A stretch of 64,000 nt of DNA. Origin: Acidaminococcus hominis (lineage in GTDB: Bacteria; Bacillota; Negativicutes; Acidaminococcales; Acidaminococcaceae). The DNA lies in NCBI RefSeq assembly GCF_900291475.1, contig NZ_OLMM01000005.1:245390-309389 (forward strand), read 5' to 3'. Position 1 is the first letter of the stretch, and each line of letters starts with the position of its first letter. Below are positions 1 through 64,000 of the stretch, piece by piece. The notes below the pieces were generated by a model that was not told the origin of the DNA, searched no databases, and worked only from the letters and a program-made list of their open reading frames with translations. A program made the translations under genes and the position numbers.

Positions 1-1868
1 CCATTGTGTCCGACTCCCATACCCGTTACGGCACCCAGGGTTCCCTGTCCATTGGGGAAGGGGGCCCGGAAATTGCCAAAGCCATGCTGAATAGACCCTA
101 CGAACTGCGCTACCCCAAAGTGGTAGGGGTGTACCTGGACGGGGCGCCCAAGGCCTGGGTTGGCCCCATGGACGTAGCCCTGACCCTGATTGGGGCCGTG
201 TTCAAAAACGGCTTTGTAAAAAATAAGGTGCTGGAATTTGTGGGCCCCGGGGTGGCTTCCCTGTCCATGGACTTCCGGAACGGCATCGATACCATGACCA
301 CGGAATCTGCCTGCCTGACCTCCGTCTGGGAAACCGATGACGTGGTCCGGGAAGATTTCAAGGTCCATGACCGGGAGCAGGACTACAAGAAACTGGCACC
401 CCAGGACAAGGCCCTGTACGACAGCTTCATTTACCTGGACCTGTCCACGGTGGAACCCATGATTGCCATTCCCTACCATCCTTCCAATGCCTTCCCCTTG
501 AAGGAAGTCATTGCCCAGCCGGAAAAATACATGAAAATGGTGGAAGAAAACGCCAAGTCCGTCTTTGAAAATACCCCGGATATCCACCCCGATATGGTGG
601 GCAAAATCCAAAAGAACGGCCGGATCCTGGTGGACCAGGCAGCCATTGCCGGCTGCGCCGCAGGTTCCTTTGAAAATATCTTTGCGGTGGACCAGGTAGC
701 CCGCTATACCCAAAAGGGCCTGGGCATGTTCCCCCTGAACATCTACCCGGCTTCCCAGCCCATTTTGACGGAACTGAACCGGACGGGTATTGCCAACGAC
801 CTAATGACCTACGGCGTGCGCCTGAAAACCGCTTTCTGCGGGCCCTGCTTTGGGGCTTCCGACTGCCCGGAAAACAACGCCTTTGTGCTGCGGCATTCTA
901 CCCGGAACTTCCCCAACCGGGAAGGCTCCAAGCCGAACATGGGGCAGGTGGCTTCTGCTGCCCTGATGGATTCCAAGTCCATTGCTGCTACGGTCTTTAA
1001 CGGTGGGCAATTGACCTCTGCTGAAGAAATGAAAGACGCCTTTACTACGGGTACCCTGCCGGAATTCCACTTCAACAAGGCCATCTACGACCATGTGGTG
1101 TACAACGGCTTTGGCAAGGCCCAGCCGGAAACGGAAATCATCTACGGACCCTCCATCAAGGATTGGCCTAAGATGGAAGCCCTGACGGATAACCTGCTCC
1201 TGGAAGTGGCCTCGGTGATCCGGGACGAAGTGACCACCACGGACGAACTGATTCCCTCTGGGGAAACGGCTTCCTACCGGTCCAATCCCTATAAAATCTC
1301 CGAGTTCACCCTGCTGCGGAAGGATCCCAGCTATGTGGGCAAGGCCAAGGCCGTACAGCAGTACGAAAAGGCACGCCTCTCGGGAGATAAGGCCACTGCG
1401 GCAAAATTCTACGCCGTACTGGAAAAAGTGGGCGTACCGGTGGAACAGGAGCTGGACAGCCTGCTGAAGACCACTGGCATTGGCAGCGTGCTCTACGCCA
1501 AACGGCCTGGGGACGGTTCTGCCAGAGAATATGCAGCCTCCTGCCAGAAAGTCCTGGGAGGCCTGGCCAATATCTGCATCGAATATGCTACCAAACGGTA
1601 CCGCAGCAACTGCGTGAACTGGGGTATGCTGCCCTTTACCAATCCGGACCAGGAAATCAACCTGACCCCCGGTGACGTGATCTGGCTGCCGGGCATCCGG
1701 AAAGTAGTGGCCGAAGGGGGAAATGCCCTTGACGCAACGGTGATTGCCCAGGACGGCAGCATCCGCCCCCTGCACCTGGACCTGAAGGACCTGACCGCCG
1801 GGGAACGGAAGACCCTTTTGGCAGGCTCCATGATTAACGTATTCAAAGAAGAAGCTGCCGGAAAGTGA
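1..1868 (+). CDS. Aconitase-superfamily hydratase (copy A), 5' end cut by window edge
   Basis: The frame is open from the left edge, so the N-terminus (about 150 residues compared with copy B at 7929) is outside the window. Aconitase hallmarks are visible: a DSHT motif right at the edge, one cysteine in an IAGC context, the paired CGPC cysteines typical of [4Fe-4S] ligands, and an RNFPNREG motif like the substrate-binding RNF..R of aconitases. Such enzymes reversibly hydrate/dehydrate hydroxy-acids through a labile cluster. It belongs to the YbhJ-like hydratase group and not to AcnA/AcnB or LeuC. It is followed with almost no gap by a PrpD-family gene, suggesting consecutive steps on one substrate. 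The substrate is unknown. Confidence 0.85.
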   Translation, partial: IVSDSHTRYGTQGSLSIGEGGPEIAKAMLNRPYELRYPKVVGVYLDGAPKAWVGPMDVALTLIGAVFKNGFVKNKVLEFVGPGVASLSMDFRNGIDTMTTESACLTSVWETDDVVREDFKVHDREQDYKKLAPQDKALYDSFIYLDLSTVEPMIAIPYHPSNAFPLKEVIAQPEKYMKMVEENAKSVFENTPDIHPDMVGKIQKNGRILVDQAAIAGCAAGSFENIFAVDQVARYTQKGLGMFPLNIYPASQPILTELNRTGIANDLMTYGVRLKTAFCGPCFGASDCPENNAFVLRHSTRNFPNREGSKPNMGQVASAALMDSKSIAATVFNGGQLTSAEEMKDAFTTGTLPEFHFNKAIYDHVVYNGFGKAQPETEIIYGPSIKDWPKMEALTDNLLLEVASVIRDEVTTTDELIPSGETASYRSNPYKISEFTLLRKDPSYVGKAKAVQQYEKARLSGDKATAAKFYAVLEKVGVPVEQELDSLLKTTGIGSVLYAKRPGDGSAREYAASCQKVLGGLANICIEYATKRYRSNCVNWGMLPFTNPDQEINLTPGDVIWLPGIRKVVAEGGNALDATVIAQDGSIRPLHLDLKDLTAGERKTLLAGSMINVFKEEAAGK

Positions 1869-1876
1869 GGCAGAAT

Positions 1877-3289
1877 ATGCAATATGCGCAAGCACCTTTA
1901 GGAAGGCTGGCCGCTTTTACGGCCGGCCTTTCTTGGGAAACTTTACCTCCAGAGGTTCAGGAAGCGGCAGCCTTTCGGGTGCTGGATCTGGTCAGCGTCA
2001 GTGTGGGCGCTTCTGGGGATCCGCTGGTGGAACAGATGAAGAAGGCCCTCCGGGAGCTGAATCCGGAGGTGCCCCAGCGGGGGGCTGCCCTGTTTGGAGA
2101 ACCGGGGAGCCAGTGGAGTCCCGAAAATGCAGCCTTTTTGAACGCCATGCTGGCCCATACCCTGGAACTGGATGACGTGCATCCGGCTTCCAAAAATCAT
2201 GCGTCCGCCTGCCTGATTCCCGCAGCCTGGAGCCTGGGGCAATTTTTGCAGGTGACCGGGCCCCAGCTGCTGACGGCGGTGGTGGCGGGCTACGAAACGG
2301 CCTTCCGCATTGGCATGGCTTTTGGGGTGGCAGCCCACCGGAAACGGGGCTGGCACGCGACGGCTACCTGCGGGATTTTTGGGGCAGCAGCGGCCTGTGC
2401 CCAGCTGCTCCGGCTGACCCCGGAACAGACGGCCAGCGCCCTGGGACTGGCCGGGTCCCAAAGCACCGGGGTTTGGGCCTTTTTGGGGGACGGCACCAAT
2501 TCCAAGGTGCTGAATCCAGCCCATGCAGCGGCCTGCGGCCTGCGCAGCGCCTACCTGGCCAAATACGGTCTGACAGGGCCTGTCCACATCCTGGAAGCCC
2601 AGGACGGGGGCCTTTTGGGCGCCATGAGTGACGGCGGCCAGGTGGAAAAGGTTTGCGCCGGCTTGGGCGAGACCTGGGAAATCCTGCGTATGGACATGAA
2701 GCCCTATCCCTGCTGCCGGTCTGCCCACGGGGGCATTGACGGGGCCCTGCAGCTCCGTCAATGCCTGCTCACCGGCCGGGAACAGGGCCGGGACGCAGAA
2801 GCCCAGGCCGTTTTGGAACGGACGGAGTCCCTCACGGCGGCCACCTACAAAATTGGCTACCAGCAGTGCGCCGTCAGTGCAGGCTGCCTTCACCCCAAGA
2901 CCCCGGGCGAAGCCAAGTTTTCCCTGCCCTATGCCCTTGCCCATAGCCTTTTGTACTGCCGGGTGGATGGCAGCAGCTTTACCCCGGAGGCGGTGCAGGA
3001 TCCCCGGCTTCAGGCCCTGCTGCCCCGGATTACCGTCACGGAGGATCCGGAGCTTACCGCCGCCTATCCGGACCACTGGAGCTGCCGGACCACCCTGCGG
3101 CTGAAAAATGGCCAGGAAGTGACAGCCTGGGTGGAGGACCCTACCGGTTCCTACCGCCGGCCCCTTTCGCCCCAGGCTGCCCTGGACAAGGCAGAAAGCC
3201 TGCTGGCCCACAAGTATCCCCACGGGACCCGGGCCCTGGCCCAAAGCCTGCTGGACCTGGCCCAGGCCCAGCAGCTGCCCAGAATTTAG
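1877..3289 (+). CDS. MmgE/PrpD family protein (copy A)
   Basis: About 470 residues, the usual length for MmgE/PrpD proteins (2-methylcitrate dehydratase, cis-aconitate decarboxylase and relatives). Family signatures are the HTLELDDVH stretch near residue 100, a GWHATAT..FGAAAA block and KPYPCCRSAHGGIDG. These enzymes are cofactor-independent lyases/dehydratases acting on tricarboxylates. ATG 1877 is preceded by GTGAGG at 6 nt. A GTG at 1865 overlapping the upstream stop is an alternative giving 4 more residues. It is cotranscribed with hydratase A. The product is likely paralogous to the protein at 11886, but the exact reaction cannot be assigned. Confidence 0.88.
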   Translation: MQYAQAPLGRLAAFTAGLSWETLPPEVQEAAAFRVLDLVSVSVGASGDPLVEQMKKALRELNPEVPQRGAALFGEPGSQWSPENAAFLNAMLAHTLELDDVHPASKNHASACLIPAAWSLGQFLQVTGPQLLTAVVAGYETAFRIGMAFGVAAHRKRGWHATATCGIFGAAAACAQLLRLTPEQTASALGLAGSQSTGVWAFLGDGTNSKVLNPAHAAACGLRSAYLAKYGLTGPVHILEAQDGGLLGAMSDGGQVEKVCAGLGETWEILRMDMKPYPCCRSAHGGIDGALQLRQCLLTGREQGRDAEAQAVLERTESLTAATYKIGYQQCAVSAGCLHPKTPGEAKFSLPYALAHSLLYCRVDGSSFTPEAVQDPRLQALLPRITVTEDPELTAAYPDHWSCRTTLRLKNGQEVTAWVEDPTGSYRRPLSPQAALDKAESLLAHKYPHGTRALAQSLLDLAQAQQLPRI

Positions 3290-3341
3290 CGTAATCCTCC
3301 TTTTTTATACAAAACCAACAACCAACAACAAACCACAAAAA

Positions 3342-3376
3342 ACAGCGAACCGCAGGAGAACGGTTCGCTGTTTTTT
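3342..3376. terminator. Bidirectional rho-independent terminator
   Basis: ACAGCGAACCG (3342-3352) pairs perfectly with CGGTTCGCTGT (3361-3371) across an 8-nt loop. A T-run follows and an A-run precedes, so it can serve both the PrpD operon and the convergent LysR gene. Confidence 0.85.
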
Positions 3377-3385
3377 GTGTTAGTT

Positions 3386-4321
3386 TTAGGTTGGGGAAGC
3401 CGGGCTGCCCAGAACGTCCTGGATGACCTGATTCAGGGCCAAGGCTGCCCGGGAATGGTACCGGTCCGGGGACATGGCGGTGGCCAGCTCCATGGTAAAG
3501 CCGTCCTGCCCCAGGGACAGGAAAACAGCCGGCTGGAAATAGTGCCGGGAGCTGTAATAGGTAAAAGCCAGTCCCTGTCCAGAGGCTGCCAGGGAGGCAG
3601 CAAACATGGCGGACAGGTTTTCGTTGTAGGTTCTTGGCGTAAGCTTGGTGTTCTGGAAAATCCGCCGGGCTTCCCGGCCCAAAATGGTGTCGTAGCTGCT
3701 GAGCAGGAACTCAAACTGGGCCGCATCATGGATATCGATATAGCGGGGAATAGGGGATTTCCGGCCGGCGCTTTGGCCGGTTTTGGCCAGCTGGACCAGG
3801 GGATGCTGAGGGTGGGCAATCAGGCAGATTTCGTCTTCCATAAGGAATTGGGCCTTAATCCGGCTGTGCTTTTCCGGCATGGCCAGCAGTGCCACGTCAA
3901 TCTCCCCGGTGAGCAGCATCTGCTCCAGGGCCAGGGAGTTCTGCTCCTCGATGCGCACGTGGATGTCCGGGTATTTGCTCCGGAATACCTTCAGTACCGG
4001 GGGCAGCAGGTAGGACCCCCGGAAGGAACTGATGCCCAGGATCACGTGGCCGCCCTTTAGGTTGGCAATATCCTGCATTTGGTCCTGGACCCGGTGGTAG
4101 GCTGCGGCCGACTGGTAGGCAAAGTCCAGCAGCAATTTCCCGGCTTCCGTAAGCCGTACCCCGCTGGCGGTACGAATGAACAGGGGGTAGCCCAGGTTGG
4201 CCTCATAGGAGCTGAGAAACTGGGACAGGCTGGACTGGGCCATGTACAGCCGGCCGGCGGCCTTGGAGATGCTTTTTTCTTCTGCAATGGCAATAAAATA
4301 TTCCAAATCTCGTATTTCCAT
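3386..4321 (-). CDS. LysR-family transcriptional regulator A
   Basis: 311 residues, the standard LysR length. The N-terminal winged helix-turn-helix covers about residues 1-60 (FIAIAEEKSISKAAGRLYMA then SSLSQ), followed by a two-lobed effector domain that usually binds a small organic acid. AAAGGAAG precedes the ATG. It is divergent from the DUF6282 gene at 4534, the classic arrangement in which a LysR protein controls its neighbour and itself from the shared 212-bp spacer. The likely inducer is the substrate or an intermediate of the surrounding organic-acid cluster (inference). Confidence 0.92.
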   Translation of the reverse strand: MEIRDLEYFIAIAEEKSISKAAGRLYMAQSSLSQFLSSYEANLGYPLFIRTASGVRLTEAGKLLLDFAYQSAAAYHRVQDQMQDIANLKGGHVILGISSFRGSYLLPPVLKVFRSKYPDIHVRIEEQNSLALEQMLLTGEIDVALLAMPEKHSRIKAQFLMEDEICLIAHPQHPLVQLAKTGQSAGRKSPIPRYIDIHDAAQFEFLLSSYDTILGREARRIFQNTKLTPRTYNENLSAMFAASLAASGQGLAFTYYSSRHYFQPAVFLSLGQDGFTMELATAMSPDRYHSRAALALNQVIQDVLGSPASPT

Positions 4322-4424
4322 GGTGCTTCCTTTCTATACTACTATTTTCCGAGGATGTTTTGGCGAGAGAGCCCTGCGTCAATTGTATAGGCCTCTTATT
4401 TTTAGTTAATCCATCGGTTTTTCC

Positions 4425-4439
4425 GATATCAAGTATATC
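4425..4439. promoter_or_regulatory. Candidate LysR A operator
   Basis: Perfect inverted repeat GATAT-CAAGT-ATATC in the divergent spacer between LysR A (start 4321) and the DUF6282 gene (start 4534). Its 15-bp size fits a LysR T-N11-A box. The functional link is inferred from position. Confidence 0.4.
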
Positions 4440-4533
4440 AAATTTTTGCATTCTTTCCCAATCGTTTTCATACTATTATGAACAAAGAACGAGAAATTCG
4501 GTAATTCAGAATTTTAGAAAAGGGGAGACAGAA

Positions 4534-5424
4534 ATGAGCAGAGTATCCTTACAGGGCATTTGTGACATGCACGTCCACACCAATCCGGATCTGCGGCTGC
4601 GGGCCTACAACGATTTGCAGTTGGCGGACGCCGCCGTACGGGTGGGGGCCAGAGCCATTGTGATCAAATCCCATCTGGGCTTTACGGTAAACCGGGCGGC
4701 CATTGCCAACGCCTATGTAGAAAAGGTGTACGGCAAGAACACGGGCTTTACCATGTACGGCGGGGTGGTCATGAACAAGATCATCGGCGGGGTAAACCCG
4801 GAAGCCGTGGAAAAAGGCCTGAAACTGGGGGCCAAGGTGATTTGGCTGCCCACCCAGTCCGCCAAGCGCCATATGGAAAAGCTGGGGCAGGACCCTGCTT
4901 TGGGCATTGAGCTGGTCCGGGACGGCAAGGTGATTCCGGAACTGGAAACGGTGTTTGGCCTGGTCCGGGACTACAAGGCGGTGCTGGCCACGGCCCATGT
5001 ATCCCCGGAAGAAGCCTTTGTGGTGGTGGAAGCTGCCCGGAAGGCCGGGGTGGAGAAAATCGTCATCACCCATCCGGAATGGTGGGTCTGCGACTACAGC
5101 CTGGAAGACCAGATCCGTTTGGTCAAGGATTACGATGTGATTTTGGAACGGTGCTACGCCCAAAATATGGGCAAGGGTAAAAAGTACCATTTGAACCTGA
5201 AAGAAAATGCGGAACTGATCCAAACCGTTGGCTATCAGCACGTGATGGTGGATACGGACGGGGGTCAGGTGGAAAACCCGGATTGGGAAACCGAAATCTA
5301 CGAGTATATGCACTACCTTGTGGAATACGGGATTCCTGAAGAACAGATCTACTACATGACCAAGACCATCCCTTACCGCCTGCTGGGCATCACCGACGAA
5401 CCGGTGGGAGCCGCCCAAGATTGA
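4534..5424 (+). CDS. DUF6282 family protein, metal-dependent hydrolase-like (copy A)
   Basis: 296 residues from ATG 4534, which has AAAAGGGGAG upstream; an open frame continuing upstream to 4360 lacks a ribosome site. Amidohydrolase-like features are DMHVHTNPD near the N-terminus (an HxH metal motif), a lysine in IVIKSHLGF, TAHVSPEEA, ITHPEWW and DTDGGQ near the C-terminus. These suggest a TIM-barrel with a metal centre. No reaction is established for the family as far as I know. It sits between a LysR gene and a carboxylate carrier, and a relative occurs at 14386 in the same island, which ties the family to this organic-acid pathway. It could be a hydrolase or a lactonase. Confidence 0.8.
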   Translation: MSRVSLQGICDMHVHTNPDLRLRAYNDLQLADAAVRVGARAIVIKSHLGFTVNRAAIANAYVEKVYGKNTGFTMYGGVVMNKIIGGVNPEAVEKGLKLGAKVIWLPTQSAKRHMEKLGQDPALGIELVRDGKVIPELETVFGLVRDYKAVLATAHVSPEEAFVVVEAARKAGVEKIVITHPEWWVCDYSLEDQIRLVKDYDVILERCYAQNMGKGKKYHLNLKENAELIQTVGYQHVMVDTDGGQVENPDWETEIYEYMHYLVEYGIPEEQIYYMTKTIPYRLLGITDEPVGAAQD

Positions 5425-5488
5425 TTTTCCCAAGCTTCAGGGAGCGGGGGCTTCTGAAGCAGACTAGCTGAAAAGGAGAAAAATCATC

Positions 5489-6802
5489 ATGCTGAGTGCT
5501 TTTATTATCTTATCCATTGCTGTGGCCATTTACCTGGGGTACAAAACCCAGCTGAACACCGGTCTCTTTTGTATTGTCTTTGCCTATATCATTGGCTGTC
5601 TGGTTATGGGGCTGAAGCCGAAAAACGTCATCGCCTTCTGGCCCATCAGCACCATGTTCGTAATTCTGTCCGTATCCCTGTTTTATAACATTGCTGCCAT
5701 TAATGGAACCCTGGAAAAAATGTCTGGGTCCCTGCTGTATGCCTGCCGGAAGTTCCCGGGAATGCTGCCGTTTGCCCTGTTTGCCGTAGCCGTTATCCTG
5801 TCCGTGATGGGCGCCACCTATTTCACGGTACTGGCTTTCCTGGCACCCATTACGCTGGTCATCTGCGATGAATCCCGGATGGACAAGCTGACCGGGGCTG
5901 TGGCCATCAACTGCGGCGCCCTGTGCGGCGGGGACTTTCCTACCTCCAACCTGGGGGTTATCTTCCGGGGCCTGGCGGATACGGCTTATGAAAACAGCCC
6001 GGGCCTGGTGGGTCCGGATTCCTTCAACCTGGAAATGCAGATTTTCCTGTTCTCCGTGGTCTTTTCCATTATCTTGATTGCCCTGTTCCGCTATGGCCTG
6101 AAAGCCAACCGGAATATCGGCCAAGGTGTGACATTTAAGAAGCCGGAACCCTTTACCGGCAAACAGAAATCCACCCTGACCTTAATGGTGGTCATGATGG
6201 TGGTGGTACTGATTTTCCCGCTGCTGAAGATTTTCCTGCCCACGGATCCTACCATCAAATACTTTGCCAACCTGGTTGACGTAGGTCTGGTGGCCATTAT
6301 CTTTGCCGTCATCGGTCTCCTGATGGGCCTGGCTCCCCAGAAGGAAGCCATTGCCAAGATTCCCTGGAATACTATCATCATGATTGCCGGGGCAGGCATG
6401 CTCATTGCCGTTGCCGTACACGCAGGTACCATCAAGATGCTTAGCACCTGGGTGGGCAGCAATGTACCAAAACCGCTGATTCCCATTGCCTTCTCCATCA
6501 TTGCCGCCATCATGAGCTTCTTCAGCTCCACCACGGGCGTGGTTACCCCGGCCCTGTTCCCGCTGATTCCGGAACTGGCCGATACGGCCAGCATTTCCGC
6601 ACCGGTGCTGTTTGCCTGCACGGTGCTGGGGGCCCAGTCCAGTGCCATCAGCCCCTTTTCCTCCGGCGGTTCCCTGATTCTGGGTTCTGCTCCTAAGGAA
6701 GAAGAGCGGAATACCCTGTTCAGCCGGCTGCTGCTGGTGGCCGTGCCCGTCAGCATTGTAGTCTGCGCTGCCTACAACTTTGTGGTAGCCCTGATGCTGT
6801 AA
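5489..6802 (+). CDS. Dicarboxylate carrier, MatC_N / ion-transporter superfamily
   Basis: 437 hydrophobic residues with about 10-12 predicted membrane helices. The opening (YLGYKTQLNTGLFCIVFAYI) resembles the MatC N-terminal domain of malonate/dicarboxylate carriers. Two re-entrant-like segments (ALCGGDFPTSN near residue 150, and SSTTGVVTPALFP then GAQSSAISPFSSGG in the C-terminal half) are typical of ion-transporter superfamily substrate and Na+ sites. AAAAGGAGAA precedes ATG 5489. It lies 64 nt after the DUF6282 gene, probably in one transcript, and a terminator follows. The substrate is probably a di- or tricarboxylate used by the island. Confidence 0.82.
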   Translation: MLSAFIILSIAVAIYLGYKTQLNTGLFCIVFAYIIGCLVMGLKPKNVIAFWPISTMFVILSVSLFYNIAAINGTLEKMSGSLLYACRKFPGMLPFALFAVAVILSVMGATYFTVLAFLAPITLVICDESRMDKLTGAVAINCGALCGGDFPTSNLGVIFRGLADTAYENSPGLVGPDSFNLEMQIFLFSVVFSIILIALFRYGLKANRNIGQGVTFKKPEPFTGKQKSTLTLMVVMMVVVLIFPLLKIFLPTDPTIKYFANLVDVGLVAIIFAVIGLLMGLAPQKEAIAKIPWNTIIMIAGAGMLIAVAVHAGTIKMLSTWVGSNVPKPLIPIAFSIIAAIMSFFSSTTGVVTPALFPLIPELADTASISAPVLFACTVLGAQSSAISPFSSGGSLILGSAPKEEERNTLFSRLLLVAVPVSIVVCAAYNFVVALML

Positions 6803-6825
6803 GAATCGATTTTCCTGTAATTCCA

Positions 6826-6868
6826 TAAAAAAACGGTATTTCTGTTGGATGCAGAAATACCGTTTTTT
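6826..6868. terminator. Bidirectional rho-independent terminator
   Basis: An A-run and AAACGGTATTTCTG, then a short loop, then CAGAAATACCGTTT and a T-run, between the convergent carrier gene and LysR B. Confidence 0.88.
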
Positions 6869-6889
6869 GTGTCTATTTTGTTTGGGGGC

Positions 6890-7765
6890 TTACTTGTCTT
6901 CCGCCAGGGGATAGGCCTGGGTAATAAAATCGATAAAGGCTTTCAGCCCGGAGAGTTTGGTGTAGTCCTTCCGGTAGTACAGCCAGGTTTCCCGGATCAG
7001 GGGATTGCCCTTGGAATCGGTGAGAATTTGGGCCTGGAGGCCCGGAGTATCCTGGCCGCAGCTTTGGGTCAGGAAGGTAAAGCCCAGGCCCTGCTGGACC
7101 ATTTTCAGGCTGGTATCCATGGCATCGGTCTCGATGGTGGTCATCGGGGGCTGGGAAAAATGGGCGTACCACCAGTCGTCCAAAAGGTCCTGCATGGCTG
7201 GGTCCGTGGTGTAGTGGATGTAGGGGAAACTGGGCAGCTTTGTCAGGTCCAGGGGTCCCTTGCTGAAGGCACAGATGGGGTCCTGCCACAAAAAGCGTTT
7301 TTCTTCTTCCCAGTTCCGGTCCCCCCGGACGATGCACAGTTGGAATTTCCCTTCCCGAAAATCCCGGTACAGGTGCTGGCTGAAGCCGCTGCGCAGGTGA
7401 ATTTCCACCTGGGGATAGACGGCCTTGAACTGGCTCAGCAGCTTGGGCATATGGTATTTGCTGAATACGTTGGAGCAGGCGATGGATATGGAGCCTGCCG
7501 GCCGGGACTGGAAGGAGGAAAGCTCCGCCCGGATGGCCTGGTAGTCCTTTTCCTGCTGGAGGCAGTAGGCGTAGAGCCGCTCGCCTTCCGGGGTGAAGGT
7601 AATGCCCCGGGGCTGGCGGAGCACCAGGGTGCAGTCAAATTCCTTTTCCAGGTTGCGCAGCCGGTGGCTCAGGGCCGGCTGGGAAATAAACAGGCGCTTG
7701 GCGGTATGGGTAATATTCTTTTCTTCATACAGTGTCTTGAACAGATCGATATCACTGCTGTTCAT
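6890..7765 (-). CDS. LysR-family transcriptional regulator B
   Basis: 291 residues starting MNSSDIDLFK. The start at 7765 is fixed by AAAGGAGA placed 8 nt upstream, and the open frame that runs on to 7972 has no signal. The helix-turn-helix (NITHTAKRLFISQPALSHRL) lies at about residues 15-40 and the effector-binding domain follows. It is divergent from hydratase B with a 163-bp spacer containing an inverted repeat. It probably controls hydratase B and itself in response to a carboxylate (inference). Confidence 0.92.
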   Translation of the reverse strand: MNSSDIDLFKTLYEEKNITHTAKRLFISQPALSHRLRNLEKEFDCTLVLRQPRGITFTPEGERLYAYCLQQEKDYQAIRAELSSFQSRPAGSISIACSNVFSKYHMPKLLSQFKAVYPQVEIHLRSGFSQHLYRDFREGKFQLCIVRGDRNWEEEKRFLWQDPICAFSKGPLDLTKLPSFPYIHYTTDPAMQDLLDDWWYAHFSQPPMTTIETDAMDTSLKMVQQGLGFTFLTQSCGQDTPGLQAQILTDSKGNPLIRETWLYYRKDYTKLSGLKAFIDFITQAYPLAEDK

Positions 7766-7861
7766 AGGAACATCTCCTTTGGCGAAAGGACAAACGGCAA
7801 GAAAAGTACAAATAGAAATAAATATATGTGATGGGAAGCGGAAAGAAAGATATATTTGTTC

Positions 7862-7885
7862 TATGATTATAAACAGGGTATCATA
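7862..7885. promoter_or_regulatory. Candidate LysR B operator
   Basis: TATGAT (7862-7867) and ATCATA (7880-7885) form a perfect 6-bp inverted repeat with 12 nt between, in the divergent LysR B / hydratase B spacer. The T-N11/12-A geometry fits LysR sites. A TATAAA-like -10 follows at about 7893. Confidence 0.4.
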
Positions 7886-7928
7886 AAAGCAGTATAAAAT
7901 GCAAGTCCCACAAAGGAGCGTGAAGCAA

Positions 7929-10214
7929 GTGGTACAGTTGATTTCGGAAGGCGTATATTGGCATGAAGGCAAGCTTTGGCAGGAAGGGGAAGCAGCCGCC
8001 CGGGGGTGGAAGCCCCAGGCTGCAGAAGGGCGGAAAAAGACCCTGGCCTATCAGGTACTGACCCAGCATAGTGACGGGCAGGACGGGGGGCTCCATATCC
8101 ATTTTGATTCCCTGACTTCTCCGGACATTGGGTACATGGGCATTGTCCAAACGGCGGTAGCCAGCGGCCTGGACCATTTTCCCCTGCCTTATGTGATGAC
8201 AAATTGTCATAATACTCTGGCGGCCGTAGGGGGCACGGTCAACGAGGACGACCATGTCTTTGGCCTGTCCGCTGCCAAAAAGTTTGGGGGCATCTACGTG
8301 CCGCCCCATATGGCGGTCATCCACCAATATATGCGGGAGCGCATGACGGGCGGCGGCCGGATGATTTTGGGCTCTGACAGCCACACCCGCTACGGAGCCT
8401 TTGGCACCATGGGCGTAGGGGAAGGGGGTCCGGAACTGGTAAAGCAGCTCCTGGGCCACACCTACGATATCCCGCTGCCCCAGGTGGTGGCCGTGTACCT
8501 AAAGGGAGCACCCCGGCACGGCATCGGTCCCCAGGACGTGGCCCTTGCCATTGAAAAAGCCGTTTACAAAAAAGGCTTTGTGAAAAACAAGGTACTGGAA
8601 TTTGTGGGACCGGGGATTACCGGGCTTTCCATGGATTTTCGCAATGGCATCGACGTAATGACCACGGAAACCACCTGCCTGAGCACCATCTGGTGTACGG
8701 ATGGGGTGGTGCGCCAGTACCTGACGGAGCATCAGCGGCCGGAAGCCTATAAGGAAATGAACCCTGGGGATATGGCCTATTACGATGGGGCCGTTGTGGT
8801 AGACCTGGGCCAGGTGGAGTCCATGATCGCCATGCCCTTCCATCCCAGCCATGTCTATACCCTCAAGGAATTAAACGCCGGAGGCCGGGAACTGCTCCAG
8901 GAAATTGAGCAGGAAGCCTTAAAGAGCCTGGAACGGAAGGATTTGTCCCTGCACCTGGCGGACCAGTACTACGACGGGAAAATGCACTGCGATACCGGGG
9001 TGATTGCCGGCTGCTCCGGCGGCCTGTATGAGAATATTATGGCGGCTGCCCGGATTCTCAAGGGCAAAAATATTGGACCGGAACGGTTTACCTTCTCCGT
9101 CTATCCCTCCAGCCAGCCTATTTACGTGGACCTGATGCGCAAGGGAGCCCTGCTGGATTTGATGGACGCAGGGACCATTGTCCGCTCCGCCTTCTGCGGA
9201 CCCTGCTTTGGGGCCTGCGATACCCCCAACAACCACGGCTTCAGTATCCGGCACACCACCCGGAACTTCCCCACCCGGGAAGGCTCCAAGCCCGGCAGCG
9301 GCCAATTGGCTTCGGTGGCCCTCATGGACGCCCGGAGCATTGCGGCCACCGCTGCCCAGGGCGGCGCCCTGACCCCGGCTACGGAAGTGGAGTACGATGA
9401 CCAGGTGCCGGCCTACCATTTTGATTCCCTGCCCTATGACCATAAGGTGGTGGACTGCTACCAAAAGGGCCAGCCGGAGGTTTCCCTGGTTTATGGCCCG
9501 GCCATTAAGCCCTGGCCGTCCATCCAGCCCCTGAACCAGAACCTGCTGGTGCAGGTGGCTGCCTACCTGGATGACCCGGTAACCTCTACGGACGATTTGA
9601 TTCCCTCCGGCGGCGAAACGTCTTCCCACCGGTCGGACCCCTATGCCCTGGCGGAATTTGCCCTGAGCCAAAAAGCTCCGGAATATGTGGGCCGGGCCAA
9701 AGCCGTCCAGGCCCTGGAAAAGGCAAGACAAGCAGGCCAGCTGACCCCGGAACTGACGGCGGTGTATGCAGCCTTAAAGGAAACCCTGAAGCTGACAGAA
9801 AGTGTGGAAGCACTGGCCAAGGATACTTCCCTGGGCAGCGTCATCTACGCCAACAAGCCCGGGGACGGCTCTGCCCGGGAACAGGCGGCTTCCTGCCAGC
9901 GGGTGCTGGGGGGCGCTGCCAACCTGGCCCTGGAATACGCTACCAAGCGCTACCGGAGCAATGTGATGAACTGGGGGATGCTGCCCTTCCTTATGGACCC
10001 GGAGGAGAAGACCAAATTGGCCCTGGGAGCCTGGATCTACCTGCCCAAGGTCCGGGAAACCCTGCTGGGCGATACAGACGCCTATACCGCCTACGTGTTC
10101 CAGGACGGCAAGGCGGTGCCCCTTTCCCTGCACCTGGGGGACGTGGAACCGGCCCAGAAGCAGATCCTGGCAGCCGGCTGCCTGATCAACTACTACGCAC
10201 AGCAAAGAAAATAA
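7929..10214 (+). CDS. Aconitase-superfamily hydratase (copy B), full length
   Basis: About 761 residues. The best ribosome site (AAAGGAG, 7912-7918) serves GTG 7929; an ATG at 7899 is in frame but has no such site. Domains 1-3 contain GSDSHTRYG, a first cluster cysteine in VIAGCSGG, the CGPCFG cysteine pair and RNFPTREGS. A smaller C-terminal swivel-type domain holds GDGSAREQAASCQRVLGG. Copy A aligns over its whole visible length, so these are paralogs. It is a YbhJ-like hydratase predicted to need an anaerobically stable [4Fe-4S] cluster. It is monocistronic with its own terminator and sits next to LysR B. Confidence 0.88.
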   Translation: MVQLISEGVYWHEGKLWQEGEAAARGWKPQAAEGRKKTLAYQVLTQHSDGQDGGLHIHFDSLTSPDIGYMGIVQTAVASGLDHFPLPYVMTNCHNTLAAVGGTVNEDDHVFGLSAAKKFGGIYVPPHMAVIHQYMRERMTGGGRMILGSDSHTRYGAFGTMGVGEGGPELVKQLLGHTYDIPLPQVVAVYLKGAPRHGIGPQDVALAIEKAVYKKGFVKNKVLEFVGPGITGLSMDFRNGIDVMTTETTCLSTIWCTDGVVRQYLTEHQRPEAYKEMNPGDMAYYDGAVVVDLGQVESMIAMPFHPSHVYTLKELNAGGRELLQEIEQEALKSLERKDLSLHLADQYYDGKMHCDTGVIAGCSGGLYENIMAAARILKGKNIGPERFTFSVYPSSQPIYVDLMRKGALLDLMDAGTIVRSAFCGPCFGACDTPNNHGFSIRHTTRNFPTREGSKPGSGQLASVALMDARSIAATAAQGGALTPATEVEYDDQVPAYHFDSLPYDHKVVDCYQKGQPEVSLVYGPAIKPWPSIQPLNQNLLVQVAAYLDDPVTSTDDLIPSGGETSSHRSDPYALAEFALSQKAPEYVGRAKAVQALEKARQAGQLTPELTAVYAALKETLKLTESVEALAKDTSLGSVIYANKPGDGSAREQAASCQRVLGGAANLALEYATKRYRSNVMNWGMLPFLMDPEEKTKLALGAWIYLPKVRETLLGDTDAYTAYVFQDGKAVPLSLHLGDVEPAQKQILAAGCLINYYAQQRK

Positions 10215-10227
10215 TATAGCAGCAAAA

Positions 10228-10263
10228 AATTACCGAACACCGTCGGGTGTTCGGTAATTTTTT
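10228..10263 (+). terminator. Rho-independent terminator after hydratase B
   Basis: AATTACCGAACACC, loop GTCG, GGTGTTCGGTAATT, then a T-run. Confidence 0.88.
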
Positions 10264-10283
10264 ACCTTCTTGTTAGGGCGCAT

Positions 10284-10327
10284 AAAAAAAGCCTGGCCAA
10301 AGGCAGAAACCTTTGGCCAGGCTTTTT
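10284..10327. terminator. Terminator for the convergent SLC13 gene
   Basis: GCCTGGCCAAAGG (10291-10303) pairs with CCTTTGGCCAGGC (10310-10322). It is flanked by an A-run on the left and a T-run on the right, so it can act in both directions. Confidence 0.88.
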
Positions 10328-10338
10328 TGCAGGGAGTT

Positions 10339-11628
10339 TTAGTAGGACAGGGGATAGAACAGGGCCACATACACCAGGGAAACAATGACACTGATAAAGG
10401 TCAGGGGCAGGCCCGGCTTTACGAAATCGATGAACCGGTAGCCCCCGGGTTCTACGGCCATGGAGTTGGCGGGCATGGCTACAGGGGTGGCAATGGCAAT
10501 GGAAGCAGCGAACCGGACGGCCACCAGCATGGCTTTGGGGCCAATTCCCAGGGTGCTGGCAATAACCAGGGCGATGGGGGTGAACAGGATAATGGTGGCT
10601 GCGTTGGACATAAAGTTGGTAATGGGGGTAATGATCAGGAAAATGCAGAACAGGATGATCATGGGGCTGCTGATGCTGCCCAGGAAATTCAGGGTACCGT
10701 CGGCAATCATCTGGGCGGCGCCGGAATTCTTCATGGCAGCGGCCACAGGCACCATGGCGGCGTAAATGATGATGCCGCTGATGGGTACGGAACGGGAGGC
10801 CTCCTTCATGCTGATGCAGCGGAAGGCCACCACCAGAATGGCCCCAATCAGGCCGATAAAGTGCAGGGGAATACCTACTTCATCAGAGAAAATCATGCCC
10901 AGGAAAGCGCCTACCATCACGGCCAGGGCGAGAATCCGTTTCCAGGCGGGAACCTTGGAATAATCTACCGTCAGGGAGGCAGCAGAATAATCATCGTCCT
11001 GGTTTTGGGGTTCGTCCGGCAGCAGGTTATAGCCAATGGTGGCCATATAGAAAGCGGAAATCACTAAGAGCAGCAGGGACAGAGGGGCAAATTCGAAGAA
11101 GCCCATGGTTTGGCCAATGCCCAGGCCTTCCAGGGTTTCTTTCAGGAAGGGACCGGAGGTGGTGCCTACGATGGTGATGCCACCGCCAAAGCAGCAGCCT
11201 ACGATAACCGGGTAAATCAATTTGGAACGCTTCATGCCGGTGGAATTGCTGACGCCTAAAATCAGGGCAATCAGCAGGGCGGCAGCACCGGTATTGGACA
11301 AAAAGCCGCTCATAATGCCGGAAAGCAGAACCGTGGCGAAAACCAACTGCCGTTCGCTTTTGGAAAAGCGGGTGAGTATATGACCGATTTTTTCTGCCCC
11401 GCCGGTTTTAAACACGGCTTCCCCAATAACGGCCATGGACGCAATGATCATGGTGGTGGGACTGGAAAAGGATTTCAGGGCGGTGTTGGCGTCAATGGCG
11501 CCAATGAGATAGAAGCCGACGGCAACGCTTATGGCCGTGGCGGCCAGGGGAATCAATTCCGTCATAAATAGGATAAAGGCAATCAGGATAATGCCAATAA
11601 CCAATGTTGCAACGCTCAAACCAAACAT
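10339..11628 (-). CDS. SLC13/DASS-type di- or tricarboxylate carrier
   Basis: 429 residues. The start (MFGLSVATLV) at 11628 has GAGGAG 7 nt upstream; the extra 22 codons open upstream are not supported. About 11-12 hydrophobic helices. The SLC13-like SNTGAA motif (near residue 110) and SNAAT motif (near residue 350) are the paired substrate/Na+ loops of this family. It is divergent from the PrpD B gene, with palindromic half-sites between them. It probably imports the substrate of the second half-cluster and is a different carrier family branch from the one at 5489. Confidence 0.88.
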   Translation of the reverse strand: MFGLSVATLVIGIILIAFILFMTELIPLAATAISVAVGFYLIGAIDANTALKSFSSPTTMIIASMAVIGEAVFKTGGAEKIGHILTRFSKSERQLVFATVLLSGIMSGFLSNTGAAALLIALILGVSNSTGMKRSKLIYPVIVGCCFGGGITIVGTTSGPFLKETLEGLGIGQTMGFFEFAPLSLLLLVISAFYMATIGYNLLPDEPQNQDDDYSAASLTVDYSKVPAWKRILALAVMVGAFLGMIFSDEVGIPLHFIGLIGAILVVAFRCISMKEASRSVPISGIIIYAAMVPVAAAMKNSGAAQMIADGTLNFLGSISSPMIILFCIFLIITPITNFMSNAATIILFTPIALVIASTLGIGPKAMLVAVRFAASIAIATPVAMPANSMAVEPGGYRFIDFVKPGLPLTFISVIVSLVYVALFYPLSY

Positions 11629-11740
11629 AATGTTCTCCTCCGTGGCAGAAACTTCCTGGGGGTGCGCACCAGAATCCGGGGAAGCCGACTGCAATAATGT
11701 ATTTCACTATGCCCATACAGTACATCAAATATTCTGAAAA

Positions 11741-11799
11741 AACCAATGGTATTAAGTTGTTGGAGAAATAACCTTTTGGTTAATGAATTTTTGGTTATT
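11741..11799. promoter_or_regulatory. Cluster of inverted half-sites in the SLC13/PrpD B divergent region
   Basis: TAACC-TTTT-GGTTA (11769-11782) is a perfect palindrome. A further GGTTATT at 11793-11799 mirrors AATAACC at 11767-11773. ACCA-A-TGGT lies at 11742-11750. Three TAACC/GGTTA half-sites about one to two helical turns apart suggest a multimeric regulator, plausibly LysR C at 13333. Confidence 0.45.
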
Positions 11800-11885
11800 G
11801 ATACAAGAACTATTTATCATTGGGCAAATCAAAACTCTGAAAATATAATAAACTCAATTCCAATTCAGCCGTCGGAGGTAAAAAA

Positions 11886-13283
11886 ATGGATGAGTTAAAA
11901 AGAGTTTCTGAATTTGTAGCAGCTTTCTCTCTAGAAAAAGCAGATGAGAATGTAAAAGCAAGTGCCAAAAAGTGTATTTTAGATGTGGTGGGGCTGGCCA
12001 TGGGGGCTTCTGATAACCCCATGTTCCAACAGATCAAAAAGGTGTATTTGCAGGCGGACAACCAACAGGCCTTGGTGCAGGAAGGCAGCAGCGCCCAGCT
12101 GGCATCCATTTGGGGCAGCCCGGAACGGACCAACCTGCGCACCGCCGTATTCTTTAACGCCATGCAGGGGCATACCCTGGAACTGGATGATGTGCATATC
12201 CGTTCCAAAACCCATATTGGCACAGTGGTAGTGCCTGCGGCCTGGGGCCTGGCAGAAGTGCTTCACAAGTCCGGGGATAAACTGCTGGAGGCAGTAATCT
12301 GCGGCTACGAGGTGATGAGCCGGATTGGCATGGGCTTTGGGGTTTCCAGCCACCGGAACAAGGGTTGGCATGTAACCAGCACGGCGGGCACCTTTGGGGC
12401 AGCTGCGGCCTGTGCCAAACTGTTGGACTTTACCCCGGAGCAGGTCCTGGCAGCCCTGGGCCTGGCAGGCACCCAATCCTGCGGCACCTGGGCATTCTTG
12501 TCGGACGGGGCCACCAATAAGGTACTGCATCCGGCCCGAGCAGCAGCCAGCGGCTTGGAGGCCTGCCTTTTGGTACTGGGCGGGATGCGCGGCTCCGCCC
12601 ATATCCTGGATGCCAAGGATGGGGGCATTTTCCCCATGATGAGTGACGCCTATGACTATTCCCTGGTGGACAAGGATCTGGGCAAGGTATACGAAATTCT
12701 CCAGGTGGACAAGAAGCCCTACCCCTGCTGCCGGAGTACCCACTGCGTTATTGATGGGGTGCTGAACTTGCGCCGGCAGTACCAGCTCCAGGCAGAAGAC
12801 GTGGTCTCCATTCAGGTGGGAACCTATCTGGTAGGGCTGAAGCAGTGCGGCCTGACGGATACCTGTAAGGTGCCCCAGCTGCCCACCCAGGCCAAATTTT
12901 CCACGCCCTATGTGGCAGCCTGTGCCCTGCTTCAGGGCCGTGTAGAGCTTCAGGATTTTGCCCCGGACCAGATTCTTCGGCCCCAGGTGCAGGCTTTGCT
13001 GCGGAAAGTAACCGTGGCGGAAGACCCGGAATTTACCGCCCGGTACCCGGAGCATTGGGGCTGCAAGGTCACCATCACCCTGCAAAACGGAACACAAGTG
13101 GAAACCGTGGTGAAGGATGCTTCCGGCAGCGTAGGTTCTCCTCTCACCGATGCCCAGCTTCAGGACAAAGTCCGGGCCTGCTGCCAAAAATACCAGGGCC
13201 CGTGGCTGGAACAGCTTATGGGAGACCTTTTGCAGTTGGAAACCTTGAGCAAGCTTCCCTCCCTGGTATATACTAAAGAGTAG
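11886..13283 (+). CDS. MmgE/PrpD family protein (copy B)
   Basis: 465 residues, with GGAGGT before ATG 11886. It shares with copy A the HTLELDDVH motif, the MSRIGMGFGVSSHRNKGWHV region, AAAACAKLL and KKPYPCCRSTH, so the two are paralogs of one subfamily. It belongs to the all-helical plus lid fold family that includes 2-methylcitrate dehydratase and cis-aconitate decarboxylase. It heads an apparent operon with LysR C and possibly the second DUF6282 gene. The substrate is unknown. Pairing with a tricarboxylate-type carrier across the divergent promoter supports an aconitate- or methylcitrate-like acid (inference). Confidence 0.88.
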   Translation: MDELKRVSEFVAAFSLEKADENVKASAKKCILDVVGLAMGASDNPMFQQIKKVYLQADNQQALVQEGSSAQLASIWGSPERTNLRTAVFFNAMQGHTLELDDVHIRSKTHIGTVVVPAAWGLAEVLHKSGDKLLEAVICGYEVMSRIGMGFGVSSHRNKGWHVTSTAGTFGAAAACAKLLDFTPEQVLAALGLAGTQSCGTWAFLSDGATNKVLHPARAAASGLEACLLVLGGMRGSAHILDAKDGGIFPMMSDAYDYSLVDKDLGKVYEILQVDKKPYPCCRSTHCVIDGVLNLRRQYQLQAEDVVSIQVGTYLVGLKQCGLTDTCKVPQLPTQAKFSTPYVAACALLQGRVELQDFAPDQILRPQVQALLRKVTVAEDPEFTARYPEHWGCKVTITLQNGTQVETVVKDASGSVGSPLTDAQLQDKVRACCQKYQGPWLEQLMGDLLQLETLSKLPSLVYTKE

Positions 13284-13332
13284 GACCGCTTGCGGGGATT
13301 CTGAAGGGGCGGTCAGAAAGCAGGGATACACC

Positions 13333-14271
13333 ATGACGGAAAACGACTTGACGAAAATTGTGACCATTGCCGAAGAAGGCAGTATGGCCAAAGCGGCCCA
13401 AAAATTGTTTATCACCCAGCCGGCCCTGAGCAAAAGCCTGGCCAAGGTGGAAGCAGAACTGGGGGAGGTCCTGTTTACCCGGAGCAGCAATGGGCTGATT
13501 CCTACGGAAGCGGGAAAATACCTGGTGACCAAGGCCTACCAGATTCTCAAGCTGTACGAGGATACCCGGGTGGAATTCTGCGAACTGAACCAGATGCAGA
13601 AGGGCCTGCTGAAACTGGGCTCTGCGGAACGGATTGGCGCCCTGCTGCTGCCCAATCTGCTGAAATCCTTCAGCGAGCGATATCCCAATATCAAAATCGA
13701 CATTGTGGAAGAAAATAGCGTGCTGCTGGAGGAACAGGTGCTGATGGGGGCTTTGGATTTGGCCATTGTCTGCCTGCCTCTGCGCAATGAGAATCTCAGC
13801 TATAAGGTGTTCTACCGGGGACCGTTGTTCCTGGCCCTGCCTAAAAGCAGCCCGGCCAACCGGTTTGCCTATTACCAGGAAGGGGAAAAGATGCCCTATA
13901 TCCACCTGGAGGACGTCCTGGACCAGGAATTTATCCTGACCAAGCCCTTCAAGAAAACCCGGGTGGCGGCGGACCGGATTCTGAAGCCCTTTGCCAAAGA
14001 CGTGAAGATTTTTATGGAGTCGCAGAACATCGAAACGGTCATCCGGCTGGTGGCAGGGGGCATGGGGATTTCCCTGGTGCCTTCCATCTACACCAAAAGC
14101 TACGTGACCGGGGATAACATCAACTATTACCAAATTGAAGAAAAATATGAGCCCTATTGGGAATGGGCGGTCATCTACAACGGGGAGCTGGGGCATTTGA
14201 CCCGGCCTTCCCGGGAACTGTACAAGCTGATCTGCCAGGAGGGGTGCACCTTCCCCAGCTATCTGGCCTAA
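13333..14271 (+). CDS. LysR-family transcriptional regulator C
   Basis: 312 residues. The winged helix-turn-helix (EEGSMAKAAQKLFITQPALS) lies at about residues 14-35, and the two-lobe effector domain ends with a GMGISLVPS turn. It lies 49 nt after PrpD B on the same strand, so unlike the other LysR genes here it is probably expressed with its target. The TAACC/GGTTA sites upstream of PrpD B are candidate autoregulatory operators. Confidence 0.92.
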   Translation: MTENDLTKIVTIAEEGSMAKAAQKLFITQPALSKSLAKVEAELGEVLFTRSSNGLIPTEAGKYLVTKAYQILKLYEDTRVEFCELNQMQKGLLKLGSAERIGALLLPNLLKSFSERYPNIKIDIVEENSVLLEEQVLMGALDLAIVCLPLRNENLSYKVFYRGPLFLALPKSSPANRFAYYQEGEKMPYIHLEDVLDQEFILTKPFKKTRVAADRILKPFAKDVKIFMESQNIETVIRLVAGGMGISLVPSIYTKSYVTGDNINYYQIEEKYEPYWEWAVIYNGELGHLTRPSRELYKLICQEGCTFPSYLA

Positions 14272-14285
14272 AATAACGCAAAAAA

Positions 14286-14313
14286 ACACCGGCTGCCAAG
14301 GCCGGTGTTTTTT
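14286..14313. terminator. Rho-independent terminator after LysR C
   Basis: ACACCGGC, loop TGCCAAG, GCCGGTGT and T6, with an A-run on the left side. Confidence 0.85.
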
Positions 14314-14314
14314 G

Positions 14315-14343
14315 TTGACAAACTTGTTTTTGGAGGCTATCGT
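14315..14343 (+). promoter_or_regulatory. Sigma-70-type promoter for the DUF6282 B gene
   Basis: TTGACA at 14315-14320, a 17-bp spacer, and TATCGT at 14338-14343, directly after the LysR C terminator. Confidence 0.6.
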
Positions 14344-14385
14344 ACAGATAGATAGGCATTTTGCAAAAATAGAGGGGGAAGCGTT

Positions 14386-15246
14386 ATGGAATCCATTTCA
14401 CTGGCCGCCTACGGGCTGCTAAAGGGCGGGTATGACCTCCATATTCATTCCCTGCCCTCCGCTTTGGATCGGCAACTGGACGATATCCAGGTGTTCAAGG
14501 AAGCGGACCGGGCGGAAATGGCCGGCATCTTGTTGAAGAACCACGGAGAGCCTACGGGCAGCCGGGCCTGGCTGCTGAACCGGTACCTGCCCCTGGCAAA
14601 GGTAAAGGCCTACGGGGCGGCGGTGCTGAACTGGTCCCTGGGGGGCCTCAATCCCCTGGCGGTGCAAACGGCTCTGGCCCTGGGGGCACGCATCATCTTT
14701 ATGCCCACGGTGGATGCGGCCAATTTCCCCCTGCGCAATCTGCCCGGGGACGTACTGCCCCGGCCGGGCATCCGGATTACGGATCCTGACGGGAATCTGC
14801 GGCAGGAAGTTCGTGCCATTTTCCAGGTGGTGAAGGTTAAGGGGGCGCTTTTGGTCACCGGCCATATCAGCCCGGAAGAAGCCCTGCTCCTGTGCCGAGA
14901 AGGCAGAAAAGAAGGGGTAAGAATGGTCCTGACCCACCCGGAATGGGCCCATACCCGGATCCGGCCCCAGGACCAGGCCGAACTGGCCCAAAGCGGGGTC
15001 TACATTGAGAAATGCTGGTACAATGTGGCAGAAGGGGAATGCACTCCGGCGGAAATGGCGGAACATATCCGGCTCATAGGGCCGGAGCACTGCTTTTTGA
15101 CCACGGACCGGGGGCAGAACGGCCGGGAAACCCCGGTGGAGGGGATGCTCCAATTTATCCAAAGTCTGCTGGATGAGGGGATTTCCCAAGCTGCCATCCG
15201 GACCATGGTGACCCAGGTGCCGGAGGAAATGCTGGGAATTGAATGA
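14386..15246 (+). CDS. DUF6282 family protein, metal-dependent hydrolase-like (copy B)
   Basis: 286 residues, with an AGAGGGGGAA ribosome site. It carries the same ordered motifs as the protein at 4534: DLHIHSLPS (HxH), a lysine in ILLKNHGE, TGHISPEEA, LTHPEWAH and TTDRGQN. It differs from copy A in replacing DGG with DRG at the last motif. Its own promoter precedes it and a strong terminator follows, so it can be expressed alone. The function is unproven; a metal-dependent hydrolase or lyase acting in the same acid pathway is the simplest reading. Confidence 0.8.
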   Translation: MESISLAAYGLLKGGYDLHIHSLPSALDRQLDDIQVFKEADRAEMAGILLKNHGEPTGSRAWLLNRYLPLAKVKAYGAAVLNWSLGGLNPLAVQTALALGARIIFMPTVDAANFPLRNLPGDVLPRPGIRITDPDGNLRQEVRAIFQVVKVKGALLVTGHISPEEALLLCREGRKEGVRMVLTHPEWAHTRIRPQDQAELAQSGVYIEKCWYNVAEGECTPAEMAEHIRLIGPEHCFLTTDRGQNGRETPVEGMLQFIQSLLDEGISQAAIRTMVTQVPEEMLGIE

Positions 15247-15257
15247 ATGAACGGAAA

Positions 15258-15293
15258 AGGCCGCAGCCAGGGTATCTGGCTGCGGCCTTTTTG
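15258..15293. terminator. Rho-independent terminator
   Basis: AGGCCGCAGCCA, loop GGGTATC, TGGCTGCGGCCT and T5. A short A-run on the left gives weak function for the convergent gene at 15312. Confidence 0.85.
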
Positions 15294-15311
15294 AGAGGTG
15301 CTGTACGCTAT

Positions 15312-15701
15312 TTAGTTGTTGCCCTGGGGCGGGAAGTCGTTCCGATGCTGGCTCTGGGGGGCCGGCTGGTGCGCTCTGTTGTGGGCTCTTTGGGGTGCTC
15401 TTTTGGGCGGCTTCCGGTTTCTCCATTCCGGATGATCCTTCTGGTCATCCCAGTGGGACAGGGGTGCCGGGTGGGAATCCCCCAGCACCACCACAATCTG
15501 GCTGAGGGGCTCTTTGTGCTCTGCGGCCTGGGCCTTGGGGGTGCCTAGCAGGAGATTGTAGCCGCAGACCAGAAGGGCGGCCAGCAGGGGCACGGTCAGC
15601 TGTTTTTTCAGCCGCTGCCAGGCTGTTTTATAGGGGCTGGGGCAGGCCAGAGCGGCCGTACCTACAGCGTTTTTTTGCAGGATCTGTTTTTGCAAAGTCA
15701 T
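15312..15701 (-). CDS. Small exported His/Pro-rich protein of the two-component regulon
   Basis: 129 residues from ATG 15701, which has GGGAGG 8 nt upstream. A charged N-terminal part is followed by LKKQLTVPLLAALLVCGYNL, a hydrophobic export/anchor segment ending before AQAAE. The exported part begins LSQIVVVLGDSH and contains DQKDHPEWRNRK, then a tail rich in His, Pro, Arg and Gln. It aligns with the neighbour at 15846 (SQ-IV-V-G, DQK-PE-R-K), so the two are paralogs. I recognise no known family. The His-rich tail could bind metal ions (inference). It has its own promoter with the 11-bp-phased repeat. Confidence 0.75.
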   Translation of the reverse strand: MTLQKQILQKNAVGTAALACPSPYKTAWQRLKKQLTVPLLAALLVCGYNLLLGTPKAQAAEHKEPLSQIVVVLGDSHPAPLSHWDDQKDHPEWRNRKPPKRAPQRAHNRAHQPAPQSQHRNDFPPQGNN

Positions 15702-15731
15702 GAGAAGGACCTCCCTTTTCTTGATGGTCTT

Positions 15732-15763
15732 AGTATAGGGCAGAAACATGAAAGAACTATGAA
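15732..15763 (-). promoter_or_regulatory. Promoter with 11-bp-phased direct repeat (gene 15312)
   Basis: On the plus strand: AGTATA (minus-strand -10 TATACT) at 15732-15737, six nt, AAACATGAA at 15744-15752, two nt, AACTATGAA at 15755-15763. The repeat period is 11 bp and the pair covers the -35 position. Confidence 0.75.
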
Positions 15764-15807
15764 AATCCTGGGCAGAAAATAAGCAAATGGGCAAAGTGGG
15801 GAAGACG

Positions 15808-15840
15808 CAAAAAAGGAAGTGCCGGGGCACTTCCTTTTTT
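15808..15840. terminator. Bidirectional terminator
   Basis: A-run, GGAAGTGCC, GG, GGCACTTCC, T-run. It ends the minus-strand gene at 15846 and separates it from the promoter at 15732. Confidence 0.85.
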
Positions 15841-15845
15841 GTATT

Positions 15846-16328
15846 TTATTTCCGATACGTTCCTTCAGGAGCGGGAGTCTGGCGGTTTTGGAGTTCCGGG
15901 CGCTGTTTCTGCTCTTTTTGCTGCTGTTTTTGTTCCTTGGTAAATTTCTTTTGCTGCTTTTGGTCTTTTTTCAGCTGCTTCTTTTCTTGCTTTTGTTCCT
16001 TTTGCTGCTCTTTGGTGTTTTCTTTCCGGTCTTTTTGGGAGGTCTTGTCTTCTCTTTGTTCAGGCTTGTTCTTTTGGTCTTTCAGGGAAGCCTGGGACTG
16101 GAGGCCATTTTCTCCTCTCACCAGAATGTACTGGGAGCGGTTTCCTGCTTCCGGGGCAGCGGCGTGGGCCACATTGCCAGCAGCGGCACTGCTGAAGCCG
16201 CAGACCAGGGCAGCCGCTACCAAGAACCGACCGGCACTTTTCTTTATTTCTTTCCAGCTGCTGCTCTCCATTCGGCTGAGCAGGGCCGTTTCTGTATAGG
16301 ATTTTTCACTTGCTTTTACTTGTGTCAT
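15846..16328 (-). CDS. Exported Lys/Gln-rich low-complexity protein of the two-component regulon
   Basis: 160 residues, with AGGGAGG upstream of ATG 16328. A cytoplasmic stretch of about 30 residues is followed by KKSAGRFLVAAALVCGFSSA, a hydrophobic segment with an AHAAA cleavage-like site near residue 57. The exported part starts RSQYILVRGENG and contains DQKNKPEQREDK, both alignable with the protein at 15312. The rest is an EQKQ/KKDQ-rich, highly charged and probably helical or disordered tail. No known family was recognised. Its promoter carries the same repeat box as its neighbours. The bias resembles envelope-spanning or polyanion-binding proteins, but function is unknown. Confidence 0.75.
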   Translation of the reverse strand: MTQVKASEKSYTETALLSRMESSSWKEIKKSAGRFLVAAALVCGFSSAAAGNVAHAAAPEAGNRSQYILVRGENGLQSQASLKDQKNKPEQREDKTSQKDRKENTKEQQKEQKQEKKQLKKDQKQQKKFTKEQKQQQKEQKQRPELQNRQTPAPEGTYRK

Positions 16329-16358
16329 AAAAATGACCTCCCTTGTTTTTCTGGCCCT

Positions 16359-16390
16359 ATTCTACCTGCGGATTATGAAAAGAACATGAA
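16359..16390 (-). promoter_or_regulatory. Promoter with 11-bp-phased direct repeat (gene 15846)
   Basis: On the plus strand: ATTCTA (minus-strand -10 TAGAAT) at 16359-16364, six nt, GATTATGAA at 16371-16379, two nt, GAACATGAA at 16382-16390. Spacing is identical to the sites at 15732, 17288 and 19416. Confidence 0.75.
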
Positions 16391-16419
16391 TGGAGCTTGA
16401 CAACTTTGTGTTTTTTGCG

Positions 16420-17232
16420 TTAGTGCAGCAGGTCCAGCAGCGGGTTGGTCTTGTGGACCTGAGCCCGGATTACCTGGCCGTTTTGGGCGTTGACGATGAA
16501 GTGGTAATCCATGCCATCCTTTTCGCAGTCCGCCAGGTAGAACAGGGGCATTCCTTTGAAGGTCCCTTGGGGTCTTACGCCGCTGGGCATGCCCGGCTGA
16601 GGGGCTGCAGGAGCCTTTGCGGCAGGGGAAGCCGTCTGGTTTTGGGCTTGGGCGTCTGTGCTTTCAGGAAGCTGCTGCTGCTCAGTATTCGGCACCGGTG
16701 CCTGGGGTTGGGTGCCCGGCGCTTTTTCCGGGGCTTTGGGGCCTTGGGGTGCTTTCCCGGCGAAGGGCTGGCCTTCCTGGGGTCCCCGCTGGAATTTTTC
16801 TCCCTGCTGCTTTTCCTTCTGGTCCCGTTTGTCGTGCTTACTGTCCTTGGCTTGCTTCTTGTCTTTTTGGAAGCGGCCGTCCGGGTTGGGCAGCTTGTCT
16901 TCCAGCTGGACGCTTCGGAAGGTAACGGAAGAAGGATCCGTCCCCAGGGTGTTGGCAACGGCTTCTTTTACCTGATCCGTGCTGACCAAGGTGATATTCT
17001 TTTGGGCGGCCAGGCTTTGCAATAGGGTGGTCCGGGCTTCCCCTTCCTGGAGCCGGGCGTTGGCCCGTGCCTTATGGGCGGCGATTTTGCCTGCCCCGCA
17101 CAGCACGGCCAGGGCCAGGACGCAGCCGGCACCTTTTTTCAGCCGGCGGGCAGTAAAGGTTTTTCTGCCCCAGGAAGCGGTTTTTTGCAGTACTTCTTTT
17201 GCTTGTTGTTCAGTTTTATTGGTGTCCATCAT
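16420..17232 (-). CDS. Exported PepSY-like protein with a large low-complexity insertion
   Basis: 270 residues, with GGGAGG before the start; the second ATG at 17229 is equally possible. A basic N-terminus leads into an export segment at about residues 33-50 (LKKGAGCVLALAVLCGAGK), similar to those of the two neighbouring exported proteins. Residues about 80-111 (VSTDQVKEAVANTLGTDPSS..TFRSVQLED) look like the helix and first strand of a PepSY domain. Residues about 223-262 (MPLFYLADCEKDGMDYHFIV then NAQNGQVIRAQ) look like its remaining strands. About 110 residues rich in Lys, Gln, Pro and Ala separate the halves. PepSY domains often inhibit or modulate exported proteases or sensors. It sits directly beside the kinase that probably controls it. 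Confidence 0.7.
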   Translation of the reverse strand: MMDTNKTEQQAKEVLQKTASWGRKTFTARRLKKGAGCVLALAVLCGAGKIAAHKARANARLQEGEARTTLLQSLAAQKNITLVSTDQVKEAVANTLGTDPSSVTFRSVQLEDKLPNPDGRFQKDKKQAKDSKHDKRDQKEKQQGEKFQRGPQEGQPFAGKAPQGPKAPEKAPGTQPQAPVPNTEQQQLPESTDAQAQNQTASPAAKAPAAPQPGMPSGVRPQGTFKGMPLFYLADCEKDGMDYHFIVNAQNGQVIRAQVHKTNPLLDLLH

Positions 17233-17287
17233 GGATTCCTCCCTTTGGGCAGTTCCTCAAGGGGTCTGCCTTTGTTGTATTGGCTAC

Positions 17288-17319
17288 AGTGTAGGGCCGG
17301 AACATGAAAGGGAAATGAA
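17288..17319 (-). promoter_or_regulatory. Promoter with 11-bp-phased direct repeat (gene 16420)
   Basis: On the plus strand: AGTGTA (minus-strand -10 TACACT) at 17288-17293, six nt, GAACATGAA at 17300-17308, two nt, GGAAATGAA at 17311-17319. Confidence 0.75.
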
Positions 17320-17332
17320 TGCCAATATTTTT

Positions 17333-18721
17333 TTAGAATTTCAGGGTAAACGTACTGCCCTTTCCCAGGGTACTGGTGACGCCGGCCTGGGCCTTTTGCA
17401 GTTTGGCGGCAGCTGCCACAAAGGACAGCCCCAGGCCCAGTCCCAGGTTCTGCTTCTTGTTCCGGGAGGGATCTGCCTGGTAGAGCCGGTTCCAGATCCG
17501 GGGCAGGTCTTCGGGGGGAATGCCCGGCCCGTCATCAGAAACGGCCAGCACCACCCGGCCCTTTTCCTGGCACAGGGAAACCTGGATGGTATGCTTGGCA
17601 AATTTCAGGGCGTTATCCAGGTAGTTGCCCAGAATCCGGGCAAGCAGCTGGTCGTTTCCGGTAACGGTAAGGTCCGGTTTTACCTGGAGCTTCCAGGCGA
17701 AGTTCTGGGCGGCCGGCAGCTTCTGGTAATCTTCCAGGGTTTCCGTGACCAGCTGGGACAGCTTGACCGGTCCCAGTACCAGGTCTTTCCGGCTGTCCAG
17801 CCGGGACAGCTCCAGCAGCTGGTTGATCAGGCGGCTCATGCGCCGGGACTGCTGAAAGATATGCTGAAATTCTTCCTTGGCCTCGGCCACGGTTTCCGTA
17901 TAGTCCTTGCCGTATTCACTTTCAGCCATGATGACGGCCGTGGGGGTGCGCAGCTCATGGGAGACATCGGAAGTAAAATGCTTTTCCCGTTCCAGCTGTT
18001 CTTCCAGTTGGGCCAGCATCCAGTTGAAGGTATGGCCCATCTGGTGGATTTCGTCCTTGCCGTCCCCCAGGGGAATCCGCTGGGACAGGTCCCCGGTTTC
18101 CCCAATGGCCCGGGCTGCTTCACTGATGGCCTGGACGGGGGCAAAGCTGTGCCGGATAATCCGGTAGCCGCCCAGGGCAATGAGAAGGAGAAACAGGGGC
18201 AGGCTGATGAGCGCCGTAAGCAGGATTACCTGGTAGCGCCGGGCGTAGATTTCATCGGGAAGAATGCCCCGGATCCAGGGCAGGGGCTGTGGGGAGAGGA
18301 CGGTTCCCGGCTGCCGGAGGGCAGGGCGGATGGGCTGATCCACGTAGTGGTAGCTTTGGCCGTCAATCACGATTTTCTGGGGCCCCCGGTTGAAACGGGG
18401 CGGCAGGGCGGGCATCCCTTCCGGTTCCATGCCGGAGAGCAGCTTTCCCTGGGGGTCCCGGAGGGACAGATAGACATTCTTGTCGTAGGGCCGGAAATGC
18501 TCCGGGTCCTGGGAGGCCTTATCCACGGCCTTGATCAGGTCCTTGCCGGCGTCCCGGCGCTCGTGGTCCTCGGCCATTTCCAGCACGGCCCCGGTAAAGA
18601 CGGCCAGCACCAGTGCCAGAAATAGGGTGTACCACAGGGTTACCCGGATGGAAACCGGGAGCTTGGTGAAAAAATGCACCAGTTTATGCCAAAGTAAGGA
18701 AAGCCTATTCTTTAAGGACAT
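17333..18721 (-). CDS. Membrane sensor histidine kinase
   Basis: 462 residues. Membrane helix 1 is about residues 25-47, the exported sensor domain about 48-162, helix 2 about 163-186 and HAMP about 187-240. The HisKA phospho-acceptor is His255 in DVSHELRTP. The C-terminal ATPase domain has the N-box (GNYLDNALKFA), DDGPGIP and GLGLGLSF. The start overlaps the regulator gene by 17 bp, so the pair is translationally coupled. The sensor domain matches nothing I recognise. Its neighbours are three exported proteins with the same promoter box, which suggests an envelope signal such as a cationic compound, a metal or misfolded protein (inference). Confidence 0.93.
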   Translation of the reverse strand: MSLKNRLSLLWHKLVHFFTKLPVSIRVTLWYTLFLALVLAVFTGAVLEMAEDHERRDAGKDLIKAVDKASQDPEHFRPYDKNVYLSLRDPQGKLLSGMEPEGMPALPPRFNRGPQKIVIDGQSYHYVDQPIRPALRQPGTVLSPQPLPWIRGILPDEIYARRYQVILLTALISLPLFLLLIALGGYRIIRHSFAPVQAISEAARAIGETGDLSQRIPLGDGKDEIHQMGHTFNWMLAQLEEQLEREKHFTSDVSHELRTPTAVIMAESEYGKDYTETVAEAKEEFQHIFQQSRRMSRLINQLLELSRLDSRKDLVLGPVKLSQLVTETLEDYQKLPAAQNFAWKLQVKPDLTVTGNDQLLARILGNYLDNALKFAKHTIQVSLCQEKGRVVLAVSDDGPGIPPEDLPRIWNRLYQADPSRNKKQNLGLGLGLSFVAAAAKLQKAQAGVTSTLGKGSTFTLKF

Positions 18722-19379
18722 AGCCGGTACCTCTCACGGTGTGGAGCAGCTTGGGCTCAAAATCCTTGTCGATTTTCTTCCGCAGGGTTTTGATGTACAC
18801 GTCCACCATATTGGAGGCCCCTTCGTAGGAAAAATCCCAGGCGTGCTCCAGAATCTGCTCCCGGGACAGGACTGTGCCCTGGTTCCGCAGCAGGTAGTCC
18901 AAAATGGCAAATTCCTTGGGGGTCAGGCTGATTTCGGTGCCGCCCCGGGTGACCTGGTGGGTCCGGGTGTCCAGTACCAGATCCGCCAAAACCAGCTGGG
19001 GGCTGGCGGTCTGCTGGGGGTTGCTCCGGCGCAGCAGGGAACGGATCCGGGCCAGCAGTTCTTCAAACTCGAAGGGTTTTACCAGGTAGTCGTCCCCGCC
19101 GCAGTCCAGCCCGGACACCTTGTCCTGGAGACTGTCCCGGGCGGTAAGAAACAGCACCGGCACCTGACTGCCCCGGCTGCGCAGGGTTTTGACCAGGGTC
19201 AGCCCGTCCATTTCCGGCATCATGATGTCCACAATCAAAAGGTCATAGTCGGCGGCGTCCAGGTAGGCCAGGGCCTCCTTGCCGTTAAAGGCGGAGTCTA
19301 CGGAGTAGGCTTCGATTTTCAGCCGTTTGGCGATTATTTTGTTCAGGGAAGGTTCGTCTTCCACAATGAGTATTTTCAT
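18705..19379 (-). CDS. OmpR/PhoB-family response regulator
   Basis: 224 residues. The receiver domain has acidic residues in VEDEP, phospho-acceptor Asp51 (LLIVDIMMP) and Lys101 (LVKPF). The C-terminal winged-helix output domain contains LTPKEFAILDYLL and VDVYIKTLRKKID. ATG 19379 is chosen because GGAGGTGG lies 7 nt upstream; a GTG three codons earlier sits inside that ribosome site. OmpR-type regulators bind tandem direct repeats of about one helical turn, exactly what is found upstream of this gene and of the three exported-protein genes, so it is probably their activator and its own. Confidence 0.94.
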   Translation of the reverse strand: MKILIVEDEPSLNKIIAKRLKIEAYSVDSAFNGKEALAYLDAADYDLLIVDIMMPEMDGLTLVKTLRSRGSQVPVLFLTARDSLQDKVSGLDCGGDDYLVKPFEFEELLARIRSLLRRSNPQQTASPQLVLADLVLDTRTHQVTRGGTEISLTPKEFAILDYLLRNQGTVLSREQILEHAWDFSYEGASNMVDVYIKTLRKKIDKDFEPKLLHTVRGTGYVLKE

Positions 19380-19415
19380 GCTTTCCACCTCCGGATACTT
19401 CTTTCCTTATTGTAC

Positions 19416-19447
19416 AGGATACTGCCAGAATGTGAAGCGAAAATGAA
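19416..19447 (-). promoter_or_regulatory. Autoregulatory promoter with 11-bp-phased direct repeat (two-component operon)
   Basis: On the plus strand: AGGATA (minus-strand -10 TATCCT) at 19416-19421, six nt, GAATGTGAA at 19428-19436, two nt, GAAAATGAA at 19439-19447. Same geometry as the three promoters of the exported-protein genes. Confidence 0.7.
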
Positions 19448-19455
19448 AACTTTAA

Positions 19456-19691
19456 GGTTAGCAAAGACTAATATGCCAAAAAATCTTAAAAAATCCCGTA
19501 AAGCCTGATATTAACTGGCTTTGCAGCAGAAATAGGGAAACAAAAAAACGACCTGCTGAAAAAAATATAAAATTTTTTCTAAAAGGGTATTGCCTAAATG
19601 CGGCTTGTATGCTAGAATCATTCCTGTAAGTAAAGACTAACCGCATTGTCTTTATTTTTTTCAGGTGAGGTTAGCGAAAACTAACCTCACC
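19456..19691. repeat. Three TTAG-N6-CTAA type repeats
   Basis: GGTTAGCAAAGACTAA occurs at about 19456-19471 and a variant GTAAAGACTAACC at about 19630-19642. A long perfect hairpin GGTGAGGTTAG-CGAAAA-CTAACCTCACC lies at 19664-19691. They share the core TTAG-C(A/G)AA(A/G)A-CTAA, suggesting one DNA-binding protein or a recurrent RNA element. Confidence 0.55.
19590..19618 (+). promoter_or_regulatory. Plus-strand sigma-70-type promoter without a downstream protein gene
   Basis: TTGCCT (19590-19595), a 17-bp spacer, TAGAAT (19613-19618). No plus-strand coding gene follows; the next recognisable element is the folded region and the terminator at 19907. Confidence 0.55.
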
Positions 19692-19905
19692 ACTCCCCTT
19701 GTTTATTAGCCTTTAGTTTGACCGGCGGCGGGTTGTGTGCCCCTGCTGTGCCGGACAAGCTGCCAGGAGGCAGCTGGAAAGCAGATGCCCTTAGGGCACC
19801 AACACAATCTGCCTTCCTCGTGAGAACTGTGTACTGGCGAATGCTTATCATATGGAAACAGAACTCCTCCTGTTTCTCCCTAACCAATTGTTGTCAACCT
19901 TCAAA
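19620..19905 (+). ncRNA. Candidate structured non-coding RNA
   Basis: This stretch has no convincing protein gene but many self-complementary segments. They include TAAAGAC/GTCTTTA followed by T7 (about 19630-19658) and the 11-bp hairpin at 19664-19691. Downstream (about 19732-19816) is an apparent rod: TTGTGT/ACACAA, GCCC/GGGC, CTGCT/AGCAG and AGCTGCC-AGGA-GGCAGCT nested in order. GAAACAG-AACTCCTC-CTGTTTC follows near 19855-19876. With the promoter at 19590 and the terminator at 19907 this could be a transcript of about 300 nt. RNase P, tmRNA and SRP signatures are absent. The strand is uncertain. Confidence 0.35.
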
Positions 19906-19906
19906 C

Positions 19907-19946
19907 AAAAACAGCGGCAGAGAGCGCAACTCTGCCGCTGTTTTTG
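19907..19946. terminator. Bidirectional terminator
   Basis: A-run, ACAGCGGCAGAG, loop of 7, CTCTGCCGCTGT, T-run. It ends the minus-strand radical SAM gene (stop at 19956) and could end the plus-strand RNA candidate. Confidence 0.88.
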
Positions 19947-19955
19947 TATTTCCGG

Positions 19956-20798
19956 CTAACAGTTGCCGGTATAGACGTGGTGCAGGGATTTCCGGGCCAG
20001 TTCCGCCAGTTTCCTGACCTGTTCCGGGTCCGTGGCAGGAATGTTGCACTGCCAGCGGGGGAAGTACCGGGTCAGGTGGAGGGGAATTTCCGGAGAAAGG
20101 CTGGCCAGCCAGGCCACTTCCTGTTCCAGGACGTCTTCCTGGTCGTTTTTTCCCGGTATCAGCAGGGTGGTGATTTCCACGTGGCAGCCCAGGAGGTGGG
20201 CGGTGCGGATATTTTCCTTGACCACTTCCAGATCTCCGCCCAGCCAGGCGTAGTATTCTGGGGTAAAGCCCTTCAGGTCGATATTGGCTGCGTCAATCAG
20301 CGGCAGCAGGGCTTTCCAGGGACCGGGAGAAATATAGCCGTTAGTTACCAGGACCGTTTTCAGGTTCTTTTCTTTTAGCAATTTGGCACAGTCCCGGACG
20401 TATTCGTAGCCCACTAGGGGTTCGTTGTAGGTAAAGGCCACGCCAATATTGCCGGCCCGTTCCTGGTAGTCCAGGGCCATTTGGACCAGCTCTGCCGGGG
20501 ACAGGGTCATTCGGGCGGCTTCTTCCCCGGCCTGGGAAATGGAGGCGTTCTGGCAGAAGGGGCAGCGCAGGTTGCAGCCAAAGGTGCCCACGGACAGGAT
20601 TAAGGAACCAGGGTAGAACTGGGCCAGGGGTTTCTTTTCAATGGGATCCAGGGCAATGGACGTGAGCTTGCCGTAGCTTTTGGAAAGCAGGTGTCCATCC
20701 AGGTTGATCCGGGCCCGGCAGAAGCCGGTTACGTCCGGGGGCAGGGTGCAGCGCCGGGGGCACAGGGTACACAGGACGTTTCCAGGGTGGCGCTTCAT
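19956..20798 (-). CDS. amrS: AmmeMemoRadiSam system radical SAM enzyme
   Basis: 280 residues. The radical SAM CX3CX2C motif is Cys75-Cys79-Cys82 (GCNLRCPFC). An N-terminal cysteine cluster (Cys10, 13, 17, 27), NEPLVGYEYV, TNGYI and IDLKGF are typical of the AmrS/PflA-like group. The substrate of the AmmeMemoRadiSam system is unknown. The ATG overlaps the stop of the upstream MEMO/AMMECR1 gene (ATGA), confirming coexpression. A terminator follows. Confidence 0.92.
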   Translation of the reverse strand: MKRHPGNVLCTLCPRRCTLPPDVTGFCRARINLDGHLLSKSYGKLTSIALDPIEKKPLAQFYPGSLILSVGTFGCNLRCPFCQNASISQAGEEAARMTLSPAELVQMALDYQERAGNIGVAFTYNEPLVGYEYVRDCAKLLKEKNLKTVLVTNGYISPGPWKALLPLIDAANIDLKGFTPEYYAWLGGDLEVVKENIRTAHLLGCHVEITTLLIPGKNDQEDVLEQEVAWLASLSPEIPLHLTRYFPRWQCNIPATDPEQVRKLAELARKSLHHVYTGNC

Positions 20799-22192
20799 AA
20801 ATGTCTCACCACCTTGAAGCGCCAGAGCTTAATGGGCTCGCTGGCACCAATCTGTCCTTTTTGCCGGGCAATGGCTACCTGTTTTTCCGGGGTATCCACG
20901 CCGTCCAGATCCGGCAACAGCAGCCCTCGGCGTTCATCCAGGGCGCTGCCCACAATGACCCCGTAGGTGCTGGGGTCCAAATAGGACGTATCCGGGATGG
21001 GCTCTTTTTCCCCCAGGACGTCCACACTGTACTCCAGATCCGGCAGTTCCTCGGGCCGGACCGGGGTGAAACGGGGATCCCGGCTGGCGGCGGAAATGCC
21101 GTTGGAGAGGATTTCCCGGGCAATATTTTCCTGGACCGGGGAAATGGTGCCGATGCAGCCTCGGAGCTGATTGTCCTTGTGGAGGGTGACGAAGACCCCG
21201 GCCCGTTGGTTCAGCATTTCCGGAGGCAGTCCCTCCGGCAGGGAAGCCGGCTGGTGCTCCTTCACAAAGGTTTCTACGCTGCGCCGGGCCAGTTTCACGT
21301 AGGGGTCTTCCTGGGACTGGCGGAGCAGCCGGGCCGCCGCTTCTTCCTGGAGCAGCTGGGGTAGAAATTCCCGGCTTTTGTCCTTTCCCTGAGGGAAGAA
21401 GGAGGCTACCCCGTAGCCCACCCCAAAGGGACCCTCGTGGGACAGCAGCTGGCTTTTTACCGCCAGGCCGTCCAGGGCCCCGGCCATGATCCAGAAGGAA
21501 CGGAGGCCGCATTCTGCTGCCCGCTCACAAAGGTGGTGGTCTAGGCTTAATAGGGTAAGGAAATCTCCCTTGCCCAGGGCTTCCGTACAGCTTTGGTCAA
21601 AAACGGGGCCTTCCTGGGCAAAGCCGTAGGGGCCTTCGGCCAAAAGCTTGTGGGACAGGTCGCCGCTGGCAATGTATACGGCCCGGCGGCCCAGGTGGTT
21701 GACGGCGGCTGCAATGGCCTGGCCCAGGGCATAGTGGGCCTTGGCTGGCAGACCGGACAGACCAATCCGGACAATTTTTACCTGGTCCAGGGAGCCGTGC
21801 TGGCGGTAAAAGTACAGGGGAATCAGGGTGCCGTGGTCCAGTTCCGCCTGACGGGCCCCCAGGGGTCCTGCGGGGACGCCCCGGGCTTCTGCCTGCCGGC
21901 CGATTTCCTTGGCAAGCTGCTGGTCATAGGTTACCTGCACCGTCACCTGCGGGGCCCGGAAGGCCGCAAAATTGCCGGAGCCTGTGGCGTCCGGGGTGAT
22001 GTGGAAATAATCCAGGTAGAGCTCCGCATGGGGACTGGTGATAATCAGGGTGTCCGGCTGGAGCTGGGCAGCCTGGGCCATGACGGTTTCATAGGCATCA
22101 ATGGTCTTTTGGATTTTCTTTTCTTCTCCCCGGCCCACTTCCGGCAGGATAATGGGCGGATGGGGTACTGCGAACGCAGCCAAGATGGGCAT
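20795..22192 (-). CDS. MEMO-like (LigB-type) and AMMECR1 fusion protein
   Basis: 465 residues from ATG 22192, with GAGGTG 7 nt upstream; a GTG within that ribosome site is rejected. Residues about 1-270 form a class III extradiol dioxygenase/MEMO-like domain (FAVPHPPIILPEVG, ITSPHAELYLDYF, ELDHGTLIPL, ASGDLSH, histidines that would bind metal). Residues about 285-465 form the AMMECR1 domain (GVFVTLHKDNQLRGCIGTI, SRDPRFTPV, GLLLPDL). Fusing AmmeMemoRadiSam proteins A and B in one chain, with the radical SAM enzyme immediately downstream, makes the three-part system a two-gene operon. The reaction is unknown. Confidence 0.9.
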   Translation of the reverse strand: MPILAAFAVPHPPIILPEVGRGEEKKIQKTIDAYETVMAQAAQLQPDTLIITSPHAELYLDYFHITPDATGSGNFAAFRAPQVTVQVTYDQQLAKEIGRQAEARGVPAGPLGARQAELDHGTLIPLYFYRQHGSLDQVKIVRIGLSGLPAKAHYALGQAIAAAVNHLGRRAVYIASGDLSHKLLAEGPYGFAQEGPVFDQSCTEALGKGDFLTLLSLDHHLCERAAECGLRSFWIMAGALDGLAVKSQLLSHEGPFGVGYGVASFFPQGKDKSREFLPQLLQEEAAARLLRQSQEDPYVKLARRSVETFVKEHQPASLPEGLPPEMLNQRAGVFVTLHKDNQLRGCIGTISPVQENIAREILSNGISAASRDPRFTPVRPEELPDLEYSVDVLGEKEPIPDTSYLDPSTYGVIVGSALDERRGLLLPDLDGVDTPEKQVAIARQKGQIGASEPIKLWRFKVVRHL

Positions 22193-22387
22193 AAAAAACA
22201 CCTCGCTTTACTGCCTCTATTGTACCATATGCCGGGGCAGAACGCAGAAACGGCCCGCCCAATTCTTGCGAAAGAACGGGCAGGCCGTAAACTAAAATTT
22301 GGAAAAGGTGCCGTAAGTCAAGGGCGGCAGGAAAAAATGCGGCAAGGGAGTGAAGCAGAGAGCAGCTCCTAACGAAAATGCCTTCAG

Positions 22388-22510
22388 CTGGCCTGATTTT
22401 GCCCTGTGAACCCTTAAAATAGCCAGGGGCTACACTGGGTAAGACTGCAATGCCCCGGGACTTGAGAAAGGCAATTTAGCGCTCCAAAAAGTGCTGGCCG
22501 CAAAAACGGC
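22388..22510 (-). pseudogene. Decayed partial copy of the neighbouring uracil-DNA glycosylase gene
   Basis: About 120 nt at roughly 22391-22510 align without gaps to about 22787-22907 inside the intact gene at 22561, with close to 70 percent identity by eye. Shared anchors include CCCTTAAAATAGC, GGGCTACACTG and CTTGAGAA. The copy lies in the 368-bp space between two genes and no matching open frame survives. The rest of the gap (22202-22387) shows only short hairpins such as CGTTCTTTCGCAAGAACG-like pairing and no gene. It looks like a remnant of a tandem duplication or recombination. Confidence 0.65.
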
Positions 22511-22560
22511 CTGCGCTATTTCTCAAAAGAGGAACAACACAGGCCGTACGCAAAGCGGTA

Positions 22561-23208
22561 TCAGGAACGTTTGGTGAAAAGGGAAAACAGGTTTATGGGG
22601 CGCACGCTGCACAGGGGGTACTGGGGGTCCGCCTCCAGCGCCTTTGCCCGGGCGGCTTCCAAATCGTGGAACACATCCCATTTGGCGGCAATCTGGGCCT
22701 TTCCCGTAAGCCGGAGCAGGTAGGACGGATGGAAGGTGGCAATGCAGTCGATGCCTTGGGAGGTTCTAAAGAAGGTGCCCCTTTCCCGGGTAATTCTGGC
22801 CTGTGGTCCCTTAAAATAGCGCAGGGCTACACTGCCTAGGGCCACAATGACTCGGGGCTTGAGAAGGGAAATTTCGCGCTCTAGGAAACGTTTACCGCAG
22901 AAGCTGCCTTCTTCCGGGGTGGGGGTCCGGTTGCCTTTGGGCCGGCATTTGATGACGTTGGTGGTAAGCACGTGGTCCCGGGTGATTTTTACAGACCACA
23001 GGGCCTTGTCCAGCAGCTGGCCGCTGGGACCAATCAGGGGACAGCCGTACTCATCCTCCACGCCCCCAGGGCCTTCCCCTACCAGCAGCAGGGGGCTTTT
23101 CGGGTCGCCAAACCAGCCCACAGGGGCTTTGCAGTCCCCGCGCAGGGGGCAGGCGGAGCAGTCTTCCAGTTCATTTTCCAATTGGCGCCAGGCCGATTCT
23201 TCTTCCAT
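22561..23208 (-). CDS. Uracil-DNA glycosylase, Fe-S family 4/5 type
   Basis: 215 residues. CSACPLRGDC near the N-terminus and C-x15-C type cysteines further on (NVIKCRPKG, SFCGKRF) fit the [4Fe-4S] ligands of family 4 glycosylases. GEGPGGVEDEYGCPLIGPSG is the active-site motif 1 and HPSYLLR is the C-terminal motif. It removes uracil from DNA in base-excision repair. GGGAGG lies about 11 nt before the ATG. It is the last gene of the apparent rnf operon (18 nt after the Gx transporter), which may be coincidental cotranscription. A decayed partial duplicate lies just downstream. Confidence 0.9.
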   Translation of the reverse strand: MEEESAWRQLENELEDCSACPLRGDCKAPVGWFGDPKSPLLLVGEGPGGVEDEYGCPLIGPSGQLLDKALWSVKITRDHVLTTNVIKCRPKGNRTPTPEEGSFCGKRFLEREISLLKPRVIVALGSVALRYFKGPQARITRERGTFFRTSQGIDCIATFHPSYLLRLTGKAQIAAKWDVFHDLEAARAKALEADPQYPLCSVRPINLFSLFTKRS

Positions 23209-23225
23209 GCTTTACGTTTCCTCCC

Positions 23226-23750
23226 TTACAGGTGCAGTTGTTTTTCCACCCGGTCCAGGAAAAAGCCGGCCAAAAAACCGGTAAAGAGACCGGTGGGAAT
23301 GCCAATGGCAATCAGGACGGGCAGATAGGAAAACAGGGCCGTGGTCTGCATCAAGAGAACGGCCGCAAAAATCTGGCCGCAGTTGTGGCAAAAGGCCCCC
23401 AAAAGGCCCACCCCGACAGGGGAGAACCATTGTTTTTTTACGGCCAGGGCCATGCAGAGAAAGCTGAGTACGGCGCCTCCCAGCCCAATCATGAAGCCCG
23501 GGGTGAAAAGGCCGGTGAAAAGCAGCCCCGTTAAAAGCAGCCGGGTGGTGAGGAACAGGGCGCCTTTGGTGGTTCCGTACAGGTACAGCACAATCATGGT
23601 GACACTGTTGCCCAGGCCCAAATGGGCGCCGGGCAGGGGCAGCAGGTAGGCTACGCTGGTTTCCGCCAGGCGCAGGGCAATGGCGGCGGCCAAGAGGATA
23701 CCCAGCTGGGTCAGGTCACGGGTGGTCAGTTTACCGGAGGATGGCGTCAT
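23226..23750 (-). CDS. Gx transporter family membrane protein
   Basis: 174 residues with five to six hydrophobic helices and glycine-rich turns (PGAHLGLGNSVT, GLGGAVLSF, GAFCHNCGQ). This is the Gx-transporter family, often named heptaprenyl diphosphate synthase component I. ATG 23750 is preferred because AAAGGAG lies 7 nt upstream; ATG 23756 sits too close to it. It overlaps the end of the NusG-II gene. Its regular place behind rnf/apbE/NusG-II genes in Firmicutes suggests a link with flavin or quinone metabolism at the membrane (inference). Confidence 0.82.
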   Translation of the reverse strand: MTPSSGKLTTRDLTQLGILLAAAIALRLAETSVAYLLPLPGAHLGLGNSVTMIVLYLYGTTKGALFLTTRLLLTGLLFTGLFTPGFMIGLGGAVLSFLCMALAVKKQWFSPVGVGLLGAFCHNCGQIFAAVLLMQTTALFSYLPVLIAIGIPTGLFTGFLAGFFLDRVEKQLHL

Positions 23751-24108
23751 GATCATTCTCCTTTGCAGCAGTGGTCAGGGTGACCAGTACCTTTTCCGGC
23801 ACGCAGGCCACGGTCTGGCCGGATTGGGTGATTTTGCCCTGGTGGACGCAGACCTTGTCCGGGCAGGGGGACGAAATGACCCTTCCGCCGTCCTTGTCGT
23901 AGGCGATGACCATTTCACCGTCTTGGACCGGAACGATCAGTTTGGTTTCTGAAGTGACATTTTTCAGTTCGATCCGCTGGAGGACCTGCTGGTCCCGGCG
24001 CACCACCAAAACTTTATTCTGGGCGGAGGGATCCGCCCGAAACAGGAAGTAGCTGACTAGGCCGGCCAGGGCCAGCACCAAAATCAGCCAAAAATCATTT
24101 TTACGCAT
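23731..24108 (-). CDS. NusG domain II-containing membrane-anchored protein
   Basis: 125 residues. One N-terminal membrane helix (about residues 6-23) is followed by a small beta domain with ISSPCPDKVCVHQG and CVPEKVLVTL, typical of stand-alone NusG-II proteins. It has AAGGAG before its ATG. It lies between apbE and the Gx transporter gene. The role is unknown; the conserved CPDKVC cysteines could bind metal or form a disulfide outside the membrane. Confidence 0.85.
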   Translation of the reverse strand: MRKNDFWLILVLALAGLVSYFLFRADPSAQNKVLVVRRDQQVLQRIELKNVTSETKLIVPVQDGEMVIAYDKDGGRVISSPCPDKVCVHQGKITQSGQTVACVPEKVLVTLTTAAKENDHDAILR

Positions 24109-24117
24109 AACGTCTCC

Positions 24118-25119
24118 TTACTTTCCAGGGGTAAATATTTTGGCAAGGCCCGAGGATACATGAAGGGTACCTTCACTATCCACGTAGACCATTTCCAGTT
24201 CCGGATCCTTTTCTACCAGGTCCAGGGCCTGCTGCCAGGGCAGCCCAAAGAGCAGGGTGGAGTAGTAGTCCGCCCAGAAGGCGGAATGGGTAACCACCGT
24301 TACGGAGCGGCAGAAGCGGGAAGGCCAGCCGGTGCCCGGGTCCAGAATGTGGTGATAGCGGACCCCGTCCACTTCGTAGTAGCGCTGGTAGTCCCCGCTG
24401 GTGGCAATGGCTGTGCCGGCGGGCACCAGCAAGGTACCCAGCACCTTTTGGGCGTTCCGGGGATCCTGGATGCCGATTTTCCAAGGCTTTCCGTCGGGCT
24501 TATTGCCGATAATCTTGATGTTGCCCCCAGCGTTTACCAGGGCCGTTTGGATGCCTGGCTCCTTGGCCAGCTGGTTGGCGGTCTGCTCAACGGCGTAGCC
24601 TTTGGCTACCGCTCCCAGATCCAGCTGGGCACCATTTGCCAAAGTGATGGTACCGTTCTCCTGGGATACAGTATACTTGTCCGGACCGCATTTGGCCAGA
24701 GCCTGATGAATTTCTTCTGCGGTGGGCACGGTTTTGCTGTCCCGGTGCTGGTTCCAGACCTGGATGACGGGCCCCAGGGTTACGTCCAAAGGAGCGTTAT
24801 GCAGAGGGGCAATCTGCTGGAGGATATCCAGCAGGTAGGGGGAAGCCTTTTGGGGTCCCTTGCCCGCTGCCTGGTTGATGGCGTACAGGTCCTGGGGCCC
24901 CTGGGCCGTGTAGGGGTCTGTTTCGTTGGCAATGGTTTGGAACAGGGTAAAGGCCCTGGCGGTAGCGTCCTGAAGCTGCGTTTTGCTGTCACCGGTGGTG
25001 GTAATGGTGACAATGGTATCCATCATAAACCGGGTATCCTCATGTTTTGCCGGTTGAAAAAAGCAGCCCGATAAAATCAGGCTGCTGAAAAACAAAGTTA
25101 ACGCAAGAAGTTTTTTCAT
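24118..25119 (-). CDS. apbE: FAD:protein FMN transferase, lipoprotein
   Basis: 333 residues from ATG 25119 (MKKLLALTLF, then a lipobox LILSGC near residue 20), overlapping the rnfB stop by ATGA. ApbE motifs are FMMDTIVTIT, LDLGAVAKGYAVEQ, VNAGGNIKIIG and a C-terminal HSAFWADYYSTLLF. It attaches FMN from FAD to threonines of RnfG and RnfD outside the cytoplasmic membrane, so its place directly behind rnfB is functional. Confidence 0.93.
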   Translation of the reverse strand: MKKLLALTLFFSSLILSGCFFQPAKHEDTRFMMDTIVTITTTGDSKTQLQDATARAFTLFQTIANETDPYTAQGPQDLYAINQAAGKGPQKASPYLLDILQQIAPLHNAPLDVTLGPVIQVWNQHRDSKTVPTAEEIHQALAKCGPDKYTVSQENGTITLANGAQLDLGAVAKGYAVEQTANQLAKEPGIQTALVNAGGNIKIIGNKPDGKPWKIGIQDPRNAQKVLGTLLVPAGTAIATSGDYQRYYEVDGVRYHHILDPGTGWPSRFCRSVTVVTHSAFWADYYSTLLFGLPWQQALDLVEKDPELEMVYVDSEGTLHVSSGLAKIFTPGK

Positions 25120-26036
25120 TTTCTGGCTTGGGCCTGAGCCTGAGCAGAAGGACAATTGGCGGCCATGGCGCAGCAGGCGCAGCCGGTAGGTTGTTCTTTG
25201 GCAGGGGCTTCAGGGGAGCCGGTAACCGGCGTAACGTAAACCAGGCACTTCCGGGGGCATTTTTCTACGCAGATGCCGCAGCCATCGCACTTGGTGTAGT
25301 CGATTACAGGAATGCTGCCGTTGACACCGTCTTCCATGGTGATGCAGTGCTGCGGGCAGTTCTTGGCGCACATGCCGCAGCTGATGCAGGATACCTTGCA
25401 GTCAGTCATGGCAGCTTTGCCTTTTTCACGATTGTTGCATTCCACCAGGACGTTCTTGGAAGCATCAATCATTTCAATCAGCAGCTGCGGGCAGGCTTTG
25501 GCGCAGGCTTCGCAGCCGACACATTTGTTGTAGTCGAATTCGGGCAGGCCGTTGGCACCGATTTTCAGGGCACCGAAGTTGCAGGCGTCCACGCAGGCGC
25601 CGTCTCCGAAGCAGCCGTAGTTGCATTGGCCGGGGCCGCCGGTCTGCTGGGCTCTCAGGTAGCAGTTGTGGACACCTTCGTAGTTGGAAATACGGGTCCG
25701 GTTGGCAGTGCAGCCGTTGCAGTGCAGGCGGGGAATGTAGCGGATGGCGTTCTCGTCATCGCCGGTGTCTTCCACACCCATCACAGCGCCGATGGCTTTT
25801 TTGCTGTCGGAGTTGGCTACAACGCATTTGTTGGCGTCAGCCTCTCCGGCTACAATGGCGTTGGCCAGGGCAGCGCAGCCTGCGTAGCCGCAGCCGCCGC
25901 AGTTGGCGCCGGGCAGCAGGTTGGTGACTTCGTTGATGCGCGGATCTTCTTCAACGGCAAACTTCTTGCCGGCAGTTGCCAGGACAAGACCGAAAATGCC
26001 GCCCAAGACCGCAACCAGAATTATAGCAGTTGTCAT
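25116..26036 (-). CDS. rnfB: Rnf complex subunit B (multi-cluster ferredoxin)
   Basis: 306 residues. An N-terminal membrane helix (about 5-22) is followed by a 4Fe-4S domain (LPGANCGGCGYAGCAAL), a second cysteine-rich region (CNGC..NC..C) and several CxxCxxCxxxCP ferredoxin motifs (CVGCEACAKACP, CISCGMCAKNCP, CDGCGICVEKCP). The C-terminal tail ends in CACC..C and Gln/Ala repeats. RnfB accepts electrons from ferredoxin for the Na+- or H+-translocating ferredoxin:NAD+ oxidoreductase. Confidence 0.96.
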   Translation of the reverse strand: MTTAIILVAVLGGIFGLVLATAGKKFAVEEDPRINEVTNLLPGANCGGCGYAGCAALANAIVAGEADANKCVVANSDSKKAIGAVMGVEDTGDDENAIRYIPRLHCNGCTANRTRISNYEGVHNCYLRAQQTGGPGQCNYGCFGDGACVDACNFGALKIGANGLPEFDYNKCVGCEACAKACPQLLIEMIDASKNVLVECNNREKGKAAMTDCKVSCISCGMCAKNCPQHCITMEDGVNGSIPVIDYTKCDGCGICVEKCPRKCLVYVTPVTGSPEAPAKEQPTGCACCAMAANCPSAQAQAQARK

Positions 26037-26054
26037 AATTGTTCAGCTCCTAAC

Positions 26055-26630
26055 TTAATGGATGCCGCTCATTCCCATCATGGAAATGGACATACAGCTG
26101 GCAGTGATCAAAGCAATGGGCAGGCTCCGCAGGCATTTGGGCAGGGCATCTTCATCCAAACGTTCCCGAATGCAGGAGAACAGCAGGATGGCCATGGTGT
26201 AGCCCAGGGAGGTACCGATGGAGTTGGCTACGGAATCGATGAAGTCGTAGTTCTTCGTTACGTTGATCAAAGCAATACCCAGGATGGCGCAGTTGGTGGT
26301 GATCAGAGGCAGGTAGATACCCATGGCCTTGTGCAGGGCGGGCATAGCCTTTTTCATGAACATTTCAACCAGCTGTACCAGGGTGGCAATGGCCAGAATG
26401 AACACCAGGGTGTTCAGGTATTCCAGATGGTAGGGAACCAGCAGCAGGTAATAAATCCCGTAGGAAAGGATAGTGGCCAGCAGCATTACGAAGGATACGG
26501 CAGCACTCATACCTACAGAGTTGTTGAAGTTCTTGGATACCCCCAAGAAGGAGCACATGCCCAGGAACTGGGACAAAATGATGTTGGAAACGAAAATGGC
26601 ACCAAAGATAATGCCGAATGTACTACCCAT
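26055..26630 (-). CDS. rnfA: Rnf complex subunit A
   Basis: 191 residues, six hydrophobic helices, with the family opening ILSQFLGMCSFLGVSK and TNCAILGIAL. RnfA and RnfE are inverted homologous membrane subunits that hold a shared iron-sulfur centre through membrane cysteines (Cys in MCSF and TNC). The start overlaps the rnfE stop by 8 bp. Confidence 0.96.
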   Translation of the reverse strand: MGSTFGIIFGAIFVSNIILSQFLGMCSFLGVSKNFNNSVGMSAAVSFVMLLATILSYGIYYLLLVPYHLEYLNTLVFILAIATLVQLVEMFMKKAMPALHKAMGIYLPLITTNCAILGIALINVTKNYDFIDSVANSIGTSLGYTMAILLFSCIRERLDEDALPKCLRSLPIALITASCMSISMMGMSGIH

Positions 26631-27222
26631 TATGAGCCACTCCTCTCTCTCTGAAGTAGTTTACAGCAGCAAAGACAAAGCCCATGGTCAGGAAGGCGCC
26701 GGCCGGCAGGATGAAGATCAGCACAGGCTGGTAAGCGGTTCCCAGCACCAGATGGCCAAACAGTTTGCCGGAACCGATCAGTTCACGGAAGGTGGCAATC
26801 AGGAACAGGGCGAAAGTGTAGCCAATGCCCATGCCGATGGCGTCCAGGGCGGAATCGATGATGCCGTGGTCGCAGGCAAAGGCTTCAGCACGGCCCAGTA
26901 CGATGCAGTTTACTACGATCAGAGGAACGAATACGCCCAGGGATGCGTACAGGGCAGGTACATAAGCCTGCATCAGCATCTGCAGCAGGGTTACCAGGGA
27001 AGCGATAACGACGATGTAGCAGGGGATATGAATCTGATCAGGAATCAATTTCCGGATGGCGGAAATGATGATGTTGGAGAAAAACAAAACGAAGGTGAAG
27101 GCACAGCCCATACCGATGGCGTTGTCCAGGGAGTTACTGGTGGCCAGAGAAGGACAAACACCCAACAACTGGACGAACAAGGGGTTTTCCTTGATGATGC
27201 CTTTAGTCAGCTCATGCAGCAT
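26623..27222 (-). CDS. rnfE: Rnf complex subunit E
   Basis: 199 residues, six hydrophobic helices, with ENPLFVQLLGVCPSLATSNS and VVNCIVLGRAEAFA, the RnfE counterparts of the RnfA motifs. It lies 5 nt after rnfG and overlaps rnfA. Confidence 0.96.
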   Translation of the reverse strand: MLHELTKGIIKENPLFVQLLGVCPSLATSNSLDNAIGMGCAFTFVLFFSNIIISAIRKLIPDQIHIPCYIVVIASLVTLLQMLMQAYVPALYASLGVFVPLIVVNCIVLGRAEAFACDHGIIDSALDAIGMGIGYTFALFLIATFRELIGSGKLFGHLVLGTAYQPVLIFILPAGAFLTMGFVFAAVNYFRERGVAHNG

Positions 27223-27227
27223 ACGAA

Positions 27228-27797
27228 TCAGTCCTTTCCGTTAGCATAATTTTTCATGTAGTGCTCCCGTGCTTCGTTGATCCCGGTGACTACCGCTCTG
27301 GAAGTGATGGTAGCTGCGGTGATGGCACGGATTTCATTGTCTTTGCTGGGAGTCTGTTTCGTAACAACCAGGGCGTCTTTCAGAGGTTTGCCCTTGAATT
27401 GCTGCTGCCATTCCGGTTCGGTGCTTCTGGCGCCCAGACCGGGGGTTTCGCTGTGGCTCAGGACTTTGATGCCGGTAATCTTGTTGTCCGGGGTGGAGAA
27501 GCCCACCATGAAGGTGACCTTGCCGCCGTACCCGGTGGGTTCTACGGTGTAGATGTAGCCGTTGACTTTGCCGTCCTTTTTGGACTGCTCAATATCGGCA
27601 ATCAGGCCGCCAGGAGACTTTTCCTTGGTCAGGTCGCCCAGCTGGGGCAGAACGTCCCGATAGGCTGCTTTTACATCAGCTTCCTGTTTGGCAGCAATGA
27701 TGCCCTTGGTAACTTCGTTGGCGCCCGCCACAAAGGCAACGGAAATGCCGCAGGTGAGAGCCAGGATTCCTGTAAATTTCACAAAGATGTTTTTCAT
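27228..27797 (-). CDS. rnfG: Rnf complex subunit G (FMN-binding)
   Basis: 189 residues. One N-terminal membrane helix is followed by an exported FMN-binding domain with GYGGKVTFMVGF and ETPGLGARS. The flavinylation region reads AITAATITS, where the usual S-G-A-T-x-T appears as T-A-A-T-I-T with the threonine retained. FMN is attached by ApbE (gene at 24118). The start overlaps the rnfD stop (ATGA). Confidence 0.95.
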   Translation of the reverse strand: MKNIFVKFTGILALTCGISVAFVAGANEVTKGIIAAKQEADVKAAYRDVLPQLGDLTKEKSPGGLIADIEQSKKDGKVNGYIYTVEPTGYGGKVTFMVGFSTPDNKITGIKVLSHSETPGLGARSTEPEWQQQFKGKPLKDALVVTKQTPSKDNEIRAITAATITSRAVVTGINEAREHYMKNYANGKD

Positions 27798-28834
27798 TTC
27801 TTCAGGCCTCCTCCAAAGGATACGTTCCGGACGAAGCGGTCAATCATGGGAACTACCATGTTCATCATCAGGATGGAGTAGCAGACGCCTTCGGTGTAGC
27901 TGCCCCGCAGACGGATCAGGGAGGTCAGAAGCCCCAGGCCAATGGCGTAAATGATCCGGCCTTTTTTGGTGATAGGAGAAGTTACCCAGTCAGTGGCCAT
28001 GAAGAAAGCACCGATCATCAGGCCGCCGGCAAACAGATGGTACAGGGGAAAAGCTGCAGGGTAGCCCATAACTGTGCCATAAATGCCGGTTACGATGGCT
28101 ACGGTCAGCAGATAGAAAACGGGAATCCGCCAGTCAATCAGCTTCTTGTAGATCAGGTACAGGCCGCCCAGAACCAGGGCCGGTACACAGGTTTCACCCA
28201 GGGAACCGCCCACATTGCCGATGAACAGGTCGGACAGGGGAGGCAGCTGGGCTGCAGCAGCAGCGCCGCCAGCCTGCCAGATTTTTTCCGTGGCTCTCAT
28301 GACAGCCAGGGGAGTGGCAGCGGTCATGGCATCAGCGGAAGCGGTAGCAGCGGTGGTAGCCATGGCTTTGGTGGCAGGAATGACCCAGGTGGTCATCTGC
28401 TGGGGGAAGGATGCCAAGAGGATGGCACGGCCGATATGGGCCGGGTTAAAGATGTTGCGGCCCAGACCGCCGAATACGGCTTTGCCTACAACAATGGCGA
28501 ACATACCGCCCAGGACTGCCATGTAAGGCGGCAGGCTGGCGGGCAGGCACAGGGCCAACAAAAGACCGGTCAGGGCGGCGGAGCCGTCGCTGGTGGTGTT
28601 CTTCTTTCCCATCACCTTGTTGCTGAGCATTTCAAAAATGACGGCAGAAATCATGGTGCAGGCGATGACGATGACGGCATCCACGCGGAAATAATACACA
28701 GAAGCCAGTACGGCAGGCACCAGGGCCAGCATTACTTCCCTCATGGACTTGCTGATCGTCAGATCACAGTGCATATGGGGAGAAGAGGAAAGGAGAACCA
28801 AAGGCTTAGGTTCTTTAATAGGTTCCATAATCAA
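27794..28834 (-). CDS. rnfD: Rnf complex subunit D (membrane flavoprotein)
   Basis: 346 residues, about nine to ten helices. TSDGSAALTGLLLALCLP contains the covalent-FMN type motif of RnfD/NqrB. GRNIFNPAHIGRA and a long Ala/Thr-rich exported loop (about residues 165-205) follow. TTG 28834 is placed 7 nt after AAAGGA, and ATG 28828 is the alternative, losing two residues. It forms the ion-translocating core with RnfA and RnfE. Confidence 0.95.
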   Translation of the reverse strand: MIMEPIKEPKPLVLLSSSPHMHCDLTISKSMREVMLALVPAVLASVYYFRVDAVIVIACTMISAVIFEMLSNKVMGKKNTTSDGSAALTGLLLALCLPASLPPYMAVLGGMFAIVVGKAVFGGLGRNIFNPAHIGRAILLASFPQQMTTWVIPATKAMATTAATASADAMTAATPLAVMRATEKIWQAGGAAAAAQLPPLSDLFIGNVGGSLGETCVPALVLGGLYLIYKKLIDWRIPVFYLLTVAIVTGIYGTVMGYPAAFPLYHLFAGGLMIGAFFMATDWVTSPITKKGRIIYAIGLGLLTSLIRLRGSYTEGVCYSILMMNMVVPMIDRFVRNVSFGGGLKK

Positions 28835-28853
28835 TATCCAGTCCTTTCACGAG

Positions 28854-30218
28854 TTATTTATTTAATTTGTAGAAGGGGTTGTGGCCGCCGCTGCTGTTCC
28901 CTTTGATGAACTGCTTGCCCATACGGATGTATTGGACCAAAGGAATATAAGCGGGGCAGACGAAGGCACAGGAACCGCATTCGATGCAGGCGTGGCAGTA
29001 GAATTTTTCTGCTGCTTCCCAGTTCTGCCGTTTTACGGCTTGAACAATCTCGGTGGGTTCCAGCTTCATGGGGCATACATCGACGCAGCGGCCGCAATGT
29101 ACGCAAGGACTGGGTTCAACATATTGGGCGAAAGGAGATTTGGAATTGAAGACCAGCACACCGGTGGACCCTTTGATAATGGGGTAATCCAGGGAGTTTA
29201 CGGCAAAGCCCATCATCATACCGCCGGCTACGATCTTGCCGGGATCCCCTTCCAGGCCGCCGGCAGCTTTTACTGCATCGGTGAACAGGGTGCCCAGGCG
29301 CAGGATGTAGTTGCCCGGTTTCTTGACGCCGTCGCCGCTGACCGTAACCACTCTCTCGTACAGAGGAATGTTGTTTTTGATAGCCCGGCAGGCAGCTACT
29401 GCAGTGCCCACGTTATCCACGATAACGCCCACATCAGCAGGCAGACCCCGGTCAGGAACCGTACGGCCCGTGGTAGCGTAGATCAGATGCTTTTCAGAAC
29501 CCTGGGGGTACTTTTCAGCGCAGACCTGAACCCGGATATTCGGTTCGGAAGCAACTTTCTTTTCCATCAGGGCAATGGCATCGGGTTTGTTGTCTTCAAT
29601 GCCGATGATGCCTTGGGAGGCACCGGAAGCCATGAGGAAATACTTCAAACCTTGGATGATTTCATCGGAGCATTCCAGCAGGGTCCGATGGTCGGCCGTA
29701 ATGAAGGGTTCGCATTCGATGCCGTTCAGGACGATGGTATCGATGGGACGGGCTCCTTCTTTGGGGGGAGCATACTTCACTGCGGTGGGGAACATGGCGC
29801 CGCCCATACCGGCGATGCCTTTATCACGCAGTACCTGACGGATCAGTTCCGGCGTGATCTCTTCTTCGCTGCGGGGTTTGATATCCTCGCAGAGGGTATC
29901 CTGCCCATCGTTTTTGATAACGATGCATTGGGCAAGCATCCCATGGACCATGTAGCGGCTTTCAATCTTGATGACGGTACCGCTGACGCTGGCATGGACA
30001 TTTGTGCTTACAAAGCCTCCTGCTTCACCGATCACTTGTCCGATCGTGACTTTATCCCCTGGTTTAACCACCGGTTTTGCCGGAGCACCAATGTGCTGGG
30101 AAAGAGGAATGTACACCATGTCCGGGGCCGGGCATCTTTCGATGGCCAATTTGTCGGTCAAGGACTTGCTGGGGGGTACAGCGACACCACCCATGAAACT
30201 TGCTTCTTGTGCAGACAT
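28854..30218 (-). CDS. rnfC: Rnf complex subunit C (NADH-binding)
   Basis: 454 residues. An N-terminal barrel-sandwich domain (VVKPGDKVTIGQVIGEAGGF) is followed by a flavin/NADH fold (GMGGAMFPTAVKY, NGIECEP), an SLBB-like region and two 4Fe-4S motifs (CVHCGRCVDVCP, CIECGSCAFVCP). It is the NAD+-reducing cytoplasmic subunit and the first gene of the operon. A good promoter lies upstream at 30261-30289. Confidence 0.96.
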   Translation of the reverse strand: MSAQEASFMGGVAVPPSKSLTDKLAIERCPAPDMVYIPLSQHIGAPAKPVVKPGDKVTIGQVIGEAGGFVSTNVHASVSGTVIKIESRYMVHGMLAQCIVIKNDGQDTLCEDIKPRSEEEITPELIRQVLRDKGIAGMGGAMFPTAVKYAPPKEGARPIDTIVLNGIECEPFITADHRTLLECSDEIIQGLKYFLMASGASQGIIGIEDNKPDAIALMEKKVASEPNIRVQVCAEKYPQGSEKHLIYATTGRTVPDRGLPADVGVIVDNVGTAVAACRAIKNNIPLYERVVTVSGDGVKKPGNYILRLGTLFTDAVKAAGGLEGDPGKIVAGGMMMGFAVNSLDYPIIKGSTGVLVFNSKSPFAQYVEPSPCVHCGRCVDVCPMKLEPTEIVQAVKRQNWEAAEKFYCHACIECGSCAFVCPAYIPLVQYIRMGKQFIKGNSSGGHNPFYKLNK

Positions 30219-30260
30219 TCAGTTCACCTCTAACCTTTCATGTGTCAACTTCAACTAAAA

Positions 30261-30289
30261 ATTATATATTGTCAAATGGCAAAAAACAA
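30261..30289 (-). promoter_or_regulatory. rnf operon promoter
   Basis: Minus strand: TTGTTT (plus 30284-30289), 17-bp spacer, TATAAT (plus 30261-30266). It lies about 43 bp upstream of the rnfC start. Confidence 0.65.
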
Positions 30290-30398
30290 GGGGAGAGGAA
30301 AATGAGCTGAGAATGGGCAAAATAAAAACGAGGTTTTTATTTCTTTTCAAAAAGTTTACAAAAGATAATGTAAAAAACTGTAAAATAGTTTATAATAA

Positions 30399-30427
30399 TT
30401 AACACGACAGGTGCAGTTGTGTATAAT
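30399..30427 (+). promoter_or_regulatory. Promoter of the radical SAM / NlpC operon
   Basis: TTAACA (30399-30404), 17-bp spacer, TATAAT (30422-30427), 73 bp before the ATG at 30501. Another TATAAT lies at 30391 without a clear -35. Confidence 0.65.
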
Positions 30428-30500
30428 ATGTGAATTTGTAGAATCTTATGAAAAAACTGTCTATATATAGGAAGAAAGAGTACTTACGGAGGCTGATGGG

Positions 30501-31409
30501 ATGTTTGGTTTGTATTTTGATGATTATGAAACGCCGGTGTTCCGGCCCCCCAGTGAAGCGTTCAGCTTTATCCTGCGCGTAACCCGGGGCTGTGCCCACA
30601 ATGCCTGTACGTTCTGCGCCATGTACAAGGAGGTGCAGTTCTGCGTCTGCAGCGATGAGGAGATTGCCAAGCAGATCGGCATGGCTGCCAAGTATGCCAA
30701 GGACCAGGTGAAGCGGATTTTCCTGGCGGACGGGGACGCTTTGGTGCTGCCCACCGCCAAGCTGATCAAAATTTTACATGTGCTGTATGAAACCTTCCCC
30801 AACCTGCAGCGGGTAACCTCCTATGCAGGGCCCCGGGACATCCTGCGCAAAAGCGACGAGGAAATGGCCCAGCTCCGGGAAGCGGGGCTCAAGATGCTGT
30901 ATCTGGGCCTGGAAACCGGGGATACGGAGCTCCTCCGGCGGATCAAGAAGGGCGTTACGGCGGAAGAGGCCATTGCTGCCGGGCAAAAGGTCATCCGCAG
31001 CGGCATGAAGCTGTCCATGATGGTGATTGCAGGGCTGGGCGGCAAGGAGGGCAGTGAGCGGCACGCCATAGAAACAGGCAAAGCCATTTCGGCCATTGAG
31101 CCCAATATGCTCAGCGTACTGACCCTGCGGCTATATAAAGGAACTGAAATGCTGGAGCAGTTCCAGAACGGGGAATTTGAGCTGCTCTCCCCGGCGGGCC
31201 TGGCCCAGGAGGTGCACACCATGCTGGAGCACACCTTTATCAGTCCAGAGCGCCATACGCTGTTCCGCAGCAACCATATTTCCAATTACATTATGCTGAA
31301 GGGCACCCTGCCCCAGGATAAGGAGCGGCTGCTCCGGGAACTGGAAGAGTCCATGACGAAGCTTTCCAAATTGACGGATTGGGAAGTTTATACTAATATG
31401 GAGTATTAA
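30501..31409 (+). CDS. Radical SAM protein with CX4CX2C cluster motif
   Basis: 302 residues with GGAGG 8 nt before the ATG. The cluster motif is Cys31-x4-Cys36-x2-Cys39 (GCAHNACTFCAMYK), one residue longer than the usual CX3CX2C. YLGLETGD and GLGGKEGS are typical of the Elp3/B12-less radical SAM branch; no second cluster or TRAM domain is visible. It belongs to an uncharacterised group annotated only as radical SAM protein. The reaction is unknown. It may be cotranscribed with the NlpC/P60 gene 40 nt downstream. Confidence 0.85.
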   Translation: MFGLYFDDYETPVFRPPSEAFSFILRVTRGCAHNACTFCAMYKEVQFCVCSDEEIAKQIGMAAKYAKDQVKRIFLADGDALVLPTAKLIKILHVLYETFPNLQRVTSYAGPRDILRKSDEEMAQLREAGLKMLYLGLETGDTELLRRIKKGVTAEEAIAAGQKVIRSGMKLSMMVIAGLGGKEGSERHAIETGKAISAIEPNMLSVLTLRLYKGTEMLEQFQNGEFELLSPAGLAQEVHTMLEHTFISPERHTLFRSNHISNYIMLKGTLPQDKERLLRELEESMTKLSKLTDWEVYTNMEY

Positions 31410-31449
31410 GGTTGTATCATTTGAAATATAAGGAAAAGAGGCACCCATT

Positions 31450-32154
31450 ATGAGACTGCATAAACTTCTTGCAGCATTGCTGCTTTCCATGCTGGTACTG
31501 CCCCTGCCTGCAGGTGCAGCTGCAAAAAAGGCCGCTCCCTTGACCGTAGGGGATAAGGGCTGGAAGGTCAAATCCGTTCAGATGAAACTCAATGCCATTG
31601 GGGTAAAGACGCCGGAAACCGGGAAATATACCAAGGACCTGGCAGAACAGGTACGGGATTTTCAGCGGAAAAACCGGCTGAAGGTCACCGGCCAGGTGGA
31701 TGACAATACCTATTACCGGATTACCGAATCTGCCTTTGAGAAAGAGGGTATCCACGGGGTCAGCGGCCGGGACATTGTCCGTACCGCTTCCCGCTACAAG
31801 GGGGTTCCCTACAGCTTTGGGGGAACGACACCCCGGGCTTTTGACTGCTCCGGGTATGTCCAGTACGTCTTCCGGCAGCACAAGGCAGCGCTGCCCAGAA
31901 CGGCGGATCTCCAGTATGAAAAGGGCATGTTTGTTACCCAGCGGCAGCTGCTGCCGGGGGACCTGGTTTTCTTTACCACCTATGAACCGGGGGCTTCCCA
32001 TGTAGGCATTTATGCCGGCCAGGGAATGTTCTGGAGTGCCACGTCTTCCGGCGGGGTGCGTTTATGCAGTTTGCGTGAAAATTATTGGCGTACGCGGTAT
32101 TATGGCGCCAAGCGAGTTCTGGTACCGGATTCCGGGCAGCGCTCGTACCGCTGA
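31450..32154 (+). CDS. Exported NlpC/P60 peptidoglycan endopeptidase with PG-binding domain
   Basis: 234 residues. A signal peptide of about 23 residues (cleavage near AGAAA) is followed by a peptidoglycan_binding_1 domain at about 30-95 (VGDKGWKVKSVQMKLNAIGV). The NlpC/P60 domain spans about 105-225 with catalytic Cys133 in FDCSGYVQ and His184 in SHVGIYAG. It cleaves stem-peptide bonds in peptidoglycan. It sits between the radical SAM gene and the AcoR-like regulator. Confidence 0.92.
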   Translation: MRLHKLLAALLLSMLVLPLPAGAAAKKAAPLTVGDKGWKVKSVQMKLNAIGVKTPETGKYTKDLAEQVRDFQRKNRLKVTGQVDDNTYYRITESAFEKEGIHGVSGRDIVRTASRYKGVPYSFGGTTPRAFDCSGYVQYVFRQHKAALPRTADLQYEKGMFVTQRQLLPGDLVFFTTYEPGASHVGIYAGQGMFWSATSSGGVRLCSLRENYWRTRYYGAKRVLVPDSGQRSYR

Positions 32155-32176
32155 TCAATCGGGGGGTTATGACTAG

Positions 32177-34057
32177 ATGATTAGAGAAAGACGCAATAAA
32201 GATAAGCTGACCAGCTACTACAACAAATTTATCAACGAAGGGATTCTGGATCCCAACGTGCATCCCTGGGTGGCCGAATCCTGGCGCCGGTGCGAAGCCC
32301 GGAAACTGAACCATGAAACCATGCCGGTGGATGGGGTGCGCCTGTCTCCCAGCGAGCTGCAGCACCAGCTGGAGCTGCAGAAGGATGTAATCGAGTATGT
32401 GGACGGCTTGTTTGAACAGAACCAGCAATATTTCAACAGCCATAATCTGAGTATGCTGCTGGTGGATAAAGACGGCTACGTACTGAAAAACTACGCCATG
32501 CCTTTCTTCCAGAGAAGCATTGAAGATATCCAGGGCATGCGGGTGCTGGAGGAGGACGTGGGTACGTCCAGTATTTCTGTGGCCCGCAGCCATAATGCGC
32601 CGTTTTTGATGTTTGGGCCGGAAATGTGGATTCGGGAAAGCCATTCCGGGGACGCCTGCTCCACGCCTGTGATTGTAGCCGGGCAAAGCCGGTACATCAT
32701 GGCCATTTTCTCCCTGGACCAGAACGACCTGCCCTACGATATTCTGCTGAGCCTTTTGATGACCATGCGGTATTCTTTGGAAAAATTCCTGGATATGCAG
32801 GAATTCTGGCAGGCTTGCGGGCTGATTTCGGAAGAAATCCCTGCTTCTGTATACTGGGTCAATAAGGACGGGTCCCTGCGTTTTGCCAACAGCAACGGGA
32901 GAAAGCGGCTGGAAGGGAAGGACCGCCTGGATCAGGTCTTCCTGAACTACGAGCATATTCCCATCCAGAAAGGTCTAGGGGGCAAGAGCACCATCCGCAA
33001 GGAAATTACCTGGATTACCCAGGACCGGACCTACGAAGATGTGACCAGCGTCCTGCCGGTGAAGCTTGCCGGCCGGGTGGAAAGTGTCATCATCATCTCC
33101 ATGGCCATTGAAGATCTGAAAACCACCATTGCCCATGCTACCGGCTACAGCTCCCGCTACAGCCTGTACAGCATGGTGGGCAATTCCAACGAATTCCTGG
33201 CGCTGCAGCACAAGGCTGCCCGGGTTGCCCGGGGCGACAACAATCTGCTGCTCCAGGGGGAACCGGGTACGGGCAAACAGCGCCTGGCTCATGGTATTCA
33301 TCAGGCCAGTCCCCGGGCGGCGGCACCGCTGATTACGGTACGGGGCCACGAAGGTCCGGAAAGCCAGCTGGAAGCCGAGTTCTTTGGCTCCGACGACGGG
33401 GCCGGCCATGTCAGCGCAGGCAGCCTGGAACTGGCCAACGGCGGCACGTTGTTCCTGGACGAGATTGAGAAATTCCCTGTCCGGCTGGAAGATGTGCTGG
33501 CCGATGCCCTGCGCAACGGGGTGCTGAACCGGGAAACCGGCACCCGCCGGAAATTCAATGTCCGGGTGATTGCCGCCTGCGATTCCAACCTGAAGCGGCT
33601 GACGGACAAGGGACTGTTTTCCAGAAGCCTGTACGAACTGGTGATTGGCACCGTCATCCGGGTTCCGCCCCTGCGGGAACGGGTGGAGGATGTGGAAGTT
33701 ATTGCCAACCACATTCTGACGGAAATGGCTGCCCGGCACAATATGCCCAGCAAGACCCTCTCCAAGGAAGCCCTGCATATGCTTAACAGCTGTCAGTGGC
33801 CGGGGAATATCAAACAGCTCCAGGGCGTGATTGAGCAGGCTTTCTTCCATACGGCCGGCAGCGTCATTGAAGCGTCCCATATCAAGCTGCCGGGAGAACA
33901 TCGGATTGAAAAGTCCTGGAAGCACGACAAGGATGCCTTTGTGGCAGCCTGGAAACAGGCCGGCGGCAATATCAGCAAGCTGGCTCTCATGCTGGATGTA
34001 AGCCGGGTAACGCTGTACCGGTATTTGAAGAAATATGATTTGGGGCCAAGCAAATAA
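32177..34057 (+). CDS. AcoR/DhaR-like AAA+ transcriptional regulator lacking the GAFTGA loop
   Basis: 626 residues. The N-terminal AcoR-type opening (WVAESWRRCEARKL) leads into a GAF-like sensor (about 75-200) and a PAS-like part (about 215-290). The AAA+ domain (about 325-560) has Walker A GEPGTGKQ, Walker B LFLDEIE and PPLRER. A Fis-type helix-turn-helix (SKLALMLDVSRVTLYRYLKK) ends the protein. Where sigma-54 activators have GAFTGA, this protein has FFGSDDGAGHVSAGSLELA, so the sigma-54 contact loop is missing. It may act on sigma-70 promoters as TyrR-like proteins do, or as a repressor (inference). Its targets are unknown. Confidence 0.88.
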   Translation: MIRERRNKDKLTSYYNKFINEGILDPNVHPWVAESWRRCEARKLNHETMPVDGVRLSPSELQHQLELQKDVIEYVDGLFEQNQQYFNSHNLSMLLVDKDGYVLKNYAMPFFQRSIEDIQGMRVLEEDVGTSSISVARSHNAPFLMFGPEMWIRESHSGDACSTPVIVAGQSRYIMAIFSLDQNDLPYDILLSLLMTMRYSLEKFLDMQEFWQACGLISEEIPASVYWVNKDGSLRFANSNGRKRLEGKDRLDQVFLNYEHIPIQKGLGGKSTIRKEITWITQDRTYEDVTSVLPVKLAGRVESVIIISMAIEDLKTTIAHATGYSSRYSLYSMVGNSNEFLALQHKAARVARGDNNLLLQGEPGTGKQRLAHGIHQASPRAAAPLITVRGHEGPESQLEAEFFGSDDGAGHVSAGSLELANGGTLFLDEIEKFPVRLEDVLADALRNGVLNRETGTRRKFNVRVIAACDSNLKRLTDKGLFSRSLYELVIGTVIRVPPLRERVEDVEVIANHILTEMAARHNMPSKTLSKEALHMLNSCQWPGNIKQLQGVIEQAFFHTAGSVIEASHIKLPGEHRIEKSWKHDKDAFVAAWKQAGGNISKLALMLDVSRVTLYRYLKKYDLGPSK

Positions 34058-34112
34058 GCCTGGGCCAAAACAATGACTCCTTTGGGAAAAATCCCGGAGA
34101 AATTGCATCAAG

Positions 34113-34159
34113 GGGTGGTGCATAGGTGCTGAAAACTTATCCATCACCCTGATTTTTTT
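34113..34159 (+). terminator. Terminator-like hairpin after the AcoR-like gene
   Basis: GGGTGGTG (34113-34120) can pair with CATCACCC (34142-34149) with one G-U pair, followed by T8 just before the trmB ribosome site. The loop is long (21 nt). Confidence 0.5.
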
Positions 34160-34174
34160 TGTGGAGGTCGCAGA

Positions 34175-34813
34175 ATGCGTTTACGAAAGAAACCTTGGAT
34201 TGCCAGGGCCTTGGAAGACTATACGGGAAAAGAACTGCTGGAAGATCATTTGGAAGAATACCGGGGCAATTGGTCCAAGCTGCTGGGAGACCGGCCGGTC
34301 CATATGGAAATCGGCTGCGGCAAAGGAAAGTTCCTGGCAGAAATGAGTCAGCTGCATCCGGAAATCGGGTATTTGGGCATGGAAACCCAGCGGGACATCT
34401 GCTACCATGCCGTGAAGAAAATCCGGGAACTGGAGCTTCCCAACGAACGGATTCTCCGGGCCAATGCGGAGCACCTGCTGGATTGGTTTGCGCCGGGGGA
34501 AGTGGAGCAGCTGTATCTTAACTTCAGCGATCCCTGGCCCAAGGCCCGGCACGCCAAACGGCGGCTGACCTACCGGGGCTTTTTGGCCACCTACAAGACC
34601 ATTCTGAAACCCGGGGGCCATCTCCGCTTCAAAACGGACAATGATGACCTGTTTGCCTTTTCCGTGGAAGAATTTCAGGCCTTTGGCCTGACCATCCTGG
34701 AACTGAGCCATGACCTGCACCATACGGATATTCTCAATGAGGCCCAGACCGAATATGAGGAAAAATTCAGCGGGAAAGGGAAAAACATCAATTTCTGTGA
34801 AGTGGTTTTCTAA
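34175..34813 (+). CDS. trmB: tRNA (guanine-N7-)-methyltransferase
   Basis: 212 residues. The SAM-binding motif is MEIGCGKGKFLAEM, and NFSDPWPKARHAKRRL is the TrmB signature for N7 methylation of G46 in tRNA. GGAGG precedes the ATG. It lies 15 nt before the ftsW-like gene, so it leads a trmB-ftsW-PBP operon. Confidence 0.95.
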   Translation: MRLRKKPWIARALEDYTGKELLEDHLEEYRGNWSKLLGDRPVHMEIGCGKGKFLAEMSQLHPEIGYLGMETQRDICYHAVKKIRELELPNERILRANAEHLLDWFAPGEVEQLYLNFSDPWPKARHAKRRLTYRGFLATYKTILKPGGHLRFKTDNDDLFAFSVEEFQAFGLTILELSHDLHHTDILNEAQTEYEEKFSGKGKNINFCEVVF

Positions 34814-34828
34814 AGGAGCAGGAGGGTT

Positions 34829-36034
34829 ATGCAAAAACGGTTTTTGATTTGGGAAAATCCCAGGGACGCCATTGTTTCCCTGGTACTGTTTCTCATGCTG
34901 CTGGGCTGCGTCAATGTATTCAGTGCCAGCTTTGTGACAGCGGCCGATATGTTTGGCAACGGCTATCACTACCTGATCCGGTACGCTGCCTACGGGGCGG
35001 TGGGACTGGCCTTCATGTATTGGCTGGGCTGGAAAACCGACTATCATAATTTCTTTAACTACAATTCCCAGATCTATGCCATCTTTTTGGCCATTCTGAT
35101 TGGGGTGGATGTTTTTGGGAAGACCACCAAGGGGGCCCAGCGCTGGGTCACTATGGGGTCCATTTCCTTCCAGCCTTCGGAATTTGTCAAGCTGGCGGTG
35201 ATTATTATGGGAGCCGGCTATTTGGGCCATTTGATGGTCAAGGGGAAAAAGCCCCGTCTGATGGATTTGGGCAGCAACCTGGCTTTTTGGGCTACGGCGG
35301 TTTTGGCCGCTTTGGTGCTGCTGCAGCCGGATATGGGTACGGCGGCCATTATTATGGCCCTGATTACTGTTTTGTATATTGTGGCAGGGCTGGACCTGCG
35401 GGAAATCGGGATTTTGGGCGGCGCAGGACTGGTCGTATCCATTGCCGCCATTCTCCAGGCACCCTACCGGATGAACCGGGTGCGGCTCTGGATTGATCCC
35501 TATCTGGACCCCCAGGGCAACGGCTACCAGGCTGTACAGTCTTTTGTGGCCATTGGCAGCGGCCGGCTCATTGGCAGCCATTTTGGCATGGGCTTTGGCA
35601 AGTTCTTCTATCTGCCGGAAGCCCATACGGACTTTGCCTTTGCCATTTTCTGTCAGGAATGGGGCTTTTTGGGGGCACTGTTCCTGATTTTCAGCTTTAT
35701 CCTGCTGGCGTTTGCCCTGTACCGGGTGGGCCAGCATACCCAGGACCGGGCCGGTTTTCTGCTGGTCACTGGGGTGAACTTCCTGGTGGTGGGCCAGGCC
35801 TTTGCCAATATGGCCATGGTCTGCGGCCTTTTGCCGGTTATTGGCGTTCCCCTGACCTTTATCAGCTACGGGGGCACCAGCCTGGTTGCCAGTCTGATGG
35901 GCATTGGTCTGGTGCTCAGTGTGTACCGGGCGGAAGTCCAGCGGGAGCGGGGAAAACTGGCTCCGGATATGCCCCGGAGTACCCAAAGACCCCGTTTTGG
36001 CACTCGGCCTGGGGCTAGGAGGTGGCGGCCATGA
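34829..36034 (+). CDS. FtsW/RodA/SpoVE-family peptidoglycan glycosyltransferase
   Basis: 401 residues with about ten membrane helices. AQRWVTMGSISFQPSEFVK contains the essential SEDS region, and PLTFISYGGTSLVASL is the C-terminal signature. SEDS proteins polymerise lipid II together with a class B PBP. The next gene, which it overlaps by 4 bp, is such a PBP. The short basic C-terminal tail (about residues 370-401) is cytoplasmic. FtsW and RodA cannot be separated with certainty by eye. Confidence 0.9.
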   Translation: MQKRFLIWENPRDAIVSLVLFLMLLGCVNVFSASFVTAADMFGNGYHYLIRYAAYGAVGLAFMYWLGWKTDYHNFFNYNSQIYAIFLAILIGVDVFGKTTKGAQRWVTMGSISFQPSEFVKLAVIIMGAGYLGHLMVKGKKPRLMDLGSNLAFWATAVLAALVLLQPDMGTAAIIMALITVLYIVAGLDLREIGILGGAGLVVSIAAILQAPYRMNRVRLWIDPYLDPQGNGYQAVQSFVAIGSGRLIGSHFGMGFGKFFYLPEAHTDFAFAIFCQEWGFLGALFLIFSFILLAFALYRVGQHTQDRAGFLLVTGVNFLVVGQAFANMAMVCGLLPVIGVPLTFISYGGTSLVASLMGIGLVLSVYRAEVQRERGKLAPDMPRSTQRPRFGTRPGARRWRP

Positions 36035-38151
36035 AGTTTCCTAAGATTCCCAAGCCTTCCCGCCGCAGTCAGCCGGAAGAGCGGAAAACCAGGTTCCCCA
36101 TCCCTCCCCATAGGGAACGGGTGCTCCATCTGGATGCGGACAAGCAGAGCATCTTGAAGCAGGGCAAAACCCGGGCCGTGTGGATAGGCCGCCTGGTAGG
36201 CATTATGGTGGTATTGATTATCGTCCGGATTGGCTATCTGCAGCTGGTGGATGGGGCCCAAAATGCCCGGAACGCCATGGACCAGATTACCGGGGAACAT
36301 ACGGAAGTTACGCCCCGGGGCAGTATTGTGGACCGGAACGGGGAAGAGCTGGCGGTCAGCGTTATCAGCAAATCCCTGTACGTGAATCCCCAGGAAATGA
36401 AGGATGACCCGGCCCGGTGGCCGGCGGGAAAGATGCCCCAGCGGGATCCCCGCCGGGTGGCAGCGGACCAGCTGGCCCCTGTACTGGGACTCAATGCGGA
36501 CGACCTGTACCAGGAGTTCTCCGATACCGATAAGCAGTTTATTTGGGTCAAACGGACCCTGGACCCCCATGTGACGGACAAGGTGGAAGCAATTCTCAAG
36601 GACCAGAAGCTGCCGGGTTTCCATTTCCAGGAAGAAAGCAAGCGCTTTTACACGAAAAACAAACTGGCAGCCCAGGTGCTGGGTTTTGTGGGCACCGATG
36701 ATGTGGGCCTGGAGGGTATCGAAGCCTCCATGAACAAGGAGCTGAAAAGCGTGGATGAAAAGCGCAGCAGCTACTTTGACGCCCACGGCAACCGGGTGGC
36801 CCAGCAGGGTTCCCAGCTTCAGACCCAGGCCCGCCGGATGAATACGGTGGAGCTGACCATTGATGCCCAGATGCAGTTCATCTTGGAAAAAAGCCTGGAC
36901 GAGGCCATTGCCAAAACCCATGCGGCCAGCGCTGCAGCCATTCTGATGGATCCCAATACCGGGGAAATCCTGGGTATGGCCAGCCGGCCCACCTTTGATC
37001 CCAACGTGTTCTACAAGGGCACCCAGCAAGAGTATATGAACCGGGGCGTGGGCATTGTGTACGAGCCCGGCTCTGTCTTTAAGCCCATTATCGGCTCTGC
37101 CGGTCTGATGGAAGGCATCATTACCCCCAATACGCCCTTTAACGACCAGGGTTCCATTGATGTAGGGGGCCGGCGGATCCGGAACTGGGACGGCAAGGGG
37201 ATGGGGCACGTGACCTTTACGGACATCATCAAATTCTCCCTGAACACCGGCATGGCCGACCTGGGCCTGAAGCTGGGAGGCGAGAAGGAAACGGAATACG
37301 CCAAGCTCTTTGGCTTTGGTTCCGTAACCGGCAGTGATGTGCCCGGGGAAGAAGCGGGCATCCTGTACAATCCGGAAAACATGGTTCCCTCCGATGTGGC
37401 TACCATGGCCATCGGCCAGGGGATTGCGGTAACGCCCCTGCAGATGCTGCGGGGCATCTGCGCCATTGCCAACGGAGGTACGCTGCTGAAACCCTATATT
37501 GTGAAACGGGTCATTGCTCCCGACGGCAAGGTGCTGCGAGAGGGCAAGCGGGAAGTGGTACGCCAGGTAATTACCCCGGAAGTGGCTGAGGAAATGCGGG
37601 GCATGATGGAGAAAGTGGTTTCCGAAGGCGGCGGCAAGACGGCACAGATCAAGGGCTACAAGATTGCCGGCAAGACCGGTACTGCTGAAAAACTCTCCCC
37701 CAAGGGCGGCTACATTCCCGGGGTGTATATTGCTTCCTTCGTGGGCTTTGTGCCCAGTGACAAGCCCAAGTACGCCATGATCATCATGCTGGACTCTCCC
37801 AAGGGCGCCTTCTACGGCTCCCAGGTGTCCGCGCCTATTTTCCGGGATACCCTGCAGCAGATCCTGGTAGCCAAGGGCATTCAGCCCAGCGACTCCGAAG
37901 GTCTGCCTACGGTGGAATCCCTGATTTCCGGCGGCGGAGAGCAGAAGGAACTGGCCCCCCTGGTACCCCAGGAGGACGGCTCCGTGAAGCTCACCAATCT
38001 GGCGGGTTATTCCATGCGGGAAGTGGCTGCCGCCCTGGAAGGGGGCAATCTGTCCCTGATTCCCATTGGCAGCGGCACCAGCTGGAAGCAGGATCCGGCT
38101 CCGGGAACGGTACTTCAGCCGGGAAATACCGTAACAGTCTATTTTCACTAA
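36031..38151 (+). CDS. Class B penicillin-binding protein with PASTA domain
   Basis: 706 residues from ATG 36031, preceded by AGGAGG at 8 nt; the GTG at 36022 overlaps that site. A basic cytoplasmic part precedes a single membrane helix (about residues 50-70). A dimerisation domain follows, then the transpeptidase domain with SxxK in EPGSVFKPI, SxN in SLNTG and KTGTAE. One C-terminal PASTA domain begins VKLTNLAGYSMREV. It resembles SpoVD/FtsI-type enzymes that crosslink peptidoglycan with an FtsW partner, here the overlapping gene upstream. Confidence 0.93.
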   Translation: MKFPKIPKPSRRSQPEERKTRFPIPPHRERVLHLDADKQSILKQGKTRAVWIGRLVGIMVVLIIVRIGYLQLVDGAQNARNAMDQITGEHTEVTPRGSIVDRNGEELAVSVISKSLYVNPQEMKDDPARWPAGKMPQRDPRRVAADQLAPVLGLNADDLYQEFSDTDKQFIWVKRTLDPHVTDKVEAILKDQKLPGFHFQEESKRFYTKNKLAAQVLGFVGTDDVGLEGIEASMNKELKSVDEKRSSYFDAHGNRVAQQGSQLQTQARRMNTVELTIDAQMQFILEKSLDEAIAKTHAASAAAILMDPNTGEILGMASRPTFDPNVFYKGTQQEYMNRGVGIVYEPGSVFKPIIGSAGLMEGIITPNTPFNDQGSIDVGGRRIRNWDGKGMGHVTFTDIIKFSLNTGMADLGLKLGGEKETEYAKLFGFGSVTGSDVPGEEAGILYNPENMVPSDVATMAIGQGIAVTPLQMLRGICAIANGGTLLKPYIVKRVIAPDGKVLREGKREVVRQVITPEVAEEMRGMMEKVVSEGGGKTAQIKGYKIAGKTGTAEKLSPKGGYIPGVYIASFVGFVPSDKPKYAMIIMLDSPKGAFYGSQVSAPIFRDTLQQILVAKGIQPSDSEGLPTVESLISGGGEQKELAPLVPQEDGSVKLTNLAGYSMREVAAALEGGNLSLIPIGSGTSWKQDPAPGTVLQPGNTVTVYFH

Positions 38152-38160
38152 AAGAATGAT

Positions 38161-38189
38161 TTGTCACAAGGCCTGGCATGGTGTAAAAT
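38161..38189 (+). promoter_or_regulatory. folD promoter
   Basis: TTGTCA (38161-38166), 17-bp spacer, TAAAAT (38184-38189). An 8-bp inverted repeat CTGGCATG (38173-38180) / CATGCCAG (38198-38205) brackets the -10 and start region. Confidence 0.65.
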
Positions 38190-38205
38190 AGCTTTATCAT
38201 GCCAG

Positions 38206-38346
38206 TACCGCCTTGGGGCGGTATTGCTGGAAGTTCCAGATTAAGGCAGCCTGCGCTGACGCTTGCCGTCAGGATAGGTCGCCGAACGGGGCTTTCCGGT
38301 CTTGCAGCAAAACAGAGGGCGTGTAACCAGTACACGCCCTCTTTCT
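38206..38346 (+). promoter_or_regulatory. folD leader with hairpins and an attenuator-like terminator
   Basis: The leader between the folD promoter and the gene folds into TACCGCC-TTGG-GGCGGTA near 38206-38223, then a GC-rich middle, then a perfect 12-bp hairpin AGAGGGCGTGTA (38314-38325) / TACACGCCCTCT (38331-38342) followed by a short T stretch. The last hairpin ends about 20 nt before the folD ribosome site. I could not match it to the THF or ZTP riboswitch consensus. Confidence 0.5.
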
Positions 38347-38367
38347 ATGGAATAAGGAGAAATTTGT

Positions 38368-39189
38368 ATGAGTGAACCTATCATCATGGCCGGCCAGCCA
38401 GTGGCTGCCAAAATCCGCCGGGAACTCCAGGAAAAGTTCCAGGGCCGGAAGGTGACCCTGGCCACCTTTCTGGTGGGCAATGATGCGGCGGCCCAGGTTT
38501 ATAAGCGCAGCCTGCTGAAAACCGCCGCCAGCCTGGGCATCCAAACCCGGGAGGTGGTGCTTCCCCAGGAAACCACCCAGGAAGAGGCCAACCGGGCCAT
38601 GGACCAGCTGAGTGCGGACCCTTCCGTTACGGGAATCCTGCTGCTGGTTCCTCTGCCCCATCAGATTGACCGGATTGCCCTTTTGGCCCATATGGATCCG
38701 GATAAGGATATGGACTGCATCCATCCGCTGAACAGCGGCAATTTTTATGTGGGCACCAGTCCTTGGGCTCCTTGTACGCCCCGAGCCTGCATGGCCATTT
38801 TGGACTATTACCAGGTGCCCCTGGTAGGGAAAAATGTGGTTATGGTGGGCTACGGCAGTGTAGTGGGCCGGCCGCTTACCCTGATGCTTTTGGGAGAGCG
38901 GGCTACGGTAACCGTCTGCCGCTCCACTACCAAAAATCTGCCGGCCATTACCCGGCAGGCAGACGTGATTCTCTGCGCCGTGGGCAAACCCAACCTGATC
39001 ACCGAAGACATGGTCAAGGACGGCGCTGTGATTGTGGACATCGGCATCAATTCCCTGGAGGGGAAACTGGTGGGAGATGTGCCGGAAGACGTAAAAAAGG
39101 CCAAGGCTTCCGCCTACACGCCGGTCCCCGGAGGGGTGGGCGTGGTCAGCAACCTGATGGTAATGGAAACCTTGACCCGCAATTTGTAA
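38368..39189 (+). CDS. folD: Methylene-THF dehydrogenase / methenyl-THF cyclohydrolase
   Basis: 273 residues, with AAGGAG before ATG 38368. Conserved parts are AQVYKRSLLK (catalytic Tyr/Lys region), LLLVPLPHQID, PCTPRACMAIL, the NADP-binding GYGSVVGRPL and TPVPGGVGVVSN. It interconverts methylene-, methenyl- and 10-formyl-tetrahydrofolate. It has its own promoter and folded leader and is convergent with the thioesterase gene 4 nt downstream. Confidence 0.95.
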   Translation: MSEPIIMAGQPVAAKIRRELQEKFQGRKVTLATFLVGNDAAAQVYKRSLLKTAASLGIQTREVVLPQETTQEEANRAMDQLSADPSVTGILLLVPLPHQIDRIALLAHMDPDKDMDCIHPLNSGNFYVGTSPWAPCTPRACMAILDYYQVPLVGKNVVMVGYGSVVGRPLTLMLLGERATVTVCRSTTKNLPAITRQADVILCAVGKPNLITEDMVKDGAVIVDIGINSLEGKLVGDVPEDVKKAKASAYTPVPGGVGVVSNLMVMETLTRNL

Positions 39190-39193
39190 GTTT

Positions 39194-39589
39194 TTATTTT
39201 TGATCCTTGGCGGCCAGTTTGCCCAGGAATTTTTCCTTGTTGACCAGGAAGCGTTCGTGGGTGCCTTGGCCGATGGTGCCGTAATCATCGGAGACCGTAA
39301 TCTTGAAGGTCAGCTTGCGGCCATCTACGCCCACCAGAACGGCTTTGGCGTTGACGGTTTTGCCTACCAGGGTAGCGGCATCGTGGGACAGGTTCACGCT
39401 GATGCCCACGCTGGTGGTAGCGTCGTCCAGGCAGGGATTGACGATTTCACAGGCGGCTTTTTCCATCAGGGCCAGCATGGCCGGGGTGGCATAAACATCC
39501 AGGGACCCGCTGCCCATGGCTTTAGCCGTGTTGGTGTGAAGAACGGTTTCGGAGGCTTCGCCTACAGAACCAATGCGAAATTCTTTCAT
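39194..39589 (-). CDS. Hotdog-fold thioesterase, FlK-like
   Basis: 131 residues. GSGSLDVYATPAMLALMEKA is the typical FlK-type thioesterase block, followed by TSVGISVNLSHDAATLVG. Members hydrolyse small acyl-CoAs; fluoroacetyl-CoA thioesterase is the named relative, but the substrate here is unknown. It is divergent from the acyl-CoA ligase gene at 39700 with 110 bp between, so the two may act on the same acyl group in opposite directions. Confidence 0.85.
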   Translation of the reverse strand: MKEFRIGSVGEASETVLHTNTAKAMGSGSLDVYATPAMLALMEKAACEIVNPCLDDATTSVGISVNLSHDAATLVGKTVNAKAVLVGVDGRKLTFKITVSDDYGTIGQGTHERFLVNKEKFLGKLAAKDQK

Positions 39590-39699
39590 ACTCTCACTTC
39601 TTTCTGGAATTATTGTTGAACGAATTCATCTTACTCGCTTTCTGCCGGAAAGGCAAGGGCAGAAGGCAGACTGTTATATTTGCAATTGGAGGAGGACGC

Positions 39700-41196
39700 A
39701 TGTTTTATTATCAGTTGATTGCCAGCCATCCTGCGGATCGGCCGGCTTTGCTTGACCAGGACCGGGTCATTACCTATGGTGAGCTGCGGGAGCAGGTGGA
39801 CCGGTGGGCCGCCTTTTTACAGGAAGCCGGACTGAAAAAGGGGGAACGGGTGGGCCTGTTTTCCCGGAACTGTGCGGAATACGTAGCGGCCTATATGGCG
39901 GTAATCCGGGCTGGGGGCGTGATTGTTCCCATTAATTTCCAGCTGGTGCCCCGGGAAGTGGCCTACATGATCAAGGATGCGGAGATTCATCTGTTCCTGA
40001 CCCAGGCCAAATTGGAACTGGACGGGCCGCTGGCAGAGCTGGGCTGCGCCCCGGTGCGGCAGCTGACCTTTGGGGAACTGGACGCTCCGGTAAGCGGCAG
40101 TTTGCAGGAGGTCCCCCGGACGGAGGACGACAACTGCACCATCATTTATACCTCCGGAACTACGGGCCGGCCCAAAGGGGCTATGCTCAGCCATAAGAAT
40201 CTGGTAGCCAACGCCTGGGATTTCCAGGACGCCATCCATGCCCGGCCGGAAGATGTTATCCTCTGCCTGCTGCCCATGTACCACTGCTACGCCTGGAGCG
40301 TCTGCGTCAGCCTGAGCTTGCTTTTGGGGGCCCAGCTGGTGATCCAGGCCAACTACAATTTCAAGACTGCCATCCGGCTGGTACAGCGCCATGGGGTTAC
40401 CCTGTTTACCGGGGTGCCTGCGGTGATGGAGCTGCTGCTGGAAGGGGCCGAGCCCTCCGAGCTTTCCACGGTACGGGAATTTATTTGCGGCGGAGCTTCC
40501 CTGGGCAAGGTATTGGGGCAGAAGTTTGCGGATAAGTTTGGCCATCCGGTGCTGGAAGGCTACGGCCTGTCCGAAGCGGCGCCTGTGGTGTCCGTAAACC
40601 GGCCGGGGAACGTGAAGTTTGGCTCCATTGGCCTGCCCCTGGTGGAAGAAGAAGTCCGCATCTTGAATCCCCAGGGCCGGGAAGTGCCCCAGGGCGAAGC
40701 CGGCGAAGTGGTGGTCCGGGGTCCCAACGTGATGCTGGGGTACCTGAACCGGCTGGAAGCCACCAAGGAAACCCTGGCGGGAGGCTGGCTCCACACAGGA
40801 GATGTGGGCTATGCCGATGAAGACGGGTTTATTTTCCTGGTGGACCGCCTAAAGGATATGATTATTTCTAGCGGGGAAAATGTCTACCCCCGGGAAGTGG
40901 AAGAAGCCATTACCCAATATCCCGGTATTCGGGAAGCCTCCGTGGTAGGCGTAGCCGACCGGCTTCGGGGCCAGGCCATTACGGCCTTTTTGGTGCTCCA
41001 GGAAGGGGCCCAGTGCAATCCCAAGGAGCTGCGCCGGTACCTGTTGGGGCGGATTGCCCCCTATAAGGTGCCCCGGGAATACTTTATCATCCAGGAATTG
41101 CCCAAAACCAGTTTGGGCAAAGTGCGGAAAAATATTCTGCGCCAGCAGGCAGAAGAAATTCTTCAGCAGCGGCGCATGTCCGGGAGGTCTTTATGA
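39700..41196 (+). CDS. AMP-forming acyl-CoA synthetase
   Basis: 498 residues from ATG 39700, with GGAGGA at 7 nt; the open frame before it (from 39613) has no ribosome site. ANL-superfamily motifs are IIYTSGTTGRPKGAML (ATP loop), GYGLSEAAPV, GWLHTGDVGYADEDG, DRLKDMIISSGENVYP and PKTSLGKVRK with the catalytic lysine. It activates a carboxylic acid to acyl-CoA. Chain length is uncertain, and the size fits medium/long-chain ligases. The stop overlaps the lipoprotein gene by 4 bp. Confidence 0.9.
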   Translation: MFYYQLIASHPADRPALLDQDRVITYGELREQVDRWAAFLQEAGLKKGERVGLFSRNCAEYVAAYMAVIRAGGVIVPINFQLVPREVAYMIKDAEIHLFLTQAKLELDGPLAELGCAPVRQLTFGELDAPVSGSLQEVPRTEDDNCTIIYTSGTTGRPKGAMLSHKNLVANAWDFQDAIHARPEDVILCLLPMYHCYAWSVCVSLSLLLGAQLVIQANYNFKTAIRLVQRHGVTLFTGVPAVMELLLEGAEPSELSTVREFICGGASLGKVLGQKFADKFGHPVLEGYGLSEAAPVVSVNRPGNVKFGSIGLPLVEEEVRILNPQGREVPQGEAGEVVVRGPNVMLGYLNRLEATKETLAGGWLHTGDVGYADEDGFIFLVDRLKDMIISSGENVYPREVEEAITQYPGIREASVVGVADRLRGQAITAFLVLQEGAQCNPKELRRYLLGRIAPYKVPREYFIIQELPKTSLGKVRKNILRQQAEEILQQRRMSGRSL

Positions 41197-42161
41197 GAAA
41201 AATCCTGATTGGGCTCTGCATTCTGCTGACCTTTCTGCTGGGGGGCTGTGCCAAGGGTCATATTACCCTCCAGGTAACCCGGCTGGGAGCCGCAGATCTG
41301 ACCTGCAAGCTGACGGCAGTGCCCATGCTGAAACCCACCGTGGATTCCTTCCAGGAGGATTTCCAAAAGGACGGCTATCATATTGAAACGGTCAAGGAAG
41401 GGGACTACAGCGGGTTCACGGCCCAAAAGCACTATAACCAGCTGAAGGACATCAAGGACTCCAAGGTACTGAAGACCTTTGACTTCAAGACCTGGGAAAA
41501 CGCGGCCCAAACGGCGGTGGACCAAAATGGCCAAAAGCCCGACGCCCAAAAACAGGCTGGCAGCACGCCGGCTGCCCCGGCAGCCCCGGCACCGGACAAA
41601 GCGGAGAAAAAGCCCATTGTGACCTTGAAGGGCGGACTGCTGTTTGATACCATCAGCGTCCACACCGGCGTAAACATGGGCACCAATGAAAAACTGAAAA
41701 ACAAGGACGCTCAGGCGGTACTGGAAAATGTCATGAAGCAGATTGACCTCCAGTTTACCCTGATTCTGCCCACCGGCGTGGACAGCACCAACGCACCCCA
41801 GGTCAGCGACGACAAACGGGTGCTTACCTGGAAGCTTCCTTTGGGGGAAGAAGTGCCCCTGGATGCTTCTGTTACCTACCTGAACCCGGTGAAGGCTGCG
41901 GGCTGGGTTATGGTGATTATTGTGTTAGGCGGCGTAGCCTTAGCCTACGTGCGGAAAATCCGCCGGCAGAAGGCCATGCGGGAATGGACGGCCCGGCAGG
42001 AAGCCAGCGCCAGGATCATCCCCCTGCCGGAAGATCAGGTTCAGACCTCCGCTCCTGACAAGAAGCTGGAACAGGAACTGAAGGCCAAGGCGGTGCCTGA
42101 AGAAGAAACCCCAGAGACGTCCCCAACGGAGGACAAGCCGGAGCATCCGGAGAAATCCTAA
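41193..42161 (+). CDS. Lipoprotein with C-terminal membrane helix, DUF3153-like
   Basis: 322 residues. A lipobox LLGGC near residue 19 follows a short signal peptide. The exported domain (about 20-230) contains a Pro/Ala/Gln linker (about 110-135) that splits two beta-rich parts. A membrane helix lies at about 235-253 (AAGWVMVIIVLGGVALAYV), then a charged, Glu/Pro-rich cytoplasmic tail. This layout resembles DUF3153 proteins. The function is unknown. It is translationally coupled to the acyl-CoA synthetase, and a strong terminator follows. Confidence 0.75.
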   Translation: MRKILIGLCILLTFLLGGCAKGHITLQVTRLGAADLTCKLTAVPMLKPTVDSFQEDFQKDGYHIETVKEGDYSGFTAQKHYNQLKDIKDSKVLKTFDFKTWENAAQTAVDQNGQKPDAQKQAGSTPAAPAAPAPDKAEKKPIVTLKGGLLFDTISVHTGVNMGTNEKLKNKDAQAVLENVMKQIDLQFTLILPTGVDSTNAPQVSDDKRVLTWKLPLGEEVPLDASVTYLNPVKAAGWVMVIIVLGGVALAYVRKIRRQKAMREWTARQEASARIIPLPEDQVQTSAPDKKLEQELKAKAVPEEETPETSPTEDKPEHPEKS

Positions 42162-42170
42162 AGAAAATTT

Positions 42171-42198
42171 CCGTTTCCCTTTTGGGAAACGGTTTTTT
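42171..42198 (+). terminator. Rho-independent terminator
   Basis: CCGTTTCCC, TTTT, GGGAAACGG, T6. Confidence 0.92.
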
Positions 42199-42312
42199 CT
42201 CCAGGCTTTTTGACCAATCAGTCAATTTTTTGTACTTCAAGCAAGTTTTACTATTACACCAAGCTTGAATTTATGTTACAATAAAAATAGAGCTAGAATG
42301 GGAGGGAATTGT

Positions 42313-42711
42313 ATGGCAGACGATTTTTTGAGACTGACCAAATTGAACATCTATGTTGGCGAGGATTTCTTTTACAAAGACAGACCCTTTTATAAAGCAA
42401 TATTTGATATAGCCAATCAATACAAAATTGCCGGCTGTACTGTGTACCCGGGAACCCAGGGCTACGGCAGCCGCATCCGGGGCAAGGAACGGCGGCTGTT
42501 TATCAGTGTTTCCGAAGCCATCAACCTGCCGGTGATCATTACCATGATTGATACCAAGGAACAAATTGAACGGCTCTTCCCGTTCCTGAAGGAAAACCTG
42601 ACCCATGGTGTGGCAACGGTGGAAGAAGTGGATATGCTGATGACGGACTTTGTGAAGAACGAATACGAAAAGTCCATTGCCAAGCGGCCGAATCCCGCTC
42701 CCCAAGGGTAA
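42313..42711 (+). CDS. DUF190 family PII-like protein
   Basis: 132 residues from ATG 42313 (GGGAGGG upstream). The core KLNIYVGEDFFYKDRPFYKA..IANQYKIAGCTVYPGTQGYG is typical of DUF190, a small trimeric ferredoxin-like fold related to PII. Some relatives bind nucleotides or sit beside ion channels and transporters. Here the neighbour is an ATP-grasp protein. The function is unknown. Confidence 0.85.
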   Translation: MADDFLRLTKLNIYVGEDFFYKDRPFYKAIFDIANQYKIAGCTVYPGTQGYGSRIRGKERRLFISVSEAINLPVIITMIDTKEQIERLFPFLKENLTHGVATVEEVDMLMTDFVKNEYEKSIAKRPNPAPQG

Positions 42712-42789
42712 TACAGAAAAACAAAAGAAATTCGCCGGGCATAGCCGTTTGGGGCTATGCCCTTTGTTGTGGCAGAAAGGAAGCATACC

Positions 42790-43566
42790 ATGGGGAGAGT
42801 ATTTTGCAAGATGAAATTTGACCGGGGTATGGGAATTGAGCTCCCTCACAGCTGGAATTTTGCCAATGCCCTGTACGGGTTTGGTGAAATGGGCGCGGAA
42901 GTAATTCCGTATCATTCCTTGGATGAGGTGTATGACCAGGTGGAACGGGAGGATATTGTCTTGGATTATATTGAGCAATGCCAGGAAATCTTCCAGAAAT
43001 TTGGGATTCACCCTTATTTACCGGATTATCCAGAGCCGCTGCAGCCTTTTCTGGGAAGGAAAATCTGGTCCGATACCCTGAACCATATTGCCAGTGACGA
43101 GAAGCTGTGGCAGGCCGGGTACTTTGTAAAACCTGTGAAGGACAAAGCTTTTACCGGGAAAATTATCCAATCCCTGGCGGATTTGGAAGGCTGCGGACAG
43201 GAAAACGAAGACCTGGCGGTGCTGGTCAGTGAACCACTGGAACTGAAACAGGAGTGGCGTTGTTTTATCATCTATGACCAGTTGGTGGATGTGCGGCCCT
43301 ATCAAATGGGCGAGGGCTATTTGTACCACTATGATCCGCAGCAGCTGCTGAAAATGCTGGCGGCTTTCCGTACCTGGCAAGATCGGCCGTGGGCTTGCAG
43401 CATGGATATTGGCGTAACTGGGGACGGGCGGACAGTCTTGGTGGAATGCAATGATGCCTATGCACTGGGCTGTTATGGCCTAAGGGCTCTGCCCTATGCC
43501 AAATTGATTTCCGCCCGGTGGAGCCAGCTTCTTGGTGTACCGGACGCCTATCACTTTACCTGCTGA
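42790..43566 (+). CDS. ATP-grasp domain protein, R2K clade
   Basis: 258 residues from ATG 42790 with AAGGAAG upstream. The ATP-grasp core is visible as YFVKPVKDKAFTGKII (nucleotide-binding lysine), SEPLELKQEWRCFIIYDQLV and a metal-binding stretch DIGVTGDGRTVLVECNDAY followed by GCYGL. The R2K (DUF4343) clade is predicted to ligate peptides or modify proteins or small molecules, often in conflict or tagging systems. It probably shares a transcript with the DUF190 gene (78-nt gap). Confidence 0.82.
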   Translation: MGRVFCKMKFDRGMGIELPHSWNFANALYGFGEMGAEVIPYHSLDEVYDQVEREDIVLDYIEQCQEIFQKFGIHPYLPDYPEPLQPFLGRKIWSDTLNHIASDEKLWQAGYFVKPVKDKAFTGKIIQSLADLEGCGQENEDLAVLVSEPLELKQEWRCFIIYDQLVDVRPYQMGEGYLYHYDPQQLLKMLAAFRTWQDRPWACSMDIGVTGDGRTVLVECNDAYALGCYGLRALPYAKLISARWSQLLGVPDAYHFTC

Positions 43567-43595
43567 AATAAAAAATAGGGGCTGTGAAAAAAATG

Positions 43596-43797
43596 AAACT
43601 TCCTCCGAGGCCCTTCAGGTCCCACATCCTTAGCGGTTCGCCGTGCTCCAGTCGTCACCTTTCAGGCTTGACTCCTGGACGGCTATCGCGTGGGCCTTAT
43701 TGACCAAACAGCCACTTGCATAATTTGTCGGGCTGTTTGGATGCGGCCGCAAAGTGTTGTAGGGGCTGGCAGCCTGCAAGGCTGACAGAGGAAGTTT
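43596..43797. repeat. Short inverted-repeat-bounded intergenic element
   Basis: About 200 bp bounded by perfect 10-bp inverted repeats AAACTTCCTC (43596-43605) and GAGGAAGTTT (43788-43797). Inside is another perfect 10-bp pair, CCAAACAGCC / GGCTGTTTGG (about 43703-43740), plus CAGCC-TGCAA-GGCTG near 43771-43785. There is no open frame. It looks like a miniature inverted-repeat element or a relic. It fills the 334-bp gap between the ATP-grasp and phoR genes. Confidence 0.45.
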
Positions 43798-43823
43798 GTT
43801 AGGATACGGTTATAAAGAACAAT

Positions 43824-43866
43824 AAAAACGACTTGCGAAGTCTTTTAAGCTCGCAAGCCGTTTTTT
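43824..43866. terminator. Bidirectional terminator
   Basis: AAAAACG, CTTGCGA, 12-nt loop, TCGCAAG, CG and T6, between the convergent ATP-grasp and phoR genes. Confidence 0.8.
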
Positions 43867-43900
43867 CTTTCAGGAGTATTATTTCACAGCCTCTTTTTTA

Positions 43901-45658
43901 TCAGGCGTTTTGCGTTTCTTCCTGGGGACCCTCGGCGGGCAGGCGCACGGTAATGGTGGTGCCTTCGTTCAGCCGGCTGACCAGGCTGATTTGGCCCTGG
44001 TGCTGCTCCACAATGTGCTTGACGATGCTGAGTCCCAGGCCGCTGCCGCCGCTTTGCTTGGAACGGCTTTCTTCTACCCGGTAGAAGCGTTCAAAGACCC
44101 GCTCCTGAACGGCGTCGGGAATGCCGATGCCCGTATCCCGGACGGTAAGCTGGACCCAGGCTCCGTCCCGCTTCATAGAAACGTACACGTGGCCGCCGGG
44201 ACGGTTGTATTTTACCCCGTTGTCAATCAGATTCATGGCCATTTCCCTTAGCAGGCTGCCGCTGCCCCGGACCTTGTCCTGGGTCAGCTGGCAGTGGACG
44301 GTCACCTGCTTTTCCTTGCAGAAGGGGTCCATAAAATCCACCACGGTCCGGATCAGGTCACCCAGGGGCACCGCTTCTTTCAGGGTACCGGCAGGGACTT
44401 CCTCAATCCGGGACAGGAAGATGATGCTGTTAATCATTTCCAGGAGCCTTTTGGCTTCCTGGCGGATCAGCTGGCCAAAGTGGGCAATGTCTTCTTTTTT
44501 CTGGTACATTCCCGCAGCCATCAGTTCTGCAAAGCCGCTGATGGAGGTCAGGGGAGTTTTCAGCTCATGGGTAACGTTGGCGGTAAAGTCCCGGCGCAGC
44601 TGCTCCCGTTCCCGGGCCTCCGTAATATCCCGGATAATCAGCAGCTGGGAGGCCCGCTCCCGGGGCGTCTCCAGGGGCCGCAGCAGCAGCCGGTACTGGT
44701 GGGCCTGGTGTTTCATCAGCCAGGTATGGGGTTCCCCGTCCTGGAGAATTTCCGGTTTGATGCGGGCGTCCTGGGGAAGCAGGGCCATGAGAAACTTGTC
44801 CGTCAGCTGTTCCCGGCCCGCAGTGGCCGAAGGGTTTCCGGCCAAAAGCAGCCGGCTGCCCCAGGCATTGACCCACTGGATCCGCAGCTGGTCGTCCAGC
44901 AGAAAGACGCCTTCTGTCAGATTATCGGTAATCAACCGCATGGTGTTGCGTTCTTCCTGAAGCTGGCGCATGCTTTGGTCCAGCTGGGCCCCCTGCTGGC
45001 GAATGGTGTTCAGGAAGGGCTTCAGTTCATCATAGGAATTTTGAAACAAGGTGTCAGGAAGCTGTTCCTGGCTGTTGCCAATCCGGGACAGGTACAGGGT
45101 GGCCTGGTCCAGGGGCTTGATTAAATCCTTGGTAAAATGGCGCACGGTAAACAGGCAAATGAGCATCAGTACGCCCAGGGCCAGCAGCCACCAGGGCAGC
45201 AGCAGCGCCAGGGGCCGGAACAGATCCTTTTGGGTCCAGGCTACCCGGAGCACACTGCCATCGGTAAGCCTTAGGGCGGAGTACAGGTTCAGCTGCCCCA
45301 GGGTGCTGGACTCCCGGGCATCGGTACCCCGGCCCTTTAGCAGGGCCCGGAGGATTTCCGGCCGTTCCTTGTGGTTATCCATGTCCGACGCATTTTTCAT
45401 GGAATCGTACAGGACCCGGCCGTCTTCCGCCACCCAGGTAATCCGTAAATCCGGACTGGCTTTGCTGGTATGGTCCAGAAATTCCAGGGGGTTTTCCTGC
45501 CGGGTCAATTCCGAACCCAGCACGGAGGCTGTCTGTTCCAGGTAGTAGCCGGTTTCCTGCTTGGAGGTCTGCCAATAGGCAAAGGCGCAGACCAGGGCGG
45601 TAAGCAAGATGCAGACCACGCCTACCAGCAGCAGGTGAAGATAAATTCTTTTTTTCAT
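43901..45658 (-). CDS. phoR: PhoR-like sensor histidine kinase with PAS domain
   Basis: 585 residues. Membrane helix 1 is about 7-29, the exported domain about 30-148, helix 2 about 149-171, HAMP about 172-230 and PAS about 235-350 (ITDNLTEGVFLLDDQLRIQW). The HisKA acceptor is His364 (FTANVTHELKTPLTSISG). The ATPase domain has LIDNGVKYNRPG, DTGIGIP and SGLGLSIVKHI. The architecture matches PhoR. No pst/phn genes are next to it, so phosphate control is inferred from similarity only. It lies 23 nt after its regulator. Confidence 0.88.
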   Translation of the reverse strand: MKKRIYLHLLLVGVVCILLTALVCAFAYWQTSKQETGYYLEQTASVLGSELTRQENPLEFLDHTSKASPDLRITWVAEDGRVLYDSMKNASDMDNHKERPEILRALLKGRGTDARESSTLGQLNLYSALRLTDGSVLRVAWTQKDLFRPLALLLPWWLLALGVLMLICLFTVRHFTKDLIKPLDQATLYLSRIGNSQEQLPDTLFQNSYDELKPFLNTIRQQGAQLDQSMRQLQEERNTMRLITDNLTEGVFLLDDQLRIQWVNAWGSRLLLAGNPSATAGREQLTDKFLMALLPQDARIKPEILQDGEPHTWLMKHQAHQYRLLLRPLETPRERASQLLIIRDITEAREREQLRRDFTANVTHELKTPLTSISGFAELMAAGMYQKKEDIAHFGQLIRQEAKRLLEMINSIIFLSRIEEVPAGTLKEAVPLGDLIRTVVDFMDPFCKEKQVTVHCQLTQDKVRGSGSLLREMAMNLIDNGVKYNRPGGHVYVSMKRDGAWVQLTVRDTGIGIPDAVQERVFERFYRVEESRSKQSGGSGLGLSIVKHIVEQHQGQISLVSRLNEGTTITVRLPAEGPQEETQNA

Positions 45659-45681
45659 GGGCAGTCAGGGCTCCTTTTCCG

Positions 45682-46353
45682 CTAAATTCGGTAGCCCACG
45701 CCCCGGACCGTTTGGATCACCTTGCCGGCGTCTCCTAATTTTTGCCGCAGGCTGCGGATGTGCATGTCGATGGTCCGGCTTTCCCCGGCGTAGGAGAAGG
45801 ACCAGACGGCTTCCATAATCTGATCCCGGCTCAGGACAATGCCCGCATTGGCCATGAGATAGTGGAGCAGGTCAAATTCCTTAACCGTCAGGACGCAGGG
45901 CTGGCCCTTTACCAGTACCTGGTGCTTTTTCAGGTCCATGAGAATGTCCCCGCACACCAGGGTATCCTGGTCCTGGGGCAGGGAGCCGCCCCGGCGTAGA
46001 ACAGCCTTGACTCGGCTGATCAGCTCCATAATTCCGAAGGGTTTGGTCATATAGTCGTCGGCGCCAGTATCCAGTCCTTTGACAATGTCGTATTCCCCGG
46101 TCCGGGCGGTGAGCATAATGACGGGCAGGGATTGGGTGGCTGGTTTTTCCCGAAGCTTTTTCAGGATTTCCAGGCCGCTTTCTTCCGGCAGCATAATGTC
46201 CAGCAGTACCAGATTGGGAATCTGTTTTTCCAGGGCTTTCCAAAAGGCAGCACCATCGGGAAAAGCCTGGGCTTCAAAGTTTTGGCTGGCCAGGGCATAG
46301 CGCACCAGCTCGCGGATATTTTCGTCATCTTCTACACAATAGATTAGGGCCAT
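45682..46353 (-). CDS. phoB: PhoB-like response regulator
   Basis: 223 residues from ATG 46353, placed after AAAGGAGG; the upstream open frame lacks a signal. Phospho-acceptor Asp52 (LVLLDIMLP), LTARTGEYD and YMTKPFG mark the receiver domain. LTVKEFDLLHYLM and MHIRSLRQKLG mark the winged-helix domain. It pairs with the downstream kinase. It is divergent from the LysM gene at 46568. Confidence 0.9.
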   Translation of the reverse strand: MALIYCVEDDENIRELVRYALASQNFEAQAFPDGAAFWKALEKQIPNLVLLDIMLPEESGLEILKKLREKPATQSLPVIMLTARTGEYDIVKGLDTGADDYMTKPFGIMELISRVKAVLRRGGSLPQDQDTLVCGDILMDLKKHQVLVKGQPCVLTVKEFDLLHYLMANAGIVLSRDQIMEAVWSFSYAGESRTIDMHIRSLRQKLGDAGKVIQTVRGVGYRI

Positions 46354-46478
46354 GGTTACCTCCTTTAGGGTGTTCCCTTCTATAGGCTTATTATACGATG
46401 AAGGGAAAGTTTGCAACAGGGCTGACAGGAGAAAGAATACTGTCTTTACACAAATATTACAAAAGTGCAAAAAATAAG

Positions 46479-46492
46479 CGAACAAATTTTCG
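46479..46492. promoter_or_regulatory. Second, imperfect LexA (SOS) box
   Basis: CGAACAAATTTTCG, one mismatch between the arms, just upstream of the -35 of the LysM gene promoter. Confidence 0.45.
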
Positions 46493-46500
46493 TTAGCATC

Positions 46501-46529
46501 TTGAAATAAAACCATAGCCATATTATAAT
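46501..46529 (+). promoter_or_regulatory. Promoter of the YneA-like gene
   Basis: TTGAAA (46501-46506), 17-bp spacer, TATAAT (46524-46529). Confidence 0.8.
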
Positions 46530-46537
46530 ACAGAAAA

Positions 46538-46551
46538 CGAACAAAAGTTCG
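46538..46551. promoter_or_regulatory. LexA (SOS) box over the transcription start
   Basis: CGAAC-AAAA-GTTCG is a perfect palindrome matching the Gram-positive LexA/DinR operator type, 8 bp after the -10 element and 16 bp before the ATG of the LysM gene, an ideal repressor position. Confidence 0.8.
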
Positions 46552-46567
46552 AAAGGAAGGATAAACG

Positions 46568-46870
46568 ATGAAAACGATATTTGGGCTGTTTTTGGCGGGA
46601 TTATTCCTTTTGTCAGGTTTAATGGTGCTGGATTTGGACCGGGAGCCTGTGGTTTATCATAAAAAGCAGGTATTGGTCTACAGCGGGGATACCCTGTGGG
46701 GCATTGCCAGCCAGGCGGCGGGACCGGAAGAAGACGTCCGGGCGGTACTGGACCGGATTACCCAGGCCAATCACCTGGATCTGCACCAAGCCCTCCAGCC
46801 GGGGCAGGTACTGGTAGTTCCGGTACGGGCCGAAGCGGGAGAAAAGGGCCAGCTGGCCAGCCGGCCCTAA
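46568..46870 (+). CDS. YneA-like membrane-anchored LysM protein, probable SOS cell-division inhibitor
   Basis: 100 residues, with AAAGGAAGG before the ATG. One N-terminal membrane helix (about residues 3-23) is followed by an exported LysM domain at about 35-85 (VYSGDTLWGIASQAAGPEED). Size and layout match Bacillus YneA, a LexA-controlled inhibitor of septation of about 105 residues with one helix and one LysM. The perfect SOS box on the transcription start supports the call. Unlike in Bacillus it is not beside lexA but divergent from phoB. Other explanations are a general LysM wall protein that happens to carry a LexA-like palindrome. Confidence 0.72.
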   Translation: MKTIFGLFLAGLFLLSGLMVLDLDREPVVYHKKQVLVYSGDTLWGIASQAAGPEEDVRAVLDRITQANHLDLHQALQPGQVLVVPVRAEAGEKGQLASRP

Positions 46871-46996
46871 GGCAACCCGAGCCGGGGAAGCGGCACAGTT
46901 GAACTTTTATTCCTTTCATCCTGTCAAATATGATATACTAAAAGAAAAATCTCCTCCGGCGTTTATGGCAGCTGGAGCAGGGTAGGAGGGATATTC

Positions 46997-48253
46997 ATGC
47001 TGGAAGATGCTGATAAAAAAGAACAGGATCAAAAAGTAGAAGAAACCGTAGAAGAGGCGGAAACCCGTCCCATGGATGAAACGGAAAGCCAGGAAGCAAG
47101 GGATGAGGCCCTGGAGCCGGTGGACATTCAGGCAGAGTCGGAACGGATTATCCGCTGGGGTGCAGCCCGGGCCAGCGTTATTGTGATGACGCCGTTTTTG
47201 GGATCCCTGGCCCTTATGGCCAACGAAGTGTATATGATTACCCGGCTCAGCGATTTGCGGGGGATTGAACTGGAAACGGGGGCCATTGCCGGCCTGATTG
47301 GTTCTCTGGGGGCTTCCTTTGTGGGACAGACCCTGTTCACCATTATTCCCTTCCCGCCCCTGCAGGTTCCCGCTGCCGTAGGCATCACCTACGCCGTGGG
47401 CAAGGCTGCCAACGCCTGGCTGGAAGCTGGCCGGCCTAAGGACCTGGCTGAATTCAAGGAAATGTTTGAAGAAGCCCGGAAAGAAGGGTCCCGCCGGTTC
47501 AAGGAATTTACGGAAAACCCCAACAAGAACATTCCCTTGGGAGATGAAACCAAGAAAGTTATGGAAAAGGCAGCGCCCCTGTTTGATACCGTGAAGGAAA
47601 AAGCGGACGCAGCAGCGGACAAGCTGGGAGAAGTGGCCGGCAATATGAACGGCATGGCAGAAAATATCACGGAAATGGCTGCTCCCTTTAAGGAAGCGGC
47701 AGAACGCTGGATTACGGCCCAGACCTGGGAACAGCTGCGCCGGGGTGAAGTGGTGGTGCCCTATACGGATTTGTCCGCGGGCCTGGCAGAAGCCATGAAG
47801 GACAGCGAATTTACCTTCAAGGACTGCTGCTACCATGGGGACAATCTGCTGGACATTACCGTGGAACACGAAAAGTACGGTACGGTAACGGCCCAGGTGG
47901 AAATTGAAGCCATGACCCTGAACAACACGGCCTCCTTTGCCCGGTTCCGAATCCACGACTTTGCGGTGGCCGACAACAAGCTGGGCGAACTGCTGGTACG
48001 GCTCCTGGGAACCCGGATCATCATGTCCCTGGTAAATGCCCTGTTCAACATGACCGTGGTGAACCGGGAAGACCTGATCTGCACCTTTAGCGGCCAGTCC
48101 CTGACTGTGGACTTTACGGAAGTGGTGAACAAGAGCAAGCTGGCCCAAACCAAGATCAAGAACTTCAACCTGTTCGACCTGGTACGTCTGACGGGCCTGG
48201 TACCGGAAGCCGATGGGCTGCACATCAAAACCCATTGGGGCCTGCAAAAATAA
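46997..48253 (+). CDS. DUF697-like membrane protein of unknown function
   Basis: 418 residues, with GGAGGG before the ATG. A very acidic N-terminus (about 1-45) is followed by a DUF697/YcjF-like hydrophobic region (about 50-145: WGAARASVIVMTPFLGSLAL, IIPFPPLQVPAAVG). A charged Lys/Glu coiled stretch covers about 150-245, and a soluble C-terminal domain about 250-418 contains CCYHGDNLLD. I do not recognise the C-terminal domain. It is monocistronic and ends in a palindromic hairpin. Confidence 0.7.
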   Translation: MLEDADKKEQDQKVEETVEEAETRPMDETESQEARDEALEPVDIQAESERIIRWGAARASVIVMTPFLGSLALMANEVYMITRLSDLRGIELETGAIAGLIGSLGASFVGQTLFTIIPFPPLQVPAAVGITYAVGKAANAWLEAGRPKDLAEFKEMFEEARKEGSRRFKEFTENPNKNIPLGDETKKVMEKAAPLFDTVKEKADAAADKLGEVAGNMNGMAENITEMAAPFKEAAERWITAQTWEQLRRGEVVVPYTDLSAGLAEAMKDSEFTFKDCCYHGDNLLDITVEHEKYGTVTAQVEIEAMTLNNTASFARFRIHDFAVADNKLGELLVRLLGTRIIMSLVNALFNMTVVNREDLICTFSGQSLTVDFTEVVNKSKLAQTKIKNFNLFDLVRLTGLVPEADGLHIKTHWGLQK

Positions 48254-48287
48254 TTGTATTGCCAATAAGATATCATGTATACAATTT

Positions 48288-48311
48288 TAGGAGGATGCTT
48301 GCATCCTCCTA
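48288..48311 (+). terminator. Perfect hairpin after the DUF697 gene
   Basis: TAGGAGGATGC / GCATCCTCCTA with a 2-nt centre, followed by an AT-rich tail (AATTTAATTT). Also upstream of it, AATTGTAT (48252-48259) mirrors ATACAATT (48280-48287). Confidence 0.6.
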
Positions 48312-48442
48312 ATTTAATTTACAAAAACATGCGAATTCACTAACGATTAAATGTCAAATTGTGGATTTTTAGTGTCAAAAGGGTTATAATACAGTCGACA
48401 ATACAATGCGAATTAAGGGAGTTCGCAGAAGGAGGTTTCACC

Positions 48443-49882
48443 ATGATAAGCTTCTTTGTATGTTTGGCGATTTTGATTGCCGGATATTTCATTTATGGCG
48501 GCTATGTGGAAAGCTGTTTTCGGCCTCCCATTGACGACAGAAAGACTCCGGCCTATCGGCTGCAGGATGGTGTTGACTATGTTCCCATGGGCAATGGACG
48601 GGTGTTCCTGATCCAATTGCTGAATATCGCTGGCCTGGGCCCGATTTTCGGTGCTCTGGCAGGTGCTATGTGGGGCCCTGCAGTATTTCTGTGGATTACC
48701 TTCGGTACGGTTTTTGCCGGCGGTGTCCATGACTTTATTTCCGGCCTGTTGTCCGAACGGAACGACGGTGCCAGCATTTCCGAAATCGTAGGGAAATACC
48801 TGGGCGACATGATGAGAAGCGTAATGCGCGGTTTCTCTGTTGTGCTGCTGATTCTGGTGGGCGTTGCCTTCACCACGGGCCCTGCTGGTCTGCTGATGAA
48901 AATCACTCCCATGAGCTTCAATTTCTGGCTTGCTGTATTACTGCTCTATTATTTCTGTGCTACATTCCTTCCCATTGATAAAATCATCGGCAAGCTGTAT
49001 CCTATTTTTGGCTTCTGCCTGATTTTCATGGCTTTGGGTGTTGGTACCATGCTGTTTGTGAAGGGTTATGCCATTCCGGAAATTACCCTGACCAATATGC
49101 ACCCCAAAGGAACCCCCATTTGGCCCATCATGTTCATTACCGTAGCCTGCGGTGCCATTTCCGGTTTCCATTCCACCCAGTCCCCGCTGATGGCTCGCTG
49201 CATCAAGAGTGAACGGGATTGCCACAAGATTTTCTACGGCGCTATGGTTTGCGAAGGCATCATCGCCCTGGTATGGGCTGCTGCCGGCTGCTCCTTCTAC
49301 CATGGTACTTCCGGCCTGTCCGCTGCTTTTGTTACCTACAAAGGCGCCGGCGGCGTTGTGTACGACATCTGCTCCGGCCTGATGGGACCTGTGGGTACCA
49401 TCATTGCCATGATCGGCGTAATTGCCTGCCCTGTATCCTCTGCTGATACGGCATTCCGCAGTGCTCGTTACACCATCTGCGACTGGTTCAAGATTGACCA
49501 GCACACCATTGCCAGCCGTCTGAAACTCAGTATCCCCATTATCCTGGTAGGCGGGATCCTGACTCAGGTTAACGTAACCATCCTGTGGAGATATTTCTCC
49601 TGGACCAACCAAACCCTGGCCATGTTCGTTCTGTGGTCCGGCGGTATGTACCTGTATGCCAATAAAGGCAACTACTGGATTGCCATTATCCCGGCAACCT
49701 TCATGAGTGCCGTAAGCTGCACCTACATCCTGGTAGCCCAAGAAGGTCTGCAGCTGAGCACGACTGTTGCTTATCCTGCCGGCATTATCTTCGCTATCTT
49801 GGCCTTCTGCCTGTTCTGGAAACGCGCCAACAAGATTAAGAATGGCACCCTGGATCTGGCAGATAAACCTGTGGAAGGCTAA
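48443..49882 (+). CDS. CstA-family carbon starvation carrier (peptide or pyruvate uptake)
   Basis: 479 residues from ATG 48443 (GGAGGT upstream). About twelve helices or more. CstA features are YGGYVESCF, DDRKTPAYRLQDGVDYVP, GLGPIFGALAGAMWGP and GFHSTQSPLMARCI. It is the short form common in Firmicutes, lacking the long C-terminus of E. coli CstA (about 700 residues). Relatives import pyruvate or peptides. TATAAT lies at 48385 without a good -35, which suggests an activator-dependent promoter. Confidence 0.88.
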   Translation: MISFFVCLAILIAGYFIYGGYVESCFRPPIDDRKTPAYRLQDGVDYVPMGNGRVFLIQLLNIAGLGPIFGALAGAMWGPAVFLWITFGTVFAGGVHDFISGLLSERNDGASISEIVGKYLGDMMRSVMRGFSVVLLILVGVAFTTGPAGLLMKITPMSFNFWLAVLLLYYFCATFLPIDKIIGKLYPIFGFCLIFMALGVGTMLFVKGYAIPEITLTNMHPKGTPIWPIMFITVACGAISGFHSTQSPLMARCIKSERDCHKIFYGAMVCEGIIALVWAAAGCSFYHGTSGLSAAFVTYKGAGGVVYDICSGLMGPVGTIIAMIGVIACPVSSADTAFRSARYTICDWFKIDQHTIASRLKLSIPIILVGGILTQVNVTILWRYFSWTNQTLAMFVLWSGGMYLYANKGNYWIAIIPATFMSAVSCTYILVAQEGLQLSTTVAYPAGIIFAILAFCLFWKRANKIKNGTLDLADKPVEG

Positions 49883-49920
49883 GGCTTTCTTAGAATTTAA
49901 GATTTATTCCCTTAAAGAGA

Positions 49921-49951
49921 ACCCGGAAGCGGCCGCTTCCGGGTTTTCTTT
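49921..49951 (+). terminator. Rho-independent terminator after cstA-like gene
   Basis: ACCCGGAAGC, GGCC, GCTTCCGGGT (49921-49944, one perfect palindrome) followed by TTTCTTT. Confidence 0.88.
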
Positions 49952-49953
49952 AA

Positions 49954-49985
49954 CCATTGGACAAATTTGGACTTTTGTCCAATGG
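49954..49985. promoter_or_regulatory. Large perfect inverted repeat
   Basis: CCATTGGACAAA (49954-49965) and TTTGTCCAATGG (49974-49985) with an 8-nt loop. No T-run follows, so it is more likely an operator or mRNA hairpin than a terminator. The gap 49986-50138 is AT-rich with nothing else recognised. Confidence 0.45.
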
Positions 49986-50138
49986 GAGAGGAAGAAAAAA
50001 CTGTACAAGAAAATATTGCAAATGATAATTATGCAAAAATAAAGGGTAAAAATACTAAATTCGTTACAGTTATCCGGCAAAAAGTGCATATAAAGCGTGA
50101 ATATAAAATTTTTATTAATAATTATACATAAAGCAGTC

Positions 50139-50166
50139 TTTACTTGTATACAAAATGTGGTATACT
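50139..50166 (+). promoter_or_regulatory. Promoter of the FAD oxidase gene with embedded palindrome
   Basis: TTTACT (50139-50144), 16-bp spacer, TATACT (50161-50166). The 10-bp palindrome TTGTATACAA (50144-50153) lies in the spacer, where a repressor would block polymerase; its shape fits a GntR-type site. Confidence 0.55.
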
Positions 50167-50243
50167 AGGAAACATACTCGTGAACGCAGAAAAAAAGCGG
50201 GAGCAAAAAACTAGAACAAAAAAGGAACAGAGGGAGAAAATTC

Positions 50244-51671
50244 ATGACAAATATGTACAATCCAGTTACGCCGGAACTGGTTCAGGCCCTGCAGGAAGTA
50301 GTGGGGGATAAATACGTAAAGACCGACGAAGAATATCTGCAGCAGTATCAGACGGATGAAGAGGGGAATCCCCATTTCTTCAAGAAGCCGGAAGTGGTAG
50401 TATTTCCTGGCTCCACGGAAGAGGTGGCTGCCATTGTGAAACTGGCCAACCAGTATAAGGTGCCCATTACGCCCCGGTCCGCCGGCAGCAACGTGGCCTG
50501 CGGGGCCATTCCCATTTACCATGGCATGGTGGTGGAACTGGAACGGATGAACCAGATCCTGACCCTGGATGCGGATAACCTGTACGCAGTGGTGCAAACC
50601 GGCGTCATTACCGGTCAGCTCCAGGCAGAAGCCAAGAAACATGGTCTCTTGTACGCTGGAGATCCTTCCAGCGCCGACAGCAGCCAGATTGGCGGCAACG
50701 TAGCCAACAATGCCGGGGGCAACAAGGCCGTCCGCTACGGCACCACCCGGAACCAGATCTACGCCCTGAAGGTAGTTACGCCCCTGGGGGATATTGTGGA
50801 AGTGGGCGCCCGGCTGAAGAAGTGCTCCACGGGGCTGTGCCTGGAGCAGCTGTTTGCCGGCAGCGAAGGGACCCTGGGCATCATTACGGAAATTACCGTA
50901 AAGCTTTGGCCCCTGCCTCCCTATAACTTCAATATGGTCTGCGTTTTTGATGACGATGCCAAAGCCTTTGCCCTGCCCAACAAGATCTTGAAGGCCGGCA
51001 TTGAGCCTACCAGCCTGGAATTCATGGACAATGAAGCCCTGGTCATGACCTGCAAATATCTGGACAATATGGAAATGCCCCATGTAAATGAAGGCTGCAG
51101 CTACGTGATTGTCACCGTGGAAAGCTTTGACCAGGAAGAAAGCGACCGGAAAATGGAGCGCCTCTGTGAACTGGCTGAAGCAAACGGTTCCTTGGACGAA
51201 TTTGAAGCAGATGACCGGATTTGGAAGGTCCGGAAGGAATTTGCCGAAGCCGCCCGGGACGTGGACAGAATGTTCCAGACCGAAGATTTCGTAGTGCCCC
51301 TGGACAAGATTGCGGAAATGACCGCCCAGATTCCGGAACTGCGGGAAAAATACAACCTGTACTGCGTGACCTGCGCCCATATCGGCGATGGGAATATCCA
51401 CGTGCTGCCCCTGAACAAGGAAGGGCTGCCGCCGGAAGAATGGTTCAAGAAAATCAAGGCCTTTCATGCGGACCTGTTTCCCCGGGTATATGCCCTGGGC
51501 GGGAAGATGTCCGGCGAACACGGCATCGGCTACAAAAAACTGGAAGAATTTGCCCGCTGCACCCCGGAAGGGGAAGTGAAACTGATCAAGGCCATCAAGC
51601 ACGCCCTGGATCCCAACAATATCATGAACCCGGGGAAACTGGTGGATATGAACGGCGATTTTATTGCCTGA
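50244..51671 (+). CDS. FAD-linked oxidase, GlcD / D-lactate dehydrogenase type
   Basis: 475 residues. The PCMH-type FAD domain has VVVFPGSTEEVAAIVKLAN, PRSAGSN, IGGNVANNAGGNKAVRYG and LFAGSEGTLGIITE. The C-terminal FAD-oxidase domain has CAHIGDGNIHV and SGEHGIGYKK with metal-binding histidines. It oxidises an alpha-hydroxy acid such as lactate, glycolate or 2-hydroxyglutarate. No etfAB or iron-sulfur partner gene is adjacent. It is monocistronic with a terminator. Confidence 0.88.
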   Translation: MTNMYNPVTPELVQALQEVVGDKYVKTDEEYLQQYQTDEEGNPHFFKKPEVVVFPGSTEEVAAIVKLANQYKVPITPRSAGSNVACGAIPIYHGMVVELERMNQILTLDADNLYAVVQTGVITGQLQAEAKKHGLLYAGDPSSADSSQIGGNVANNAGGNKAVRYGTTRNQIYALKVVTPLGDIVEVGARLKKCSTGLCLEQLFAGSEGTLGIITEITVKLWPLPPYNFNMVCVFDDDAKAFALPNKILKAGIEPTSLEFMDNEALVMTCKYLDNMEMPHVNEGCSYVIVTVESFDQEESDRKMERLCELAEANGSLDEFEADDRIWKVRKEFAEAARDVDRMFQTEDFVVPLDKIAEMTAQIPELREKYNLYCVTCAHIGDGNIHVLPLNKEGLPPEEWFKKIKAFHADLFPRVYALGGKMSGEHGIGYKKLEEFARCTPEGEVKLIKAIKHALDPNNIMNPGKLVDMNGDFIA

Positions 51672-51684
51672 AACCTGTAAAAAA

Positions 51685-51718
51685 AGACGCGTAAACTGCG
51701 GTTTACGTGTCTTTTTTT
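51685..51718 (+). terminator. Rho-independent terminator
   Basis: AGACGCGTAAAC, TGCG, GTTTACGTGTCT with one G-U pair, T7; an A-run precedes. Confidence 0.88.
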
Positions 51719-51820
51719 ACGCTCTGGGGCCGGATGCCTTCCGCCTTGCTAAAAAATCCTGCAAGCAAGGGGGAATTGCTTTATAATAAAAGAGACTATC
51801 AGGTACGGAGGGGAAGAACC

Positions 51821-53086
51821 ATGAAAAAATGGCTGGGACTACTGGTAATAGGACTGCTGGCAGGAGCGGGGCTTAGCGGAGTTGAAGTACGCCCCGCAGA
51901 AGCGGAAACGGCGCCCCGACTTCTGGCAGAAAACGCCCAACCCCAAATAGCCCAGCGGGCGGCTGGAGCTAAGGCAAAGCCGGACGCCCTGGCCGCGGGA
52001 AAGGGGAAAGGGGTCCCGGCGCAGCAACAGGCCCTGCCAAGCCCCAAGACTGCGGCGAAGGAGGCAGTCCTGTCTGCCGTAAAGGAGGCAGCGCTCCCGG
52101 AAAAGGGGGAAGACTACCGGGATCCCCGGAATGGGGTCAGCTTTACCCTGCCTCCTGGGTTTATCAGCCAGGGCACCTATGCCAAGAAAAATGGCAAGGG
52201 GGACCTTATGATGCGGGCCCTGGACGGGGACCGGATTTTTGTGTACACGGCCAATGGGGCCATGCTGTCCCAGGCTGGGAAAAAGGAAAACCAGCCCTTC
52301 CATACCCGGGATTCCATGCTGAAGCTGTCCCTGAAAACCTACCTCCAGGAAGCGGCAGAAAAAAAGCTGCCGGTGCTGGCAGCCAAGCTGGGAACCTTTG
52401 GCACCCAGCCAGGCTTCCATATTCGTCAGGAAGAAGAGGGCAAGCTGGCGGACCGGTACTTTTTTGCGGACCGCAAAAACCTGTATACCCTGAGCTTTCT
52501 CACTACGGCGGAGGAGAATCAGGCGCTCCAGCCGGCCATTGCCCAAATGCTGGATACCCTGAAGATTCCCACGCCCTATGAGCGGGTGACCATTCCGGGC
52601 AGCTCCCTGTCCTACGAAATCCCCTACGGGGGTGTGGATGAGCTGCAACTGAAGGAACCGGGAGACCCCCATATCCAAATGCAGATGCACGTAGATGATA
52701 AGCTGCTGACTGGGGTGATTTACCATCCCTTGCAGGAGGATTTGACCTACGCTGTGCTGCCGGAACGCTACGAGAATCTGGGAGAAGTGGACCGGAAAAA
52801 CCTGTGCCGGGTGCTGACCCAGGGCCGGCAGGACCAGTGGGAAAGCCTGCACCCCGGGGTTCCGTTGGAAGAAAACACCACCTATTTTTCCCAAGCCGCA
52901 GGGCGAACCTGCCTGGTGGAAAAGACCCGGGGCGGCGGCGAAACCAGCCTGGGGTACCTGTTCCTGCTGGACGGAAAACTGCTGTCCCTGGACTACGTTG
53001 CCTTGGAAAATACCGATAATCAGGCCATCATCGACCACTCGGTCAACAGTTTACGCCTGGAGGGGGAGAGCGGCCGTCTGCAATAG
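51821..53086 (+). CDS. Exported protein of unknown function
   Basis: 421 residues from ATG 51821 (GGAGGGG upstream; the frame open from 51707 lacks a signal). A signal peptide of about 28 residues (GLLVIGLLAGAGLSGVEV, then AEAET) is followed by an Ala/Gln/Lys-rich linker (about 30-95). Two alpha/beta parts follow, each starting with a similar phrase: NGVSFTLPPGF near residue 105 and GSSLSYEIPYGG near 262. That suggests two repeats of one PsbP/DUF1795-like domain (inference). Its 3' end overlaps the convergent LysR gene by 36 bp. Confidence 0.7.
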   Translation: MKKWLGLLVIGLLAGAGLSGVEVRPAEAETAPRLLAENAQPQIAQRAAGAKAKPDALAAGKGKGVPAQQQALPSPKTAAKEAVLSAVKEAALPEKGEDYRDPRNGVSFTLPPGFISQGTYAKKNGKGDLMMRALDGDRIFVYTANGAMLSQAGKKENQPFHTRDSMLKLSLKTYLQEAAEKKLPVLAAKLGTFGTQPGFHIRQEEEGKLADRYFFADRKNLYTLSFLTTAEENQALQPAIAQMLDTLKIPTPYERVTIPGSSLSYEIPYGGVDELQLKEPGDPHIQMQMHVDDKLLTGVIYHPLQEDLTYAVLPERYENLGEVDRKNLCRVLTQGRQDQWESLHPGVPLEENTTYFSQAAGRTCLVEKTRGGGETSLGYLFLLDGKLLSLDYVALENTDNQAIIDHSVNSLRLEGESGRLQ

Positions 53087-53968
53087 GGCAATCAGGTCCT
53101 GCATGGCCTTGGTCAGGTACAGGGCCGGCCGGTGCGCCAGATACAGGGTACGGGTCAGGGACTGGGGTGCAAAATCGTAGAAATAGGCCGGTTGTTCCCG
53201 GTCCAGGGAAGGCAGGGCAATCCCTGGTACGAAAGTGAAACCCGCATTGTGGAGCACCAGTTTGTGGGCCAGCTCAATACTGTCTGTTTCTAAAATGACT
53301 TTGGGAGTAACCTGCCATTTTTCACAAAGTGCGTCGGCCATTTTCCGCATTCCCCGGCCGGGCTTTAGGAGAATCATGGGGGCGCCCTCCAAAAATCGCA
53401 AATCGCTGAGTACACCGGGTACGGTTCCCCGGTGTTTTTTGTTGGTCGGAAAGGAAGGGGGCGCTTCCAGGTAAATTTTGTCTGTAAGGATTTTGGTGTA
53501 GGCCAGTTCCGGCACATCGGTGAAATAGGTCAGGGCCAGTTCGATTTCTCCCCGCAGCAGGGCTGCGTCCAGCTTGCGGACCTGGGTTTCCGTCAGCAGC
53601 AGCTCCACCTTGGGGTATTTGGCCCGGAAGGTTTCCAAAATTTGGGGCAGCAGGTACTGGCCGGAAATGGCGGACAGCCCCAGGCGAATCTGGCCTTTTT
53701 GGGAATCCCGCATATCCTGGATTTCCCGGAGGGCTTCCTGGTGCCGTTCCAGCATGGCTTGGCAGCAGGTCAGGTACACCTGTCCGGCCTGGGTCAGGGT
53801 AACCCCGCTTTGCCGCCGGATGAACAGCTCTGCCCCGGCTTCTGTTTCCAGGTCCCGGATGACCCGGCTCAGGGCGGGCTGGGAAATGAACAGCTGCCGG
53901 GCGGCCGTGGTGATATTCCCTGTCTGGGCGGTTTTTACAAAGTACTCCAGCTGTTTTTCGTTAAACAT
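53051..53968 (-). CDS. LysR-family transcriptional regulator D
   Basis: 305 residues, with GGAGGA before the ATG. The helix-turn-helix (GNITTAARQLFISQPALSRV) lies at about residues 17-40, and the effector domain contains RLGLSAISGQYLLPQIL. It is divergent from the AtuA-like operon with a 138-bp spacer holding an inverted repeat on the -35. It probably controls that operon. Confidence 0.92.
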   Translation of the reverse strand: MFNEKQLEYFVKTAQTGNITTAARQLFISQPALSRVIRDLETEAGAELFIRRQSGVTLTQAGQVYLTCCQAMLERHQEALREIQDMRDSQKGQIRLGLSAISGQYLLPQILETFRAKYPKVELLLTETQVRKLDAALLRGEIELALTYFTDVPELAYTKILTDKIYLEAPPSFPTNKKHRGTVPGVLSDLRFLEGAPMILLKPGRGMRKMADALCEKWQVTPKVILETDSIELAHKLVLHNAGFTFVPGIALPSLDREQPAYFYDFAPQSLTRTLYLAHRPALYLTKAMQDLIALLQTAALPLQA

Positions 53969-54032
53969 GGTTCCTCCTTCATAGGGCTTTGTTTTGCAAG
54001 AAACATAACATAAATACTATGGTAATATGATT

Positions 54033-54071
54033 ATAATGGAATTTTACATTATTGTATAGGGGCGGTATACT
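54033..54071 (+). promoter_or_regulatory. Promoter of the AtuA/DUF4387 operon with LysR-type palindrome
   Basis: TTTACA (54043-54048), 17-bp spacer, TATACT (54066-54071). The perfect inverted repeat ATAATG (54033-54038) / CATTAT (54047-54052) covers the -35, fitting control by the divergent LysR D. Confidence 0.6.
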
Positions 54072-54106
54072 AAAACCAGAAAGCAAGAGAAACAGGAGGA
54101 AAGAGC

Positions 54107-55462
54107 ATGGCACATGTAAAGATTTTGGTTCCCTACGGAGCTGTTGGTTTGAACTGTTCGGACGAGGCTTTTGCCAATGGCCTGGCTCTGCAGCCGGATA
54201 TTATCTGCTGCGACGCCGGGTCCACGGATTCTGGCCCCTACTACCTGGGGACGGGCAAGGGCAAGTATATGACGGCGGCGGTAAAGCGGGATTTGCGCCG
54301 GATGGTAAAAGGAGCCCATGCCCTGGGTGTGCCCATGGCCATTGGGTCAGCCGGAACCTGCGGCAGCAACGCCGGGGTGGATGAAGCGGTCCGCCTGATC
54401 CAGGAAATCTGCCAGGAAGAAAATATCCATGGCAAGAAAATCGTGAAAATCTACACGGAACAGGAGCCGGCCAAAATGGCAGCCTATTACAAGGCGGGCA
54501 AGGTCCAGGCCCTGGCCGGGGCTCCGGAAATTACCGCGGAGACCTTTGGGGAATGCGACCACATTGTGGCGCTCTCTGGAGCCGAACCCTTCCAAAAAGC
54601 CCTGGAAATGGGGGCGGACATCATTGTCTGCGGCCGCTCCACGGATACGGCCATTATGGCGTTCTATCCGCTGCTGAAGGGCTGCCACGAAGCCAGCTGC
54701 TGGCACGCCGCCAAAATTGCGGAATGCGGCGGCCTGTGCACTTCGGCCGGGCTGCAGGGCTGCGCCTTCCTGGAACTGGATGACAAGGGCTTCACCGTCC
54801 GGGCCATTGCTCCTGGAGCCACGGTAACGCCCTACTCCGTTTCCGCCCATTTGCTGTATGAGAATGCGGATCCCATCCATCTTACGGAACCAGGAATCCA
54901 GATTGATGCTTCCCATACCACCTACACTGCTGTGGATGAAAAGACCGTGCGGGTGGAAGGCACGGTACTGACCCACAAGCCCTATACCATGAAACTGGAA
55001 GGCTCCGGCGCCGTGGGCTATCAGACCATTTCCCTGGTGGGTATCCGGGACCGGGAAATCCTGAAGGATCCCCTGCGCTTTGTGGAAGCCATCCGCCAGG
55101 AAGGTACCTCTAAGCTGACCTCCATGGGGGTGGCAGCAGCGTCCTACCACATTAACCTGAAACCCTATGGCTATAACGCCGTATCCGGCCAGCCGGTAAA
55201 GGAAGGCTATGTGCCGGAAGAAATTGGCCTTTTGCTGACGGTAACGGCGGATACCCAGGAACTTGCCACCCAGGTGGCCAAGGCCTTTAACCCGCTCCTG
55301 CTCCACTACAACCTGTTCCCGGAGCGGCAGATGCCTTCCTTTGGCTTTGCCTTCTCCCCGGCAGAAATAGAGCGGGGCAAGATTTACGAATTTAAGCTGT
55401 ACCACACGGTTTCCCTGGAGGACCCGCTGGAATTGGTCACCTTCCAGGAAACTGAGGCATAA
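54107..55462 (+). CDS. AtuA (DUF1446) family protein
   Basis: 451 residues, with AGGAGG before the ATG. The N-terminal block DIICCDAGSTDSGPYYLGTG and the later CGRSTDTAIMAFYPLLKG are typical of AtuA/DUF1446 proteins, named from acyclic terpene utilisation. Cysteines and the GSAGTCGSNAG loop are conserved-looking. The reaction is unknown. It is followed 11 nt later by a DUF4387 gene, the usual partner, so the two probably form one enzyme. In anaerobes such pairs often lie with carboxylic-acid genes. Confidence 0.85.
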   Translation: MAHVKILVPYGAVGLNCSDEAFANGLALQPDIICCDAGSTDSGPYYLGTGKGKYMTAAVKRDLRRMVKGAHALGVPMAIGSAGTCGSNAGVDEAVRLIQEICQEENIHGKKIVKIYTEQEPAKMAAYYKAGKVQALAGAPEITAETFGECDHIVALSGAEPFQKALEMGADIIVCGRSTDTAIMAFYPLLKGCHEASCWHAAKIAECGGLCTSAGLQGCAFLELDDKGFTVRAIAPGATVTPYSVSAHLLYENADPIHLTEPGIQIDASHTTYTAVDEKTVRVEGTVLTHKPYTMKLEGSGAVGYQTISLVGIRDREILKDPLRFVEAIRQEGTSKLTSMGVAAASYHINLKPYGYNAVSGQPVKEGYVPEEIGLLLTVTADTQELATQVAKAFNPLLLHYNLFPERQMPSFGFAFSPAEIERGKIYEFKLYHTVSLEDPLELVTFQETEA

Positions 55463-55473
55463 AGGAGGATTCT

Positions 55474-55779
55474 ATGGCTACTCTTGGAGAAACAGTAAGA
55501 TATTTAAGAAGCAAAAATGCCGGCCCTTTCTGGCTGACCGTGGATGCCTTCTGCTGCAGCAAGGAGGATACGGACCGGGTGGCAGATTGCTTTACCCGGA
55601 ATCGGGAAACCATTGCCAAGATGTTTGCGGTAACCCCGGACCTAATCAAAATTTTTGCCCTGCCGGAGATTCAGGTGGTGAAATTGAGTTTTCCCCGCCG
55701 GCCGGTGGAAGGTTCCCGGGATGAACGGGATATGCACGGCGGCCAGCAGTATGTAAGCCTATTGGATTTGGAAGTCTAA
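55474..55779 (+). CDS. DUF4387 family protein
   Basis: 101 residues, with AAAGGAGG upstream. It opens LRSKNAGPFWLTVDAFC and ends RDMHGGQQYVSLLDLEV, the DUF4387 pattern. It is probably the small subunit partner of the AtuA-like protein. The function is unknown. Confidence 0.87.
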   Translation: MATLGETVRYLRSKNAGPFWLTVDAFCCSKEDTDRVADCFTRNRETIAKMFAVTPDLIKIFALPEIQVVKLSFPRRPVEGSRDERDMHGGQQYVSLLDLEV

Positions 55780-55791
55780 ACAACTAGTGAT

Positions 55792-55828
55792 AAAAAACGG
55801 GAGTTTCTATAAAAACTTCCGTTTTTTT
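55792..55828 (+). terminator. Rho-independent terminator
   Basis: AAAAAACGGGAGTTT, short loop, AAACTTCCGTTTTTTT, with one non-Watson-Crick pair. Confidence 0.85.
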
Positions 55829-55930
55829 GTGCCTTCAAAAAGAATTTTCCCATTGGCGAGGAATTGCCGTATAATGGAAATATGATATGCAAGCAAGGTA
55901 TCTGAAAAATATGCTACGGGAGGCGCTGGT

Positions 55931-56671
55931 ATGGAGCAGGAACAACTGCAAAAGAATATTGAAACGGCGGCGGATTGGGTGAGCCAATCCCATAACATTG
56001 TGTTTTTTGGAGGCGCCGGAGTTTCCACGGAAAGCGGTATTCCGGATTTCCGCAGTGTGGATGGACTGTACAACCAGAAATATGCCTATCCTCCAGAAAC
56101 CATTTTGAGCCATACTTTTTTTCAGGAACATACAGAGGAATTTTATCGGTTTTACCAGGATAAGATGCTGGCCCTGGAGGCCAAACCCAATGCAGCCCAC
56201 CTGAAGCTGGCCCAGTGGGAGAAAAACGGGCGGCTCAAGGCTGTGATTACCCAAAATATCGATGGTCTGCACCAGGCAGCGGGCAGCCAAAATGTGCTGG
56301 AACTTCACGGCAGTGTCCACCGGAACTACTGTACCAAATGCGGCAAATTCTTTGATGCCCACTATATGAAGGCGGCCCAGGGAGTGCCTTACTGTGATGC
56401 CTGCGGCGGGCTAATCAAGCCGGATGTGGTGCTCTACGAGGAAGGACTGGATATGGACGTGCTGGAAAAGGCTGTGGCCTATATTGCCCAGGCAGACGTC
56501 CTGATTGTAGGCGGTACCTCGCTGGTGGTGTATCCGGCAGCTGGGCTGATCCGCTATTACAAGGGGCATAAGCTGATCCTGATCAACAAAGGCAGTACGT
56601 CCTACGACAGTACGGCCAACCTGATTATTCCCGCCAGCATTGGGAAAGTCCTGTCCGCACTGCCGGAATAG
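55931..56671 (+). CDS. Sir2-family NAD-dependent protein deacylase
   Basis: 246 residues. NAD-binding GGAGVSTESGIPDFRS, TQNIDGLHQAAG, catalytic His in ELHGSVHRN, and two zinc cysteine pairs (CTKC and CDAC) followed by KPDVVLYEE. It removes acyl groups from lysines using NAD+. A TATAAT lies at about 55872. It is followed 65 bp later by serS. Confidence 0.93.
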   Translation: MEQEQLQKNIETAADWVSQSHNIVFFGGAGVSTESGIPDFRSVDGLYNQKYAYPPETILSHTFFQEHTEEFYRFYQDKMLALEAKPNAAHLKLAQWEKNGRLKAVITQNIDGLHQAAGSQNVLELHGSVHRNYCTKCGKFFDAHYMKAAQGVPYCDACGGLIKPDVVLYEEGLDMDVLEKAVAYIAQADVLIVGGTSLVVYPAAGLIRYYKGHKLILINKGSTSYDSTANLIIPASIGKVLSALPE

Positions 56672-56736
56672 GTGATTTTTCCTAGGCTTTTGTGCTATAA
56701 TGGGAGAAATGACGCAATTATTTTGGGGGTATAACT

Positions 56737-58011
56737 ATGCTAGATTTGAAATTTGTTCGGGAAAATACGGACAAAGTACTTCAAGCCATCAAAAATCGTC
56801 AATCGAAGATGGACTTGGACGAATTCAAACAATTGGATCAAGAGCGCAGAGACCTGCTGCAGGAAGTAGAAGCTGACAAGAGCCAGCGGAATACGGTCAG
56901 CGCCCAGATCAGCCAAATGAAGAAAAACGGAGAAGATGCTACGGAGAAAATCCTGGCCATGCGCGCTTTGGGTGACAAAATCTCCGAAGGCGATAAAAAG
57001 CTGAAGGATGTGGAATCCCGTCTGCACGCCATTATGCTGACCATTCCCAATATGCCTGCAGCAGATGTTCCGGTAGGCAAGGACGATAGTGAAAACCCCG
57101 AAGTGCGGAAATGGGGCGAACTGCCGAAATACGATTTTGAACCGAAAAACCACTGGGAAATTGGCGAAAACCTGGGCATCCTGGATGCTGAACGGGCTGC
57201 CAAGGTTTCCGGTGCCCGGTTCTATTACTATATGGGTGCCGGTGCCCATCTGGAACGTGCGGTCTACAACTTCATGCTGGACCAGCATACCCAGAAGGAC
57301 GGCTATACGGAAGTGATTCCTCCGTACATTGTCAGCGCCGCTACCATGACGGGTACGGGCCAACTGCCGAAATTCAAGGAAGATATGTACAAGGTGGAAA
57401 ACCAGGATATGTACCTGATTCCTACCGCCGAAGTACCTTTGACCAACTACTACCGGGACGAAATCATTGATGGGTCCAAGCTTCCCATCTACGTAACGGC
57501 ACTGACCCCCTGCTTCCGGGCTGAAGCCGGTTCTGCCGGCCGGGATACCCGGGGCCTGATTCGTCAGCACCAGTTCCACAAGGTAGAAATGGTGAAATAT
57601 ACCACTCCGGAAAGCAGCTATGACGAGCTGGAAAAACTCACCAATGATGCTGAGCGGATCCTCCAAGCCCTGAAACTGCCGTACCATGTGGTTTGCCTGT
57701 GCACCGGCGATCTGGGCTTCTCCGCTGCCAAGACCTACGATATTGAAGTTTGGTTCCCTGCCCAGGGCAAATACCGGGAAATCTCTTCCTGCTCCAACAC
57801 GGAAGACTTCCAGGCCAGACGAGCCAATATCCGCTTCCGTCGGGACAGCAAGTCCAAACCGGAATACGTACATACCCTGAACGGCTCCGGGCTGGCAGTA
57901 GGCCGTACCGTAGCTGCCATTTTGGAAAACTACCAGCAGGCCGATGGTTCTGTGGTGGTGCCGGAAGTGCTGCGTCCGTACATGGGCTGCGACGTCATTA
58001 AGGGTATCTGA
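56737..58011 (+). CDS. serS: Seryl-tRNA synthetase
   Basis: 424 residues. The N-terminal antiparallel coiled coil (about 25-105) binds the tRNA long arm. Class II motif 2 is [21 protein letters not shown] and motif 3 is [24 protein letters not shown] lies before the ATG, and TATAAT at 56696-56701. No T-box leader fits into the 65-bp upstream gap. Confidence 0.96.
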
Positions 58012-58039
58012 GCAAAAATTTTCTAATTGGATAAATATA

Positions 58040-58073
58040 CAGCGTCTGCCTTCCGGGGCAGGCGCTGTTTTTT
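58040..58073 (+). terminator. Rho-independent terminator after serS
   Basis: CAGCGTCTGCC, TTCCGG, GGCAGGCGCTG with one G-U pair, T6. The region 58074-58180 after it shows no gene. Confidence 0.9.
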
Positions 58074-58184
58074 CTTCTAGGGGAGGTAGGACGCCCTCGG
58101 AGTTCTTCTTATGCGCTATTTCGAGGAATTTACGCATTTAAGGGTATTAAGTGACTTAAAAATGAACTATGCATATTTTTCGTG

Positions 58185-58232
58185 AAACTCCTTTAAAGTC
58201 CTCAAAACTCCTTTGTTTTCCTCAATTTTCCT
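58185..58232. repeat. Helically phased TCCT repeats upstream of the decarboxylase promoter
   Basis: TCCT begins at 58189, 58199, 58209, 58219 and 58229, exactly 10 bp apart. Two 20-bp units, 58185-58204 and 58205-58224, share AAACTCCTTT and TCCTCA. The array ends just before the -35 at 58234. Confidence 0.7.
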
Positions 58233-58233
58233 C

Positions 58234-58261
58234 TTGTACTTTCCCTGATTTGCTGTATAAT
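58234..58261 (+). promoter_or_regulatory. Promoter of the PLP decarboxylase gene
   Basis: TTGTAC (58234-58239), 16-bp spacer, TATAAT (58256-58261). Confidence 0.7.
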
Positions 58262-58308
58262 GATAACGAAATTTGCACAGGCCCTGCTGGGCCAAAGGGG
58301 GATGTTAC

Positions 58309-59481
58309 ATGAACGAACAAAGTTTTTTCCAATTGTCCCAAGAAGCCGTAACCAGTCTGGCAGAACGTTTTGAGACTCCGCTGCTGGTGCTTTCCCTGGA
58401 CCAGGTGGAGAAAAACTATGATCTGCTGCAGGCTCATATTCCGCAGCTAAAAATTCATTATGCCATGAAAGCCAATCCGGATCTGCGGATCCTGGAATTG
58501 CTGATCAATAAAGGCTCCAGTTTTGACGTAGCTAGTGACGGGGAAATCCGCACCCTTTCCCAATTGGGCGTGGCCGGGGACCGGATGATCTACGCCAACC
58601 CCATTAAGATTGATGCCGGTTTTAAGGCCTGTGCCGATGCCGGTGTAACCCATATGACCTTTGACAGTGAATCGGAAATCCAAAAGATTGCCCAGCATTG
58701 CCCGGGAGCCACGGTTCTCCTGCGGCTGCGCATCGATAACCCCAAGGCCCATGTGGACCTGAACAAGAAATTTGGCGCACCCCTGGAAAAGGCGCTGGAC
58801 CTGATGCTGAAGGCCCAGGCTGCGGGCCTGGATATGGCCGGGGTGGCCTTCCATGTGGGCAGCCAGACGGTGGTGGCGGATCCCTATCTGCTGGCCCTGG
58901 ATATTACCAAAAAACTCATGCAGCAGGCCCGGGCCAAGGGTCTTACCATGCGCATTTTGGATATTGGCGGAGGTATGCCCATTCCGGAAACCGGCGTCCA
59001 CTACAACCTGTCCGCTCTGCTGGACCAGATAGCAGCCCGGCTAAATGAAGACTTCTCCGACCTGGAAATCTGGGCCGAACCGGGCCGGTACCTGTGCGGT
59101 ACGGCCATGAACCTGATTACCCGGGTTATCGGCGTCAATGAACGCAATGGCCAGACCTGGTATTTCCTGGACGACGGCATTTACGGCACGTTTTCCGGGG
59201 TAATCTTTGACCAATGGGATTTCAAACTGATCAGCTTCAAAAACAGCGGAAAAAAGATTCCGGCTACTTTTGCCGGCCCCAGCTGTGACTCCCTGGATAT
59301 TATGTTCCGGGGAAAGCTGACGGAACCCCTGGAAGTGGGGGATCTGCTGCTGGTGCCGGTATGCGGGGCGTATACTTCTGCTTCCGCCACCACCTTCAAT
59401 GGCTTTAAGAAAGCCCGGATTGTGGTCTGGGAAGAAGTCCAGGCGGAGCTGGGCCTGGAAAAAATGCAGCTGGCGGTATAA
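58309..59481 (+). CDS. Fold-III PLP lysine/ornithine decarboxylase
   Basis: 390 residues from ATG 58309 (AAAGGGGG upstream). Alanine-racemase-fold PLP enzyme: Schiff-base Lys54 in HYAMKANPD, HVGSQT, glycine-rich DIGGGMP, AEPGRY and the catalytic-cysteine motif GPSCDSLD. Length and motifs match the Selenomonas ruminantium lysine/ornithine decarboxylase (about 393 residues). In Negativicutes cadaverine or putrescine from such enzymes is linked to peptidoglycan and anchors the outer membrane. A diaminopimelate decarboxylase is less likely given the C-terminal motif and size. It has its own phased promoter and terminator. Confidence 0.85.
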   Translation: MNEQSFFQLSQEAVTSLAERFETPLLVLSLDQVEKNYDLLQAHIPQLKIHYAMKANPDLRILELLINKGSSFDVASDGEIRTLSQLGVAGDRMIYANPIKIDAGFKACADAGVTHMTFDSESEIQKIAQHCPGATVLLRLRIDNPKAHVDLNKKFGAPLEKALDLMLKAQAAGLDMAGVAFHVGSQTVVADPYLLALDITKKLMQQARAKGLTMRILDIGGGMPIPETGVHYNLSALLDQIAARLNEDFSDLEIWAEPGRYLCGTAMNLITRVIGVNERNGQTWYFLDDGIYGTFSGVIFDQWDFKLISFKNSGKKIPATFAGPSCDSLDIMFRGKLTEPLEVGDLLLVPVCGAYTSASATTFNGFKKARIVVWEEVQAELGLEKMQLAV

Positions 59482-59493
59482 GCTTTCCCCTAG

Positions 59494-59533
59494 AGCCCTT
59501 TTTGCCGAAGTATCCGGCAGAAAGGGCTTTTTG
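59494..59533 (+). terminator. Rho-independent terminator
   Basis: AGCCCTTT and TGCCG pair with CGGCA and AAAGGGCT, with T5 after. Confidence 0.85.
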
Positions 59534-59632
59534 TTTTCGGGTTTCTTTTGAGGCTTTGCCATTCTTGTGTTACAATAGTAGCATCTGTATCGGAGATCAA
59601 TCATAACAGATAGAAATAAGGAGAGATGATTC

Positions 59633-60742
59633 ATGAGTTCTACCAATTTGGAAATGGGTATTGTAGGGTTGCCCAACGTAGGAAAAAGTACACTATTCAA
59701 TGCCATTACCAAGGCAGGTGCTGAAGCAGCCAACTACCCGTTCTGTACCATAGAGCCCAACGTAGGGGTGGTGGACGTACCGGATGCGCGCCTGAAGGTG
59801 CTCAGCGAGATGTTCCATTCCAAGAAGATTGTGCCTGCCGGCATGCGTTTTGTGGATATTGCCGGGCTGGTGAAAGGTGCATCCAAGGGAGAAGGCCTGG
59901 GCAACAAGTTCCTGTCCCACATCCGGCAGACGGACGCCATTGCTGAAGTGGTGCGCTGCTTTGAAGACGGAAACATTACCCACGTGGAAGGTTCCATTGA
60001 CCCGGTCCGGGACGTGGAAATCATCAATACGGAGCTGTGCCTGGCGGACCTGGATTCCGTGGACAAGCAATTGGTGAAGGTTCAGAAGCTGATGAAATCC
60101 GGGGACAAGAAAGCCGCTGCCCGGGCAGAAGTGCTGAAAAAGATTTCTGCCGGCCTGGGCGACGCCGTGCCTGCCCGCCGGATGGAACTCACCGAGGACG
60201 AAAAGGACGCGGTAAAGGAACTGGATCTTTTGACCCTGAAGCCCATTCTGTACGTAGCCAATGTGTCCGAGGAAGAAGCGGCTGATGCTTCCGGCAATCC
60301 CTATGTGAAAGCCCTGGAAGATTATGCGGCCCAGGAACATGCCCAGGTTATCGTGATTTCTGCCAAGGTGGAAGAAGAAATTGCCGAACTGCCGGAAGCG
60401 GAAGCCAAGGAATACCTGGAAATGGAAGGGCTGACGGAAGCAGGTCTGGACCGGCTGATCAAAGCCGGCTTTAAGCTGCTGGGCTTACAGACTTTCCTTA
60501 CCGCCGGGGAAATGGAATCCCGGGCCTGGACCATTGTCCAGGGCTCTACCGCTCCCCAGGCTGCTGGTAAGATTCATTCCGATTTTGAAAAAGGGTTTAT
60601 TCGGGCGGAAATCGTCTCCTACGAGGATCTGGTTAAATGCGGTTCCAAACAGGCTGCCAAGGAAAAAGGCCTGGTACGGCTGGAAGGCAAGGACTACATC
60701 ATGCAGGATGGGGACGTGGTGGAATTCCGCTTTAACGTATAA
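59633..60742 (+). CDS. ychF: Redox-regulated P-loop ATPase YchF (Obg family)
   Basis: 369 residues. [15 protein letters not shown] (G1), [10 protein letters not shown] (G3) and ANVSEEEA in place of NKxD, the change that makes YchF prefer ATP. The coiled-coil insertion (about 130-175) and C-terminal TGS domain (about 285-369) are present. AAGGAG lies before ATG 59633. It binds ribosomes and takes part in stress responses. Confidence 0.96.
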
Positions 60743-60756
60743 GGGAGATGACAACC

Positions 60757-61533
60757 ATGCTGTATGATACCCATACCCATGCCGACTATTCCTGTGATGC
60801 AGAGATGACCCTGCCCCAGGCCATCGAACGGGCCAAGGCGTTAAATATCGGGCTCATTCTGACGGAGCACTGGGACCGGTATTACCCCACCAATCCGGAA
60901 ATGTTCCTGTTCGATATTGACGATTATTTCCGGAAGAATACCCCCTACCGGACGGAACAGATTTTGCTGGGCATCGAAGTGGGCCTTCAGCCCCAGGCCA
61001 TTGAGGAAGACCGGAAAATGACCGCCGCCCATCCCTTTGACGAGGTGGTGGGGTCCATGCACTGCTTTTTGGGGAAGGATATGTACGAACCTTCCACCTA
61101 TGAGGGAATGACCAAGGAGCAGGCCGTCCGGGATTATCTGGAAGACTCCGTGCGCTGCCTAGAGCTGCACCCGGATTTTGATTCCTACGGCCATTTGGAC
61201 TATATCTGCCGGTATATGCCCTACCCGGATCCCAATCTGTATTACAAGGACAATCCGGAGCTGTGGGATAAGGTTTTCACCCTGCTGATTGAGCAGGACA
61301 AGGCCCTGGAAATCAACACCCGGCGTCTGGGCAACCCCCAGGTGATTCCGCCCTTGCAGGAGCTGTACAACCGGTTTGCCCAGCTGGGGGGCCGCTACGC
61401 TACCTTGGGCAGCGATGCCCATTATCCGGAGCACGTAGGCCGGGATTTGGCGGTGGGCAAGGCCATTGCCGATGCGGCAGGTTTGCAGCTGGTATACTAC
61501 AAAGAACGGAAACGGCAGCTTTGCCAAGAATAA
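60757..61533 (+). CDS. PHP-family phosphatase (histidinol-phosphatase type)
   Basis: 258 residues. ATG 60757 is preferred because GGGAG lies 9 nt upstream; ATG 60748 abuts that site. PHP metal motifs are DTHTHADYS, LTEHWD, GIEVG, GSMHCF, HLDYICRY and GSDAHYPEHVG. It may be a histidinol-phosphate or other sugar/nucleotide phosphatase; no his genes are nearby. It lies 14 nt after ychF. Confidence 0.87.
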   Translation: MLYDTHTHADYSCDAEMTLPQAIERAKALNIGLILTEHWDRYYPTNPEMFLFDIDDYFRKNTPYRTEQILLGIEVGLQPQAIEEDRKMTAAHPFDEVVGSMHCFLGKDMYEPSTYEGMTKEQAVRDYLEDSVRCLELHPDFDSYGHLDYICRYMPYPDPNLYYKDNPELWDKVFTLLIEQDKALEINTRRLGNPQVIPPLQELYNRFAQLGGRYATLGSDAHYPEHVGRDLAVGKAIADAAGLQLVYYKERKRQLCQE

Positions 61534-61539
61534 AAGCAG

Positions 61540-61567
61540 CAGGGGCCTTCGGGTCCCTGTTTTTTTC
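61540..61567 (+). terminator. Rho-independent terminator
   Basis: CAGGGGCC, tetraloop TTCG, GGTCCCTG with one G-U pair, T-run. Confidence 0.9.
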
Positions 61568-61610
61568 TGCCATTTTTGGCTGCTGCCATACAATTGTCAC
61601 GGCTCCTTGC

Positions 61611-61639
61611 TTGTTTTACGGGGCCTAGCCTGATATAAT
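61611..61639 (+). promoter_or_regulatory. Promoter of the nadD operon
   Basis: TTGTTT (61611-61616), 17-bp spacer, TATAAT (61634-61639). Confidence 0.6.
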
Positions 61640-61676
61640 ACACTAGTATCATCCTGTTTAAAAGGTGGGGAAGTGT

Positions 61677-62288
61677 ATGGGCCGTATGCGGCTGGGAATT
61701 TTTGGCGGGACCTTTGACCCGATCCATAAGGGACATCTGGCAATTGCTGAAGCCATGCAGCAGCAGCTGAAGCTGGACCGAATCCTGTTTATCCCGGATT
61801 ACCTGCCGCCCCACAAATTGCAGCAGCAGTGTTCCCCTTCGCCGGATCGCCTGGCCATGACCCTATTAGGGATTCAGGGGCATCCGCTTTTTACGGTTTC
61901 GGACCGGGAGCTGCGCCGGCGGGGCGTTTCCTATACGGTGGACACCCTGCACCAGCTGTACCGCCGTTACCATAGGTATTATGACCTGTACTTTCTCATT
62001 GGGGCGGATTCCGCCGAACAGCTGCCTACCTGGCACCGGATTCGGGAGGCCATGCGCTGCAGCATTTTTGCGGCAGCGGCCCGGCCTGGTTTTGCCCCTT
62101 ACAAGGAAAAGGTGACGAGAGCGCTGGCCCGGCAGGGCCTTACCCGGCTTGTGTGGGTGGATACGCCGGAAATCGATATTTCTTCAACCCAGATCCGCCA
62201 GCGGGTCCGGGCAGGACAAGCCATTGGGGACCTGGTTCCCCAGGCAGTAGCCGATTACATCAGACAAAGAGAGCTCTACCAGGGGTAG
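61677..62288 (+). CDS. nadD: Nicotinate-nucleotide adenylyltransferase
   Basis: 203 residues from ATG 61677 (AGGTGGGG upstream; GTG 61665 lies inside the signal). GIFGGTFDPIHKGHLAIAE holds the nucleotidyltransferase HxGH motif and ISSTQIRQRV the second motif. It adenylates nicotinate mononucleotide in NAD synthesis. It is first in the nadD-yqeK-lcp-rsfS operon, the order known from Firmicutes. Confidence 0.95.
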   Translation: MGRMRLGIFGGTFDPIHKGHLAIAEAMQQQLKLDRILFIPDYLPPHKLQQQCSPSPDRLAMTLLGIQGHPLFTVSDRELRRRGVSYTVDTLHQLYRRYHRYYDLYFLIGADSAEQLPTWHRIREAMRCSIFAAAARPGFAPYKEKVTRALARQGLTRLVWVDTPEIDISSTQIRQRVRAGQAIGDLVPQAVADYIRQRELYQG

Positions 62289-62325
62289 GGGTCTCTGTCT
62301 TTCTTTATAAGGAAGTGAGGGCAAT

Positions 62326-62913
62326 ATGGAACTGGAAGAAATGAAGCGGCGGCTGGCAAAAGAGCTGCCGGAAAAACGGTTTAAACATAGTGTGGCAGTT
62401 TGTGAAACCGCCATCCGCCTGGCCCGGATTCACGGGGTGGACGAAAAGAAGGCCGCCATTGCCGGCCTGATCCATGACAGCGGGCGGCAGATTCCCACCC
62501 GGGATTTTATCGCCAAGGCTGAAGAACTGGGCATTGACCTGGACGAAATTGAACGCTGTCAGCCCATCCTGATCCATTCCAAACTGGGCAAATACTACGC
62601 CCAGCACGAATTTGGGGTAACGGATCCGGATATTTTGAATGCCATCCGGTACCATACCACAGGCGCTGCCCATATGAGCCCCCTGTGCATGGTCATCTAC
62701 CTGGCGGATTTATTGGAGCCGGCCCGGGATTTCCCCAAAGTGGAGGAAATGCGGAAAATGGCCAAAAAGAGCTTGGAAACTACCATGCTGGCGGCCTACG
62801 CCAATACCATGGAATACCTGCTGGGTTCCCAGCTGCTGATTCACCCGGACTGCCTGGCCGGCTACAACGAACTGGCCATCCAGCTGAAAAAACCAAAGAA
62901 TAACAGGAGTTGA
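62326..62913 (+). CDS. yqeK: YqeK-type HD-domain bis(5'-nucleosyl)-tetraphosphatase
   Basis: 195 residues. HD-domain ligands are seen in KRFKHSVAVCETAIRLA, GLIHDSGRQIP, HSKLGKYYA, AIRYHTTG and VIYLADLLEP. It hydrolyses symmetrical dinucleoside tetraphosphates such as Ap4A. AAGGAAGTGAGG precedes the ATG. The stop lies 2 nt before the LCP gene start. Confidence 0.93.
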   Translation: MELEEMKRRLAKELPEKRFKHSVAVCETAIRLARIHGVDEKKAAIAGLIHDSGRQIPTRDFIAKAEELGIDLDEIERCQPILIHSKLGKYYAQHEFGVTDPDILNAIRYHTTGAAHMSPLCMVIYLADLLEPARDFPKVEEMRKMAKKSLETTMLAAYANTMEYLLGSQLLIHPDCLAGYNELAIQLKKPKNNRS

Positions 62914-62915
62914 CT

Positions 62916-63896
62916 ATGACAGAAGAGAACAATGCTGGCAAGCCGCATTACAAGAAGCGGCTGCGTAAAGGGCGATTGTTTTTTTGCCTTGTTCTGATTC
63001 TGGCCCTTTTTGGCAGCTGTTTTGCTGCCGGCATGAGAATCTACAACCGCTTTTTTCGGACCGATCCAGTGGCGGTGCAGACAGAAAAGGAAGACCACCT
63101 GTCCGAGGAAGCCTTTTCTGAACGCATCAACCTGCTGCTTTTGGGTACGGATGATGGGGACAGCGAAGACTTTGACAAGAATGCCCCCAAGCGGACGGAT
63201 GCCATGCTGCTGGTGAGCTTTGACCCGGCGAGGAACCGGGTGTCCGTGCTGAGCCTGCCCCGGGATACCCGGGTGCATATTCCCGGCCACAGCGGCTATG
63301 ATAAAATCAACGCCGCCTATGCCTACGGCGGGGTGAAGCTGGCCAAGCAGACGGTTTCCAACCTGCTCCAGGTGCCCATCGATTTTTATATGCAGGTGGA
63401 CTGGCAGGGCTTTATCAAAGTGGTGGATATGCTGGGCGGTGTGGACCTGGACGTGGAAAAGAATATGAACTACGAGGATCCCTATGCGGACCTGGAAATC
63501 CACCTGAACAAGGGCTTCCAGCACCTGGACGGGAAAAAGGCCGGGGAGTATGTGCGGTTCCGGCATGACGAAATGGGCGATATTGGCCGGGTGGAGCGGC
63601 AGCAGAAGTTCCTGAAGGCCCTGTCCAAGCAGGCCTTTACCATGGGCAACATGATGAAGATGCCCATGCTGATTTCCACGGCTACCCGCTACGTCCATAC
63701 GGATATGGATTTCCTCAGCATGGTGAAGGCAGCCAACTGTCTGAGAATGTTTGGCGAAAACGGGGTCCAGTCTGCCAGTCTGGAAGGCGATTTTGCCACC
63801 ATTGGCGGGGTGAGCTATTGGGTGACTACCCGGAGCAAGATTGGGGCAACCCTGGATGAACTGAAAATCCCTCATAAGCGGATTACTGAAGATTAA
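62916..63896 (+). CDS. LytR-CpsA-Psr (LCP) family cell-wall ligase
   Basis: 326 residues from ATG 62916 (CAGGAG upstream). A short cytoplasmic part and one membrane helix (about 20-42) precede the LCP domain with INLLLLGTDDGD, KRTDAMLLVSFD, SLPRDTRVHIPG, KINAAYAYGG, VDMLGGVDLDV and VRFRHDEMGDIGRVERQQ. LCP enzymes attach glycopolymers to peptidoglycan, or in diderms possibly other polymers. Its place between yqeK and rsfS is conserved. Confidence 0.93.
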   Translation: MTEENNAGKPHYKKRLRKGRLFFCLVLILALFGSCFAAGMRIYNRFFRTDPVAVQTEKEDHLSEEAFSERINLLLLGTDDGDSEDFDKNAPKRTDAMLLVSFDPARNRVSVLSLPRDTRVHIPGHSGYDKINAAYAYGGVKLAKQTVSNLLQVPIDFYMQVDWQGFIKVVDMLGGVDLDVEKNMNYEDPYADLEIHLNKGFQHLDGKKAGEYVRFRHDEMGDIGRVERQQKFLKALSKQAFTMGNMMKMPMLISTATRYVHTDMDFLSMVKAANCLRMFGENGVQSASLEGDFATIGGVSYWVTTRSKIGATLDELKIPHKRITED

Positions 63897-63936
63897 TGTG
63901 ATGATGGATGCGAGAAGTGAAGTAAGGAGTGATTGT

Positions 63937-64000
63937 ATGACAGAAAAAGAATTGGCCAACAAGATTGCGGCAGCTGCTGCAGACAAAAAAGCACAGGATA
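63937..64000 (+). CDS. rsfS: Ribosome silencing factor RsfS, 3' end cut by window edge
   Basis: Only the first 21 codons are inside the window (MTEKELANKIAAAAADKKAQ), with AAGGAGTGATTGT before the ATG. The sequence fits the RsfS (YbeB/Iojap) N-terminus, and the position after nadD-yqeK-lcp is the usual one. RsfS blocks subunit joining on the large ribosomal subunit in starvation. Confidence 0.8.
   Translation, partial: MTEKELANKIAAAAADKKAQD

Follow-up and report, generated by a model that had tools for sequence, protein, structure and literature searches.

Organization of the locus

The analysed window, a stretch of 64,000 nucleotides of Acidaminococcus hominis DNA, carries on its minus strand a two-component system and three adjacent genes for probably exported proteins. 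The regulator and kinase genes form an operon behind a promoter with a twin repeat, hereafter the box, at 19416-19447 (TTCATTTTCGCTTCACATTCTGGCAGTATCCT; TTCAT-N6-TTCAC-N10-TATCCT), and in loci L066-L069 the regulator gene likewise has a box in this upstream position. The regulator gene (18705..19379) encodes an OmpR-family protein of 224 aa with the domains Response_reg (PF00072, 1.1e-32) and Trans_reg_C (PF00486, 8.8e-29); its start was placed at the ATG 19379-19377, 9 nt downstream of the GTG listed as the start at 19388. Relatives of the regulator in 16 related genomes were 55-89% identical. The best NCBIfam row was TIGR01387, the CzcR/SilR/CopR heavy-metal subfamily (E 4.9e-74), with a score of 248.6 bits, below the curated cut-off of 279.2. 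No metal efflux genes were recognised in the locus. The membrane sensor histidine kinase (17333..18721) contains HAMP, HisKA and HATPase_c domains. Its orthologues were found in all eight congeners, and the kinase and regulator genes were adjacent here and in 16 of 16 related loci. A 249-aa protein nearly identical to PDB 1hux, which is from Acidaminococcus fermentans, likewise points to the genus Acidaminococcus.

Each of the three remaining genes has its own box promoter, an exact match to the pattern described below. The promoter at 17288-17319 (TTCATTTCCCTTTCATGTTCCGGCCCTACACT) precedes the gene of a membrane-anchored PepSY-type protein of 270 aa (16420..17232), in which a disordered insert interrupts the domain. 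The promoter at 16359-16390 (TTCATGTTCTTTTCATAATCCGCAGGTAGAAT) precedes the gene of a probably exported, Lys/Gln/Glu-rich low-complexity protein of 160 aa (15846..16328), and that at 15732-15763 (TTCATAGTTCTTTCATGTTTCTGCCCTATACT) precedes the gene of a probably exported, His/Arg/Pro-rich low-complexity protein of 129 aa (15312..15701). The latter was taken to start at ATG 15701; a longer listed ORF extends through the promoter. The 160-aa protein matched no Pfam family at or above the cut-off, and the 129-aa protein matched none. Their N-termini are alike, with 1 of 500 shuffles scoring as high. The arrangement originally predicted, a kinase/regulator operon adjoining exported-protein genes, was recovered: the Pfam domains show an OmpR-type regulator and a HAMP/HisKA kinase, and visual inspection of the N-termini suggested that the three proteins are exported.

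The PepSY-type protein was analyzed through its homologues and its predicted fold. The 270-aa protein itself had no Pfam match at E 0.1. In homologue L074, PF03413 matched the C-terminal half at 1.7e-6 and 28.7 bits (cut-off 24); the E value was 0.052 in L076 and ranged from 0.00042 to 0.094, all below the cut-off, in L127, L140, L152 and L160, and L068 had no match. Among the eight split relatives scanned, one was above the Pfam curated cut-off, five were below it and two had no match. The AF2 model of the 270-aa protein matched the folds of CD1622 (Z 9.6), YpeB (Z 8.9) and YpmB (Z 8.7), and a Foldseek search with this protein returned nothing under E 0.001 (best E 0.29). Since the window protein has no Pfam match, its PepSY assignment rests on the homologues and the fold; by these, an exported PepSY-domain protein is encoded within four genes of the kinase and regulator. 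In G001 (L152), G002 (L140), G004 (L127) and G006 (L160), the PepSY gene is separate from the two-component stretch.

Architecture of the box

The original prediction had placed the four minus-strand sites exactly where they were found. All of them fit the pattern TTCAT-N6-TTCAT-N10-TANNNT, three exactly and one with a TTCAC half, and in these four promoters the twin pentamer takes the place of the -35 region, always 10 nt from the -10 element. The repeat had been described as paired 9-mers with an 11-bp period. The period held in four of four sites, and so did the spacing to the -10, always 10 nt when counted from the downstream pentamer and 6 nt when counted from the 9-mer, but the information content of the columns showed a pentamer, TTCAT (TTCAY), as the conserved unit. 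The 9-mer was rejected as the unit, its full length being supported by no column; in or beside the box, only two columns outside the search pattern reached at least 0.5 bit, namely the one 2 bases 5' of the upstream pentamer (0.68) and the one 2 bases 3' of the downstream pentamer (0.50). ATG starts with a Shine-Dalgarno-like sequence lie about 30-56 nt downstream of the boxes.

With at most one mismatch, the pattern matched four times in the window against 0.05 expected, and 0 of 100 shuffles reached four. The whole genome (2.6 Mb) contained four exact matches, three of them inside the window; at up to two mismatches the signal was diluted and the excess modest (77 matches vs 42 with the backward control). 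The genome scan and comparison with related genomes that had been suggested as a check upheld the pattern: nine genomes of the genus contained 51 exact matches (3-11 per genome) vs 0 with the backward control, at one preferred spacing. When the gap between the pentamers was varied in these genomes, the counts were 2, 0, 1, 51, 4, 1 and 1 for N3 to N9 (backward control, 3 for all gaps together). When the distance to the -10 was varied, they were 0, 1, 3, 51, 11, 2 and 3 for N7 to N13 (backward control, 1 in total).

Genes preceded by the box across the genus

The box was found before the PepSY-type gene in nine of nine genomes, always exact, and at the head of a MacA-MacB-type efflux operon also in nine of nine, exact in eight. 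In the A. hominis genome (G000) the macA-ABC-macB operon is boxed at G000:C4:464236, with one TTCAC half; the ATPase and MacB_PCD/FtsX genes behind the boxed macA were looked at in G000 and G003. The A. hominis genome also has a box on a different contig (G000:C8:223715), before the gene of a 479-aa exported protein. The regulator gene has a box within 250 nt of its start in seven of the nine genomes; in the remaining two it is about 320 nt (G006) and about 650 nt (G002) upstream, and in G002 the gene of a probably exported 154-aa protein sits between box and regulator. Further boxed genes encode an esterase (four of the nine genomes), an MscS-like protein (three), an OmpA-like protein (two) and an AsmA-like protein (two). 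Altogether, twelve boxed gene families recurred in at least two of the nine genomes, and these accounted for 49 of 69 TTCAY sites, a count that leaves out one more site (G000:C4:168748); the other 20 were outside any such family. The boxes in L119, L131, L135 and L161 appear to be coding or lack a convincing start nearby. The spacer letters vary between genomes, yet the same genes keep the box.

The four promoters had been taken to indicate a closed, self-contained regulon. This was ruled out by the boxed macA operon, the 479-aa protein gene and the twelve recurrent families. Since this repeat occurs upstream of an efflux pump and of further envelope genes in nine related genomes, the envelope-response circuit is real and open rather than closed.

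Joint change of box and recognition helix in sister genera

A related pattern, TTTAAT-N5-TTTAAT-N10-TANNNT, had 13 matches in 16 genomes vs 1 with the control, and 0 in the three genomes of the genus included among them. PepSY was the commonest gene behind it, with 5 of the 13 matches (G009, G026, G035 and twice in G010). Others stood before the regulator gene (G011, G025), a PAP2 gene (G025, G026 and G035; Pfam-checked for G035 and G025) and a VTT/DedA-type gene (G009, Pfam-checked), and for two no gene was found. G020 and G057, which both have kinase relatives, contained near-matches and no exact TTTAAT box; at the G020 regulator, one half of the near-match is TTAAT and the other TTCAT.

The recognition helix of the regulator was VYIKTLR or VYMKTLR in all nine TTCAT genomes, and VYINSLR or VYIRYLR in eight other aligned genomes. 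Sister genera, whose helix is different, also have a different box at the corresponding promoters; the link between regulator and box rests on genomic position and this co-change, and the change of helix and box falls on a single branch within the family. Autoregulation by the adjacent OmpR-type regulator, the other half of the original claim of a closed circuit, appears well supported, albeit indirectly, by the box at the regulator operon and by the co-change. The Flavonifractor locus L189 carries a TTCAT-N6-TTCAT box near a two-component system with the helix YMSRLR, and because of it the strict rule that a Lys helix means TTCAT was dropped. In Eubacterium callanderi (L228) the helix Lys was present and no box of the scanned form was found.

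These data allow a tentative, somewhat doubtful reconstruction of the history of a PepSY regulon of diderm Firmicutes. Across the whole genus, the operator may have been rewritten from TTTAAT-N5-TTTAAT to TTCAT-N6-TTCAT together with one helix residue (Asn/Arg to Lys) while the geometry stayed fixed; the PepSY partner may have become membrane-anchored and split by disorder, and in one subclade the regulator may also have gained control of a novel, structured small RNA whose loops are C-rich. With TTTAAT in one set of sister genera and TTCAT in this genus, nature offers a compact example of joint change of operator and regulator.

Comparison with described systems

The original prediction could not match the system to a named one. 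However, it matches a described kind, the module of PepSY protein, kinase and response regulator exemplified by DbfQRS and BqsRS (PMC12714742), and the geometry of the BqsR operator equals that of the box (PMC4682146). In DbfQRS of Vibrio cholerae, whose mechanism was described in 2025, a small exported PepSY protein is encoded beside kinase and regulator, as here, and the system is reported to be positively autoregulated. DbfQ is reported to bind the sensor domain of the kinase and to bias DbfS to phosphatase, and the authors call such modules widespread, Terrabacteria included (PMC12714742). The DbfQRS PepSY gene is the first in one predicted operon, whereas the gene described here lies downstream of the kinase gene and is served by a separate boxed promoter; the mature protein is periplasmic there, whereas a membrane helix is predicted at the N-terminus here, and a long disordered insert interrupts the PepSY domain here. 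Such split, anchored proteins widen the PepSY two-component module described in that study (PMC12714742).

BqsR of Pseudomonas aeruginosa, whose system has the PepSY neighbours PA2658/PA2659 (PMC12714742), is an activator with an operator of two pentamers 6 bp apart; in one promoter that was dissected, the pentamer furthest downstream overlaps the -35 (PMC4682146). The same arrangement, pentamer-N6-pentamer with the downstream one at -35, was observed here. In contrast, the BqsR pentamer is TTAAG, whereas it is TTCAT/TTCAY here and TTTAAT in the sister genera, and the box has a single preferred spacing to the -10 and occurs in exact form at only a few sites per genome (3-11). Titles and abstract openings on Acidaminococcus two-component systems, and on PepSY together with Negativicutes, MacAB or Streptococcus, contained no account of this regulon.

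Proposed circuit and alternative explanations

Quite likely, in our view, the locus houses a PepSY-type two-component module that regulates its own expression through the box, with proposed PepSY feedback and with efflux and exported proteins as proposed effectors. The signal for the kinase would be a damaged envelope or a toxicant of hydrophobic or cationic nature; the kinase would then phosphorylate the OmpR-type regulator, which would bind as a dimer to the two pentamers, head to tail and one helical turn apart. The bound regulator would be a class II activator that recruits RNA polymerase in place of a -35 element. The circuit's own product, the membrane-anchored PepSY protein, may by analogy with DbfQ touch the outer domain of the kinase and lower its activity, which would form a feedback loop, and the effector role would fall to the pump and to the exported proteins of low complexity. 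For the Negativicutes, a little-studied gut lineage with an outer membrane, this provides an envelope-stress regulon open to testing: its operator is precisely defined, efflux is a conserved target, and there is a candidate for feedback.

Among the alternatives, a system like HssRS-HrtAB or CssRS is unlikely but the best of them; it would be a sensor of a toxicant (heme-like) or of secretion stress with MacB-type efflux as its main output and the PepSY protein as an effector rather than a feedback partner. The direct repeat of Staphylococcus aureus HssR, GTTCATATT-N2-GTTCATATT, likewise contains TTCAT with an 11-bp period, and HssR acts on HrtAB, a MacB-type ABC pair; here the box precedes the efflux operon in nine of nine genomes. 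An exact TTCAT-N6-TTCAT box also occurs at a Lederbergia locus in which an HtrA-like gene precedes the regulator and kinase genes, the layout of CssRS. However, neither an hrtAB nor an htrA gene adjoins the A. hominis locus, neither system is known to have a PepSY member, the box is as constant at the PepSY-type gene as at macA, and the 13 exact TTTAAT matches, among which PepSY is the commonest gene, included none before a macA. No letters of an HssR repeat or of a TTCAT-type CssR repeat came from passages of papers on HssR (PMC3968170, PMC6305404) and on CssR/CutR (PMC6057675, PMC12802291) or from a search by letters.

Rather improbable is ownership of the repeat by another OmpR-type regulator, encoded elsewhere in the genome, with this two-component system merely one of its targets. 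OmpR-family operators of such geometry are common, and the A. hominis genome has seven kinase-like matches, this kinase included. Against this, the box stands at the regulator operon itself throughout the genus and shifts together with the regulator's recognition helix between genera. Moreover, eight genomes outside the genus with a kinase orthologue contained 12 TTTAAT matches and five without one contained 1, orthologue status in these 13 genomes being judged from match scores. The chance that the four sites are an accident, or low-complexity promoter DNA copied within the locus, is practically negligible. The similar N-termini of the 160-aa and 129-aa proteins suggest that promoter and leader may have duplicated jointly, but the comparative data already refute such an origin of the four sites: besides the failure of all shuffles to reach four, the 51 matches vs 0 have one preferred spacing, and the box is kept at the same genes despite differing spacer letters.

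RNA behind the box

Rfam gave 0 matches in the window, in L070-L073 and in L009; for the RNA region of L072, a permissive threshold returned two rows, both far under their gathering scores. In four congeners, a covarying RNA with no Rfam match was also found behind the box.

Promoters of the two-component locus

The minus-strand locus begins, in transcription order, with the gene for an OmpR-family response regulator (18705-19379), followed by that for a HAMP/HisKA kinase (17333-18721) and then by genes of 270, 160 and 129 codons, in that order, for three probably exported proteins (export was judged by eye). The pattern TTCAT-N6-TTCAY-N10-TANNNT heads every one of the four transcription units in the window, at 15732-15763, 16359-16390, 17288-17319 and 19416-19447 (minus strand), exactly where the original prediction had placed four promoters. 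The 11-bp period and the spacing of the repeats were also predicted correctly, but the conserved unit is a pentamer and not the proposed 9-mer. The exact box, TTCAT-N6-TTCAT-N10-TANNNT, was present at three of the four sites; at the fourth, that of the regulator itself, the second half reads TTCAC.

At no more than one mismatch, the window contained four box matches, against 0.05 expected. The whole genome (G000) carries four exact boxes, three of them in this locus; since it gave 77 matches at up to two mismatches against 42 for the backward control pattern, near-exact matches alone are informative. The two-mismatch matches also include an identical 32-base stretch with ten copies on four G000 contigs (C4, C7, C8 and C13; for example C4:1362-1393, C7:177291-177322 and C7:750697-750728), which is probably an insertion sequence or another repeated element.

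The genome scan and comparison with related genomes that had been suggested as a check bore out the repeat at a fixed distance from the -10 element: the nine genomes of the genus (G000 and eight congeners) contained 51 exact boxes and no backward pattern, and relaxation to TTCAY gave 70 matches against 3 in the control. With the pentamers fixed, a gap of 6 bp between them occurred 51 times in these genomes, and gaps of 3, 4, 5, 7, 8 or 9 bp 0-4 times each. The distance from pentamer to -10 was 10 bp in 51 cases and 11 bp in 11, with 0-3 cases each at 7, 8, 9, 12 and 13 bp. We read the box geometry as being under selection.

Genes behind the box in the genus

The genes downstream were analyzed for 69 of the 70 TTCAY sites, comprising 48 extracted stretches outside two-component loci and the loci themselves; G000:C4:168748 was omitted. 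For 61 of the 69 sites, a frame of 60 codons or more whose start codon has a Shine-Dalgarno-like sequence began no more than 250 nt downstream, and 49 sites preceded members of twelve gene families found repeatedly behind the box, in two or more of the nine genomes (Pfam was run on single members). An HlyD-type membrane fusion protein and a PepSY-type protein were boxed in all nine genomes, the regulator in seven (within 250 nt) and an esterase with an EstA-Ig domain in four. MscS-type channels, low-complexity basic exported proteins and an exported protein family of which one member gave a weak beta-helix signal (the G000:C8:223715 protein belongs to this family) were each boxed in three genomes, and OmpA-type, AsmA-like, BD-FAE/S9, 4Fe-4S membrane and transcription-factor-like proteins in two each.

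A box with one TTCAC half (G000:C4:464236-464267; loci L121 and L264) precedes a macA-ATPase-MacB/FtsX operon, and the same macA-type first gene has a box ahead of it in 9/9 genus genomes. In G000 and in the related genome G003, genes for an ABC ATPase and a permease lie behind that for the fusion protein, and Pfam identified the G000 copies as ABC_tran and MacB_PCD/FtsX. The fourth exact G000 box (G000:C8:223715-223746, L122) lies 33 nt upstream of the gene for a 479-aa exported protein, which had no Pfam match and is related to boxed proteins of G002 and G004.

The regulon had been described as self-contained and closed. It is instead open, because twelve recurrent gene families stand behind the box across the genus, including families at other loci. 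Envelope and export functions predominate among its predicted targets.

The regulator and the box in relatives

The regulator/kinase pair has orthologues in all eight congeners and beyond the genus, where kinase identity is 44-49% for three sister genera and 33-40% for more distant relatives. One kinase match (L074, G011:C58) has an in-frame TAG and was excluded from the kinase alignment. In relatives outside the genus, TTAAT-N6-TTTAAT-type boxes of unchanged geometry (one- or two-mismatch matches) precede one or both of the regulator and PepSY genes, and the regulator box of G020 has one TTAAT and one TTCAT half. The pattern TTTAAT-N5-TTTAAT-N10-TANNNT gave 13 matches against 1 control in 16 genomes, with none in the three genus genomes among them. 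The genes behind these matches were PepSY (5), PAP2 phosphatase (3), regulator (2) and VTT/DedA-type (1); for two matches no gene was found nearby. The TTCAT pattern gave five matches against one control in 13 non-genus genomes, none of them before a PepSY, regulator, PAP2 or VTT/DedA-type gene.

The recognition helix of the regulator is VYIKTLR or VYMKTLR in all nine TTCAT genomes; the other eight aligned regulators have VYINSLR (three) or VYIRYLR (five). Outside the family, in a distantly related and similarly arranged locus of Streptococcus ratti (L185:2520-4038), an exact TTCAT-N6-TTCAT-N10-TATACT is followed by a gene with two PepSY stretches, a response regulator with the helix VLIKNIR, and a kinase. 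A Lederbergia locus (L253; helix VHIKRLR) has TTCAT-type twin boxes at 1367 and 5018, ahead of an HtrA-like protease gene adjoining a response regulator/kinase pair and of a gene that we label PrsA-like; it resembles the CssRS layout, with an operator of the same TTCAT class. Flavonifractor (L189), with the helix YMSRLR, was an exception, and Eubacterium callanderi (L228) has the helix Lys and no box of the scanned form. The case that the window regulator acts at the box is thus strong by inference.

The PepSY-type protein and the small exported proteins

The 270-aa protein had no Pfam match. Of its split relatives, the L074 homologue matched PF03413 over the family's second half (1.7e-6) and the rest of those scanned stayed below the curated cut-off or gave nothing; L077, L080 and L081, from sister lineages and behind a similar box, are clear PepSY proteins. 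In the family alignment, a conserved hydrophobic segment at the N-terminus is followed by a helix-strand part, then by a variable insert of low complexity, judged by eye to span about 35 to 170 residues, and by a conserved three-strand part. In the AF2 model (mean pLDDT 67), confidence was confined to these folded parts: pLDDT was about 94 at residues 81-110 and 231-260 and below 50 across most of residues 150-225. The best structural matches were CD1622 (Z 9.6; PepSY-type on our own reading), YpeB (8.9) and YpmB (8.7). Z values of 7-8 can be reached by unrelated models, so that the homologue sequences weigh most for the PepSY assignment.

Both smaller proteins, of 160 and 129 aa, are of low complexity and belong to no recurrent boxed cluster in the nine genus genomes. 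Their leaders are alike (1 of 500 shuffles as high); against the 270-aa protein, 3 of 500 shuffles were as high for the 160-aa and 53 of 500 for the 129-aa leader.

Comparison with known systems and proposed working

The original prediction had not matched the system to a named one. However, its module type is PepSY-HK-RR, described as widespread in PMC12714742, and its operator geometry is that of BqsR, given in PMC4682146 as two TTAAG pentamers separated by N6, one overlapping the -35. The window box shares the pentamer-N6-pentamer arrangement with a pentamer at -35, but its letters are TTCAT. The system member, operator, genus-wide target list and split anchored PepSY protein are new here; no account of this regulon was listed among the open-licence papers searched.

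In the most likely scheme, an envelope signal would switch on the kinase; our best guess from gene content is membrane damage or a pump substrate. The phosphorylated regulator would then occupy the two pentamers, one helical turn apart where the -35 is missing, and activate its own operon together with the genes for the PepSY partner, efflux pump and exported proteins. The PepSY protein may supply negative feedback by analogy with DbfQ, which, according to PMC12714742, binds the sensory domain of its kinase and is inferred to favour the phosphatase state.

A candidate structured RNA

In congeners G001, G002, G004 and G006, a conserved stretch without a common open frame lies directly behind a first box that is upstream of the regulator gene (L072:3542-3667; L070:5069-5198; L071:7605-7733, minus; L073:4191-4318). 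Three main hairpins with nearly invariant, CUCC-rich loops were predicted. Both sides had changed in at least one of the four sequences for 14 of 29 pairs, a number reached by 0 of 500 shuffles (slid controls, 0-3), and the further pair types were reached by 20 of 500, in a comparison that leans towards the structure because this was predicted on the same alignment. No Rfam family was found at gathering score, one copy being searched permissively as well. Under strict filters, the RNA model, run on 61 genomes, matched each of these four once and none of the other five in the genus (G000 included), and gave one marginal match elsewhere (E 0.099). The candidate probably represents a small RNA or a leader controlled by this regulator.
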